Origin: Agaricus subrufescens
Lineage: Eukaryota; Basidiomycota; Agaricomycetes; Agaricales; Agaricaceae
DNA: 64,000 nt
NCBI GenBank assembly: GCA_029945375.1
Contig: CM057061.1
Location: forward strand, 2,666,001-2,730,000
Direction of reading: 5' to 3'
The notes beneath the pieces are model-generated. The model ran no database searches. It was given only the letters and a program-made list of their open reading frames with translations, and was not told the DNA's origin. Below are positions 1-64,000 of the stretch, one piece after another (the first letter of the stretch is position 1; the number at the start of each line of letters is the position of its first letter). Both the position numbers and the translations under genes were made by a program.

Positions 1-1290
1 TAAACGTGAGCGCGATGTAGCTAATGAAAAGTTAGTCCTTAGGTTTCCAAATAGACGATGTATGCCACTCACGATCCAGACGGCTTAGACAGGGAGAGTC
101 AGCCAGTGAGTCCAGGTCGTGCCAAATCAAGGATTGCTGCGATAGTGGTAACAAGACATGTTTGCATTGTGACTGAAAAAAATAACGTTGTAAGCCACAA
201 AACTCTCGACTAAACCATATACAACAGACTTCGAATGATGCGATTGATCGTCATATCTGTCTGTCGGAAACCGCTCCTGTGCGTGCGCTGGATATGGTGT
301 GGTTTACTCAAAGTCTGTTGTAGATGAAGTACGCCTCACCCTAAAAATCAAATGAGTATAAGATCATATTACCCTGAACTGATTACTCACAGATACCGTA
401 CGAGTGTGCACAATGGATGACCGGGCATAAAGCAAACTTTTAGATAATTAACTTTTGACTAACCACTGGTTGCAAACTCCACAATATTTATTAGAGTGTG
501 ACGCCATCCATAGGCGATAGAATAAACGTCCGGACAGGTACAATACCGAAATTTTGATCTAGGACACATCAGTATTCTACCATCCTACTGTAATGCACAG
601 CGGCCTTGATGATGCTGCTGACTGCAATGATGTCGGGCAGTGTATGCTCGCACAACCTCTATTCCTATACATGCAAGAGGCAAATGATGAAGCTGACCTG
701 CTCAGCCTAGTGTCATGGTGAATGACGAAAATTGTTTCAACGATTTATCATTGTATTATAAGTACGTTTCATCAGTTGTTCAAAATCCGCATGTTGCGAT
801 AATCAGACAAAGTTAATGACGGCCGCGAGGCCATATAAATGGACTTTCAATCCCACGTGACGTACAGCCATGAATTCTTGGTTTGTTTCCAGGATCGATG
901 CCAATCACGTAGTTCCATCATAGAGTAAAAACAGTAGACATAAACTGACGTATACTGGAGCGCGGATTGCTGCTACCTTCAGCTTAGACAACATGTTCCT
1001 GACTATGGGTTGTGCGAGCTCTTCGCTGTGCGACCATGTGTCCCAAGTTCAAAGCAGAGGTCACTTCCTCCTCCTATCTTAATAACCTCAGACAATCAAA
1101 TACTATATCATTCCAGCTATTCAACCTCTCATTTTATAATCCTACTATGTCATTGAACTGGGACTCGCATAAATAGTCGTTAAAACTTGTGATACACTCC
1201 GTTATATCCTGACATATCTTACGAACCTCCCCCAGCTCGACAAAAATGCTATCACGTCAAGCAAATGAGAATCAATTCCTATCACAAAGA
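1..1290. other. no gene recognised; left edge
   Basis: No long open frame and no recognisable protein on either strand. This is where the large last exon of F-box relic D would be expected on the minus strand, but only stop-riddled sequence is seen. A faint resemblance to that exon around 960-1100 (minus) is too weak to call. Confidence 0.5.
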
Positions 1291-1310
1291 AACAAAATTC
1301 ATATGACTAC

Positions 1311-2277
1311 TCACCTCTCAAGCCTTATGCGGCCCGTAACATTCTCGAGATGGTGTTTTTCCCAAACGAGGAAGAGCTGTTCTCCCTTATGCGAGGCGCG
1401 GTCAACTCTTTGAATACATCGAATACAGGACCAGCTCACCACTTCGCGAGTCCGTAAAAACTTCAGCCTTTCTTTAGAGCTTTTCAAGGGGCCGTTCTCA
1501 ACATGTGTAGCCAATAGGTACGTATGACATTCTAAGAAAAAGGTTTGAAAGACAGGTTTATGCTCAGGCGTCTTTAGACTGAGAATGTTATTGAAACATA
1601 CTGTTAGAAATAGTTAAGCCTCTGTATTTACATGTGTAAAGAGGGTGAGTCAAACTAGAAACAAAAATTTATTCAACGTACTGATGACGGCCCAGACATT
1701 TCACACAAACACGCAACCGCATCGGCCAAGAAACCCAAAGACTATCCCGCTTTTCACAAATCTATAAATATAAGTCCGCGCTCCCTTTATACATACAAGC
1801 GACCAAGACGTACCATGCACGTGTTGTGAATGAGAAATCGTGTATATTGAGCCAAGTTAAATTCTTTAGGACAGGGTGGTGGCGGGACATTCAACTCATA
1901 CAGTCGAGCAAATGACTTGAAAACCAGTAGTCAACCTCAATGAAGTCGATACAATGAACAAATCTGTCTGGACTTACTTCCTCCCATATATACCTAGCCG
2001 ACTTCTCCATCACAGCAGAGTTGAATTTTCTGTTGACCCATGAAAGATACAACAAATCCATGGGATCGAGGTGGCGAAGAATCTCATGCAGTACATCGAA
2101 GGGAATTCCAGTCATTTGCTGCAAGGACCCTTGCGTATTCTCTGTATGCGGGGATTTAGGTCCAGAAATATGTGAACTAATATTCATTTCGGCTTTAGTA
2201 GATTTTGCATCTATTTGTGCGAATCCTTTGTGAGATTCCATGCTCATGTCGCCTCGTCTTGAGTAATGAAGAGACAT
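1311..2277 (-). pseudogene. F-box gene D, 5' half, degenerate
   Basis: This is a diverged member of the F-box family found four times more in the window. Exon 1 (2277-1978) is open and ends in an F-box (PFDVLHEILRHLDPMDLLYL). Exon 2 (1915-1814, 34 codons) matches exon 2 of genes A/B, with the pattern S-F-A-R-L-Y then P-P-P-P-C-P and a final C-M before a GT donor. Exon 3 near 1755-1673 keeps the S-W-P-M-R-L-R and C-x-x-C features but then runs into stops. Around 1514-1311 the exon 4/5 equivalents can be seen, including a GEQLFLVWEK segment that matches GERSFQTWEN of gene A. The approximately 750-bp last exon is not recognisable, so the gene looks truncated. It sits directly downstream of gene A in the same orientation, as relic E sits downstream of gene B. 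Confidence 0.65.
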
Positions 2278-2624
2278 AGCTCCCGTTAAAACCGAAAGGG
2301 GGGTAAAAAGAACGAGGAATCGCCCATGCTGGGGCTACTTGAAGGTCGAAAAACAGAGCGCATAATACAACCAAATAAATCGACGTAATAATCGACGTCA
2401 ATCCGTAAAATGCGCTCTTTCTCCGACCATATATATAACAACGCATCCTCCGAACCACGCAAAAGTCTACGAGAAAAAAATAAGATAAACTTGTATACCA
2501 TAGGTAATTTGAAAGGCAAAAGCTTCCAATAAATACTGGAAGAGGGACTAATATAAAATTTTTGTAAGTGGATTAGACGGTATACTACAATACCTGAAAG
2601 AGCGTCATTTTCTTTGCCAAGTCC

Positions 2625-4963
2625 TCACATAAATCCCTGAAACCTGGGTAATGAAAAATATGAAACACTGTCATCCGACTCGTCTTCGCTGGTTTCTTCT
2701 TCTCCTTCTTTAATCCACCGCATAAGCGAAGAAGTCCAACGAGTTCCATGAAAAGTAACATCATGTTCTATCTACAAATAACATCACTATGATTTTTGAG
2801 TGGAAAAAAAACATTAACTCACTAGTTGAGCCGCAGTACATCCGCCTCCCACGGACAACCAAGCACGAAGGCATGAAGTGCACCTAAATGTCCCCTCAAC
2901 CGCCTCCAAATCCATAATTGTAGTGGAGTAAGGGTCTAAATCGAGGAATCTAACAACATCTCTGGCGATTATGAAGGCTAGGTGATCGAATTTAAGCTGT
3001 TCGAAGCTCCATGTCCATGGTGCGGAGATATCCCCAAAGTCCCAAACGTTTTCAAGGAGCATATCCCGAGTCTCGATGTCGTCCAATTCTTTGGGCTGGC
3101 AGTCCCACATACTCTCTCGGGAACCATAAACCTCGCGAAGAGTAGCAAATTCAGCCCACCCACGGAAACGGAGTATTGGAAGCGATAGGAGTAATGAAAA
3201 TTGTTCCCTTCGATAACGGTCTTGAATGTCTAGTGGCAGCAGCGAGTAAATAAAGTCATCTCGATCTTTGAGCCAAGCTTTGCACATTTGGTCAATGTCG
3301 TCCGTGTCGAAATCAGCTGTTTCGGTGTCTAACCCAAATATAACAGCCCTAAAAGGGTCAAAAACAGCGATATCTGTTACGCGAGGCAACATTGGCGGAA
3401 GCATGATTTGACTATGAGCCCAAACTTCGAATTTTAATTCAAAAGCACGCCAACGATTTTTCAAGCGCATGTTCTTTTGTCTGCGAAGATGATCTTCTTT
3501 GAGAGAATCTAGACGCTCCAAGAGCTTCGGCGCAAGGTCGTGCCAATCTGGTGTAGGGTCAATGATCACTATCCATAAGCAAGGGCAAGTGCAAGGATCT
3601 TACCTTTATTTGTGAGCTTTTTTGCCCTCCCGAGCCCAGGAAGATCACTAGGAATTTGATCGAAACACATGTCCTTGATTTCAGCTTCTGTCCAGCCTAC
3701 AAAAAGGGCTTAGTAAATGCCGCATATCGACAGCCCACAGTAACTTACCGTGCACCTCCAGCTTTTGGAGAATGCTGTTCATCAAAGATAAGATACCCTC
3801 AAAGAACATTATCGCTAAAGTAAGTTACTTACGCTTTTTTTCTCTCGAGTCTTATCACGTCTAACTCTGCCTCCCGATCTTTGGCACACCCGTTCTCCCA
3901 AGTTTGGAAGGAGCGCTCTCCCTATGGAATGGGCTGGTTAGAAAACACTCTCGGGCAAGCTTAATTCCTTACTATCGATCTCTCTTCTTTTAGAAGCCTC
4001 CTTTGGAAAAACAACTCATCATCTTCCTTCAAAAAACTGGCTTTTGAGTTGGCGGTCCTGACATCGCGACTCAAGCAGTATGTTGTTTTCTCTGGATACA
4101 GACAGTGAGTATGAACGATGTATGATTAGCGATAACATTGACTCACTTGTCGAGATGCTGAGAAAATCATCATGCAAGAGAGAATCACATAATTCAAATC
4201 TGGGGGTTCGAGTGAGTGACGGCCCACAGAGATGGATACTATTCACGCACTGGTCTGACTCTAGACACCTGGAACATGCTCGTAACCGCATCATCCAAGA
4301 AGTCCAGTTGCCGGGCCCAATGCCACATATCTTGAATGAGCAAAATCTGGCACCGTAGCCGTGACTGAAAAGACACACAAACGTACCATGCACTTCCTGT
4401 TGAACAAAAAACGAGCATATTGGGGAAGGGCCAAGTCTACGGGACACTGGGGAGGAGGATTGCTTGACTGATAAAGACGCTCGAAAGCCTGAAACTTCAG
4501 AAACATCACCCGTCATGATTAGAAGAAATATGCTTACTTCGTGCCAAATATACCTTGCAGACTTTTCCATGACAAGAAGACGTAAGCTCTTGCTTGACCA
4601 AGACAGATTGAGCAAATCAGCAGGATCGAGTTGCCGGAAGATCTCATGCAACGTATCGATAGGGATTTCGGTCATGAGTTTGAGATGTCCACGTCGGCCA
4701 GGCACATATTTGCCATGTCTACTTGGCCTTGCCCGCTTTTGCGGCACGCCTTTTACTCCCTGGACGTTCGAGGAAGAATATTCTGTTGATGTTTGTACTT
4801 TTTGTCGTTTTCGAAAAATGTCCCCTGTGTCCGCGTTTGCATCAGAATCGGAGTCTCCATCGTAACAAGACTCGCTGGGGCTTCTGCCCACCGAGCCAGA
4901 CGGAGGGGGATCGTTGACCCCTGTATGGCGCGGCCGTTTCGCACTGCGAAGGGCTGTTGCCAT
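2625..4963 (-). CDS. F-box protein A (intact)
   Basis: Predicted F-box protein, by family a substrate-recognition subunit of an SCF (Skp1-cullin-F-box) ubiquitin ligase; the target is unknown. Hand-spliced exons: 4963-4538, 4488-4387, 4330-4147, 4091-3973, 3921-3833, 3774-3749, 3696-3604, 3568-2823, 2771-2625. They join in frame to 643 residues. The N-terminus is basic (RSAKRPR), then acidic/serine-rich (SDSDANADTGD) with an RKRQK patch. The F-box lies at about residues 95-140 (MTEIPIDTLHEIFRQLDPAD). Residues encoded by exon 3 contain C-x2-C...C and could bind metal. The rest is a family-specific C-terminal region with no known catalytic motif. Gene B is a close tandem paralogue with nearly identical exon lengths. 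Only about 155 bp of upstream sequence are shared with gene B before foreign DNA begins at about 5118. Confidence 0.85.
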
Positions 4964-5117
4964 AGGCTGTTTGCGGTCTTTGATAGTGGAAGTCGCGGAC
5001 AGAGAACGCGTCGTATATTAGCGTGCGAGATACAGGGACAAATAATCTCTCCGAAGATGGTAAGTTTCACAACGTGATACAGGGGTTTGTTGAGAGCTCC
5101 AGGAGTTTGTAGTGACT

Positions 5118-6384
5118 CGGTTGAATGTTGGTTGAATGCTGCAAGCGAGTGCATACTTCTTGCATGTGAATATATGCGGGTTTCTCATCGAGTAGGAGGT
5201 TATTCGTGGTTCATGATCCAATGCATGAAGACTCGTTTTGCCGTTGGAACCTAGCACTTGTAACTCGCGCCATGAGTTCTTACCACATGTGAAATTTTGC
5301 AACACACGCTTCACTATGCCAGAACTGATTACGGACCAAAAACATGAAATGCTACTGATTAATTGAGAATGACAAAAATGATAAATCACAAGTATGCGTT
5401 TGTCATACAGCTAAGCCGACCTTATGATCATATGTGTCACTTAGTGATGAGAAACTAGTTTCTTTGGTTTGAAGATGAGTACTGTCGTAGTGCGTTCCAG
5501 TAAAATAATGACCAGCTTGTTATCCCCGGGTTGATCATCTTCTCCCAATATTGACTGGATATCCCGCAACTCTACGTGAACGTACGTGAACGGACACTTC
5601 TGATCGTTGGATGTTTCCCGGTGATATAGAATCAAGCATTATTTGTGGCTAATTAATGAAATCAGCACTAGAAAGTGGATGATATATGAGGTAGATAGGT
5701 TTTATATCATACCTTGCCTCTTGGGCATCGAGAGATGGAGATATTATGGTTATCTTGCCAACCAGGGCTCGTCAGATTCTGATCATGATTAGATTGTCCA
5801 TGTCCCTCGGTACATAGTTGATTCTGGGTCGAGTTCAAATCGTACCTCCATCCCCGTCGCGCATTGAGACTGCTGATCAAGGAGTTCGTAGAGCTTGGCG
5901 AGGGAAAGGTTGAATAGTAGGTGCCTACAATTCAACGAGTTGGTCTTTTTTTCTTATTGTTATCAGTTTACTCACGTCCCAGATGACTGAAAATTCGAGT
6001 GATCGGGTTAGCTTGAACCGGTGCAAACTAAAACTGAGATGTTCCTTACGCTAGCGAGGAAAAATGCCAAGTCAAATATGGCTACTACGGAAGTGATTAA
6101 GCCAGTTTGTACGGTCACTAAACAGAATTGGGATTACAAGTTTCAATATTTCTATTTTGTCAAAAAAAAAAAAGACAAGATTATTGCGCACTGCGGATGA
6201 TGCAGTCGATGACCATGTTCGACCCCTTGAACCCTGACTTGTGCTTCCGCTATGCGTAATTGAGGTGATGAATAGCTTGCTAGAATTTCATAGATAAGCT
6301 TACCCTGATGTAGGAGTAAGCCAGCGTAATTCCGACATTATGAAGTGGTCACTTACAAGTGCCACACGAGAATTGCAGCGATCG
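5118..6384 (-). pseudogene. duplicated 3' part of DUF6534 gene
   Basis: This segment is an inverted copy of about 18150-19440, containing the last exons and downstream flank of the DUF6534 gene. Introns are still present, so it is a DNA-level duplication and not a retrocopy. The terminal-exon equivalent (about 5635-5441, minus) retains the ELRDIQS and DDQPGDNKLV stretches but is frameshifted relative to the intact gene. Homology starts in the exon ending in the ILVWH segment (6384) and stops about 75 bp before the sequence upstream of F-box gene A. It replaces the downstream part of F-box relic E. No start or N-terminal membrane segments are present, so it is not expected to encode a functional protein. 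Confidence 0.8.
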
Positions 6385-6454
6385 CCGGTTACCTCCTATA
6401 CATCAAGAGACTGTTCGTGTTAATAGTACAACAAGTAAAGATATTTGAACTTAC

Positions 6455-6753
6455 TTCTTTCCATAAATACCTAGCCGACTTCTCCATCACAGCAAAGTTG
6501 AATTTTCTATTAGCACAAGAAAGATTCAACAAATCCATGGGATGGAGGTGCCGAAGAATCTCAGCCAGCACATCAACAGGAATTTCAGTCATTCGCTGCG
6601 GAGACCCTTGAGTATATTTTGTATGCGGGGGTTCGAGTCCAGAAATATGTGAATAAATATTGGTTTGGTTTGAGCAGATCTCGCATCTATTTGTGCAAAC
6701 TGTTCGCGAGAGACCAAATCCACGTCGCCTCGTCTTGAGCAATGAAAGGACAT
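6455..6753 (-). pseudogene. F-box relic E (exon 1 only)
   Basis: This is exon 1 of a close paralogue of relic D. It has the same start context (MSFHCSRRGD versus MSLHYSRRGD) and an F-box (TEIPVDVLAEILRHLHPMDL) ending in the conserved W-K-E before a GTAAGT donor at 6454. Compared with D it has a 2-bp loss about halfway through, so the start and the F-box lie in different frames. The intron begins normally but after about 70 bp runs into the displaced DUF6534 segment, and no later F-box exon follows. It is therefore a truncated, frameshifted pseudogene. Confidence 0.75.
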
Positions 6754-6887
6754 AGCTCCCGTAAAAACAGAAAAGAGGGGGGGGGGGGGCAAAGAACCAG
6801 GAATTGCGCATGCTGCAGCTAGTTGGAAGTCGAAATACAGAGCACATAATACAACCAAATAAATAAACGTAAGAATCAATCTGTAAA

Positions 6888-7900
6888 CAGGCTCCTACCC
6901 AGCCGACTCACGTGCGTACGTCCTATAGTGGACTCGACCAAACACGAACAAAGTAAGGGTTTGCTCACGCAGTGAGAGGCTGGCACTTTATGTCTTTCGG
7001 GCATCACCGATGATTATGTTAGCTATTTTCACAGGACAAAAAAGGAAGCAGTCTAATTTTAAACTGTCACGCTATCTGCGCAATGGACCCTCTATCAATG
7101 TCGTCGCCTCATTGTTGCATCGGTAGCCCTCAAGCCTAGATAGAAATTTTATAAAGATATGCATTTCCTTCAAATAAAACAGGAGGCTGAGCATTTGTGG
7201 CTATTACATTTTTGATGATCCATCTTTTTTTTTCCCCTCTAAACATGACCACCCTTGCAGCACCATATCTCGGGACTTACCGCACATATCAAATCCAAAA
7301 ACTGAAGAAATCTAGTTTATGTTAACGAGAGACTTGTGGCAAAATGTTGGTTTGAATACTTCCGAATTGAGCATGGATGACTGAAATACTCTTTGTTTTT
7401 GTGAGTCTTAGTACACCTTGGAGATCTCGGCTAAATCTTGCTGTAAAAATTGGAAGCTTTGGAAGCTAACTCTTGCTACATGAAGCTCATTATCTGAGTA
7501 AGTAAAATTGTCATATTCAAAGCACTGAGATTCAAATTAAACAAACATGAACAAGTTAGAATAAAGACCATAGATTTAATTGTTTCATGCTCGGGGCCTG
7601 AAGATCAGTGTTGGGAGCTCAGAAGAACCCTTTAGAAGTTAAAATTTACACCATTACACTACTAACTGGTATATAAGACAGGTTTTATCTAAATAATGGC
7701 TCAACAATAAAGGGCAGCACATCTTGAACTCGACGTTGACACATAGTATCCCGATTTGGCTAACGTTACGGTCACACTGTCTCGCGCGGGAAAATCTATC
7801 GGTGATGGCCGAACGACAAGTAGTGCCAGCCGCTCACTGAGTGAGCATCTTACTTCTGACTAAGCTCACGTGGACAGTGAGCGAGCTGGGTAGGAGCCTG
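6888..7900. mobile_element. 1.0-kb TIR transposon, MULE-like, non-autonomous
   Basis: The ends are perfect 16-bp terminal inverted repeats (CAGGCTCCTACCCAGC at 6888 and its complement ending at 7900), with weaker similarity (CTCAC, CACGTG) further in. The insertion is flanked by a 9-bp direct repeat ATCTGTAAA (6879-6887 and 7901-7909), the size typical of Mutator-like elements. The paralogous locus next to gene A (about 2395-2410, AATCCGTAAAATGCGC) has the same flanks with no insertion, which acts as an empty-site control. No transposase reading frame was found inside. The element separates relic E from gene B. Confidence 0.8.
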
Positions 7901-8127
7901 ATCTGTAAAGTGCGTTCTTTCTCCGACCCTATATATAACAACCCACCCTCCGAACCACGCAAATGTTTGCCAGAAAAAAAGTAAGATAAAGTGGTATACA
8001 ATCAATGGTTTGAATGACAAAAGCCTCCAATAAATATTGGAAGAGGGGCTAATATAGAATTTTTTGTAAGTGAATTAGACAACCTACTACAATACCCGAA
8101 AGAGCGCCTCCTTTCTTTGCCAAGTCC

Positions 8128-10493
8128 TCACCACAGTCCCAGAAGCCCAGCAAATGATACATACGGAGTCCCTTCATCCGACTCGTCTTCGCCGCTTTCC
8201 TTTTCTGGTTCTGGTTTTTTAGTCCACCTCGCAAACGCAGGAGTCTGACCGTTTCCATGAAAAGTTATATCATGATTGATCTACAAATAGCACCATTTTG
8301 TGATTTGCGAATGAAAAAAAAACAAACACCAACTCACCATTTCAGACGCACTAAACCCGCTTCTGATAAACGGCCAACCATGGAGGCATGACAGACACCC
8401 AAACGTCCCCTTAAAAGCCTCCAAATCCATTACCCTAGTGGAGTAAGGGTCTAAATCGAGGAATCTAACAACGTCTCTGGCGATTATGGAAGCTTGGTGA
8501 TCGAATCCAAGATGGTGGTAACTCCAGCTCCACGGCGCAGATATATTTCGGAACTCCCAAACGTTTTCAAGGAGCAAACTCTGAGTCGCAATGTCGTCTA
8601 AATCTTTGGGCCGGCAGCTCCACATACTCTCTCGAGAATCATAAACCTCACGAAGAGTAGCAAATCCACCCCACCCTCGGAAACGGAGTACTGGAAGCGA
8701 TAGGAGCGACGAAAGCTGTTCTTTTCGATAACGGTCTTTAACGTCTAGTGGCAGCAACGAGTAAATGAAATCGTCTCGATCTTTGAGCCAAGCTTTGCAT
8801 ATTTGATCAATATCGCCCTTGTCAAAATCAACCGTTTCGGTGTCCAACCCGAATATGACAGCCCTAAAAGGGTCAAAAACAGCGATATCCGTTGCGCGAG
8901 GCAATATCGACAAAGGCATGTCTTGACTATGAGCCCAAATATCAAACTTAACTTCGAAAGCATGCCAACGTTTTTTCAAGCGCATACTCCTTTGTCTGAA
9001 AAGATGATCTTCTTTGAGGGAATGTAAACGACACAAGAGCTTCGGCACAAGGTCGTCCCAATCTGGAGTATGTTCAATGACCACTATCCATAAGTAAGGA
9101 CACGTACAAGGATTTTACCTTTATTGGTGAGCTTTTTTGCCCTCCCGAACCCAGGAAGATCACCCGGAATTTGTCCAAAGCACATCTCTTTGATTTCGGC
9201 TTCTGTCCAGTCTACAAAAAGGGGTCAGTAACTGCCTGATATCAACAGCTTGCAGTAACTTACCATACCACTCCAGCTTTTTGAGAATTCTGTTCATCAA
9301 AGACGACACAACACCCTTAGAAAACACACTGTTGCCAAAGTAAGTTACTTACGCTTTTTTCCTCTCGAGTCTTATCACATCTAACTCTGCCTCCCGACTT
9401 TTGACGCACCCATTCTCCCAACTTCGGAAGGAGCGCTCTCCCTACCGAATGACCCGGTCAGAACATGCTTTCAAGCAATCTTAATTCCTTACCATCAACC
9501 TCGCTTCCTTCAGCCGCCACCTTCCAAAAATTCGCTCGGCATCCCCCTCCGCGAGAGCAGCCTCTACTCTGGAAGTCATGACATCCCTACTCAAGCAGTA
9601 TCTTGCTTTCTCTAATACAAGCGGTAAGTAGAAATGTATATTTGGCGATAACACTGATTCACTTGTCGAGATGCTGAGAAGATTACCATGCAACGAGGGG
9701 TTACATAATTCAAATCTGGGGGTTTGTGTAAGTGACGGCGTACAGAGATTGATACTGTTCACGCACTTGTCCGACTCTAGACACCTGGAACATGCTCGCA
9801 TTCGCATCATCCAAGAGGTCCAGTTGCCAGGCCCGATGTCACATATCTGGAATGAGTAAAGTTTGACACCGTAGCGCTCCTAAAAAGACACACGGGCGTA
9901 CCATGCACTTCTTGTTGAACAAAAAACGGGCATATCGGGGGAGGGTCAGGTCTTCGGGACACTGAGGAGGGGGATTGCTTGACTGATAAAGACGCTCGAA
10001 AGCCTGAGCGTTCGCATCACCATTAACCATCACCCATCATGATTGGAAGAAATATGCTTACTTCGTGCCAAATATACCTTGCGGACTTTTCCATGATAAG
10101 GAGACGTAAACTCTTACTTGACCAAGACAGATTGAGCAAATCGGCAGGATCGAGTTGCCGAAAGATTTCATGTAGCGTATCGACAGGAATTTCAGTCATG
10201 AATTTCAGATGTCCGCGTCGGCCAGCCACATTTTTGCTATGTCTACTTGGCCTTGCACGCATTTGCGGCGGGCCACCGCCTCTTATTCCCTGGACATTTG
10301 ATGTAAAATCTTCGGTTGATGCTTGTACCTTTTGACGTTTTCGAAAAAAGTCCTCTGTGTCGGTGCTCGTGTCAGAATCAAAGTCTCCATCAGAACTAGG
10401 CTCGCTGGGGCCGCTGCCCACCGAGCCAGACAGAGGGGGGTCGTCGATCCCTGGACGCCGCGGCCGTTTTGCACTACGAAGGGCTGCGGACAT
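8128..10493 (-). CDS. F-box protein B (intact)
   Basis: Close tandem paralogue of F-box protein A. Hand-spliced exons: 10493-10062, 10003-9902, 9846-9663, 9611-9493, 9441-9353, 9289-9264, 9211-9119, 9083-8338, 8280-8128. They join in frame to 647 residues. The order is the same: basic start (RSAKRPRRPG), acidic serine-rich stretch, RKRQK patch, F-box (MTEIPVDTLHEIFRQLDPAD), a cysteine-containing exon 3 region, then a long C-terminal region ending in GLLGLW. Exon lengths equal those of gene A except in exon 1 and the last exon, so the duplication is recent. Predicted role is SCF substrate adaptor, target unknown. It is transcribed divergently from alcohol-oxidase gene AOX1, with about 1.15 kb between start codons. 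Confidence 0.87.
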
Positions 10494-11648
10494 AGGTTGT
10501 CTCCGGTCTTTGACAGTGGAAGTCGCGGACAGTGAACGCGTCGTAAATTAGTGTGCGAGACACAGGGGCAGATATCTCTGTGGGAAGATGGTAACTGTGC
10601 TCAGTTTCACACTCCGCTCATACAGGGGTCGTCGAGCAGTTGTGCCAGAGTTGTGCGACGAATAGCCTTACCTCAGGAGACCATTCTTTAGGCTACTACT
10701 TACGGGAGAAGCTGAGAGTTTGCACAGAGCGGAACAGACCAGCAAGAGTATGGTGAGCAGGGTTAGCATAGTTTAGACGATAGTGGATTCGGCATATATA
10801 TACAGGAAGGCTGAGTAGTACGATGCACAGCCTGAATAGGCCCGGATTCGTGCAGAAAAATACGTGAGGAAATAGATTTCAGGATGAGCCAAGTGCAGTG
10901 TGGCGTATCACTCGAATCATATGATAACTAGTTGTGCGCTGACCGGGCTCGGGCGATCGTGGAAACTCAACCCCGTCTGCGTTGGCCTCTCAATCATCGC
11001 TCTTCGCGCACTGTGTTTTTTTTTTCACACCCGCACCCACTTTTAGATACGTAACAGTCAAATTTTCAGCCCAGAATGTGGTTATCCGACTTCTTCTCAA
11101 TCGCATAAAACATAGTCCACGTGAGGTCAAGATCCCTGATAATTGATGCCATCACCATCACGCCATGCTTGACATTTTTCGTTCTCCCCGCTAAGCGTCG
11201 CCGAATGGCTATCTACCGCAGTTGTAGTAAATTAAGCTCTGAATCAATCCAAGGGAAAGTTTCTCCTCTTATTGAGCCTTCTTCTCGGTCGATTGTTAGT
11301 CCGCCAGTGGGAGAAATACAACAGTCTAGATCGGCAGCACCGGCGTCCCTGGTTATCGCTTGAGTTGACCTGGTTCGGATATCCTTTTTTGCACGACGAA
11401 CTATGTTCTTTCGACTGACTTGATCGTAGGTAGAGACAAAGTTTTGAGTGCAATCTTATCCAGGCCCCATGAGCATTTTTCATTTGTACTCGAGGGAAGA
11501 CGTGGGCGCTCCCGGGCCTTGCCCGAAATTGAACGTGTTCATATCGGAACATGATCCCTCCAAAACTTCCTTATCCGTCTCGGTAATAACTCCTTCTTCT
11601 AGTCTATAAAAAGGGTCTGCATCCCCCGCTACAGTGTATCCTTCCACT
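10494..11648. promoter_or_regulatory. divergent intergenic region, F-box B / AOX1
   Basis: This is the shared upstream region of two divergent genes. The first 150 bp next to F-box B resemble the region upstream of F-box A. No coding sequence is recognisable elsewhere, and no regulatory site other than the TATA-like box of AOX1 could be identified. Confidence 0.4.
11604..11611 (+). promoter_or_regulatory. TATA-like box of AOX1
   Basis: TATAAAAA lies about 40 bp upstream of the AOX1 start codon, followed by GGGTC. Comparable TATA-like boxes lie at a similar distance from the starts of AOX2 (about 50617-50624, CTATAAAG on the minus strand), AOX3 (about 54334-54344) and AOX4 (about 58274-58284). 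The motif is shared by the paralogues and is the likely core promoter. Confidence 0.45.
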
Positions 11649-14383
11649 ATGACAGACGCTGCTACCCCAATCTACGATATTATCTTTGCAGGCGGTACGT
11701 CTTCAGCGTCCTAGGCTCCAACCCCTTCATTAACCGTCATACAGGTGGAGCTACAGCCTGTGTGGTTGCTGGGCGACTCGCTCAGGCAGATCCTACGCTA
11801 AAGATTCTGGTCCGTAGTATAGTACCATTGTAGTTGGCATATTCTGATCGCGCCCATAGGTCCTCGAAGCCGGCCCACACACCCAAGACATCCCAAAGCA
11901 CGTCCAACCCGCCCTCTACTTCCCCACATTCGCCGGCGGTGGCGAAACCTTCTCCCATATCGTCCCCAAGCCCAACCCCAAAGTCAACAATCGTTCGACC
12001 GTAACCTCGACCGGCCGATGTGTGGGTGGTGGCTCAGCCGTCAATTGTATGTGGGGTTATTGGCTCCGTGGTGATCGTCCATCTTGATGAACCTTGTTTG
12101 TTAGTTCTGGTGTATTGCCGCGCTGCTGCCTCCGATTATGATGATTGGGAAACCGTACATGGTAACAAAGGCTGGGGATCAAAAAGTTTGATACCTCTAT
12201 TGAGGAAGGTTAGTCCGTCTCTATGCAGCGGTAAAAAGTAACAACGCTCACTCCTTCTAGGCTGAAACTTATCAAGCCGTGACAACAAACGATACCCACG
12301 GAACAGCCGGCCCGCTCAAGATATCCTTTGCCAAGTCCCATCACAATGTAGCCAGCGAGTTCCTTGACGTTTCTGAAGCGTACGATGCGGAACGAGGACT
12401 TATCGATGATCTCAATGCTCTGTCCGCTTGCAACGGCTACGGTGTGAGTGAATTCTTAATGTGTCTAGACGCCTATGATGATCTCATGATGGAACTATTT
12501 TAGAGATGGGCGAGGCAAGTTGACAGTCACCTGTCACAGTCATAACTTATTCTTAAACTCTGACGTACTAGGTTCGTCGATGAAAAGACCGGAAAGCGAT
12601 GTGATACAGCATCAAGATACGTCTATCCTCTGCTAGACACCAATAAAAACTTGGAAATCAAGGCCCGAAAGAGGGTTGTCCGTGTGATATTCGAGTAAGT
12701 CTCACTGCAAAAAAAAACCGCTACTTTTTCGCTGACTCTTGTGAAGGGGGAAGCGCGCGGTCGGAGTGGAATACGTAGACGATGAAGGGGACCATCTTCA
12801 GGCCCTCAAATCACCATCGGTTGCACAGGCTTCGCGATTAGTCGTCCTCTCTGCTGGAGCGTTCGGCTCATCTGCTATTCTAGAGAGGTGATTGAAATTT
12901 TACTCAAGCGCGACCGTCGCTGATGGATATGATAGGTCCGGGGTCGGTTCAACAGAGGTCCTGCGGAAGAACGATATTCAGCAGGTGGTTGATCTTCCAG
13001 GGGTCGGAGAAAACCTTATGGGTATACTCTTCAAAGCAGTCGGAGTAAAATCTCGTACTAAAACAACTTTCAGACCACAACCTTATCATGCCACAGTATG
13101 CTGCTGCTGAATACGCAGATACTTTGGATGATATTTGGCGAGGAAGTGAAGAAGACGCTAAACGTCAGCCGCATCATATTCTATGTCCGCACTTTCTAAT
13201 GTTCAACAGCATACCTTGAGAAATGGCGTCAAACAGGACGAGGCCTTATGGCACATAAGTGAGTCCTTACCTCACACAAAATCTGTAAACTTTGACTAAA
13301 CATTTCCAATAGCGGCATGGATGCGGGAGTCCGCCTGAGGCCCAATGCCGACGATTTGAAAGAGATTGGACCGTCATTCACTGAGAGGTGGAACCAATAC
13401 TTTGCTAATTCACCAGATAAACCAATCATGATGATGGCACCCATCGTCGGGTGAGCATTCTGTCTACCAGCGCGATGCAGCTTTCGATTGATATGCTATG
13501 CCAGCTACCTCGGAGGCCATCCTCACCTTGCGCCCCGCAAGAATTTCACAATTCTGTTCTATACGGTGAGTAAGGTCTCCATTGTTTGTTACTTATACTA
13601 AATTTTTCAAGGCTTACCCCATGTCCTTTGGTTATTCGCATATTACATCGGGCGGTAACCCATACGCACCTCTTGATTACGACCCTCACTTCTTACATGA
13701 GCAAGTGTTTGACCTTCATGACTGGAAGGTTAACTGATCAGTGGAATCTAGAGAATCCGACCTCGGCGTTCTGCGTTGGGCATATAAACACTCCCGAGAA
13801 CTTGCGCGCCGTTTACCCGCATATCGTGGAGAGGTAGTTGCTGATCATCCTAAATATCCCGAGGGAAGCGAAGCGATCTCGAAGGCTGTTGATAAACCTG
13901 TCCCATTTGATGCCCCAAAAATCAAATATAGCGAAGCGGATGATAAGGCCGTTGACGAGTATATCAGAAACTCTGGTAATGTTCAGTTTTATAACAAGTC
14001 ATTGAAGGGGTATAACTCACACTCTCCAAATTTTGCAGTTGGAACGACTTGGCATTGCGTGAGTACCATTTTGTTGTCCGTGGCGATCAGTTCACTGATG
14101 CGGTACCTGTTTCAGTGCGGTACCTGTTCGATGAAGCCCCGTGAAAAAGGTGGTGTTCTAGACGATCGTTTGAACGTCTATGGCGTTGAGGGACTGAAAG
14201 TTGCTGGTATGTCATCCACCGTTGAAGGTGTACGAAATACTTACATACTCCGTTCCAGACTTGAGCATCATTCCCAGTAATGTCGGTGCCAATACCTACA
14301 ACACCGCCATTGCCATTGGAGAGAAGGCTGCTGTGATCATCGCTCAGGACCTTGGGATTAAAGGAGTTGCGGAGAGTGATTGA
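11649..14383 (+). CDS. alcohol-oxidase-type GMC flavoprotein AOX1 (intact)
   Basis: FAD-dependent GMC oxidoreductase most like fungal alcohol oxidases (CAZy AA3_3), which oxidise short alcohols to aldehydes with O2 and release H2O2. Exons: 11649-11694, 11745-11809, 11860-12046, 12105-12208, 12261-12443, 12504-12514, 12572-12694, 12747-12887, 12936-13021, 13074-13163, 13210-13258, 13313-13450, 13505-13565, 13612-13700, 13752-13975, 14039-14058, 14116-14206, 14259-14383. They join in frame to 610 residues. Seen: N-terminal dinucleotide-binding GGGATACVVAGRLA, LEAGPH, GRCVGGGSAVN, YCRAAASDYDDW, and the catalytic pair as TTWH and SNVGANTYNT near the C-terminus. No signal peptide and no peroxisomal tripeptide are visible. 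Exons of 11 and 20 nt and two GC-AG introns (12515-12571, 13701-13751) are required for an open frame. Exact substrate is not determinable. Confidence 0.88.
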
Positions 14384-15014
14384 ATGGAAATGTTCGGTTC
14401 TTGGTATCAAATTTCTTGACAGACGTGTAAAATAGTCATATGGTTTTGCGCCCTTTGTTGTTCACCGGGCCAAAAGGGAAAAAAATTTAATGCTTCAAAT
14501 ATAGGCAAGGGAACATGGACCCATTGGCACTAATCATATATATTCGGGCGCGATAGACGGGTATATGCGTTTGTGCTTTCAGTATCTTGTGCGTGTTCCT
14601 GGAAATCAACTAGCCTGACCGGAGCTAGATTTTTGTCCGGTAGAAGGTCATGTGACAGCACTTGTGCTATTGGCTATAGAAAATAATGAAATGTAGTTAT
14701 GCGACGCTTGATATCTATTCGACTATGCATACGATACGACCCTTGGTGTCTTTCAGCCGACTTGGCAAGTGGGCGCGTGGCACGTATCTCTCATTTATCT
14801 TTCCCTGATTCTCAAAATTCATTCGGATTTTGTTTGTCTCCGTTTATAAAAGCCATCACTGGAATGATTAATGATGATCGGAAATTAATGGCGCTTTTAC
14901 TGATCTTCTGATCTTCCTTTGACTTGTTTATAATGTGTTTACAGCCCTCTTTCCCGTGTCCGAGCAGAATGACTTCTCTACGATATTTAAGGAAAACGTT
15001 TTCACATCATTCAT
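14384..15014. other. intergenic, nothing recognised
   Basis: This is the 3' flank of AOX1 up to the TIR element. I see no gene, RNA or clear repeat here; the short open frame at 14699-14911 has no recognisable features. Confidence 0.5.
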
Positions 15015-15017
15015 ATT

Positions 15018-15774
15018 GGACGACTTCCCGCAGCGTCTGGAAACACAGAATTTTTTCTAAATCTTATTTCATTTGAAACTCCGCCCGTCCATACTCAGGA
15101 TATTAAACCGTAGACCGTTTAGAATAAATCAAGGCCAATAAACATAGGCTGGGATATAGACTGTGATTATGAAATAGGATGGATAGTGCTTGCGTTCAGA
15201 ACGGTTGACGCACGCACTTCTGCTCATTATGAGATGTCTGAAGATGATATTTCCTCTACGTATAAGTAAATGGCTGAACGACGACAGTGGTTGCAGCTAC
15301 CGTTTACAGTTCACCCTTGGACTCGGGCTTTTACGGTCACTCCTCACTTGAGCCACAGGCATCTGAGAGCACCTCATTCTGAGCAATGATGCACACTCAA
15401 TCCGTAGCATTTTTCAATGATAGTGCACTCAAGTTTCGTTATTCAAAAGCACATACGCCTGAGCTGTGGAATACTGAAGCCAGCCATGATCAGTTGCTGA
15501 AGCAGTGTCTCACGATATTGACCTGAAAATTGGAGATAGGATCTTACTCGTGACGTCCATAACTCCTTTAATGCATAAAGTGAGGTAATATTCGAGGACT
15601 GCAATCTGGAAGAGGGGGGAGGGGGGGGCCTCTTCCAGATTGCAGTCTGGAAAGACGTGAATTTAAAGATCCGCTTTTGCCAAACACCGATTTAGTTAAC
15701 GGCACGTCCGGCAATCAGCTGGGACACAATCTGGAAAATATTTCTATTTTTCCAGACGCTACGGGAAGTCGTCC
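15018..15774. mobile_element. 757-bp TIR element, copy 1
   Basis: Terminal inverted repeats begin GGACGACTTCCCG and end CGGGAAGTCGTCC, with AGCGTCTGGAAA continuing the left repeat. The copy is flanked by a 3-bp direct repeat ATT (15015-15017, 15775-15777), a target size seen in PIF/Harbinger and CACTA-type elements. An inverted copy lies at 38294-39049. The interior holds the decayed version of a 124-codon frame that is open in copy 2, broken here by changes near 15262-15272. A perfect 19-bp hairpin with a 13-nt G-rich loop lies at 15597-15647. No transposase is seen, so the element is non-autonomous. Confidence 0.8.
15597..15647. repeat. 19-bp perfect inverted repeat inside TIR element
   Basis: The arms are 15597-15615 and 15629-15647 (GACTGCAATCTGGAAGAGG and its exact complement). 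The loop is 13 nt, all G except one A. In copy 2 the same arms (38421-38439, 38445-38463) flank a 5-nt C loop, so the arms are conserved while the loop varies in length. Confidence 0.85.
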
Positions 15775-15777
15775 ATT

Positions 15778-17148
15778 CTTGACACTTGGAGCTCGGAGTA
15801 TACAGTAGCATTACCCGAGCTTCTTATGAGCCACTATTCGGGGTTATCCAGGAATTATCTTTGCTTTCGGGTCGTTCACACGAATTTGCTTGTCCACACG
15901 TTAGATTAAAAGCGCCCCTGGATTTTCCCATGCCATGCCAGACGCCCTTCTTCTGTCTTTTCCAGCTCCATACCCCGAATGCTGTTATCAGTGATGATCT
16001 GGGCAGTGGATACACTCGGCCATATGATTTTTGAAGTCCTGGTCTTAGATATTTTGTCCTTTTATTGGCTTTTATTCTTTCGGTGCTTAAGTTAATTTTA
16101 CAGTAATTCGGTATGATGATGACCCCCGCTCGATGGCGGGCATCGGGGGTGGCATAACCTGGGCATAGCCAGACCGAAAAACGCCTCTTAAGCTTTGCAT
16201 AAATTTGGTCTAGTGGGCTTCTAGTTCGATCTATTTGCGTAAATGAAAATTTTAAATGCTTCCAAGTGCATGATAGAAGGATATGTATGCCAGTGTGAGC
16301 GAAGCGCTAGATCTTCTTCTGCCAGTGGAGCATCGCTATGCATCATGAGGAAGACGTCATCCTTGACACTGAGCTGCCCCTCCCACCCTAACTGGATCGT
16401 CAGGCTATAACATTAATCCAGGCCAGATCCAGGCCAAGTACTTTTGAACGGATTTTGTTGATTGTCGGCACAGTGACCTGCTAGACCGACACCGGACTTT
16501 TCTTTTGTAGCCGAGAAAGGCCAGCTGACCAAGTGGCGGGTACGTTCAGCGGTTAGGATCGTGCAGTGCGCATTTGACACTTTATTGATTAATAATTCAG
16601 TCAACTACAGCCATTGTGACGCCTCACTGCCCGACGCCCCGAAACTCGAAAGACTTATCCACTTTTCGGCGCTCGGGTTTACAACGGGACGGAGACATTT
16701 CAACGTGTGAAAAATCGAAATCAAACCGGGGTTTGGAGAAGCTTTTGCACAAACTCCTGAATAATCCAGGTGGACCTTTATAAGGATGATCTAGGTCAGC
16801 CTTGTCCCCGCGGCCCTAGTCCACCCCTAACTACAGACGCGTGCATACCCAAGGTGAGTGTGATCACTTACTCCACATTCAAGAAATTCAAACAAGAGGA
16901 AAAAAAGGCTAAACTGCTGTATATTCTTATCAACTCAGCATCTGAGATAGTGCCGGTATTCGGTCCCACGCCGCGTGGATCCTAGGTTGCGAGGGGGTTT
17001 TACTGGGTTACCTCCATTCAAGGATTGGTTTGATCTCGGCTCAACACGAAAAGAGTGACAAGCGGTTATAAGGGGTAGGGGGGCCCAAAAATTCACGCGT
17101 TGAGGTTGTGTTATCCTCTCATTTGCCACCTTAACTCGAGAGTTTACT
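15778..17148. other. intergenic; short hairpin only
   Basis: No gene recognised. Around 16120-16152 there is a small GC-rich imperfect inverted repeat (ACCCCCG ... CGGGGGT). The short open frames here have no recognisable protein features. It forms the upstream region of the DUF6534 gene. Confidence 0.45.
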
Positions 17149-19159
17149 ATGGCGGGCCCGGCGGAGGTTGCGTATGTTTTTTTTTTCATGTCATCTCAAG
17201 CCCAATTTTATCTCAATTCCATCGATAGTCACGGACCGATGCTGATTGGCACGGTGTTCAATGTCCTCCTATTTGGTATTATGATCACCCAAGTATACAT
17301 CTATTACACAAACTACAGGCGGTGAGCCGAGACTATTTCTGAGACAGTTGTCAGGCGCTGACTTATTTTTATGCAGCGACAAACTCTTCATGAAACTCCT
17401 CGTACGTTACGGCCGTCATGCGATGAAGATCTCAAAGTGATATTAAATCACTCAGGTTTTCGCAGTATTCCTTGCCGACGCAGTCAACACTGTTTTCGAC
17501 GTGACGTACATGTATGTGTGTCTGATTTTGCACTTCGGTATGGTACCTGTTTCTATAGTGCCTACTATTAATTACTCAAGAAATTTGACCACTCGCAGGG
17601 GACCCCGACTACTTAGCCGTGACAAATTGGCGTATGTCCTTGTATTCTGTCAATGTCATGATTCATCTCATGTTATTCCACAGAATTTGCAACAGGTGAC
17701 GAAGCCTCTCGGTTTTAAAAATGCACAGTTTAGCTGAAGTATACTTGCGGTGGAAATATAGATCCTGCCTTGACGGTAAGTCTAGCATAAGATGCATCAC
17801 AGTGGCTTTGAGCACTAACCATTCGATATGAAGGGTTTAATCTCGTTGATGGTCCAGCTGTTTTTCGCTTGGAGAATCCACGTATTGACATCCAATCTAC
17901 TATTGGTGGCTGTTGTTGTCGCGCTTGCCCTTGCATCCGGGGGTACGTTCAAACCTATACCAATACTACGCTATACACTGCTGACCCCCTTGTAGTGTGT
18001 GCTTTTGTTACATCCTGGGAGGTCACGGTTATCCCACAGTTCGTCAGATTCCAAGAGTTCCAGGCGAGTCGGAAGTTACTATTTCAGTCGTAACATCCTA
18101 ATAATATCTATTGAAGGGCGTCGTAATTGTCTGGTTAGCCTGCGGTGCTGCTGCGGATATCACGATCACTGCAATTCTCGTGTGGCACTTGTAAGTGACT
18201 CGCTTCATAATGTCAGAATTACGTTGGCTTACTCCTACGTCAGGGTAAGCTTATCTATGAAATTCAAGCAAGCTATTCATCAACTCAACTATACATAGCG
18301 GAAGCACAAGTCAGGGTTCAAGGGGTCGAACATGGTCATCGACCGCATCATCCGCTGTGCGTTATAATCTTGTCTTATTTTTTTTTTACCAAAATAAAAA
18401 TATTGAAAATTGTAATCCTAATTCTATTCAGTGACCGTACAAACTGGCTTTATCACTTCCGTAGTAGCTATACTTGACTTGGCATTTTTCCTCGCTAGCG
18501 TAAGCAACAGCTCATTCTAAACTATTCGTGCACCAGTCCAGGCTAACCTGATCACTCGAAAATCTCAGTCATCCGGGACGTGAGTAAACTAATAATAACA
18601 AGAAAAAAGACCAAATGACTAATTCGTTGATTTGCAGGCATCTACTATTCAACTTTTCCCTTGCCAAGCTCTACTCGAATTCCCTCATCAGCAGTCTCAA
18701 TGCACGACGAGGGTGGAGATACGACTTGAATTCGACGCGGGATCAACTTTACACCGAGGGACATGGACAATCTAATCATGATCAAAATTTGACAAGCCCT
18801 GGTTGGCAAGAAAATCATAATATCTCCGTCTCTCGACGCCCAAGAGAAAAGGTACGAAAACATAACCCGGCCCCACCTCATATCATCCCCTTCTCAAAGC
18901 TGATTCCGTTAATTAGCCACAAATCATGCTTGATTCTATATCACCGGGAAACATCCAACGATCAGAAGTGTTCGTTCACGTAGAGTCTCACGAGTTGCGG
19001 GATATCCAATCAACGCTGGGAGATGATGATCAACCTGGGGATAACAAGCTGGTCGTTATCCCTGGAACACACTACGACAATACTCATCTTCAAACCAAAG
19101 AAACTAGTTTCTCATCACTGAGTGACACTTACGATCATAAAGTCGGCTCAGCTGTATGA
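17149..19159 (+). CDS. DUF6534-type membrane protein with a 1-nt exon
   Basis: Member of the DUF6534 family of multi-pass membrane proteins, abundant in mushroom fungi and of unknown function. Exons: 17149-17321, 17377-17401, 17456-17537, 17599-17631, 17684-17695, 17762-17775, 17834-17942, 17996-18063, 18117-18190, 18244 (one base), 18299-18356, 18432-18499, 18569-18579, 18638-18851, 18917-19159. The total is 1185 bp, 394 residues. The second in-frame ATG at 17188 is an equally good start (381 residues). Seen: about seven hydrophobic segments, with family-like stretches GTVFNVLLFGIMITQVYIYY, LVQLFFAWRIHVLT (written in the gene as LMVQLFFAWRIHVLT), WHLRKHKSGF, DRIIRLTVQTG and LAKLYSNSLISSLNARR, then a hydrophilic tail. 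The intron after FQEFQ has a GC donor (18064). A duplicated 3' fragment lies at 5118-6384. Confidence 0.85.
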
Positions 19160-19998
19160 CAAACGTAGTGTAACTCCCAATTAATCGGTATTACTACATG
19201 TTTTTGGGCCGTAATCATTTCTGTGGGTATTGTTATGGCATAGTGACGTGTGTGTTGCAAAATTTCACATGTGGTACGACCTCATGGCGTGAGTTACAAG
19301 TACTAGGAGTTCCAACGGCAAAACGAATCTTCGTGCATCGGATCATGAACCACGAATAACCTCCTACTCGATGAGAAATCCGCATATATTCACATGCAAG
19401 AAGTATGCATCCGCTTCAAACATTCAACCGGACCACTGCAAGTACGCACGGCCTCGGAAAGATATGTTATTTTGTTGATTCAATCCATGACTCATGAAGA
19501 GTGTATCCAGTTTCAGGGTTCGGTAAAACAACAGAGCCGCGGCTTTGCTGCTAGTCCCGAAACATGGTACGAGCATGAGGCGAAACGTTTCAAGACATCG
19601 AAACGCGTGTACGGAATCATTGAATAATACGAGGTCACAAAAACGAACGAGTTGCGATAGATTCTTGTATTAAGTCATGATAACACTACACATTTTTTCT
19701 CTTTTTTTTTCTCTTTAAAAAAAAAGGAAATCGTAATCAAGAAAGTAAGATAATGTTTGAAATGCGAGAGAGCGATGGATCACGACTATCAACGAATGAA
19801 TGAGTCACGCAATGGGACTAAGAATTACATTGGGTACAAAGCGGAAAGAAAGACTCGGGAGGATATGGGTGGGTAGGAGATGAAAGTAGTTGTTGATCGC
19901 CCAAAGGAAAGCGGAAGAAATGAAAAATACCCCAAAACGACGGACTAGAACAAGCCGAATTCATAAATAATCGTCATTATTACCTTCTCTTCTGTTTC
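19160..19998. other. intergenic, 3' flanks of converging genes
   Basis: The first 280 bp are shared with the displaced DUF6534 fragment (5118-6384). The remainder lies between two converging genes; it has an A/T-rich stretch near 19690-19730 and no recognisable gene. Confidence 0.5.
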
Positions 19999-21432
19999 TC
20001 ATACTGATGTCGAAATTCTCGATACCAGCACAGCGAGAGCAATGAGTGCTCCCCATCGCCACTTCTCCCACAGTAGTTTACTCCATGACGCCGCCCATCC
20101 CGTTGTTGCAGCGCCTCGTGCATCATCCTGTTTGTCGCCCAATACCACATTGTTCATGCTGCTCCCCACTGCCGGCTTTGTCATCGTCCGTGGCCTTTGG
20201 CTGATTGTGGGAGGATTGGTTGCAGTTGTGGTTACTACTGCTGGAGTTGGCACCGAGGTTGGAGATGGATTTGCGGGAGGTGTTTTTGCCCTTTCCTTCT
20301 GTGCCATATTCGGAACATCGCGTGCTACAGGCGTGCAAAACTGGAAACCATTTATCAGCAATCTCGTAATCAGTCAAACAAATATGATGACCGGTCGTCA
20401 TCACCCAAATTGAACAAAAGGTGGAGACAAAGCAGTTGAGCAACGTGCGGTACCCACCTCAGAGAAAGCCTCCCGGAAACGGGGTTGGGTCAAGTTCCAT
20501 TCGTGGCTTCTAGCGGCATAAGCTCGTCGAACATCGTCCGAAGAATTCAGGGATCCCGTCGTCATCTCATCCGAAAGCATGAACGAAAGCAGTCCGGTCA
20601 ATCTGCCAAATAACAACCAATGTCAGTATATGCCTGATTATCAAAAGTGTAACGAATAAAACAAAGTGCCCATAAACGCGGCCTGCTGTGCTCGCCAGAA
20701 GCACCGCCACGTCGATGGAACCAGTCATCACAAACCGGGGTTCCGGGGTGGGGGGTATGTACAAGGGCAAAAATGGCACAAAAACTCACATGGTAGCAAC
20801 ACTCCATGCTGGGTTCCACTACAAGTAGAGAGTCATTACCGTGACAACTAATGTAAGGTAAAACAGTGGTGACTCACAGTGCCAGGGTGGAAGTCGGACA
20901 TGGAGAAACATATCTTCCTGTCAGGTTGAAACCGTCCCGAAGGTGTCAACATCTAAAAAGAACGAGATGTAAATCTCGACTGAGGTGCCATCGCAAATAG
21001 ATTATAGAGTGCGACGTACCTTGATGCCCGGAGGTTTGAAAGGGTACTCTGAAGGAAACATGAGTTGACCATGATACTCTCCTCCAGCATACGCAGATTC
21101 TGGGGGGCCGCGCTGTAACAAAGATAGCCACAAGTGAGGGACGGAGCCGGGAGATGAATGGGGCTAGCGTACGATGATAAAGTCCCCTATAGATGCGGGA
21201 TTTCGTCAGTAACGAAACGGGCCGGCAGCCGGAAACACGGATGACTCACAGGTGAGGATATTCTTCTCATCTGGTACAGCCCAGATGAATGGAGGGGGTT
21301 CTCGCTGCATGGTGACATATTCCTTGCTGAGCTGTGGTAGAAAATCGAATAAAACCGGGAAAAATAAGGGGGAAGCCGGACGGGGGAGAGAAAGCGCATA
21401 CGCACGCGTCTGTGAGCAGCTTTGCTGGCCAT
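19999..21432 (-). CDS. ubc6: UBC6-type ubiquitin-conjugating enzyme E2
   Basis: Tail-anchored E2 of the UBC6/UBE2J family, which transfers ubiquitin in ER-associated degradation. Exon 1 is short (21432-21406, MASKAAHRR), followed by a segment starting [21 protein letters not shown] 14-nt exon (21194-21181) completes W-D-F-I-I, and [20 protein letters not shown] follows. The next exon has the family-typical active-site segment [16 protein letters not shown], whose cysteine is the expected thioester site. [20 protein letters not shown] follows. The last exon (20356-19999) encodes a Thr/Pro/Ala-rich linker and ends with a single hydrophobic helix ([14 protein letters not shown]), consistent with a C-terminal ER anchor. 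It is a conserved housekeeping gene in the low-copy core, convergent with the DUF6534 gene. Confidence 0.9.
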
Positions 21433-23413
21433 GGGGGTCGTGGATGTGGTGTGCGTCTGGCGGCTGGGTGGTGGTGAGGGGTGGAAAGCAAGATGATGGG
21501 ATTTGTTTGGCGACCCAAACACCGTCCCGCCCGTGGGAACGCACGCCCGCATCCGGACGCCGGGAGATCCGCAGTGGCTCCTCCCACCTGCAGTCCGGTC
21601 GCTGGACTCTGACATATTCCACCGCAGGGCCGCGCTCCGTCACTGATCGTGGAATGCTGTGGGGGCTTTGTGTGTTCTGTATGTCTCTTTGTGGGACGAC
21701 TTTCTGGACACCGGATGCCGGAACACGGATCATCGGAGATAAAATGCCAGAACGGTCACCGCACACATACGGACGGCAGCCTCGGAATGCTGCCTTGGTC
21801 TCCAAGACGCTGCACTTCCAGGAAAGCAAGTGTTTTCCTCCGCTGACGCCGTATGTCATGTCTAACACTGGAGGCGCCGCTTTCTCCATCAACGATCCGA
21901 AATCGGAGTCCCCTATGTTGTCAAGTTGTCCATCCAATGCTGTGTGTATATACATAGTGCACTATGCTGCGGTGGACAGCCTGTGGCACAACAGCCACTA
22001 CCCATCAGATCACAAGCACAAGTCGTATGACCATCTGATGGCAAGTTAAAGCAGCGCTCTTCCAAGGCTAGAAGTCGGCTTCGTTGATCTATCCCTCTGT
22101 AGAGGTCACCTCGTGTAATGGACGCTGTTCGTTATCACTAACGACCAGGGCCTTACCTAGGTTCGCTTGATCTCTAGACATCTGGGGTAAACGAGAATGC
22201 AGGCACGGATCCGTTTATTTATTGTGGTTTCCTCGGTCATCAGACATACAATACAATTGATTCTCGTTCAGAACGGAGAGGAAAAAACAAAAGACGCCCC
22301 AACCTCAGGCTATCAGCGGTTGACAATAGAGGCAGGGTCACTGCGGGACCCTAACGTACTTTGAAGACCGGATACTGCCACCTTAACTGCAACACAGAGT
22401 TTGTCCCGACTCTCGATCATCAAACTACTGACCCACCAGCCAACGTTCTGACACTCAAACATCGTCCCGTGAAACCCATGTGCACTCACCTACGGGTTGT
22501 GATAGCGTTCCACACTGCACCATATCTCTCAAGTCAAGTCTGATCATCACAGAAGTCATACTGTAGTGTCACCTGCTCACGTAGCTCCTTCTAAAAGAAC
22601 CTTCTCGATCACAGGTGGACACGAGCTGAGATCGCCTGCTCAGGAAAAGTCACCGTCTGCCGAATCTGCCGAGTCCGGACAGCCCATGGGCAATCAACTG
22701 AGCTGCAAAATACCATCTGGTGATTGGTTACCGAGAGCTGAGTATCAATAACAATAAATCTCAGATCCCTTAGCAAAGGCTCATCTACGCTTCATATGCA
22801 ATCTCATAGTTCAAATAATAAAAGTAAAGTTGCCACCAACAACTCAGACTTGTCATATCCGCCTCATGGGGACCACCTTGTTTAACCGATTGTGCATCTC
22901 CAAAAAGGAACTCACAGTGGCATATCACCAATCACACAATCATCAAACATAGTGGCCTGCTCCGCATCCCTCGTATGAACTTGAATCTCTGCTCTCCGAT
23001 CTCTCCACTTAGCAAAATTCCTCCTATCATCCGATTCTCCAAATTCACTCACCCTTGCCACTCTTCAACAAGTAGCCACCGCCGATCCCCAAAAACAAAT
23101 AAACATCACGTATTCTCCTTCCAACCCGATAACAATTCCCAAATTTCATTCTTGTCAAAAATAAAAGATAGCATGAAAGCTTACTCGACACCGGAAACCG
23201 ACAAAGGAACCAACTCGAAAGGCATCTGCGACAAAATCGGTGGATTATAAAAGTTTTGATTAAACTGTTACTTATAATCCGAACGGTAACTATAAAAACG
23301 GCAATCTAACACGCTTTGACGTTCAAGACCTGCCATCTTTTTTTCATAACCACCACCACCACCACCCTTGATACATTGTCCCCCTCGAGCTTACACTCTC
23401 ATTACAACAAGCC
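21433..23413. other. intergenic; large overlapping ORFs not supported
   Basis: Region 21433-22050 is relatively GC-rich and has long open frames on both strands (to 265 codons) that overlap each other and the UBC6 5' exons. Neither has protein-like features. From 22050 to 23413 nothing is recognised; a short CAC-repeat (about 23347-23367) precedes the next gene. Confidence 0.4.
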
Positions 23414-24106
23414 ATGTCGTTCAAACCAGAGGGCACTTATATTATCCATAACATAATCGATCCTCGCCCCGTCGTAGGAAACGGACCTGAACGCCCTTTC
23501 ACTTTGGCTAAGGACACAAACTCCTGTCACACCAAGGTAATTCGAGCACAATATCGCTGGCATCCAAACGACTAGGATTGTTAATCATGGAAACATCCCT
23601 TTCTAGTGGGTCATCACTCACAACTCAGAGGATCGTGAGGGATACGAAATTCGAAACTCAAGTACTGAGTGTTATGCCCACTTCAAAGAGAGGGTTGTGA
23701 GTGTCCCAAAACTCTCTTCCATGTCCCCTCATCGTAAACTTACGCTGTACCCCTCCCATACCCCATCACATCAGGCTCAAGGCGTAACCGAAAGCCACAG
23801 TCCCCTCACTCGATGGAAAATCAAAGTCATCAGTCCCGTCATGTACCGCGTAAGCCCGCCCTCATCACCTCCTCTCAAATCATCTCCTCAAAGACTCAAA
23901 TCCTCTCAACAATTTCAGATCTACGACCCCGTTACTCAACTCTTCTGGACATCACATTCCGACTCCAACGAGGTAAAACGGGCAGCATCAGCCGCTTCAT
24001 TACATACCAGAAAGGCTGACTTTTCCTTGATTAGATTTACTTGGAACCATTCAGTCCAGGCTCAGACCAATGGTGGGCGATATCTTCAGACCATCAAGCC
24101 GCTTGA
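23414..24106 (+). CDS. small beta-trefoil protein, I66-like inhibitor
   Basis: Five exons, all joined at codon boundaries: 23414-23536, 23607-23696, 23775-23849, 23919-23972, 24035-24106. They encode 137 residues. The protein starts MSFKPEGTYIIHN and later has WVITHNSEDREGYEIRN, TRWKIKVISPV, IYDPVTQLFW and SDQWWAI. This alternation of W-x-I and Y-x-I-x-N segments and the total length resemble the fungal serine-protease inhibitor family I66 and related mycocypin beta-trefoils. There is no signal peptide, as is usual for these cytosolic fruiting-body proteins. The call rests on pattern resemblance only; a lectin-like beta-trefoil is the alternative. Inhibitory activity is not shown by the sequence. 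Confidence 0.6.
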
Positions 24107-25423
24107 GCGAATTTAGCTTCCTATTTTTTCTCCTTCTTTCTCGAGGGCTAGACATGCGCTCTAAGCATCATTATAATTTGTACATGTAGAGTCTCTTCGT
24201 CATTTAATAAATAACCTCATTCAACCTTATTCTTGATAATAAATGCCACTTTACTCGGACTTTGCTGTTTCGAATAATTTCGAATGCAGGGCTTGAACTG
24301 CGGATATAGATATCCAAAAAACGTCATAGGGTGATAATATATATATATATATATATAGACTGGCACGTTCGTTTCAATTATGTAGATTATAAATATTTTA
24401 CCGATGTCGCGGTAAAGGACTTGTCAAATTATCTATCCAAAAAGAAAAAAACAGTGTAAATAGACAAACCAAGAACACAAAACATCCGAATTATCCAGAC
24501 ACAACAACTACAGCAATATCATTCCGAGGACTCCCGTCTCGCTCGAGCACCCAGGCCTCTAACATCTCAGTTGACCTTCAACACTCATGAACCTATACTA
24601 TTTATTGCCCCACACAGACATACCATCCACCCCGGCGGTATCGTTAGCCCTGGCGATCGCTAAGCGAAGACGGGTACGCATAAATAGAATACAACGGAAA
24701 GGAATCAAGATCAATATTATCCACTCGTTGATTCCGAGAAAGTGGTTTAAGTGTGACGGGTCAGTAATGCTATCATTAACCCACCAGAGGCGATCAACAA
24801 GTTGAGATGGACGCGCTTAAGACACAAGAGAATCCACAAGGTTACTTGCTCGTCATTATATTACACTACAGTAATACATGAAGTGTTGTATTTATATTTA
24901 AGGCAGCGAGTGTATCCCGTTATCAGCGGGAAATAACAACATGAGGTGGTAGCGCATATGACTGCATCCATAATTGGTGGAATAGTTGATCTGAGCACCT
25001 GAAAGATCATAAACCCGTGATAGCCTAGAAGTACTTCTAGAGGGATTACAGGTAAACAGGAACACTACCTTGGCGCGGTTCCAAGAGAAAATGCCTTAAT
25101 TTAGCTTTTTTTCTTGTACCTTGTCTGGTCTTGTCTGGTCATTCCATAAACAGTCATGGTGCGGCGCCATACTATGCTTTAAGTTAGATCGACGTCGCCC
25201 AACGACTGGTTTTTGACAGTATTAAAATCTTCAACGAGCCACAATTTCTACCAAGTAATACTGAGCACGGAGAAATTTTACGTATTCATCAAACCTAACG
25301 ATTTTACATGGGTCATTTGTCGCACACAGTGGCGTGAAGGTGATGAACATCATCATTTACATCAAAGAATGTGATATAAAACCGGGACGTTGCAGTACCC
25401 GCTTTCAGTCTCTTACCAAACGA
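24107..25423. other. intergenic; (AT)n microsatellite
   Basis: No gene recognised. A dinucleotide AT repeat lies at about 24337-24357. Short frames here lack features. It precedes the methyltransferase gene. Confidence 0.5.
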
Positions 25424-26478
25424 ATGGTTACCACACTCTCAGCCTCTTCCCCCGCATTCTTACACCAAACCAGCGACATACGGTCAAACGTCCGTCTCTA
25501 CACCAAATCACTCGGGACAGCATATCTTCTCCCGTCCGACGAAGAGGAGAGGACAAGGTCCGTCCATTTTCGTTTTTTTTTTATACAATGCAGAGAGATT
25601 GACGTAGCGCGTAATAGATTGACACGACAACATGCATTAATCACCAAAGCATTCGGTGGACTACTACACGCTCCAGTGAAACTAACTGGCCAAGATATCG
25701 TCCTGGAAAGTGCGACTGGCACCGGTAAATAAAACTTTCAATGTGCCCGGGTACAGAACGCTAAGAGAAATGAAATAAAAAAAAACAAAACAAAACAGGC
25801 ATCTGGCTCCTTGAATTAGCATTGTCCAACCAAAAATCGGCGGCATGCCAGCTGATAGGTATCGACATCGAGCCTCGACTTTTTCCAAGACCGGATACAA
25901 TGCCCAGAGCCATCAACTTCGAAGTTCAGTCGGTGTTAAACATGCCCTTTGATTGGGATAACAGGTATCAACTTGTACACCAGCGGCTCCTCAGAGCAGC
26001 TCTTCGGACGACAGAATGGGTTCAAGCACTCAAGGAGATATACCGGGTATTGAAGCCGGGAGGTTGGTTGCAACTGGTAGAGGGTAACGGCTGGGTTGCA
26101 GGTCCAGTCATGAATACTTTCCGATCTATTTTGGTAAAACTCGCCGCATCTCGTGGTATTGAGATCCAGTCAGATGCTGTTCCTAAACTGAAAAGATACC
26201 TCAAGGACTCTGGATTCGTAGACCTGCGTATAGTATGTCGCAGTACACCAATAGGAGAATGGGCAGGGCAAGATGGCATCGATGCCAGAGACAATATGTT
26301 GTCATTGTATCGTGGTATAAAAGCACCTGTACTGGCTGCTGGAGGATTTGGGATCATCCAAGATGAAACCACGTATGACGCACTGCTGGACCAAGTCAAA
26401 CACGAAATGAACTCGACACCGAGTGCAGAGTGTCGTTGGACCTCTATTTGCGCTCAGAAGCCTAGGAGTGCTTCTTGA
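25424..26478 (+). CDS. class I SAM-dependent methyltransferase
   Basis: Three exons (25424-25557, 25594-25724, 25799-26478) give 314 residues. It resembles the fungal secondary-metabolism/LaeA-like type of class I methyltransferase. Seen: N-terminal AYLLPSDEEERT, then RLTRQHALITKAFGGLLHAP, motif I with SATGTGIWLLELA spanning the intron at 25725-25798, GIDIEP at the end of strand 2, and ALKEIYRVLKPGGWLQLVE, the usual post-motif III segment. The motif I aspartate/glycine spacing is slightly unusual (VLESATGTG instead of VLDIGTGTG). Substrate (protein, lipid or small molecule) cannot be told. It converges on cwc27 with about 100 bp between stop codons. In-frame methionines further upstream exist but give no family-like sequence. 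Confidence 0.82.
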
Positions 26479-26579
26479 TGAGATTGTACTCGTACCTTGG
26501 ATAATGTAATAAATTTATCGTTCGTCACATTGGCCACCTCCAGGAAAATGAAATGAAAAAACTCGGATTGAGTCGTATA

Positions 26580-28615
26580 TTATCCTCTCCTGTACCTTCC
26601 GCCGCCTTTCCCTTTATTTGACTGCTTCTTTCTCTCCCGCTCTTCTTCTCGTGCGCGAGCGCCCCGCTGCCGCGGGTCAATTACCTCATAGTCCCTCTCT
26701 GCTTTATCAGTTTCCTCCGTATTGTCTTTAGGGAAATGAAGAGCGTGGTTGAGGAAACCAACATCATCATCAACTTCAACACCCTCTTCTCCCGCCGTAG
26801 GAACTTCCTTGCCGTTATCCCCATTTCCGTCTTCTTCGTCTGGTGGACGTTCGACAACCATCGATCCTTGAAGTTTCCCGCGGAAACTGCTGAGAGCAGC
26901 GAGAACATCACTTTCATCCTTCTTCCGCCCACCCTTCCCCTTCTTTTGAAGACCGCGACCCTTGGCATACTTGGCAAGCTCCTCTTCCAAATGAGACTTT
27001 TTGACTTTCTTTTTTACTCGCTCTTCATCACTATCTCCACCAGTTGTACGTTTAGCAATCTTCCGAATATCAGTTTCCATTCTTTCAATCTCGGCTTGTC
27101 GTGAATTTCTAAGGAGTTCCTTGATCAGAAATAATCGGGCTGCACCGACAGAATAAACACACTGTGCCGCAGCCTGCTCTTTGGCATGCTGCTCTCGTAT
27201 CTTGGTGATATCAAGTTCCTTATCCTTCTTTGCCTTTTGGGACTGCAAAGTTTCATCAATTCGAGGAGCACAAGTAACTGAGATAACTTCAAACCTTAGA
27301 CGATTGAGAGTCCTCCGATACTTTGGCGGACTTGGAACTTGAGGAAGTGCCTGTTGGTCCTAAGAAGCTGGGAACATTGGTTGCAGACGTAGTATCTTCG
27401 ACCACTATACAGCACTCTTAGCTTTAGGATAACGATATGAAAAGCAAGGCTAACAGTCGGGTCGAAACATTGCCTTCTTTTCGAACATAGGCTCTTCCTC
27501 CGCTTCTTCATCGGCTCCGAAGCTCAGCAATTTTGTATTTCTACAAACCATATGTTCAATTGGTAATATGACTGAACTTGGTAAACGTACTTTTTAGCAC
27601 CTTTTTTTCGCTCTGCTTCTTCACGTTCCCGTTGAGATTGTTCCCTAGCTTTTTGTTGTGCTCTCCGCTCTGCAGCTGTGATTCGAGGTATAATGTCAGG
27701 GAAAGGATTGTCAATTATCCGGACAGTCTTGATTTTCGGCGGGCTAAGAGATACTTAGAGATGAACGAGGCGAGATAGGGTGTACTATACTTACTAAACT
27801 GGTCTTCCCGTTTTCTTCTCAATCTCTTGCTTGAAAATTAGCAACGAATCTTTTGTGAAACGAAAAGAGCCTACCGCTCTCGCCAATTTTCACCACGTCT
27901 AAGCTACAGTGAGTCACTGAATTATTCGCATGTCTAGGTGAGACGTACTGTATATTGTGTCACCCATGACTCTTCCAAATAATGTGTGCTTTCCGTGTAG
28001 TTCATCAGCACGGTCTGCTCAGGTGTCAACGAGGCCGATAATGAGGACGGCGATGCAGGCACTCACCGAGGGTGATAAAAAACTGCGAGTCATTCGAGTG
28101 ACGTATTCCATTATTGGCCATTGCCACTAGTCCTCTGTGAGGGAACCGTAATCGGGGATGGATTTCATCCTCGAACGGCTCTGTAACAGTACTGTCAGAG
28201 CAATGCGTAAAGTGTGTCAGAATGTTTGCGCACCTCCATAGTACGATTCCCCTCCATTGCCTGTGCCGGTTTTGTCGCCAGTCTGAACTAGGAACCCAGG
28301 TACTACTCTGACTGCTCGTCAATTGCGATTCATTCATGCCGCTTCAACAAAGGGGAATACCGGTGAAATATGACATTGTCATAATAACCTAAAGCACGTT
28401 TCATGGATAAGGCACGATTCAATTCAACGAATTACGAACCTTCCATTGCCAACGCAATGAAATTTCTACATGCTTTGGGTGTTTCCTATGTACCTGGGAA
28501 TTAGTGAGAAGTAGAGTATATGTGGGCACGTAGACCGTACCTTAGACCATAATTCGACGTCTATCTCGCCTGCTGTCGTGTCTATAATCACTCTTCCTTG
28601 TGTTGGCAATGCCAT
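26580..28615 (-). CDS. cwc27: spliceosomal cyclophilin CWC27
   Basis: Peptidyl-prolyl isomerase-like protein of the spliceosome (CWC27/SDCCAG10 family). Many small exons read, in order: MALPTQGRVIIDTTAGEIDV, ETPKACRNFIALAMEG, YYDNVIFHR, VVPGFLVQTGDKTGTGNGG, PFEDEIHPRLRFPHRGLVAM, SNDSQFFITL, ADRADELHGKHTLFGRVMGD, then RPVYPPKIKTVRIIDNPFPD. These are typical cyclophilin core and CWC27 post-core segments. The C-terminus is long, charged and Lys/Glu-rich with KNTKLLSFGADEEAEEEP, coiled-coil-like runs and a final YEVIDPRQRG, as in CWC27 rather than simple cyclophilins. A 43-bp intron probably interrupts the AAAQ/ELLRNS junction near 27170-27130. Start chosen at the first ATG giving the conserved N-terminus. 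Divergent from the lyase gene. Confidence 0.88.
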
Positions 28616-28988
28616 TAGTATGTTTCCGTTTCAACGAGAGTGGCTGTGACGCAGTTCAGTTATTTGGCAACAGCCTTACATTTCTATTTCGCTTAGTCAG
28701 CATTCTACCGAACCTGATCACGATGTGAATAAACATTCTCCAGCTCATTGGTTGCCAGATGGTTGAAACATTGTTGTGCCGCGAGAACAAAGGCGGTGCT
28801 GTGAAAATCTCGCATCAGCTCTCGTGGACTCATGACCAAGTAACCCAGTGATCGATTTGTAAGGACCGGCCTCGACCTACTGTTCTCCCATATCCTTGTC
28901 CATTAAACTTCCGGGGGTTGTAAGGAACAACCAGCACATATCGCTCTCCTCGAAACTCCGAACACACAACGCATCTCTGACAGGGCAA
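28616..28988. promoter_or_regulatory. divergent promoter region, cwc27 / lyase
   Basis: These 373 bp separate two divergent start codons. No specific site is recognisable. Confidence 0.4.
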
Positions 28989-30366
28989 ATGACAGCCAAT
29001 TCAATCCCATCCAGCACGCGGTTACGTCAACTCCTAAGCTCACCAGATTCCATCGTGCGCTGAATCCCTGCCATTAAAGCCCTTTTAAAACTTTTCCTGA
29101 CTATTCAAAGATAGCCCCTGGTAAGCATCTCATATCTACTTATAAGGAAACCATGTTTACTCAACGATTACTACATAGGTGTCTATGACGGAATTTCAGC
29201 ACGCTTAGCTCTCGAAGCCGGTTTTGATGTCCTGTACATGAGTGGTGCTGCTACTACCGCATCTATGCTAGGTCAACCCGATCTTGCCATCGCAACGCAA
29301 AATGATTTCATCCAGGTTGTTTTGCTCTTTTTTTCATTGGACCAGCGGGCCTTACTCCCTAATTTCGTACACGATAATGACAGAACGCGAGTATGATTGC
29401 AGGCCTAAACCCTGAAATCCCCTTAATCTGCGACGCGGACACCGGGTAAGCCTTCGAAAACCCGCACATACCAGAACCAAATATCGATTGGTTTTTCTTA
29501 GTTTTGGGGGCCCAGTGATGGTTGCCCGAACAGTGACAGCATATGCCAGAGCTGGTGTCGCCGGCCTCCATATAGAAGATCAGGTCCAATCCAAACGCTG
29601 TGGACATTTACTAGGCAAACAGATATCCCCAACCACCGAATTTATATCTCGAATCCGTGCTGCGGTTGCTGCGCGTGCCAGGATTCCTGAATGTGATATT
29701 GTTTTGATAGCACGAACCGATGCTGCGCAAACCTATGGATTAGACGAAGCTCTGAATCGACTTAAAGCGGCTATAGCTGTAGGAGCAGACGGTAGGCATT
29801 GTTCCGGTCCCTGGACTCCACATTTTTTCCTAAACCAATTATGATTACAAAATAGTCGCCTTTCTCGAAGGTGTTCGAAGTGAAGACGATGTCATAAGGA
29901 CTGTTAAAGAACTCGCACCGACTCCGGTGTGTGGGATAATTGACTAAGGGTTTAGTTAAATTCAATGATTTTCTCGTCAACAGGTGCTTCTGAATATCGT
30001 CACCGGTGGATCGACACCAGACTTCACCGTAACCGATGCAAAGAGAATAGGCGTCAAAATCGCTAGTACAGATATTCCGCTGCCCCCATGCCATGTCCAA
30101 TAATAGCTGACTAAACGCCCTCAGTTTTTCCACTCATCTCTGCCATCCCCGCCATCCATGGCATCCGTGAGGGGTTGGCAGCATTAAAGAAGCAAGGCAC
30201 CGATGTCCTCACTGCACGGAACATGGGACCGAAGGGCTTCTTTGAAGTGATGGGTGAGTAAACCTACTTTCCCCAAACCGGACAAAAACCTAAACGCCGA
30301 ATAGGGTTAGATGAAGCCATTCAAATTGACAAGGAGGCCGGCGGAGAAACATATGCATCAGTATGA
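28989..30366 (+). CDS. isocitrate lyase/PEP mutase superfamily enzyme
   Basis: Nine exons: 28989-29054, 29111-29120, 29179-29315, 29384-29445, 29502-29791, 29856-29926, 29984-30065, 30125-30253, 30305-30366. They give 302 residues in frame. The second exon is only 10 nt (I-A-P-G). Seen: the GVYDGISARLALEAGFDVLY start of the barrel, metal-site aspartates in CDADTGFGGP, IEDQV, the superfamily loop KRCGH with the lyase-type cysteine, IARTDA and FLEGVRS. Members include 2-methylisocitrate lyase, 2,3-dimethylmalate lyase and oxaloacetate acetylhydrolase. The cysteine argues for a C-C lyase/hydrolase rather than a phosphonate mutase, but the substrate is uncertain. No targeting peptide is obvious. 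Two decaying copies lie downstream, each paired with a 7-TM gene. Confidence 0.87.
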
Positions 30367-30541
30367 TCTATGTAAGCATCAAAGCAATATACACAAAAAC
30401 GTCCACCAAAACGAGTGATCTGAAAGCCGTAAAAAGCCAAAAACAAAAAAAACAAAAAGAAAAAAAAAGCAAAAAGCAAAAACTACACAGTAATGCGACA
30501 GTACGATATAGTCCATGATGAGGGATTGTTCATTCGTGTTT

Positions 30542-32119
30542 TCATGAGTGGGGTCGTGATATCCAGCGTTCGCCTGATGATGAGCCGGTCGTCGAAAGTT
30601 CTATCTCTGTCGGCCGCTGTGGACATGGTTCCGAAACGACTCTGGACAAATTTTGTTTGTGCGAATCATTCCTCAAATTGGATGAGGATGACGAGGGTCC
30701 TTGGGAGTTTTTGATGTTTGTAGGCACGGGGGAATCCGGGAGTCTCGGTACCCAACCCACTTCAGTCCCACCCCAACTATATGTTGTCAAACCACCTTGC
30801 TGGCTCCATGGAACTGGAGACCCGTTTGAATCAAATTGCGTCAGGATGTATATAGTCTGTGGTGGTTCTGGTGTACTTTTGGTTATTTCACCCTCGGGAC
30901 GGCGCTCCGGCGCAGGAGTTATATCGGCCCTGCCGTCGGTATCACTGCCTGGCCACCTATGAACGATTGCATACACGTAGGTGACGATTACTAAGAGGTT
31001 GCATACAGTCAAGGTAACTGCAGTCTGTGTCCATGCAAATTAATAAAGTTTTCACCGATCCGGAGCGAACCCTTACCTTGATATGCAGGATCATGACCAT
31101 AATAAGTCCACGATTCGGGCCAAGTCTACTTGCGAGTATATCAACAACCCCGTACATAATGCCGACCATTGAACTCAGAATGTTCGCCAATGCGGCTAGG
31201 GACAACAATTTTCTCTGAGATGGACGCATACGATGTTTCCAGGTAAGTTTGAGGGATAGGACTGTTAGAGCAGTGTCTGCCAGAAGATCCCCTAAAATTT
31301 CAAGATGGTCAGGTTCTGGGTTTAATCGATGAGTGAAATACGTACCAATAAGGCTCATGAGTGCCCTAGGTTCACCAATAACACAGCTGAAGGGTGGATT
31401 GCTGTACCACGATGTATCTCGTGCACATGTCCAAATCTTTTGTGCAAGCAACGCGAACGCGAAGAGACCGAATGAAATTATTAAGCAGTAGAAAAGGGTG
31501 CGTACACGAGATATTGATATCTGCATGTCGATCTTTGCAATGGAGAGGCATATACTGATGCGTGCAAACCTCGTGGATCATCAGTTTCCTGTTGGAATTA
31601 GAGCCTGGAAGAACCTACCATATGATAAAAAGCGGAAGACTACCTGTTATCCAGAACGCTATAACTCGACGATATTTCACCGACGGAGAGGGTGGCGAAG
31701 TAGGGATTCCTTTGGAAGACGCCATCAGATGCGGTATATCGAGTGACACACGGAAAGTCTCACCCTCCGACAACACGATTGTTGAACAATAGACAATGTC
31801 CAACAATAAAGCAATAAACACCCAACCATCATCCCACCACAAATTTTTCTGTTTGTACCGCCTGTGTAGCCTGAACACTGTAGAACCTAGGGCTACACTT
31901 TGGAAGATGGTGACTATGGCTATTTCGGAGAGCTGATGATCGAACGAGTATCCCGGGAGCACAGAGCTCACCTCGTTCTGCGGTGAGTGATAGGTAGGCG
32001 GTGCCCATTAGAGGTAAGGTTGAGAAGGAGAGGCCAACCCTGCCGAAGGGCGTGTTCAAGTATTCACACTCGAAGGGCCACCAGCTGACCGGCAGATCAT
32101 GATCGCCATCACTATTCAA
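30542..32119 (-). CDS. 7-TM fungal rhodopsin/PTH11-like protein R1
   Basis: Five exons (32119-31972, 31919-31619, 31569-31346, 31291-31077, 31024-30542) give 456 residues. Several hydrophobic helices are visible: VFIALLLDIVYCSTIVL, TLFYCLIISFGLFAFALLAQ, TAVTLTVCNLLVIVTYVYAI and others. The segment after the second helix, RLHRRYKQKNLWWDDGWVF, matches the R-x-W-W/G-D-D turn of fungal PTH11-like/Fung_rhodopsin proteins, and WFARISICLSIAKI resembles their third helix start. The tail is long, hydrophilic and Ser/Pro-rich. Function is unknown; the family is thought of as receptor-like in some fungi. An internal methionine at 32008 aligns with the likely starts of R2 and R3 and could be the real start. 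It is convergent with the lyase gene (175 bp). Confidence 0.7.
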
Positions 32120-32502
32120 ACTAAGTGTGCTTTCCCCAATTGATCAAGCCCCGGACGTCACAAGCGTCGCCGACACCTCTTCTTGGCTGCCCCGATTCAC
32201 AATTACAGCTACCGAAAATGCTTCAATTCCGCCGCGCAAATCATGAAACTCGATTCGACAGATCGAGATCGACAATCTGACGTTGAATCCGACACAGGCA
32301 TATAGCTAGAATACAGACGCCACTGGCGTATGCGACCTGAGCAGGGTTAACTATCACGGGATTCCATGTGATTCAACTATATGCTTCAATGTCCGAAGAG
32401 TAGAGTGCGAGGCCAAGTTGATGGGGGCGTTCAAGGCATCAGGCAACGTTCCAAACCTTAGATAAACGATTGTGGCTTTAAGCCGATTGAGCCAAAAATA
32501 AA

Positions 32503-32765
32503 TTGATAGCACGTACTGATGCTACCAACGCAAGTCTACGGATAAAACGAAGTGCTCAATCGACTCAAAACGACCATTGCTGCGGAAGCCGACGGTAGAC
32601 TTTTCTAAGTCATGACTCCGCTTTCTTCCCTGAATCAATACGATTATCAATAGTCCTTTTTCTCGAATGTGTTAGAAGGGAAGGTGATGTTATAAGGACT
32701 GTTATAGAACTTGCACCTGCACCGGTGTGTGGGATAATCAGGGTTTGGTTAAATTCAATGATCGC
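32503..32765 (+). pseudogene. relic 2 of the lyase gene
   Basis: The nucleotide sequence parallels 29704-29965 of the intact lyase gene: the IARTDA coding segment, the intron with its GTAG boundary, the FLEGVRS exon and the start of the next intron (GTGTGTGGGATAAT). Then it jumps to lyase 3'-flank sequence (about 32765-32880). Frames are broken. It lies just downstream of 7-TM gene R2, the same arrangement as lyase/R1. Confidence 0.7.
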
Positions 32766-32921
32766 ATCGGTACGCTTTATCCAAACATCAAATCAATATA
32801 CACAAAAATGTCCGACGTAAACGAACAGCGTCTACGAAGCCGAAAAAAATCAAAAAGAAAACCGCACGATAGTGTGACAACACGATATATACCATAGATA
32901 AGGTAAGATTCATTTACGTTT

Positions 32922-34385
32922 TCATGAATGGTGTTCTGATCTCCGGGGTTCGCCTGATAATGAGCCAGAGATCGACGAATATGCTTTTGGAGGCTGTTGT
33001 GGACAGCGTTCTGAAATGACTCGGGAAAATTCTTGTGCATGTGAAGCATCTCTCGAGTTGGACGAGAATGATGAGGGTTCTTGACAGTTTTGGATATCTG
33101 TGGGCACAAGGGAATGCGATCTCTGTACCCAACCCAATCCAGACTCTCTCCAACTGGCTGTCCCAGTGTTTTGCTGGCTTGAGGGAAGTGGAGATCCGTT
33201 TGAATCGAATTGTGTCAGGACATAGGCAGCCTGTGGTTGTACTGGTGTACTTTTGATCATTCCACGATCAGTACATCGCTCTATTGCAGGGGTTGTATCG
33301 GTGCTTCCGTCTGTATCGCTGCCTGATGACCTATGGAGGATCGCATACACATATGTGACGACGACCAGGAGGTTGCATACAGTCAGGGTGACCGCAGTCT
33401 GTGACAAAACGGTTGAACGGAGCTTTGTCACCAATCTAAGGGAAACCCTTACTTTAATATGTAAAATCATCAGTAAAAAAAGAGCACGATGCGGGCCTAG
33501 ACTGTCTGCTAGAATATCTGTGATCCCATAAATGATACCAACAATCGAATTCAGAATGTTTGCCAAGGAGAGAATTAACAATAGTCTTCTCTGAGATGGG
33601 CGCATACGGGCATTCCAAGTCAGATTGAGGGATAGAACTGTTAGAGCTGTGTCTGCCAGAAGGTCTCCTAGATGATTACCAGTTAGTTTACGGATCCGGT
33701 AAATCAACTAGGGCGCGCACCAACAAGGCTCAATAGCGCCCTAGCGTCACCAATGTAACACCGGATGGGCGGAATATTGTACCATGATGTATCCCGGGCG
33801 CATAACCAGATCTTTTGCGCAAGCATCGCAACCGCGATGAGTCCGAATACCGCAATAAGGTAATAGAAAAGATTGCGTATGCGAGTTATTGATATTTGCA
33901 TATCGATCTTTGCAATAGAAAGGCAAATACTGATGCGTGAAAACCTGAGGGATCATCAGCTCCAAGCTAGAGTCGAACTTGGAAGAACCTACCATATAAT
34001 CAAGGTTGGTAGGCTGGCCGTTATCCAAAATAACACTATTTTACGATATCTCAACTGAGGAGAGAGTAACACAGTAGGATCGGGTTCTTCAATCGCGCCA
34101 TCAGATAGAGTACTCGAGAGGCACACGAAGAGGTATACCTTGCACCAAAGCAATGGTTGGACCATAGACAAGGTCTAATAAGAGAGCGAAAAGAACCCAA
34201 CCATCGTCCCACCACATCTTTCTCTGTCTGTACCGTCTATACAGCCTAAAAATTGTGGAAATAACAGCCAGGCTATGTAAGGAAGTGGTCACGACTGTTT
34301 TGCATAGTTTATCTTTGGATGTGCATGATGCAGGCAGCAAGGGCTCACCTCGTGCTGCGGTAAGCGACAGGTAAACGGGGCCCAT
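32922..34385 (-). pseudogene. 7-TM paralogue R2, frame-disrupted
   Basis: Paralogue of R1/R3 with the same exon plan. Start chosen at ATG 34385 (M-G-P-V-Y-L-S-L-T-A-A-R), because the upstream ATG of R1 is TTG here and a 4-nt length difference separates it from the frame. Conserved parts include RLYRRYRQRKMWWDDGWVLF, RISICLSIAKIDMQI and TAVTLTVCNLLVVVTYVYAI. Relative to R3 there is one extra base after P-L-R-V-P-L (about 34118-34130), putting the end of exon 2 (LRYRKIVLFWITASLP) in another frame. Either this breaks the gene, or a new 70-nt intron (GTGCCT to CCTCAG) removes it. Everything downstream is open to a Ser/Pro-rich tail ending at 32922. Confidence 0.6.
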
Positions 34386-34954
34386 GAGGAGCAACGTTGG
34401 GAGTAGAGGGGAGGCTAGCCCTGTCGAGGTGCGTGCTCAAATATTCACACTTCAAGGGGTAGTCAAATGACCGGCGCATCACCATCACTATTCAAAACCA
34501 AGTCTGTTTTCCCCAATTGACAACCCGAGAACTTTACAACCGTTGCCTACAACTCCTCCTTGGCTGCTCGGATCCAGGCACTGACCTAATTGCAGCCAGG
34601 GAGCCAGCTTCAGTTCCCGCCGTGCGACCTTTGAAACTCAACTTGTGACACACGGGACTGACAATCTGGGTCCCAAGTCCGACATAAGCGTAGAGCAACC
34701 TAGGTTCCAGTGGCGTCTCCGACCCGAGTAGGGTTGACTATTGTGGGATTTCATAAAATTAAACTATAATCTTCAATTTCCGAAGGGGAGAGTATGAGGC
34801 CAACTTAATCGATGCAATGATCCTAGCCTTATATGAGTGGTTGTGACAGGGCTTCGGTTCAACTATAAAGCGATTAAAAATCAAAAATATTTGTTTTATG
34901 GGCATTCGTGTTACTTAGTCTTACTAGCACCAAGTAATACTACGTAGTTTGTTG

Positions 34955-35180
34955 AATTAGGTGAAGCTCTAATTCAAAGCTGCTGTCGTCGCACGGCTCG
35001 TCGATGGAAGTCATTTTCAACCCTTCAAATCGGCTTTTTCCGAAATTAGTGAAGACAGTGTTCTAAAAACAGTTCAGGAGCTCACCGCAACTTTAGTGTG
35101 TCCGAAAAGTTTATTCAAAGTGAAGGAATGTATTAGTATGATCGGTAGAAACTATATACACAAAAACGTCTAACAAAGAA
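34955..35180 (+). pseudogene. relic 3 of the lyase gene
   Basis: This is a more decayed copy of the lyase 3' half. GAAGCTCT..AAAGC.GCT, the exon with GAAG.CAGTGT....AAAACAGTTCAGGAGCTC, the GTGTG boundary and the 3' flank (ATATACACAAAAACGTC) are recognisable in the same order as at 29742-30400. No open frame remains. It is paired with 7-TM gene R3. Confidence 0.6.
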
Positions 35181-35464
35181 TGCATGCTCTAAAGCCCAGG
35201 GGGCTGCTGGGGCCTGTCACCCGAGCAAGCCGTGAAATCAACTGGTACAACATGGTCGCAAAGAGTTTCCTATTTCGAAATTCCCACGAGGACCCTGTTG
35301 ATGAAAAGAATCACGCTGAGAATCCTGCTAAAGCCCAAGAAAATGAAAAAAAATACAAAAACGAAAAAAAAAAACAAAGAAACTACAGAAGCAATGTAAG
35401 AATACGAGACAATCCATAGATAACGAGTGAGTTGTTTGCGTATTGATGAATGGCGTTGTGATGT

Positions 35465-36911
35465 CTATTGTTCGCCCGGTGGTGACCCAATGGCTGAAGA
35501 ATCTATATTTGGTGGTTGATGAGGACAAGGTTCCGAAACGACTCTAGCTGATCCTTGTGTGCGTGAGCCAGTTCCTGAGCTGCACGAGAATGATGGGGGC
35601 CCTTGAGAGCCTTTGATGTCTGTACCCGCCGGAGAACGGGGTCTCGGTACCCAACCTAGCTCAGTCCCCGCCCAGCTATATGCCGTCGCACCCGGTTGCT
35701 GACTCATGGGAAGGGGTGATCCATTCGAATCGAACTGTGTAAGGATGTAGACGGTCTGTGGTGGCTCTCTATTGTCTTTGATTCGACCGTCGGGACCGCG
35801 TTCCGGTGCAGACGGTGTCTCAGTCCTCCCGTCTGTGTCACTGACTGATCGCCTTTGGAGAATAGAATACACATAGGTGACAACTACCAGGAGATTGCAT
35901 ACAGTCAACGAGACCGCGGTCTGTGACGATACAATTTAACAGAGATTCGTCGCCGTCCCAGAGGAATCCCCCACCTTGATATGCAAAATCATGAGCATAA
36001 ATAGTACGCGGTGAGGGCCGAGCTCTGTTGCTAGAATATCCGTAACTCCGTAAACGATGCCAACCAGTGAATTCAGAATGTTCGCCAGCGAGATTACGAT
36101 TAATAGTCGTCTGGGGCCTGGGCGCATACGGACTTTCCATGTCAAGTTGAGAGATAGAGCTGTTAGAGCCGTGTCTGCCAGCAGATCACCTAGGTGTTTA
36201 TAATAATCAAAGGTTACAGATTCGGTGGATTAATGGGATGCGTACCAATAAGGCTCATGAGTGCTCTGGAATCGCCAATGTAACACCGCATGGGTGGGGT
36301 ATAGTACCATGTCGTGTCCCGGGAACATATCCAGATCTTTTGTGCGAGCATCGCAGCCGCGAAGAGACCAAATGCTGTGATCAAGCAATAAAAAAGAGCG
36401 CGTATGCGGGATATTGCTATTTGCATGTCAATCTTGGCTATAGAAAGGCAGATACTGATGCGCGAAAGCCTGAGGAATCATCAGCCTCGAGTTAAGGTCG
36501 AATACTGAAAGGAGCTACCATAAGATCACAGTGGGAAGAGACCCCGTGATCCAAAACGCCACTATTTTGCGAGATCTTACTGCCGGAGGGGGTAACATAT
36601 CTGAGGGGATTTCTTCAGACGCGCCATCAGATGCAGTATTGAGAAGTACGCGATGGGACACACCCTGCACCAAAGCGATTGTTGAACAATAAACAAGGTC
36701 CAAGATCAAGGCAACAAACACCGAATAGTCATCCCACCACAAACTTTTCTGTTTGTACCGTCTGTACAGCCTAAACGCCGAAAAAATTACGGCTATACTA
36801 TGAAAGATGGTGGTCACGACTGTGTGGCAGAGATAATAAGCAGACGTGCAGGATGTGGGCAACAAAGAGCTCACCTCGCTCAGCGGTAAGTGACAGTTGG
36901 ACGGGACTCAT
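35465..36911 (-). CDS. 7-TM fungal rhodopsin/PTH11-like protein R3
   Basis: Paralogue of R1 with the same exon plan; exon 1 (36911-36875) and exon 2 (36819-36519, 301 bp as in R1) join in frame. Seen: RLYRRYKQKSLWWDDYSVFV, RISICLSIAKIDMQIAISRI, LFYCLITAFGLFAAAMLAQK, DTALTVLSLNMTWKVRMRPG-like helix 5 region, and VCNLLVVVTYVYSILQRR, followed by a hydrophilic tail with YILTQFDSNGSPLPMSQQ. About 410 residues. The start is the methionine at 36911; a longer 5' extension as in R1 is blocked by stop/frame changes. Function unknown. Confidence 0.68.
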
Positions 36912-37388
36912 TCAGAGTGAAGTTGAGAAAAGGTGGAAGGCCAGCCCTGTTGAGGAGCGTGCTCAAATATTCACACTCAAGGGTCAGCCAGCTGACTAGG
37001 ACATTGCCATCACTATTCAAAAACTAGGTTTGCTTTCCCCAATTGGGATACCCCAGACGTCACGACCGTCGTCCACAGTTCTTTCTTGGCTGACCCAATC
37101 CCGACACTCGTCCCACCTCGAAACCGAGGGAGCTTCAAAAGCTTCAGTGCCCGCCCGCGCAAAACATAAAACTTGGCATCGGGATTAACATCTGAGGTTT
37201 CCTCTGGGTTTCCTCCGACGGAGGCGTACTAAGCGAGCCACTCAACGGTCCGAGCCGGGTTAAGTATCGTGGGATTATGTCAAATTAAACTATAATCTTC
37301 AGTATCCGATGGATAGAAGTGCGAGGCCAAGGTGATGCATGATGGGTGTGTTCAAGGGTCCAGGCAACGTTCCTAACCCGAAATAACC

Positions 37389-37450
37389 CATTGTGGCAGA
37401 ACTCCGGTTAAGCAACAAGCCGACTAAAATCAGAAATAAATGTTTGGTTG
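37389..37450. repeat. start of a fourth, truncated lyase/7-TM repeat unit
   Basis: TTGTGG..(A/T)..CGGTTAAGC..GCCGACTAAAAATCA-like sequence here parallels 32465-32505 and 34855-34900. These are the segments that follow R1 and R2 and precede the lyase relics. Similarity then stops, so a fourth unit is only begun. Confidence 0.4.
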
Positions 37451-37813
37451 GCACCCATCGACATCACAGCCGGCGATGTATCCTGCAACGGAGAGTTGAC
37501 CCTCGTCAATTGGTGGTTCAGTACCAGACCACTGTGTAATAGCTGTCAACGTAACATAGGTGGCGTTATGACAGTGACAAGTTAGACTAATCTTCAATAC
37601 AATCGCTATGCCACGGTCCACGGGCCTGCATTCCTTGGTAAAAATACGACTGTATGTCTGTGTCCGTGATCTGTCAAGTAAATGCTTCCGCTGGGCGCCG
37701 AATGAGACTGCACAAAGATTGGACGGAAATTAGAAATTGGGATACCTACCTTGATGTAGAAGAGAGTGATATGTATTTAAGATTAGGTATCGCTGGGGTT
37801 TGACCCTTCCTTA

Positions 37814-38050
37814 TTGGGTCATAATTCAGGGTGTGCCAGCCTGCCAGGGCTCTTTTTGGCCACTGCCGCAGCTCCAATGGGCAATAACGATAGACAAAAA
37901 TTCATTGGTCAACCCAAAACATGGATGGCAGGAACTTGGGGCTGTGAGAACGTAAATGCAACTCTTGGAACTTTCGCTATGGCATTTGATGGACTTGAGA
38001 CACGAGGGTGTACAGGATTCGGCGGAGTCAAGAAGAGTTATCTGACTTGA
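37814..38050 (+). CDS. small orphan ORF
   Basis: A 78-codon open frame. The second half (GTWGCENVNATLGTFAMAFD and GCTGFGGVKKSYLT) looks protein-like, with two cysteines, but I do not recognise a family. No clear start context and no introns. It may be the last exon or a remnant of a larger gene, or chance. Confidence 0.2.
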   Translation: MGHNSGCASLPGLFLATAAAPMGNNDRQKFIGQPKTWMAGTWGCENVNATLGTFAMAFDGLETRGCTGFGGVKKSYLT

Positions 38051-38293
38051 CTAAGTCGGTAAGCATAATTCGGAGGCAGATGTAAACCATTTGGTGGCGT
38101 AGTGTGTTAAATTTATGTTCCTGCCCAAGACTTTATTTAATTACCCGCCCCTGTCCGTCGACGGTTAATAGAAGTCGGAGGAAAGTTTAAATTCCGGTGA
38201 AGAGTGCACGTACCGTGACTGGGGTGTTATTGCTCCTAGCTGATACACAAAGACGACAGAAAGAAAAAGCAGCAGTCTGCCAGTCAAGTGAAT

Positions 38294-39049
38294 GGACGAC
38301 TTCCCGTAGCGTCTGGAAGAATAGAAATATTTTCCAGATTGTGTCCCAGCTGATTGCCGGGCGTGCCGTTAACTAAATCGGTGTTTGGCAAAAGCGGATC
38401 TTTAAATTCGCGTCTTTCCAGACTGCAATCTGGAAGAGGCCCCCCCTCTTCCAGATTGCAGTCCTCGAATATTACCTCACTTTCTGCATTAAAGGAGTTA
38501 TGGACGTCACGAGTAAGATCCTATCTCTAATTTTCGGGTCAATATCGTGAGACGCTGCTTCGGCAATCGGTCATGGCTGGCTTCAGTATTCCACAGCTCA
38601 GGCGTATGTGCTTCAAGTTTTGAACGACGAAACTTGAGTGCACTTTCATTGAAAAATGCTACGGATCGAGTGTGCATCATTGCTCGGAATGAGGTGCCCT
38701 CAGATGCCTGTGGCTCGAGTGAGGAGTGACCGAAAGAGCCTGAGTCCAAGGGTGAACTGAACTGTAAACGGTAGCTGCAACCACTGTCGTCGTTCAGCCG
38801 TTTATACATAGAGGAAATATCATCTTCAGACATCTCACAATGAGCAGAAGTGCGTGCATCAACCGTTCTGAACGCAAGCACTACCCATCCTATTTCATAA
38901 TCACGGTCTATATCCCTGCCTATGTTTATTGGCCTTGATTTATTCTAAACGGTCTACGGTTTAATATCCTGACTATAGATGGGCGGAGTTTCAAACAAAA
39001 TAAGATTTAGAAAAAATTCTGTGTTTCCAGATGCTGCGGGAAGTCGTCC
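38294..39049. mobile_element. 757-bp TIR element, copy 2 (inverted)
   Basis: Same element as at 15018-15774 but in the opposite orientation. Terminal repeats GGACGACTTCCCG...CGGGAAGTCGTCC; 3-bp direct repeats AAT flank it (38291-38293, 39050-39052). It carries an open 124-codon frame on the minus strand (38881-38507; MLAFRTVDARTSAHCEMSED...), Ser/Leu-rich and of unknown origin, and the 19-bp hairpin (38421-38463). No transposase. The different TSD triplets (ATT, AAT) show two separate insertions. Confidence 0.8.
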
Positions 39050-39052
39050 AAT

Positions 39053-39559
39053 CTAGAGACTGACGATAGAATTTTCTTTACATACCCAACCAATTCGCTC
39101 CACCATCTTGCAATTCACATACTCCACTTTAAGAGTTCTAGTACCTTTCTGTCTAAATGTAAGCTCCGCCCACATTTTCCACAACTTGTCTCCTGTGCTG
39201 CTGATTTTAGTGGCCGCGGCACTTTGGTGACTTTGCCGTGGTTGATTCTGCCATGTTTGAAGTTCTCAAGACTGTCCAGGGAGCACAAATTTAAATACGA
39301 CAGCTTCACTGATTTCTCCTTACAGGAGGAACGAACGTGGTTGAATTCGCGATCAGATCGTCTGGATTGAAACTGTTGGAGTTTATTGACTATTGGGCGG
39401 CGAAGGAGTGCTGGCTGAAATGAAAAACGCTTTCAATTCGATTGCCTCGCGGCGTCGAGTGAGGAGGGCATGAGGCGGGATATCAGATAAGATTAGACCA
39501 CGTGCCGGAGCGTGTCGTCATTTATGCTGTGCTGGGCGTGTCATTTGTGCTCCATCGTC
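39053..39559. other. intergenic upstream of anoctamin gene
   Basis: No gene recognised; presumed promoter region of the following gene. Confidence 0.4.
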
Positions 39560-42081
39560 ATGGCGGGGAGGCCAGAAGTCAATCTTGTCATCGTCTTCTG
39601 GGCGGCCCACAGAAACACACACTCGAAGCAACGGACGCGGAACGAGGCGAGGAAGGCTGAACAGCAGTATCTTCGGTTGATCGACACGTTGACCTACGCT
39701 GGGTTGAAGGCCGTCGGACGGAGAGGCGAATCCCTCGGTCAGCTGCTTGTTTTCGTGACATGCCCGCAGAAGCATCTTGAGGGTCTGATTCGCAGAGAAA
39801 GGTATGTCAGGTATTGCTGCTGAAAAACACGTTACTAATGTCTCGTCCATTACCGGACACGTTGATTAGGCATGGAGATTTTCTTTCCGGACTTCCCGTG
39901 ACCCCCGTCGCGGCTGAGAGTCTGATTCCACCTTTGTCATCTGCCGAAAAAATTCGCTTGGTCTATACGTATGTTACCTCGAGCCCTAGTGATGGTGGCC
40001 TTGGAATAGCTCCGGGCGCATCAGAATGGGACCTTGTGGACTCAATAACACCCTTACACGACACCAACTTTAACGAGACATGGGTTCGCTCATGGAAATT
40101 GTCTCAGCTTGCATCCGTGAAACTCAGTGTAATTCGGGATCAGGCATGTTATTTTACTTCCAGCCCTCCGCGCGCTATTCTAACCCCTTTTTCTTCAAGT
40201 TTGGTGATTCCGTGGGACTTTACTATGCCTTTCTCGCCGACTACACACAGTTTCTGGCATTTCCAGCAGTTCTTGGCCTTTTCTCGTATTTCTTCCACTC
40301 ACCCTATTCTTCGGCTTATTCGATTCTCTTATGTGTGTGGTCCGTTGTTTTCGTCGAATACTGGCGAGTGCGGGAACGTTTACTCTCTTTACGTTTTGGA
40401 ACCCGTGGCGTTTTCAGAGTTGAAAAGTCCCGAGTCACCTATCGTCCAGGACAGACGTGGTGGGGTCGCGAGCTTCGCATCCTAGCGAGTCTGCCTGTCA
40501 TTCTTCTATTCGCTGGTATCCTCAGTGCCCTCCTTACGTTCATATTCGTGATCGAGGCCTTCGTAACTCAGCTCTACCAAGGGCCCGGAAAGAAATTCAT
40601 TGTATGTTCGTGTCTCTATTTCTGCTTATCACCAGCTCAATTGGACTTTAGTCTTTTACTCCTACCCTGCTTTTTGTCGCTCTGGTTCCCCGAGTACTCC
40701 AATTATATCAAGCACTCGCCGTCGGCCTCACCTCATGGGAGAATCACTCTCACCAATCCAGCTACAACACATCTCTCACCCTCAAGACATTCGCTCTTAG
40801 CGCTATCGTCGCGTATATGTCACTCGGATTGAGTGCTTTCGTTTATGTGCCATTTGGTGAAAGCGTGATGCGCTACGTGCAAAATATTCTATTTTCTGGT
40901 TCAGTCAAAACCGGTTCATGGGCAGCTACAATCGTCAACATCATCAATGGATCTGCGGTCGATTCTCAGGGTTCCATATCTACTTGTAAAGCAGAGACGC
41001 TGGCCAACGTCGGAGCTTCGATTGTATGGGATGATAATGCGAGGCAAAAGTTGAACCCCTCACGTCTTCGGGATCAAATGTTTGCTTATACGGTGACGAA
41101 TCAAATCGTCAATTCGTTCACTGAAGTTGGTTTGCCGTATGTCATGCGGTTTGTTTCGACATATCGTAATCGCCATGAGAAGAATAACTCGAAGCCTGGA
41201 TCACCTTCAGGAGAGCCAAGGAAGAGGGTCGTTTTTGAAGATGAGAAGGAGAGAGGTGGGATGGAGGAGAGGGTGTTTTTGGATAGTGTGCGAGAGGAGG
41301 TTGCGTTACCCCAGTATGATTTGTTTGCGGATTATAGTGAGATGGTTATTCAGTTTGGGTATGTGGTACTATGGTCTACCATATGGCCCCTCGCAGGCGG
41401 TGAGCTCTGAAGTTTTTTTCAAATGTCCGGATTACTGATGGTGTTTGATTAACAGTCATGGCTCTAATTAACAACGTCATTGAATTGCAGGGAGACGCCT
41501 TCAAGATGACAGTACATCATCGGCGGCCTATACCTACACGAAGTGATACAATCGGTCCCTGGCTTGATGCGTTATCCTTTCTCACATGGCTAGGCGCTCT
41601 CACTAACTCTGCTCTCGTATACCTCTTCTCACCTCAACTTCTCAAATCAACATTACCTTCCAAGCTAACCGACGGGTTGATTCAAAATGAAGACGAGCTG
41701 AACGATGAGGAGACTTTTATTGCGATGAAGGGACTGGTAGTGAAGGCTATTCTTGTCGCGCTTGTTGCCTCTCATGGGTATCTTCTTTTGAGAGTCGTAG
41801 TGAGACATGTTGTGGAGAGGATTTGGTGGAAGGGGAGCAAGGAAGTGCAGATGAATGACAGGGAGGAGAGGGTTATGAAGGAAAAGTTTTTGGAAGGTGC
41901 TGGCGCGGGAGTTGGTGGATTGAGCAACAGCGGCAGCATCAGCAGTAGTAGTAATAGTGGAAGGGGGGGAGACGAAGAGGTCGAGGGTGAGAAAGCGAGA
42001 GTGGAGGAGGAAGATTTGATGGGATTTTGGGATCACGATGAGGGAGTGGAGGAGATTAATAGGTTGGTGAAAGAAACGTGA
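39560..42081 (+). CDS. anoctamin/TMEM16 (Ist2-like) membrane protein
   Basis: Five exons (39560-39801, 39870-40143, 40200-40601, 40652-41399, 41456-42081) join in frame to 763 residues. Anoctamins are multi-pass channels or lipid scramblases; the yeast member Ist2 tethers ER to plasma membrane. Seen: N-terminal cytosolic domain (MAGRPEVNLVIVFWAAHRNT, QLLVFVTCP), the family signature IRDQFGDSVGLYYAFLADYT, and several hydrophobic helices (LRILASLPVILLFAGILSAL, TFALSAIVAYMSLGLSAFVY). FGYVVLWSTIWPLAGVMALI followed by NNVIELQGDAFKM is the conserved helix 6-7 region. The C-terminal tail is Ser-rich and acidic. The intron between IRDQ and FGDS has a GC donor (40144-40199); with a GT donor the signature would be broken. 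Start is the ATG giving the conserved N-terminus. Confidence 0.87.
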
Positions 42082-43047
42082 TGGGGTTCGGAGGCTTTTG
42101 TTTACGTGATCGTTTATTCGTTCGCTTCCTTTTTTTTGGCTGTGCGCTGTTACTCCTGTTGCTTGTATTTTTTTCTTGTTGTTGGGATCGATAGGTTAAT
42201 GAATCACGTATGTCAGCGTACATATGCAGCTCAACACATCTTATGCTCACAAAGCAATTTTTATCAAGTTCATGACATGCTCCAAAACTGTACTTTGCGT
42301 AGAGGTGTGCCAGTTTCTTGTCCAATGCTCTCGAGCATTTTGAAATTCTATCAATTGCAATATTGGTCAGCATTGGGTTACATCATCCCCTACCAGCTCG
42401 ACATGTGAACTATCCATGGGACATTCGCGACGATCATCATCTTCTAATCATGCATGACACACTGCTATGTTGCTTCCTCTTCAGTCAGAATCTCTGGTAA
42501 CTTCCACCGTTCGCATGGCAGGCTCTTCACGTGGTTTAAAACACGCGTGCGCTTTTCTACACTTATTCTTGATTGGGCTACGAGAAGGCAGGGTGAGCAC
42601 AAGGAGCCCCTAGTCAGCCGTGCCCAACTCGGCAAAACAAAATTTGTATATAATCTGGTGGATGGTTCTCAGCCGTGCAGGCTGTGCTACATGTGTTCCA
42701 CTAAATAGTAAACATTTTTGGCGTCTTCCGTCTCACACGCGTTATATTTCTGATGTAGAATGCGTGGAACGAGGAGGCACGGACTTGAAGGTGTGAGTGA
42801 GATGCCTGGTTACATGTAAGAGAAATTCTAAACATTTATAGCTCATTTATATTTCGGGTTGGATGGTTGCTGTGACCGGGTGTGTCATGCGACGACTGTT
42901 CCTTATGGCGATGACTGATTTTGTTTTGTCAGTCACTCCAAGAAGCTGAAACGGCCAAACGAAGTGTATATATATATCTGGTTTATCACAGTTTGCTGTA
43001 TCATCACCTTCCTCCCTTTCTCTCTGCATCAATCATCATTCGAGAGC
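42082..43047. other. intergenic, nothing recognised
   Basis: The 3' flank of the anoctamin gene and 5' flank of the GH76 gene. Short open frames lack features. Confidence 0.45.
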
Positions 43048-45000
43048 ATGATGATGAGATTTTTAGTTGTGGGGATTTTGGCTTTAACGCCTGTGTCTAC
43101 GCTGGCTCAGGATTTGGGTGTTCCTTTATCTTGGCGGGTTAGTGATTGATTGATTGATTTTTTCCCCTTGATTTGGATGATTTTGTGAGACTGATCGGTG
43201 CTGTTTGATAGAAATTTAACAATAGTCGCTCTTTGAGCGAGAGGATATCTATCGCGCAAAATGGTATCAACACCATCTTACCGCAGCTGAATAGTGGTAT
43301 TGGAGAATTTAATGGTGAGTGAACCATCCTCTTCGTCATGAGTGTGACGTTGTCCGGATTGTTGATTATTTTTCGTTAATTCTTTTTGCGTATTTAGGAA
43401 TTGGGTACTGGCAGAGTGGGAATGTGTGGACTGCTTTGGCGAATCAAGATCGTTATGCAGGAACGACGGTGAATAAGGCTCAGGTTGTGAACAACTTGAA
43501 CTTGGTCTTCAGTCTCAGGCAGAATTACGATGAGTTCCAGTGAGTACTCCGTGATCCTTGTCAGACGGGACATAATGCTAACTTCCGCCTAGAGTAAGTT
43601 GTATTCTTCTTCTTTCAATGCTGGTTCATCTCATCCCGTCGGACTTTGCCAGTTCAATGATGACGCAATGTGAGTTTCGTTACTAATTCATCATTCCGCT
43701 TTTAAAGCTGACTTATCGTCACAGGTGGTGGGCACAAGCCGCAATTGCAGGCTACCGAGCATACAAGGACACTAATCTTCTTTCGCATGCCGTTGCAACT
43801 TGGAACCATGTTACGAACTTGTATGAACGTTATTCAATCATATCCGCATGCACCCGATGATTTTGATAATATAGTGTTATTACCGCGAGCGAAGCGGCAT
43901 CGGGAAGTGTTCCTGGCAAGAATTTCGCGATATCCGGACAATGCGAAGGCAGTAAGTTGTTTGAGTCGTATTTCTTGAGTGGATGGGTAATAATGTGGAT
44001 TTAGAGACTATGGCTGGTGGTGTCTTCTGGGTAAGAACCTTCGTTAATCGTCAAAGATCTTGCTATATACAAACTGTTTAGAGGCCTACGGTTGACGCTA
44101 CTCCTATCAATTCTATAACAACCGGGTGAGCAGTATCTTGACAGATGGAAGTTTTTCGTGGCCAACAAAAGCATCAGGTTGTACATCACGTAGGTCAACA
44201 AGAAAATCCACGAAAGAAACTCGACAGCTGATACCCACGAAGCACGTCGGCTCTCCTAGCGGAGATCACGGGTGATTCCAAATACACCAACGCGGCTATT
44301 CTGAGCGCCCAGTGGATCAAAAACCATAACATAAATAGCAATAACATCGTTCTGGACACTGTTGACGCTAAGGACTGCTCAAGATCTCCGGCTTCATGGC
44401 TGTTCACGTATAATAGCGGAAAATACATTGAGGGCCTGAGTGTCCTCTCCGATGTTACTGGTGATTCACAGTGGCGGTCTCTGTGAGTATAAACCAACCT
44501 CTGTTGCCTCGGGCTTTGATTGACTTTGTGGGTTTCTATCCAGCATGGTCACGATCGTGGCGGCCGCGGTGAAGAATGCACCTTGGCAGGGTTCCGATGG
44601 GATTATCACGGAGGGTGCCAGTCCGAGTAGTAATAACGATGGTGTCGGCTTTAAAGGTATGAAGTCACCTAATACTCACGGAATCTTCGTATTCTCATTT
44701 ACTTCTCCTGCAGCAATTTTCATCCGCGGTTTGGCAGAAGCCTTTGCAAGAAACCCCTCAAATACCGCTCTCCGCATCCTGTTGCATAGCTATACCGATG
44801 TTCAGGTTGGTGATTCCGGAATCTAACTCAGGCAACGCTTGATTGATGTCACATTGTTATAGTATAACGCTTTACTTGACTTGGCAGCTAATGGCACCAG
44901 CTATTCGTCTGATTGGCATGGACCACCTCAGGGGTTCACTACTTGGGGTCAATTGGCCGCCCTCGATGTGCTTACTAGCGCCATTATTGCCAATACCTGA
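43048..45000 (+). CDS. secreted GH76 family protein with a 1-nt exon
   Basis: Glycoside hydrolase family 76 (alpha-1,6-mannanase fold; fungal members act in cell-wall/GPI-glycan remodelling). Exons: 43048-43137, 43212-43314, 43398-43539, 43593 (one base), 43653-43669, 43725-43820, 43875-43951, 44005-44030, 44082-44125, 44172-44189, 44243-44482, 44544-44656, 44714-44805, 44863-45000. The sum is 1197 bp, 398 residues. The N-terminus MMMRFLVVGILALTPVSTLA is a signal peptide. GIGYWQSGNVWTALANQDR, then FNDDAMWWAQAAIAGYRAYK with the adjacent catalytic aspartates (D-D), VPGKNFAISGQCEG, MAGGVFW and SALLAEITGDSKYTNAAILS are GH76 features. No C-terminal GPI-type hydrophobic tail is seen. The D-D exon is only in frame if the single base at 43593 is an exon. 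Confidence 0.87.
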
Positions 45001-45288
45001 TTGGGGAGCCTTTTGTATGCCACTACTTCCATACGACATGTTAATGCTGTCAAAATTATGAGCCGTTTCTCGGAAGTAGTAAATGATTGCTTCAAGTAGA
45101 CCTATTCACTTCACTGAGTAGTGTATCTTCGGTTACCAGTGACCATCGAGCGATAGCCCGTCGAAACACAATTGCGAGAACAAGCTAATCAAAGCTATAT
45201 ATGACTTATTGATAAAAACTGGCACGAACGCAGTATGATTAAAAAGTATACCAAAGCAATTTGAGTAGGTCTATGGCTGGGTTCTCAG
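45001..45288. other. short convergent intergenic region
   Basis: Between the GH76 and F-box C stop codons; nothing recognised. Confidence 0.5.
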
Positions 45289-47487
45289 TTAAACACCTCC
45301 AGAATCCCTTGAGTAAAAAAAGGTGTCCATTCTTTGTCCCTCGCAATGATGAAAAGTCAGTTCATGCATTATCTTGAAAAAACATGGATTATTAAAACTT
45401 TTGAGCGTATTAAAACAGGAGACGACACATACCATTTCCCTGCACGTCAGTTGTTTCCCGCTTGTACACCGCTCGCATGTAATTATCTCCTTACACTCTT
45501 CAACCTGAGCCATAGTAGTGGTATAAACGTCCATTCCAAGATATTCCAAGACATCTCTTGTGACTTCGAAGCGCTTCATGTCGAACTCGAGATTTTGGTT
45601 ATGCCATTTCCATGGCCCCCGACATGAATAAAGTTGACGGAGCGCTTGGTAAGGTTGACCTATTTTGAGTAATTGCTCCAGGTCCTCACACAGTTTCTTG
45701 CGACTGTTGCATATAGCATCGAGCATACCACAGAAAGGTTTCGAGAACCAAAGTATAGCAAAGGGCTGGCGCCATAAGTCGTTGGTCCGATAACGGTCTT
45801 GTAGGTCCTGCGGGAAGACAGAAAATACGAGATTGTCTCGCCACTGCATCCATTCTCTGGCAGCATGATCGATGTCATCAATTTCAAACCTTTTTATATC
45901 GGTGTCGGACTTCAATAAAGAAGTGAAAAAAGGTTCCATAATGAGGATATCCTCTGCATGCGGCCTAAACAACATATCGCGCGGCTGTGCTTCATCCCAC
46001 TCTTGAACCGTCCTTTTAAACTGGTGCCAGCGAACGTTTAATCGCTTCTGTTTGCAAGAAGCTATATGGTTTTCTTTCATCCTCAACAACAAGCTTTCGA
46101 TTTCGGGTCGAATGTCTTCCCAGTCTAAAGTTTTGATTACTCAGATAATAGATGGCAAGCTGAGATAATACTCATACCACGGTTTGTAAGTTTTTTCACT
46201 GTACCAAATCCTGGAAGCCTGGTAGGTAGGCTACCGCCATTTATTTCCTTGAGGATAGACTGAGTCCATCCTACAGAATCGTCAGCCCTCGGGATCACAG
46301 GCTGTGTACAATACTGCACCTATCTCTTCCAACTTCTTGAAAATGCTTTCGGTACCGCATTTTTTAGTCCAGATCGGTGGATCCATCAACGAGAGGACTC
46401 ACGCATTTTTCCTCTCAGCCCTTCTCCGATCTTGATCGTCCCATAGACTCCTTGAACGCCCTGCTTCCCATTTTTTAAAATCTGATGATCCCTAAGGAGG
46501 CAGTAATCAGTTTTAGCCAATATCTCGAACCGATCTTTAAATCACCTCCATTCTCTTACGCTTCAATTGTTCTCTCCCTACGTCATCGCCAGATCTTAAG
46601 CTCTTTGCTAGTATGTAATAAGTCGCCCCTGATGAAATAATGAGGCGAGTCAGGTAAACGTGATATAGCACTCACTTGCACGGATTGATAGAAATGATGA
46701 ATCGCTAGGAGAAGGAAGAAATCTAAGGTATTGCGAACGTTATATAAAAACACGTTGAGAAGTAAGAGGGCGTACAGATCAGATTTCAAGCAGGGCTTGC
46801 ACGCACGCAGTCGCATTTGCCAGGATGTATAGTTGCCTGTGCGAGTATTGCACACCTGCCGTGGGGTCTGTTCCATTGCTTTAAGGGTCATGATGATAAA
46901 ATAAGCGTACCATACACTTCGGGTGATACAGAAAACGAGTGTATTGAACGAAAGTCTTGTCTTCAGGACAACGAGGTGGAGGATGTTCGGATTCGTAGAG
47001 CCGAATGTACGACTACGTAACGAAGGGTCAGGGTGCCGTTACGTCGTCTCACTAATAATTAACGAGGTAGACTTGTACTTACTTCTTCCCAAATACAAGT
47101 GAAAGACTTCTCCATAATAATACTATTCAAGCTTTTGCTCGCCCACGACAAATATAGCAAGTCAATAGGATTAAGGTGCCGAAATATTTCAAACAACGTG
47201 TCGAGCGGGATTTCGGTCATAAGTCTGAGGTGTCCACGTCGGCCTCGTACATTTTTGTCCGGTCTTTGAGGTCTAGCAACTTGACCTTGCGTATTCCCGG
47301 CTTCTGTATGTTCAATGTTCTGGCGTTTTTTGCGTGTCTTTTGCGGTTGGTAATGTTGTTCTGCGTTGGAATCTGTACTCGGTACTAAGTTGTCACTGAG
47401 AGTCGACAAGTCATCTGAATTGTCATTCAAAGCAGGTGCGTTGCCGCGATTCTGCTGAAGCCTTTTGGAACGGCGAGGGCTTGTCAT
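45289..47487 (-). CDS. F-box protein C
   Basis: Third full-length member of the F-box family, more diverged than A/B. Start chosen at 47487 (MTSPRRSKRLQQNR), which aligns with the starts of A and B; an in-frame ATG at 47556 would add 23 residues. Exon 1 (47487-47083, 135 codons) has a basic RKKRQ patch and F-box (MTEIPLDTLFEIFRHLNPID). Exon 2 starts S-Y-I-R-L-Y and ends P-K-C-M before a GT donor (46910). Exon 3 keeps TSWQMRLRACKPCLKSDL. The large exon (about 46130-45435) encodes RWHQFKRTVQEWDEAQPRDM, GPWKWHNQNLEFDMKRF and DVLEYLGMDVYTT. The last exon ends FFYSRDSGGV. Middle exons were not all resolved, so frame continuity is likely but not proven. Role: SCF adaptor, target unknown. Confidence 0.72.
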
Positions 47488-47839
47488 TGAGTGGGATGCC
47501 ACGTCAAAGTGGCAGAAGTTGTCACAATGTGTTAGGGTCACGCATGCCAAGGACATAGGTCAGTGAAATCTCCATATATCATATGTGCTAGGTTTATTAG
47601 AAATAAGATAGGATGCGACCTTAGTTATTCGGATTGTTATTGGGCTTCCATTTGGTCATTTTACTACCAGGACCATTTGTGATATTGTTTGATCCTGATA
47701 GCAGTCTGGGCGCGTTTTGGATCATTTCAAAGCAGGAACGGTTTATTATTAGCAAAAAATTGAAATGTTATATCACAAGTATGACTGAGTTTTAGTACGT
47801 CTACAAGGTGCCATATCCGCTGGCGTAAAAGAACTTTTT

Positions 47840-50582
47840 TCAGTCGCTTTCCGCAACTCCTTTGATCCCGAGATCCTGAGCAATGATAACAGCGGCCTTC
47901 TCTCCAATTGCCACAGCAGTGTTGTAGGTATTAGCAGCGACATTACTTGGCATAACGCTCAAATCTAGATAGATGATCGGTCGGAAATTGAAACTAATAA
48001 AACATTCACAGCAAACAACGTACCGGCGACTTTCAGTCCCTCAACACCATAGACATTCAAGCGATCATCTAGGACACCACCCTTTTCACGAGGCTTCATC
48101 GAACAAGTTCCACACTAAACAAGCGACGCATCAGTTGATTGGTGTACCACAGACGAAGAGATAACACATACACTGTGGAAATTTGTTCTAACTGTAAATT
48201 TGAAGAGCATGGGTTACTTTTCAAAGCAACGTAGAATGAAAGAAGACATTACCAGCGTTCCTGAGATAGTCGTCAACGGCCTTGTCATCCGCTTCAGTAT
48301 ATTTAATTCTCGGCGCATCAATTGGGACCGGTTTATCCACAGCCTTCGAGCCTGCTTCACTTCCCTCGGGATATTTGGGATGATCAGTGGGCACCTCTCC
48401 GCGATAGACCGGCATGCGGTGTGCGAGCTCTCGAGAATGTTTATATGCCCAACGCAAAACATGGACATCCGCGTCTCTAAATTCCCTTGGTCAGTTTAGC
48501 TTCCAAGAAAATAATCACCCAATACTTGCTCGTGCAAGTAGCGAAGATCGCAGTCAAGAGGTGCGTATGGATTTCTGTCCGAAGTGATATGCGTATAACC
48601 GGAAGACGTGGGGTAGGCCTAGGGGAACTTAGTGTACGAATGATAAACAACCATAACCTGACCCACCACAGAGAAGAGAATTGTGAAATTCTTGGAGGGT
48701 GCAAGGTGAGGATAGGCTCCAAGGTAGCTGGTGTGTCATATTAACTGAGAGCCGTATCGCCTTGGCAGGCAGAATACTCACCCAACTAAGGGTGCCATCA
48801 TCGAGATCGGTTTATCTGGGGAATTAGCGAAGAAATTATTCCACCTCTCAGTAAATGAGGGCCCGATGCTCTTCAAATCATCCGCGTTGGGTCTGAGGCG
48901 GATTCCCGCATCCATACCACTATCGAAAATGCTTAGTGAGAGTTACAACTTCCAGTGATAGGATAGGGCTCACTTATGGGCCATAAGACCTCGCCCAGTT
49001 TGAGACCATCTTTCCATGTGCGCTGTTTGACTAATGATCAGACGGTGTGGATACAGAAAGATGATATGACTGACGTTTAGTGTCTTCTTCATTTCCTCGC
49101 CAAATATCGTCCAGGGTATCTGCATAATCAGCAGCGGCATACTGTGGTATAACAAGCTGATGATCTAAAGGATGTCTCAGTGAATACTTCCAGACTAGGA
49201 AAGATAAAGTATCAACCCATGAGGTGTTCTCCGACCCCAGGAAGATCTACCAACTGTTGAATGTCATTCTTCCGCAGCACCTCTGTCGAACCGATCCCTG
49301 ATCTATGATATCCATCAGAGATAGTGAAGGTCTAGTTTATTTCAAATCACCTTTCTAAAATAGCAGGCGAACCAAACGCTCCGGCGGAGAGAACGATCAG
49401 TTGCGAAGCCTGTGCTATCGATGGTGATTGCAAGGCCCGAATATGGTCTCCTTCATCATCTATGTACTCCACTCCAATTGCGCGCTTTCCCCTTCATGAA
49501 GGTGAGCGAAGAAGCAGTAGGGTGTTTACAGTGGGACTTACTCGAATATCACACGGACTACCCGTTTTCGAGTTTTGATTTCAAAGTTTTTGTTAGTGTC
49601 AAGCAGAGGATAGACATAACTCGACGCTGTATCAGATCGCTTTCCAGTCTTATCATCGACGAACCTGGTACGTCAGGGTTTAATATAACTGATATGACTT
49701 TGATATGTAAGTGTCAACTTGCCTAGCCCATCGCTAATATAGTTCCATCATAAGGTCATCATTGTTAGTACACGTTCAGGGATCACTCACGCCATAACCA
49801 TTACAAGCGGTCAGAGCATTGAGATCATCGATGAGTCCTCGGTCCGCATCATACGCTTCGGAGACTTCGAGAAACTCGCTGGCTACGTTATGATGAGTCT
49901 TTGCAAAAGATACCTTGAGGGGACCGGATTTCCCGTGAGTATCATTGGTAGTCACGGCTTGATAAGTTTCGGCCTAAGCAGAGTGAGTGTTGTTGTTCTT
50001 TGTTGTTGCGTAGGAACGGACAAACCTTCCTCAAGAGAGGTATCAATTTATTTGATCCCCAGCCTTTGTTGCCATGTACGGTTTCCCAGTCATCATAATC
50101 GGATGCAGCAGCGCGGCAATATACCAGAACTTAAAATCATGACCCATCAAAATGTACGATCATCACGGGTTGAGCAGATCACATACAATTAACAACCGAG
50201 CCACCACCCACACATCGACCGGTAGAGGCCGTGGTTGAGCGATTATTAGCATTGGGGTTTGGCTTGGGGGAGACGTGGCACACTGATTCGTCGCCGCCAG
50301 CGAATGTGGGGAAATAGTTGGCCGGCAGAGCGTGCTTTGGGAGGTCTTTGCTATGTGGGCCAGCTTCAAGAACCTACGAACATAATCAGGATAAGGCAAC
50401 CATAGTTGTGCTACTACTGACTAGTATCTTCAGCGTAGGATCTGCTTGCGCGAGTCGCCCAGCAGTGACACAAGCTGTAGTTCCGCCTATATGACGATCA
50501 ATGAAGGAGTCAGAAGAAAAGTGACGAAAGACGTGCCGCCTGCGAAAATAATATCATAGGTCGGTGTAGTGGCTTCTGACAT
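47840..50582 (-). CDS. alcohol-oxidase-type GMC flavoprotein AOX2 (intact)
   Basis: Paralogue of AOX1 with the same 18-exon plan; every exon was checked and none shows a stop or frame break. Seen: YDIIFAGG then GGTTACVTAGRLAQADPTLK (FAD site), LEAGPHSKD, GRCVGGGSVVN, YCRAAASDYDDW, a short exon R-W-A-R (49733-49723), catalytic histidine in RTNFHS (20-nt exon) and SNVAANTYNTA. The end is GVAESD. Besides the two GC-AG introns shared by the family (about 49722 and 48529-48477), intron 1 also has a GC donor (GGCG|GCACGT) where the other paralogues have GT. It lies just downstream of nothing else in the same orientation; F-box C follows head-to-tail 350 bp beyond its stop. Confidence 0.82.
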
Positions 50583-51872
50583 AGTGGATGTGCTTGGTGG
50601 ATGAAGCAGACCTCTCTTTATAGTCTGGATAGATTTCCCTTCAAAGGTGATACTTCGCCCATGATAGTATATGTTAGGTCAGTCCAGAGTAACTCACAAT
50701 GCCAAAAGATTATCCGAACCAAGCAAGCTTACCAAATACCAGGCTTGAATGTCCGCGCTACCCACCTGGATTTAGTGTATTCATGGACTAAAAAAGTGGA
50801 CCGAGAGAAAGGCTCAATACAAGGAGTAATCTTTCGTTAGTTTGAAACAAAGCTTAAACTGTACGGCAACTGGGCCACCCATTCAGCGAAGCCAAGCGAA
50901 GAGAACAAAAACGCCTCGAAAACTCTCAGGAAAGGCACAGTAGGCGATGGTATCGACGTCGGCGCCACGTGGGCTGTTCTTTATGCAATTGAGAAGCTAG
51001 ATAGCTGTACTCTGGTCCGAATCTGATTATTTGCGTACGTGAAACCTATCGTGGAAAATCTGGGTACGATCTGAAGAGCAACAAGAAGTTAGAGAAACAG
51101 TCAGAGCGGACAAATTTAACTTTCTTACATCGCCAACGTCGGACCAACACCTTCGACATGCCAAGACTTCGACATATGACTAGCCCACTCACTGCACATT
51201 GAAAGAGCAAGTATTCTGTCAGGCCATGATGTGCTAAACATGAGCATTTTTCTGACTTAATTCTGATGAGAGCTGTCACTCGGGTAGGCTGTTTTTTCAG
51301 AGAGTAAGGCAGGAGTGAGATGATATAATACAATTAGTAACATACCACTCTCGGCCTGAACGACATTTGGAGTTAGTTACGTTTGTGTATCATAAACTCC
51401 GTTTTCGCAGTCTTAGCAGTCGTTTTACAGACAATCTTGCGACAAGCCGGGCCAAAAACTGATCAGGTTAGTCCTGATAGGATCTTGGATTGACAAGAAA
51501 TTTGTGGGCGATGATTCTCGACAAAGATCAGTGATGCGCCTTCTAGGTCAACAGATGAGATTGCTATCATCTGCTAACTCCGCGCGCAGCAGCAGCCATC
51601 ATCCAAATATGGTATACCGTATATGATGTAATTAAATCAATGAGATATCTGTTGTGGAATCGGATTTCGACATTCAGGGCATACGAGAAGCAGCTATGAC
51701 TGCGCACCATACACAGTCAAGCTGACACATTTGGAGTGTAACTAACACTCTCACCCATGCGAGGTGGCTATAGCTGTCAGGCCATAAAAATAAGAACGTG
51801 GTACTAAAATCATGACGGAGCATCAAGATGTCAGAAAGAAAGAGGTAATTTCACTAGCACAGAAGAATTTTC
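50583..51872. other. intergenic, upstream of AOX2
   Basis: No gene recognised. The 50850-50930 stretch (GCGAAGCCAAGCGAAGAG) resembles the region about 330 bp upstream of AOX4 (58555-58580), so part of it is duplicated promoter-distal sequence. The region also includes the 3' flank of AOX3. Confidence 0.4.
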
Positions 51873-54293
51873 TCAGTCACTCTCCGTAACTCCTTTGATC
51901 CCAAGGTCCTGAGCAATAAGAACAGCGGCCTTCTCTCCAATTGCGACAGCGGTGCTGCAAGGATTAGCAGAGACATTGCGGGGAATGATGCTCAAATCTA
52001 AAAGTGATGCATTAGGAGTCGCAACTATCAGACCTCCAGTAAATAACAAACCGGCTACTTTCAATCCTTCAACGCCATAGACATTCAAGCGATCATCCAG
52101 AACACCACCCTTTTCACGAGATTTCATCGAACAAGTACCAGACTTTGAACCACAGCAGTTGGTAAATGCGCCACCGACAAAAAAATAATACTTACGCAAT
52201 GGAACTTTGTTCCAACTATAATAATATTCGAGAAAGGTGAGTTACACTTCCAAGTGAGGTATTATAAAATAGGACATTACCACCATCCCTGATATATTCA
52301 TCAACAACCTTGTCATCCGCCTCGGTATATTTGATTCTGGGCGCATCGAATGGAACAGGTTGATTCACAGCTACCGCACTTGCCTCGCTTCCCTCGGAGA
52401 ATTTGGGATGATCAGAAATCACCTCACCGCGATAGGCAGGCAAACGGCGCGCAAGTTCTCGAGAATGTTTATATGCCCAACGCAGAACGTTGAGGTCAGC
52501 TTCTCTAAATTCCATTGGTCAGCTTAGCTTTGAGTCATTGACGTCAAACACTTGCTCGTGCAGGAGACGAGGGTCGTAGTCAAGGGGGGCATATGGATTT
52601 CCACCCGAAGTAACATGCGAATGACCAAGAGACATGGGGTAAGCCTGGAGAGACTTAGTATAAGTGACGAACGAGAGGAGATGGCATACTGCATAGAACA
52701 AGATTTTGAAATTCTTTCGGGATGCAAGGTGAGGATGACCTCCGAGATAGCTAGCATGTCATATCAATTGAGGGTTTCATCGCATTGGTAAGCAAGCAAT
52801 CTCACCCAACTAGCGGTGCCATCAGCATGATTGGCTTATCCGGCGAATTTGCAAAATACTGATTCCACCTCTCAGTGAATGAGGGCCCAATTTCTTTTAA
52901 ATCATCAGCATTAGGCCTGAGGCGAACTCCCGCATCGATGCCGCTATGGGAAATGCTTAATAAAAAGTCAAAATTTCTGGCGGATGAAACGAACTCACTT
53001 GTGAGCCATAAGGCCTAAGGCCCCGTCCAGTTTGACACCATTTGTCAAGATATGCTGTTGACGATCAGAGAATGAATACAAGAGTTGGTTTAACTAACGG
53101 TTTGTGTCTTCTTCGCTCCCTCGCCAAATACCGTTCAGGGTATCTGCATAATCAGCAGCAACATACTGTGGCAAGACAATGTTATGGTCTGAGGGTTGTT
53201 TCAGTACGAGGTTTTACCCCAAATACACTTGAAGAAAATACCCATAAGATTTTCTCCGACCCCTGGAAGATCGACCACTTGGTGAATGGCATTCTTTCGC
53301 AAGACCTCTGTAGAACCAATCCCTGATCTACCATACTCATCAGCCATGGTTGCGTTTAGATGTGTTATAATTACCTTTCTAAAATGGCGGGCGAACTAAA
53401 GGCTCCAGCGGAGAGAACGATTAACTGCGAAGCCTGTGCTATCGATGATGATTGTAGGGCCTGCATATGGTCTCCTTCGTCGTGTATGTATTCCACTCCA
53501 TTTGCGCGTTTTCCTCTTCACAAAGGTAAGCTAAGGAGCAGCAGTTTCGTTATATTGAGACTTACTCAAATATCACTCGGACTACCCGTGTCCGTGTCTT
53601 GTGATGAGTCTTTGCAAAAGATACCTTGAGGGGACCGGATTTCCCGTGAGTGTTATTGGTAGTCGTAGCTTGATAAGTCTCGGCCTAGGAAGAGTGAGCG
53701 TTGTTGCTTATTGTCGTTGCACAGGGACAGACAAACCTTCTTCAATAGAGGTATCAAGCTCTTCGATCCCCAGCCTTTGTTACCATGTTTAGTTTCCCAG
53801 TCATCATAATCGGATGCGGCAGCGCGACAATATGTCAGAACTAACAAAGTTCATCAAGATGCATAATCACCACGGAGCAAGTCACTTCACATACAATTGA
53901 TGACTGATCCACCACCTACGCATCGGCCGGTGAAGGTTACTGTTGAACGATTGTTGACTCTGAGGTTTGGCTTGAGGATGATTGTGGAGAACGTTTCGCC
54001 AGTGGTGGCGAATGTGGGGACACAGAGTGCAGGTTGGACGTGTTTCGGGATGTCTTTAGTGTGTGGGCCAGCTTCAAGAACCTACGAGTATGATCAGGAT
54101 ACGCGGACCACAATGACACAAGGAATGCCGACCAAAATTTTTAGGGTAGGATCTGCCTGGGCAAGTCGGCCAGCAGTTACACAGGCTGTAGTTCCACCTA
54201 TATGACAGTCAATGTGGTAATTCTAATACAGGACGCGTAAGACGTACCGCCTACAAAGATTATATCATAGACTGGTGTAGCAGCATTTGTCAT
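51873..54293 (-). pseudogene. AOX3, alcohol-oxidase-like pseudogene
   Basis: Same gene family and order of exons as AOX1/2. Two lesions are visible. First, about 290 bp spanning the end of exon 5, the 11-nt exon, two introns and most of exon 7 are missing at about 53605-53611. The join is in frame (K-T-H-H|K-T-R-T-R-V-V-R) but removes about 95 residues. Second, exon 11 contains a 7-bp tandem duplication (TAAGGCC twice, 53009-53022) that shifts the frame and leads to a stop in exon 12. The C-terminus also departs from the family (SANPCSTA instead of ANTYNTA) although the catalytic asparagine and histidine (GTKFHC) remain. The start and FAD site (MTNAATPVYDIIFVGG) are intact. Confidence 0.75.
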
Positions 54294-54433
54294 GTTGGAA
54301 CGATGAGCTGTATTATACTGTGAGCGGTGGACCCGTTTATATACTAGAGAACATGGATTACCTTGCGCGCTATGACGCGTTCGCTGTTCGCAAGTCCCAC
54401 TGTCGAAGGTTATAAGGAGACTGCAAACAGCCG

Positions 54434-55200
54434 ATGACAGCAGCCCTGCCGCAGCATGGAGGGACAACGATCTCCCTCCGTCTAGCTCGTGAGTAGGGGT
54501 CCCAGTGCATCTGATTGCGACGAATACTTTGATTTTGACGCGAGCACCGACACAGGGAAAACGTCTAAAGGTACAAACATCAACACCCTTGGCAGATATC
54601 CAGAGACCAAAAGGCGTACCACAACAGCGCTCAAGTCTCAGTAGACATGGCAAGTATGTACTACAGCTGGAAACATCTGAAACTCATGATGACTAAAATC
54701 CCAATGCACCGCACGAGATCTTCCGGCAACTCAACCCTGCCGATTCGCTGAATCTATTTGTCTTAGCCAAGCAAGAATTTACGTCTTCTAGATTCTCATA
54801 TGGAGGAGTATATTTAGCAGGAAGAAGTAGATCTGCTTGTGATCATGATGATCATGAGTGACGGTTTTTAATGATGATGGTGGTGCTAAACGTGAGTCTT
54901 ATGAGCGCCTTTATCATTCAAGCAACCCCCCTTCCTGGCGTGCTGAGGATCTAGCCCTCCTTTAGGTGTATCATTGTTAGTGGTGTTACGGTGTTCAATT
55001 CTCAAGTTCGAGGATGTGACATCGGGCCTGGAGAGTGCACTTCTTGATCAAATAATGCGGTTACGAGCGGGTCCAAGTGTCTCGAGCCGGCCCGGGACCA
55101 GTGCGTGATATTAAATTTCTGCATGCCGTCACTCACCCAAACTCGAACAGTATGCAGGGTAGACGAGAAACATCTCTCAAGGCCTTCGGCCAAAACCACA
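54434..55200 (+). pseudogene. F-box relic F (exons 1-3 decayed)
   Basis: The plus strand still shows the order of F-box gene A/B exons 1-3, now with stops and shifts. Upstream flank CGCAAGTCCCACTGTCGAAGG is shared in outline. Exon 1 has an acidic stretch, then a LMTEIP-like region with multiple stops (54690-54830). Exon 2 traces E-R-L-Y-H-S-S-N-P-P (54903-54935), and exon 3 traces C-D-I-G-P-G-E-C-T-S followed by C-M-P-S-L-T-Q-T (55016-55140). No later exons. It sits head-to-head with AOX3, only about 140 bp apart, the mirror image of the F-box B/AOX1 pair. Confidence 0.65.
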
Positions 55201-55498
55201 GCTCGCTTTCCCCGCTTTAGATTCCCTCTTTCGTCCAGCTCGCCCTACTCTCCTGTACTCCCATGCGGTCATATCCCTTAATCAGTATGGTAACAGACCA
55301 ACCTGGCAAAGATCGTATACGAACGCAATTGGACCAAAAACTGAGAGGAATCTGACGTAAATCGTGATTACCCTTAGCATATCACGCAAGGTGCTCATAG
55401 CTGTCAGACAACAAAAATTGAAATGCGGAGTACCGAGAGTGTGTTAGAGTGTTAAGACGTCAGTAAAGAAGCATTCTTGCGAGCGGAGAAAAATTTTC

Positions 55499-58236
55499 TC
55501 AGTCACTCTCCGCAACTCCTTTGATCCCGAGGTCTTGAGCAATAATAACAGCGGCTTTCTCCCCAATCGCGACAGCGGTGTTGTAAGTATTAGCAGCAAC
55601 ATTGCTTGGCATAATACTCAAGTCTAAAAAATCTGATTCAGAAATTGAAACTAACAGACTTTCCACAGTAAATAACGTACCAGCTACTTTCAACCCTTCG
55701 ACGCCATAGACATTCAAACGTTCGTCTAGAACACCGCCCTTATCTCGGGGCTTCATCGAACAAGTACCACACTTAGAAACACTGCATCAGCAGATTATCT
55801 CAACACAAAGGAGACATAACACCTACGCTGTGGAAATTTGATCTGACTATAATAATAATAATAATATTCAAGAATTGTGAGTTACGCTTCCGAGCTCCAT
55901 ATAAAAAATAGAACAGTACCAGCGTTCCTGATATAGTCGTCAACAGCCTTGTCATCCGCCTCAGTATATTTGATTCTGGGCGCATCAATCGGGACTGGTT
56001 TATCAACAGCTTTCGTGGCTGCTTCGCTTCCCTCAGGGTATCGGGGTTGATCAGAAACTACTTCGCCACGATACGCGGGCAGACGGCGTGCAAGTTCTCG
56101 AGAGTGTTTATATGCCCAACGCAAAACGCTAACGTCAGCTTCTCTAAATTCTACCAGTCAGCCAAACTTCCAATCATTGGAGTCAAATACTTGCTCGTGT
56201 AGCCAGCGGAAGTCGGAATCAAGGGGTGCATATGGATTATCGCCCGAAGTGATGTGTGAATAGCCGAAAGACGTAGGGTAAGCCTGGAATGACTTAGTGT
56301 AAATCAATAGCGAGGACAACGTGACCCACCACATTGAAAAGGATTGTAAAACCCTTTCGGGGTGCAAGATGAGGATGGCCTCCGAGATAGCTAGTGTGTC
56401 ATATTTCTGAGAGATTTATCGCATCAATGGACAGCATACTCACCCGACGAGGTGTTCCATAACTGAGATCGGCTTATCTGAAGAATTGACAAAGAATTGG
56501 TTCCATCTCTCAGTGAACGAAGGTCCAATCTCCTTCAAATCATCAGCACTGGGCCTGAGACGGATGCCCGCATCCATCCCGCTATCGGAACACTTGGTGA
56601 TATGTTACAACTTCCAGTAAAAGGACAAGACCCACTTATGCGCCATAAGGCCCCTTCCTGTTTGGGACCATTTCTCAAGGTACGCTGGCAATCGTCAGCG
56701 AGCGCATGTATAGAAGATGTTGTGACTGACGTTTAGCTATTTCTTCACTTCCTCGCCAAATGTCATCCAAGGTATCTGCATAATCAGCAGCGGCATACTG
56801 TGGCATAACAAGTGGATGATCTGAAGGCCGTCAGCGTAATTTCTTGTTCCGAGCAAACGCAACACCAACCCATGAGGTTTTCTCCAACCCCTGGGAGATC
56901 AACCAACTGTTGAATACCATTTTTTTCCAGAATCGTTGTTGAACCGATCCCTGACCTGACCTATCTATCAGTGGTGGTTGCGCTCGAGTTTATTTTTAAT
57001 CACCTTTCTAAAATAGCCGATGAGCCAAACGCTCCTGCACCAAGAACAATCAATCGCGAAGCCTTTACTACTGATGGTGATTTTAGTGCCCCAATACGGT
57101 CTTCTTCATCATCTATGTATTCCACTCCGACTGCACGCATTCCTCTTCACAAGAGTCAGCGAAAGAATACCTGTTTTTGTTGTGTGTCTTACTCAAATAT
57201 CACACGGACAACACGTTTCCGAACTTTTACTTCCAAATTTTTGTTAGTGTCAAGGAGAGGATACACGTAGCTTGACGCTGTATCAGATCGCTTTCCGGTC
57301 TCTCCATCAATAAACCTGATACGTCCCGGTTCAGGAATGATATGATTGTAACAGATGACAAACTTGCCTCGCCCATCTCTGATACGGTTATATCATGAAG
57401 TTATTAATGTAAAGACACACTTAAAGATCACTCACACCATAGCCATTGCATGCGTATAAGGCATTGACATCATCAATTGGTCCTCGTTCCTTATCGTACG
57501 CCTCGGAAACGTCAAGGAATTCACTCGCTACATTATGGTGAGACTGAGCAAAAGATATTTTGAGCGGACCAGTTTTCCCATGGGTATCGTTGGTAGTCAC
57601 GGCCTGATAAGTTTCAGCCTGGAGAGTGTGAGGGCTGTTGCTTTTTGCTGCTGTATAGAGACGGACGGACCTTCCTCAATAAAGGTATCAAGTTTTTTGA
57701 TCCCCAACCTTTATTACCATGAACGTTTTCCCAATCATCATAGTCAGATGCAGCAGCACGGGCATAAACCAGAACTAAAAAACAAGGTTCATTATGGTGC
57801 ATGATCACCACAAAACAAGCAATCTACCCACAATTGACAGCTGAGCCACCACCCAGACATCGACCAGTGGAGGTCACAGTTGACCGATTGTTACACTTAG
57901 GGTTTTCTTTGGGGACGATTGTAGAAAATGCTGCATCACCGCCGGCGAACGTGGGGAAATAGCGAGCGGGCTGAACGTGCTTTGGTACATCTTTGCTGTG
58001 TGGACCAACCTCAAGGATCTACCTTATGATCAGAATATATTGGTTACAGTTAGATGACCGTAGAACGAACCAGTATCTTCAGCTTTGGATCTGCCTGGGC
58101 GAGTCGCCCAGCCGTGACACATGCTGTGGCTCCGCCTGTATTTGGTCAGTCAATGAACGAGTAAGACCGAAAGATCTCAAATAGAAGTACCACCGGCAAA
58201 GATAATATCATAAATGCGTGTAGTAGAGTCAGCCAT
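55499..58236 (-). CDS. alcohol-oxidase-type GMC flavoprotein AOX4 (intact)
   Basis: Paralogue of AOX1/2 with all exons open. Seen: YDIIFAGG and GGATACVTAGRLAQADPKLK, EVGPHSKDVPKHVQP (family has EAGPH), GRCLGGGSAVN, YARAAASDYDDW, 11-nt exon R-W-A-R with GC donor after it, catalytic histidine in RSNFHS, and SNVAANTYNTAVAIGEKAAV. The end is GVAESD. At intron 8/exon 9 the acceptor region carries a tandem GTCAGGTCAG (56951-56960 on plus); using the second AG keeps the frame (R-S-G-I-G-S). Exon 16 is preceded by an intronic (TAA)n tract. Start at 58236 (MADSTTRIYDIIF). Confidence 0.82.
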
Positions 58237-60188
58237 AGCGGAAGAATGTGCTGTTGTGGGAGAGGTGGACCCTTCTTATAGACTTGCTAAGACTGCCTTC
58301 CGACACCAATGCTCCCCGCCTGCTCTCCACCCATGATATATAACAGGTCAGTCCGGAGTAGCTCATCGTGCAGAGAAAAAAAAAGAAGAAGAAAGGATTA
58401 TGCACCAAGTAAACTTACGTGAAGCCAGGGAGCCGGTGCTACCCACTCGTGGACTAATGATTGATTGAGTGCAAGGCTGAAGAAAAGGAGTAATCCTCCA
58501 TAAGGTTAGATCAAGACTTAACCTGCACAGTGACCACCTAACTCGGCCATGCATTCTGCGAAACTAAGCGAAGACAATTGAAAGCCACCGGAACGCAGCG
58601 CTTCTCGGAGAAACTGATGACATCAAATATTAGCCTTCGACGTCCCAGCTCCGTGTTGGGCTATTCTTGGGCTATCCTCTATGCGATGGAAAAGATAATA
58701 AATGACTTTGCTCCAAATTATAATTGCTGCGCACCTGGAAGCTGTTGTGAAAAAATCTGGGTGTAACCACATGGGAAATAAGGAAAAGTTTGGGAAACCA
58801 ACCCTGTCTTTCCATAATTACTAACGCCTGGCCAGTGCAGCTCAGGCGAGAAGTGATACATATATGACCAACAATTTTACTCAGCTCGCTCGACGAGTTC
58901 ACACGTGGCGTACGCTCATCATGTCAGAATGACTCATTAACAAAGTGCTGTTCCGAGATGATTTGATCGTAGTGAGTGAGTTGGGTAAGAGCCTGATGTA
59001 TGATATTTTATGTTATTTAATATGCCTGATAAGTCATACACCACTCCTGTCTTGCTGTTTTGAAGGCAGATTCCTCGCTGCAGATGAGATCCTGGAATCA
59101 TAGAATTGTCCCATGCCGTGTTTGCCGTACCACCAGGGGGTCGGCCGAGCAACCCGCGAAATCAACCGAGTCTTCGAAACTTTCCCAATCAGGAGTGGCC
59201 TAGACCCTGTTATCACGCTGATCGGTCACGGCGCTAATGACATGCGGCGGTCTGATAGCTGCTAATGGGCTGCCAACCTCATTGTCCATATATATACGCA
59301 CCGTAAATTGTCACAGGCAAGGGTCTGGCCCAAGGGGAAGCTCGCGATGTATTGAGACTCGAGCATCTTATAATTTACTGAGTGGCAATGATTCCCGCCT
59401 TGAAGTTCTGAGACGTTGGAAAGAGTCACCTGAAGCCTATGATGAAGTCCCAGGGACTCTTGGACGACTCGCTTTTGTAAGGCGAGTCGTCTATACAACC
59501 AACATTTGAAAAAAATCTTTTAAACCTGTATCTAAAGTCAGGCTCCTTCCCAGCCCCTCACTGAACTGTCAAATCTAAGTATGTGACACTTATGTGACTC
59601 TGGACCAGCCTGTAGGAACTCCGAAAAAGGAGGATTCGCTTCGGCTGCAGTTCGGCTGCCAGCCCCCCTGCGTGCCACCCCGCTTAGATTTCGAGGATAT
59701 ACGCGTAACCTAGTCGTGTAAAATCTTATTCTTTTGCTCCATTCTATACCGGCGTTGGTTTTACCCTCTTCGGCATTTTTCAGCCGCGCTCTGCGCTATT
59801 TGATTATCCTGGACAATAAATTCACTAACGTTAAATATACAACAACATACCTTATCGTACTCTTACTACTTAGGTCCACTCTGTACTCACTCTGAGTAAT
59901 AACCTCAAGGTCCGATACCTCATGGGTTAGACTTTCATTGATAGCCAGTAACTCGCAACACCAACTCGACTACCATATACGGCCAGGTGATGATATTTTT
60001 AATGGATAAGATGGAATGTGCTCGACGTAGTCTTCTCGCAATGAGCATAGAATTGACAATGTCAGGTGCTCGACCGCCAGTCAAGCAACCCTTCCCATTG
60101 CCCAAAGAATCCAAGCGTCCCTTATACGTTTGTTTATTCAGTGTCGACAAAGAGTTATGTCCACTAGCGGAAAAGACTCGAAAAATTT
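58237..60188. other. intergenic with two TIR-end relics
   Basis: Upstream of AOX4 and downstream of AOX5. Two sequences resemble the ends of the transposon at 6888-7900: a right-end-like GAGTGAGTTGGGTAAGAGCCTG finishing at 58995 and a left-end-like CAGGCTCCTTCCCAGC beginning at 59539. They point away from each other, so they are not one element. Otherwise nothing is recognised; short open frames are unsupported. Confidence 0.4.
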
Positions 60189-62934
60189 TCAGTCACCCTC
60201 TACAACTCCATTGATCCCCAGTTCCTGAGCAATAATAACAGCGGCCTTCTCTCCAATTGCCACAGCCGTGTTATAGGTGTTAGCGCCAACATTACTTGGA
60301 ATAATGCTTAAGTCTAATGAATGAGTGTAAGAAATGCAAACTGATGAACCCTCTACGATGAGTAACCTACCGGTTACTTTCAAACTTTCAACACCATAAA
60401 CGTTCAACCGAGCGTCTAGGACACCATCCTTTTCACGAGGCTTCATCGAACAAGTACCGCACTTAACGAATCAGAGCCAGTTAGCTTATTGAAGACAAAG
60501 ATGAGATCTTAGCGCTTACGGGGTGGCAAGTGCTAGTGACTGTAATGCATGATAGTGTGAGTTACTTCCAGGTAAATATACATTATATATTAAACATTAC
60601 CGGTATTCCTGATATATTCATCAATAGCCCTATCATCAGCCTCGGTGTACTTGATTTTGGGCGCATCAACTGGGACAGGGCCATCAACAGCTTTCAAGGC
60701 TGTGTCACTTCCCTCGGGATATTTGGGATGGTCAGTAGCCACCTCCCCGCGATAGACAGGCATACGGCGTGCAAGCTCTCGAGAATGCTTATACGCCCAA
60801 CGTAATACGTGAAGATCCGCGTCTCTGAAATTCCGGAATTAGGAAGCTTCTATTAATTGGTATTGGATACCTGCTCGTGTAAGAAGCGAGGATCGAAGTC
60901 GAAAGGTGCATATGGATTGCTACCCGAAGTGACATGGGAGTCACCGAAGGACATTGGGTAAGCCTGGAAAAAAATCAGCTTAAACGACTGGTGAATGTCA
61001 TCTAACACACCAGGAAGAAAACAACTGCAAAACTCTTTGGGGGGGCAAGGTGAGGATAGATCCCAAGATAGCTGGGATCTCATTAATTGAGAACCTCACA
61101 CTACTAAAGTGTAGGGCACTCACCCAGCTATTGACGCCATCATCATGATGGCTTTATCTGGAGCATTAGCAAAATGACTGTTCCACTTCTCAGTGAACGA
61201 AGGTCCAATCTCCTTCAAATCATCGGCACTAGGCCTGGGACGGATCCCGGCACCCACACCGCTATCCACAAAGTCTTCGTGAAATCTTTACAAGCAACAG
61301 TGAATAAAATGACTCACTTATGGCTAAGAAGACCCCGCCCAGTTTCAGACCATTTGTCAAAATAAGTTGATATGATCAGGGACGGCTCGACTATAGAAGG
61401 GACAGGACTGACGTTTGATAGCGTCTTCACCTCCTCGCCAGATATCGTCCAAAGTATCTGTATCATCAGCGGCAATATACTGTGGCATCACAAGGCTGTG
61501 GTCTAAAGCCTATCTCAGGGTGAATACTTGATACTGAATAGGCGAAAACTCACCCATAATATTTTCTCCAACCCCCGGAAGATTGACCACCTGCTGGATT
61601 CCATTGCTCCTCAAGACTTCCGTCGAACCAATCCCTGATCTATCAAACTAATCAACGACGGTATCACTTATGTCAACGGTTGCAATCACCTCTCTAGAAT
61701 AGCAGGCGATCCGAAAACTCCGGTAGAGAGGACAATTAAACGGGAAGCTCGTGCTACAGATGATGATTTTAGGGTTTGAATATGGTCACCCTCATCATCC
61801 ACAAATTGAACACCAACAGCACGCTTTCCCCTTAGCGAGCGTAAGTGAACGACTAGTGCTTAGTTGTGACAGACTGACTCAAATATTACGCGGACAATCG
61901 TTTACGCGTTTTGAGTTCTAAATTCTTGTTGCTGTCAAGCAAGGGATAGATATATGCCGACGCTGCATCGGATCTCTTTCCGGTATTTCCATCGATGAAC
62001 CTGTGTCCATATAGATATATGACATAGCTGTACAGGTAAGTGCACACTTGCCTTGCCCATCTCTAACATGGTTTCGGCATAACTTTGAGTCGGCCGCACA
62101 ATATACCAGGGATTTACTCACGCCGTAGCCGTTACAAGCATAGAAGCCATTGTAATCATCGATTAATCCTCGTTCAACATCGTACGCTTCGGAAACTTCA
62201 AGCAATTGACTGCCAACGTTGTGATGGGACTTGGCAAAAGATATTTTGAGAGGGCCGGTTTTTCCGTGAGTGCCGTTTGTAGTCACAGACTGGTAAGTTT
62301 CAGCCTACAAAGGTTGAGCGGCTGCGTTGCTTGGCTCGGGCTGAACCGTACGTAAAGAGGCACGCACTTTTCTCAATAGGGGTATCAAACTTCTTGATCC
62401 CCATCCTTTGTTTCCATGTATGGTCTCCCAATCATCAAAATCTGATGCAGCCGCACGGCTGTATACCATAACTAAAAATAAAACAGAAGGTTCATTCAAA
62501 CTCCCTGAGCAAATTATAAGCAACATACAATTGACAGCAGAGCCACCACCGACACACCGTCCGACCGCAGTGGAGGTTGAGCGATTATTGACCTTTGGGT
62601 TTACTTTGGATGCCATCAGGGAAAGTGTCTCGTCAGCTGAAGCAAACATGGATAAGTAACGCGCGGGCTGAACATGTTTTGGAACATCTTTGGTGTGAGG
62701 GCCAGCTTCAAGGACCTACGAGTACGGTCAGAAACATCATTTGCCGTAGATCGTATTCTTTACAAACTAGAATCTTCAACGTTGGGTCGGCTTGGACTAG
62801 TCGTCCAGCAACAATGCAGGCCACAGCTCCACCTGTATTCTGTTGATAAATTGGTATGAATGGATGGTGTGACAGGAAAGCATACCACCCGCAAAGATAA
62901 TATCTTACATTGGTGTAGTAACGTTGTCTGCCAT
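60189..62934 (-). pseudogene. AOX5, alcohol-oxidase-like pseudogene
   Basis: Same exon order as AOX1. Lesions: codon 10 is TAA (62907-62905) where paralogues have TAT/TAC. Exon 7 has lost one base (about 61896-61900) in the R-K-R-V-V-R-V segment, giving an immediate stop. The acceptor AG before exon 11 has gone (about 61357-61366; CAACAG in paralogues). Other parts are still good: GRCVGGGSAVN, YSRAAASDFDDW, the 11-nt exon followed by a GC donor, a histidine in STCHP, SNVGANTYNTAVAIGEKAAV. Because several lesions coexist, sequencing error is unlikely to explain them all. Upstream shares short blocks with AOX2/AOX4 flanks. Confidence 0.78.
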
Positions 62935-63716
62935 ATGGTAATGTTGTACCTTACAAGGACCTTTCATTAAGTGAGGGCTGGAAGTCCTTTTGATAACGAC
63001 CCAACAGACCGAACGGATCGCGAAATTGGCTGGACTTTCGACGTCTAGACCAACCTGTACCAGATGTCTTATATATGGAAATTTTAGATCGAACGGCGGC
63101 TGAAGTTTCTGAAACTAACGTCTGTATTGAATAAGCAATCAACGATCTCCATTCTTAACCTCATAGAGGGAAGGAGTATGACTCCGGCCATGCAGAGAAT
63201 TCGGGAGGAAGACAGCTCCACAAAAGGAGTAAGGCTTTCTCGGATCGAAAAAATCAGAAATTAGATTTTTAGGCATACCCATATCCAATTATGCCCACAG
63301 GGCGTAAATGGACTGTATTGGTTGAATAACGAATGCCGAACCTCACAGGGCACAGTTATCCTGCAGTGATCATACAGTAGTCATTGCTTGTTACTCGAAA
63401 AACTCCTTCCGGAAGCCTCGAACAAATTATCCATAAGACACATAAGTGCTGTATTGAAACAGCCTGCTTATGAGAATGGCCAATGAGCGTGAGATGAATG
63501 AATTTCGTGATTGTCTCCTCCGCCAAGTATTCAGATGATCGAGCGCCTGAAGTCACAGTATGCGGTCTACATCTACCTAATCCCTCATTTTTTCTATGTT
63601 AACAGGGCAAATAGCTAGCAGAATGGCCATACCCTCGAAAGATTGTCAGTGATCTCCTCGATTTTTTTCTCACGCCTATAACATCCAGTATAAACGTAGC
63701 TTGTAGAATGAAATAA
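62935..63716. other. intergenic, nothing recognised
   Basis: Upstream region of AOX5; no gene seen. CGGCCATGCA near 63187 recalls the AOX4 upstream flank (58550). Confidence 0.4.
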
Positions 63717-63821
63717 CTATGTCTTATGGAGGTCCATTCCTAGATTTTTCAAGATATCGATTGTGGCCCTAAAGCGTTTGGTGTCGAATTGGGGATCTTC
63801 ATTTCGCCATTCTGGTGGACC
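63717..63821 (-). pseudogene. F-box last-exon remnant
   Basis: The minus strand reads GPPEWRNEDPQFDTKRF then ATIDILKNLGMDL before a stop at 63717. This aligns with GPWKWHNQNLEFDMKRF and DVLEYLGMDV in F-box protein C. Only this segment of the large last exon is recognisable. It may be an isolated relic or the 3' end of a degenerate gene, with the rest eroded or beyond 63821. Confidence 0.55.
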
Positions 63822-64000
63822 TTAACAAAAGGCAAGGGAGGGAACTGCCTCATACAATTAATTCATATTCGTCGGCAAATCCCTATACTTGATCCATCCT
63901 TTTTGTATTGGGCTGATCGGCTATTTTTCCATTGATTACTATTGAAACATTTATCCGGATAAGGTTGAGTCTATTTGACGGTTTGTATTATTGACGACCG

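What the first reader, a model, noticed from the sequence alone, without database searches (positions are those of the whole stretch)
18191..18298. Single-nucleotide exon in the DUF6534 gene, conserved in its duplicate
Seen: the exon ending ...W-H-TT and the next exon (CGG AAG CAC...) need exactly one extra base to keep the family reading frame (W-H-L-R-K-H-K). The 108-bp gap reads as two normal introns: GTAAGTGACT...TACGTCAG (53 bp) and GTAAGCTTAT...ATACATAG (54 bp), separated by one G at 18244. With that base the whole 15-exon model is 1185 bp and open. The duplicated fragment keeps the same arrangement (ATCAG|G|GTAAGC, exon base at 6304). Single-nucleotide exons are known from very few cases, such as Arabidopsis APC11.
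Basis: partly seen in the sequence, partly recalled or inferred. Interest (0 to 1): 0.9.

Follow-up and report, generated by a model that had tools for sequence, protein, structure and literature searches.

The report
One-base exon in mushroom receptor-like genes
A mushroom gene for a membrane protein appears to contain an exon only one base long, and the same one-base exon recurs in about twenty related genes of this genome, so it looks like an old, inherited gene structure that gene-finding software often gets wrong.

Summary
Window 18191-18298 is two canonical introns (53 and 54 nt) around one G at 18244; the 15-exon DUF6534 (PF20152) model is open and 1185 bp. The duplicate alone is weak support, but this genome holds more. 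All 21 subfamily genes or fragments that I found have AG|N|GT at the homologous place, each completing a Leu codon. A spliced aligner with a profile of 120 homologs chose the 1-nt exon in 18 of them; three have a fallback acceptor. Paralogs outside the subfamily have one phase-0 intron at the second intron's place; in five the missing base is the last of a 143-nt exon (68+74+1). So the first intron was probably gained one base upstream of an older one. In other species, 19 of 45 deposited gene models in the matching tree clade have a wrong length at this junction, against 0 of 13 intron-free contig proteins there and 1 of 50 models outside (one extra residue, downstream). No RNA of this gene was available. 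One-base exons are known (APC11, VPS55, Fusarium CYP621A); this is a new, multi-copy case.

The parts
17149..19159 (+). DUF6534 gene, 15 exons, CDS 1185 bp with stop (394 aa)
   Evidence: model; PF20152 E=3.2e-20; spliced aligner reproduces exons 1-14 and the first part of exon 15
18117..18190 (+). exon 9 (74 nt), ends in the first two bases (TT) of the Leu197 codon
18191..18243 (+). first intron, phase 2, 53 nt, GTAAGT...CTTAC...CAG
   Evidence: GTRAGT donor in 17 of 17 genes tallied
18244..18244 (+). single-nucleotide exon 10 (G), third base of the Leu197 codon TTG
18245..18298 (+). second intron, phase 0, 54 nt, GTAAGC...ATAG; the older of the two introns
18299..18356 (+). exon 11 (58 nt), RKHKSGFKGSNMVIDRIIR
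5130..6384 (-). 5'-truncated duplicate of the gene with the same 1-nt exon arrangement (exon base at 6304)
6304..6304 (-). 1-nt exon base in the duplicate (G on the minus strand)
1..407 (-). third, 5'-truncated DUF6534 fragment running off the window start; introns 390-341 and 339-288 around a single G at 340

Best explanation
G18244 is a real, constitutive 1-nt coding exon. Two ordinary short introns are removed, probably one after the other because 3' splice-site factors for the first and U1 for the second cannot sit one base apart at the same time. The product joins TT-G-CGG, giving Leu197-Arg198 and the family reading frame. The structure arose once in an ancestor of this DUF6534 subfamily, when a new intron entered between the second and third bases of a Leu codon, one base upstream of an existing phase-0 intron. 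Shown: sequence, frame need, AG|N|GT in 21 of 21 subfamily members found in this genome, single-intron outgroups. Inferred: splicing in vivo, that it is constitutive, its order (intron 1 first is favoured), and a single gain.
For: Two canonical introns of normal size and an open frame only with the G. A profile of 120 homologs that leaves this gene out makes the aligner pick the 1-nt exon, 31.8 score units above the best path without it. AG|N|GT at the same place in 21 of 21 members, the base always giving Leu. In the 35 models (410 exons) the only internal exons under 6 nt were 17 copies of this one; one search added an eighteenth (L073) and one unrelated 5-nt exon (L081). Outgroups L050, L062, L063, L066, L072 and L074-L077, L080 have one phase-0 intron at residue 197, and a 143-nt exon = 68+74+1 in L062, L063, L066, L072 and L080. 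Family length at the junction is kept in 25 of 25 lgn/jgi contig proteins. Gene models that deviate here: 19 of 45 inside the clade, 1 of 50 outside (Vararia, one residue downstream). What looks like one Agaricus bisporus gene differs just here in three records: one drops 8 residues, one skips 25 (=75 nt = 74+1), one is exact here (P0011, P0125, P0105). Donor asymmetry: GTRAGT in 17 of 17 first introns, 0 of 17 second introns.
Against: No transcript of this gene or species could be examined. Three paralogs (L044, L046, L048) have a fallback acceptor that avoids the 1-nt exon at exact family length, and the aligner prefers it there. L049 and L034 have fallbacks costing only one or two residues. 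In L035, L036, L040 and L041 the best path without this exon still uses two introns around another tiny exon (1, 13, 4 and 4 nt by my arithmetic), at 16.5 to 23.8 lower score. An in-frame alternative donor (CTC|GTGTGG at 18180) exists in the window gene, losing VWHL. In the 16 relevant genes 144 of 1600 shuffled intervals (9%) also give the aligner some 1-nt exon.
Confidence: 0.9

Rival explanations
1. One 119-nt intron with an upstream in-frame donor (CTC|GTGTGG, 18180) to the 18298 acceptor; the protein lacks Val-Trp-His-Leu and no 1-nt exon exists.
For: It keeps the frame and is the best alternative path for the window gene. Three gene models of other species (P0015, P0017, P0033) show this 4-residue loss.
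Against: Poor donor; the aligner scores it 31.8 units lower; junction length is exact in 25 of 25 lgn/jgi contig proteins; it does not explain the conserved AG|N|GT.
Confidence: 0.04
2. A base is missing from the assembly, or the gene is a frameshifted pseudogene; the intron is a single 108-nt one.
For: The duplicate and the third fragment in the window are 5'-truncated.
Against: The same one-base need recurs in copies on four contigs (C5, C8, C11, C13) with diverged introns, and the window gene is open over 1185 bp.
Confidence: 0.02
3. A stwintron: nested introns of which the internal one interrupts a splice element of the external one.
For: Two adjacent introns, about 108 nt in all, needing consecutive splicing, as in fungal stwintrons (PMC5639578, passages read).
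Against: Both introns have intact GT...AG of their own, and a coding base remains between them. A [D1,2] type needs an external donor split after its first G, but the base before the first intron is T.
Confidence: 0.03

Closest known systems
Fusarium CYP621A one-nucleotide exon (PMC12940212)
   Same: Fungal nuclear gene; single G in AGGGT between two short introns; found through a frame gap and length conservation; gene models wrong at the site.
   Different: There: ascomycete P450, middle base of a Gly codon, confirmed by RNA reads. Here: basidiomycete DUF6534, third base of a Leu codon, about 20 copies in one genome, outgroups with one intron, no RNA.
Plant APC11 and VPS55 1-nt microexons (PMC4674806, PMC8831610)
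   Same: 1-nt coding exon conserved across homologs and missing from annotations; in most monocots the APC11 base lies inside one large exon, comparable to the outgroups here.
   Different: Plant genes of few copies, shown by cDNA, RT-PCR or reporter constructs; APC11's base is an A in a 422-nt interval; VPS55 has isoforms with and without it in some plants.
Fungal stwintrons (PMC5639578)
   Same: Two adjacent short introns that need consecutive splicing.
   Different: In a stwintron no exon base remains between the introns and a splice element is interrupted; not so here.

Membership tests
single-nucleotide coding exon | one base flanked by canonical 3' and 5' splice sites of two introns of workable size | tested here: met
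   53- and 54-nt introns, CAG|G|GTAAGC
single-nucleotide coding exon | the base is needed for the family reading frame | tested here: met
   frame breaks without it; score loss 31.8 without it
single-nucleotide coding exon | conserved in homologous genes | tested here: met
   21 of 21 subfamily members found in this genome; three of them also have a fallback acceptor. Other species: inferred only.
single-nucleotide coding exon | the base is present in mature mRNA | not testable with these tools
   no RNA of this species; 13 of 13 intron-free contig proteins of other species in the clade have the exact junction length
DUF6534 (PF20152) | Pfam profile match over the curated cut-off | tested here: met
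   73.5 bits against a cut-off of 28.2, residues 183-267, spanning the 1-nt exon
stwintron | internal intron interrupts donor, branch point or acceptor of an external intron | tested here: not met
   both introns have complete GT...AG and one coding base lies between them

The most novel reading that the evidence does not exclude
The 1-nt exon arose once, by gain of an intron one base upstream of an old intron, in an ancestor of a large Agaricales branch of the DUF6534 family. It has been kept through speciation and repeated gene duplication ever since, so that many genes of this candidate receptor family carry it and are often misannotated. That would make it the largest family of single-nucleotide exons known and a direct record of how such an exon is born.
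Probability: 0.65. Interest if true: 0.75.

Novelty: new member of a known kind. Interest (0 to 1): 0.64.

Why it matters
In what my searches listed, single-nucleotide exons of nuclear genes are documented for plants (APC11, VPS55) and Fusarium (CYP621A); a placozoan mitochondrial cox1 case was also listed. Here one is carried by about 20 paralogs of one mushroom genome, with outgroup paralogs that show the state before it arose. That makes two questions testable: how an exon of one base originates (intron gain beside an intron), and how the spliceosome handles a 3' and a 5' splice site one base apart. It also has a practical side: deposited gene models of this family, which has been proposed as candidate fungal GPCRs (PMC12842992, passages read), often deviate at exactly this junction.

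Tried and rejected
Tandem duplication of one intron as the origin: first and second introns are no more alike than shuffles in most of 19 genes (closest: L033, 11 of 200 shuffles as good, and the window duplicate, 20 of 200). This does not exclude an old duplication.

DNA of other mushrooms: scans of viral contigs and genome contigs with A1 found no relative.

Transcripts of this gene: a full-length search (120 of 434 hits listed) and one with a 162-residue piece (24 hits) found nothing near-identical; the best full-length hit was 60% identical.

C11:782029, a second exact match of ATCAGGGTAAGCTT, showed no likeness to the gene by eye and was not among the protein search hits.

Conservation in the window's duplicate as evidence of selection: weak, since a motif of this size would often survive 15% divergence.

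Papers: searches for single-nucleotide exon, stwintron, 'microexon'+'fungi'+'1-nt', DUF6534, six spellings of one-nucleotide exon, and 'microexon'+'Basidiomycota'. In the titles and abstract openings listed I saw no 1-nt exon of a basidiomycete or of DUF6534; most of these papers I did not open, and the library lacks most subscription papers and all bioRxiv.

Full report
What is there. The window lies in a 44.65-Mb genome (C5:2666001-2730000). The gene at 17149-19159 has 15 exons and a 1185-bp CDS, and its product matches PF20152, DUF6534 (73.5 bits). Exon 9 ends in CACTT; then come a 53-nt intron, a single G at 18244, a 54-nt intron, and exon 11 starting CGGAAG. Removing the whole 108-nt interval as one intron shifts the frame and gives stops; with the G the sequence reads W-H-L-R-K-H-K as in the family.

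Unbiased modelling. I wrote a spliced protein-to-DNA aligner that scores a profile of 120 homologs (the window gene left out; for query residues that fewer than 10 homologs cover, the window residue is used at half weight) and lets introns fall anywhere. Run on both strands of 40 own-genome loci (L033-L072) plus the window gene and its duplicate, it gave 35 models above score 120, with 410 exons. Seventeen internal exons were shorter than 6 nt, and all 17 are the 1-nt exon at residue 197. Forbidding it costs 31.8 score units in the window gene and 4.0 to 31.8 in the others; the lowest are the fragment L051 (4.0) and L049 (8.3). In L035, L036, L040 and L041 the next-best path again has two introns around another very small exon. 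Eleven more loci gave seven models above 120: L073 with the 1-nt exon, six without; one of these (L081) has a 5-nt exon elsewhere, so very short exons are not wholly confined to this place.

Conservation. AG|N|GT stands at the homologous place in all 21 subfamily members that I found: the window gene, its duplicate, L033 to L049, the fragment L051 at window 407-1, and L073, modelled from residue 174 on. Every place in the genome-wide protein search (itself a lower bound) was fetched and modelled; of the PF20152 hits a number of weaker, remote ones were not. The base is G in 19 and A in 2 (L037, L038). Every product is Leu: TTG, CTG or CTA. L044, L046 and L048 have a fallback acceptor (TGGAG) that would bypass it at exact family length, and the aligner prefers that. 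Their closest relatives L045 and L047 carry two corresponding extra codons (TGG GGG), have no such AG and need the 1-nt exon, so I think the fallback is incidental; this is inference. The copies are related and some pairs (L044/L046, L045/L047, L040/L041) are near-identical, so 21 is not 21 independent cases.

Chance. Dinucleotide-preserving shuffles of 19 intervening sequences gave a usable YAG[GA]GTRAG in 0.008 genes on average, against 17 seen; AGNGT in 1.1 against 19 seen (L042 and L049 are the two with weaker sites). A harder control against my own aligner: with shuffled interiors it still chose some 1-nt exon in 144 of 1900 trials. Observed scores were equalled in 2 of 1600 trials for the 16 genes in which it chose the exon in the real sequence, and in all 300 for the three fallback genes.

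Origin. Paralogs outside the subfamily tell what came before. L050, L062, L063, L066 and L072 have one phase-0 intron of 56 to 71 nt at residue 197, the place of the second intron; so have L074-L077 and L080 (L075 and L076 score just under 120). Ten more remote ones have a phase-0 intron aligned at residues 195-196 (L056, L058-L061, L068, L069; L079, L081, L082). Others have an intron elsewhere or none here (for example L052, L064). In L062, L063, L066, L072 and L080 the exon before it is 143 nt, which is 68+74+1 of the window gene. So the first intron is probably the newcomer, placed one base upstream of an old intron. First introns have GTRAGT donors in 17 of 17 models, second introns in 0 of 17. 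The first donor lacks G at -1 in all 17, which may explain its need for a full GTRAGT (the intron at residue 243 shows the same pairing); the asymmetry also fits removal of intron 1 first. Both points are inference. In the protein tree, made without the junction columns, the 18 full-length own-genome members fall in one 76-row clade (SH-aLRT 94), and the 14 own-genome genes without the arrangement fall outside. The duplicate, L051, L070 and L073 are not in the tree. It was a quick LG search with several long branches among the outgroups.

Other species. I had no mushroom DNA but this genome. Deposited gene models give indirect evidence. Among the 120 homologs listed (of 434), length at this junction differs from the family in 19 of 52 models that I class as Agaricales (deviations from -11 to +15), in 1 of 43 other models (Vararia P0086, one extra residue downstream of the TGF motif) and in 0 of 25 lgn/jgi contig proteins. 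At the other introns such deviations are fewer and mostly of 1-2 residues, with a few of 18-21; introns 1 and 2 share one set of 13 of 52. Inside the tree clade it is 19 of 45 models against 0 of 13 contig proteins (Fisher p = 0.005); outside it 0 of 50 as I counted (p = 5e-8), which leaves P0086 out, or 1 of 50 with it. The contig proteins are unbroken over a gene with about 14 introns, so I take them for transcripts; but truncated mis-spliced ones would not have been found, which favours this result. What looks like one Agaricus bisporus gene appears in three ways (P0011 lacks 8 residues; P0125 lacks the 25 residues of exons 9 and 10; P0105 is exact at this place, though it has an insertion elsewhere; P0011 and P0105 are 99.5% identical over 197 residues), and one Armillaria-type gene in three ways (P0039, P0054, P0062, 94-98% identical). 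A second search brought 21 more proteins; by eye nine deviate at this junction, three of them from Mycena (P0134, P0136, P0138), a genus whose earlier rows lie just outside the clade and do not deviate. So the lower boundary of the trait is not fixed, and a wrong gene model is not proof of a 1-nt exon.

Comparison with what is known. Known 1-nt exons: Arabidopsis APC11 (PMC4674806, first of three parts read), APC11 and VPS55 across land plants (PMC8831610, passages), Fusarium CYP621A (PMC12940212, two of three parts read), which has the same AGGGT. Nelson and Syed propose loss of a base near a junction, rescued by a cryptic AGGGT in the intron; here the outgroups suggest insertion of an intron beside an intron, though loss of one G from TTGGTGAGT plus growth of the old intron gives the same end state. 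Stwintrons share consecutive splicing but fail the definition here.

Verdict. Observation confirmed; interpretation supported at about 0.9, short of RNA. A new member of a known rare kind, of more than usual interest because of its copy number, its traceable origin and the pattern of annotation errors it predicts.

Noticed in passing
window 1-407 (minus strand), continuing to G000:C5:2665933: A third DUF6534 fragment, whose alignment begins (residue 192) close to where that of the duplicate at 5130-6384 begins (residue 188), also with AG|G|GT at 340.
   Followed up: partly
window 5130-6384: The duplicate matches only from window 18163 onward, inside exon 9, and the aligner skipped residues in its LAKLY stretch, so it is probably a pseudogene fragment.
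   Followed up: partly
window 17684-17695, 17762-17775, 18569-18579: The same gene has further micro-exons of 12, 14 and 11 nt. Among the 18 full-length subfamily models the 14-nt one recurs in 18, the 12-nt one in 13 and the 11-nt one in 13 (14 nt long in L044-L048).
   Followed up: partly
window 18064-18116: Intron 8 of the window gene is a GC-AG intron (GCGAGT); most of the other subfamily genes tallied have GT there.
   Followed up: no
G000:C5:2.39-2.69 Mb, C11:0.39-0.40 Mb, C13:0.19-0.24 Mb: Large local clusters of DUF6534 genes; C11 and C13 hold near-identical pairs (L044/L046, L045/L047), and L062/L063 on C8 have zero-length branches in the tree, so recent segmental copies or unmerged haplotypes.
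   Followed up: no
public proteins P0008, P0011, P0013, P0015, P0016, P0125 and others: Deposited gene models of this family deviate at one junction, in a pattern that a missed 1-nt exon would explain.
   Followed up: partly
L081 (G000:C7:1440200-1442500): A remote DUF6534 paralog was modelled with a 5-nt exon away from this junction; not examined further.
   Followed up: no
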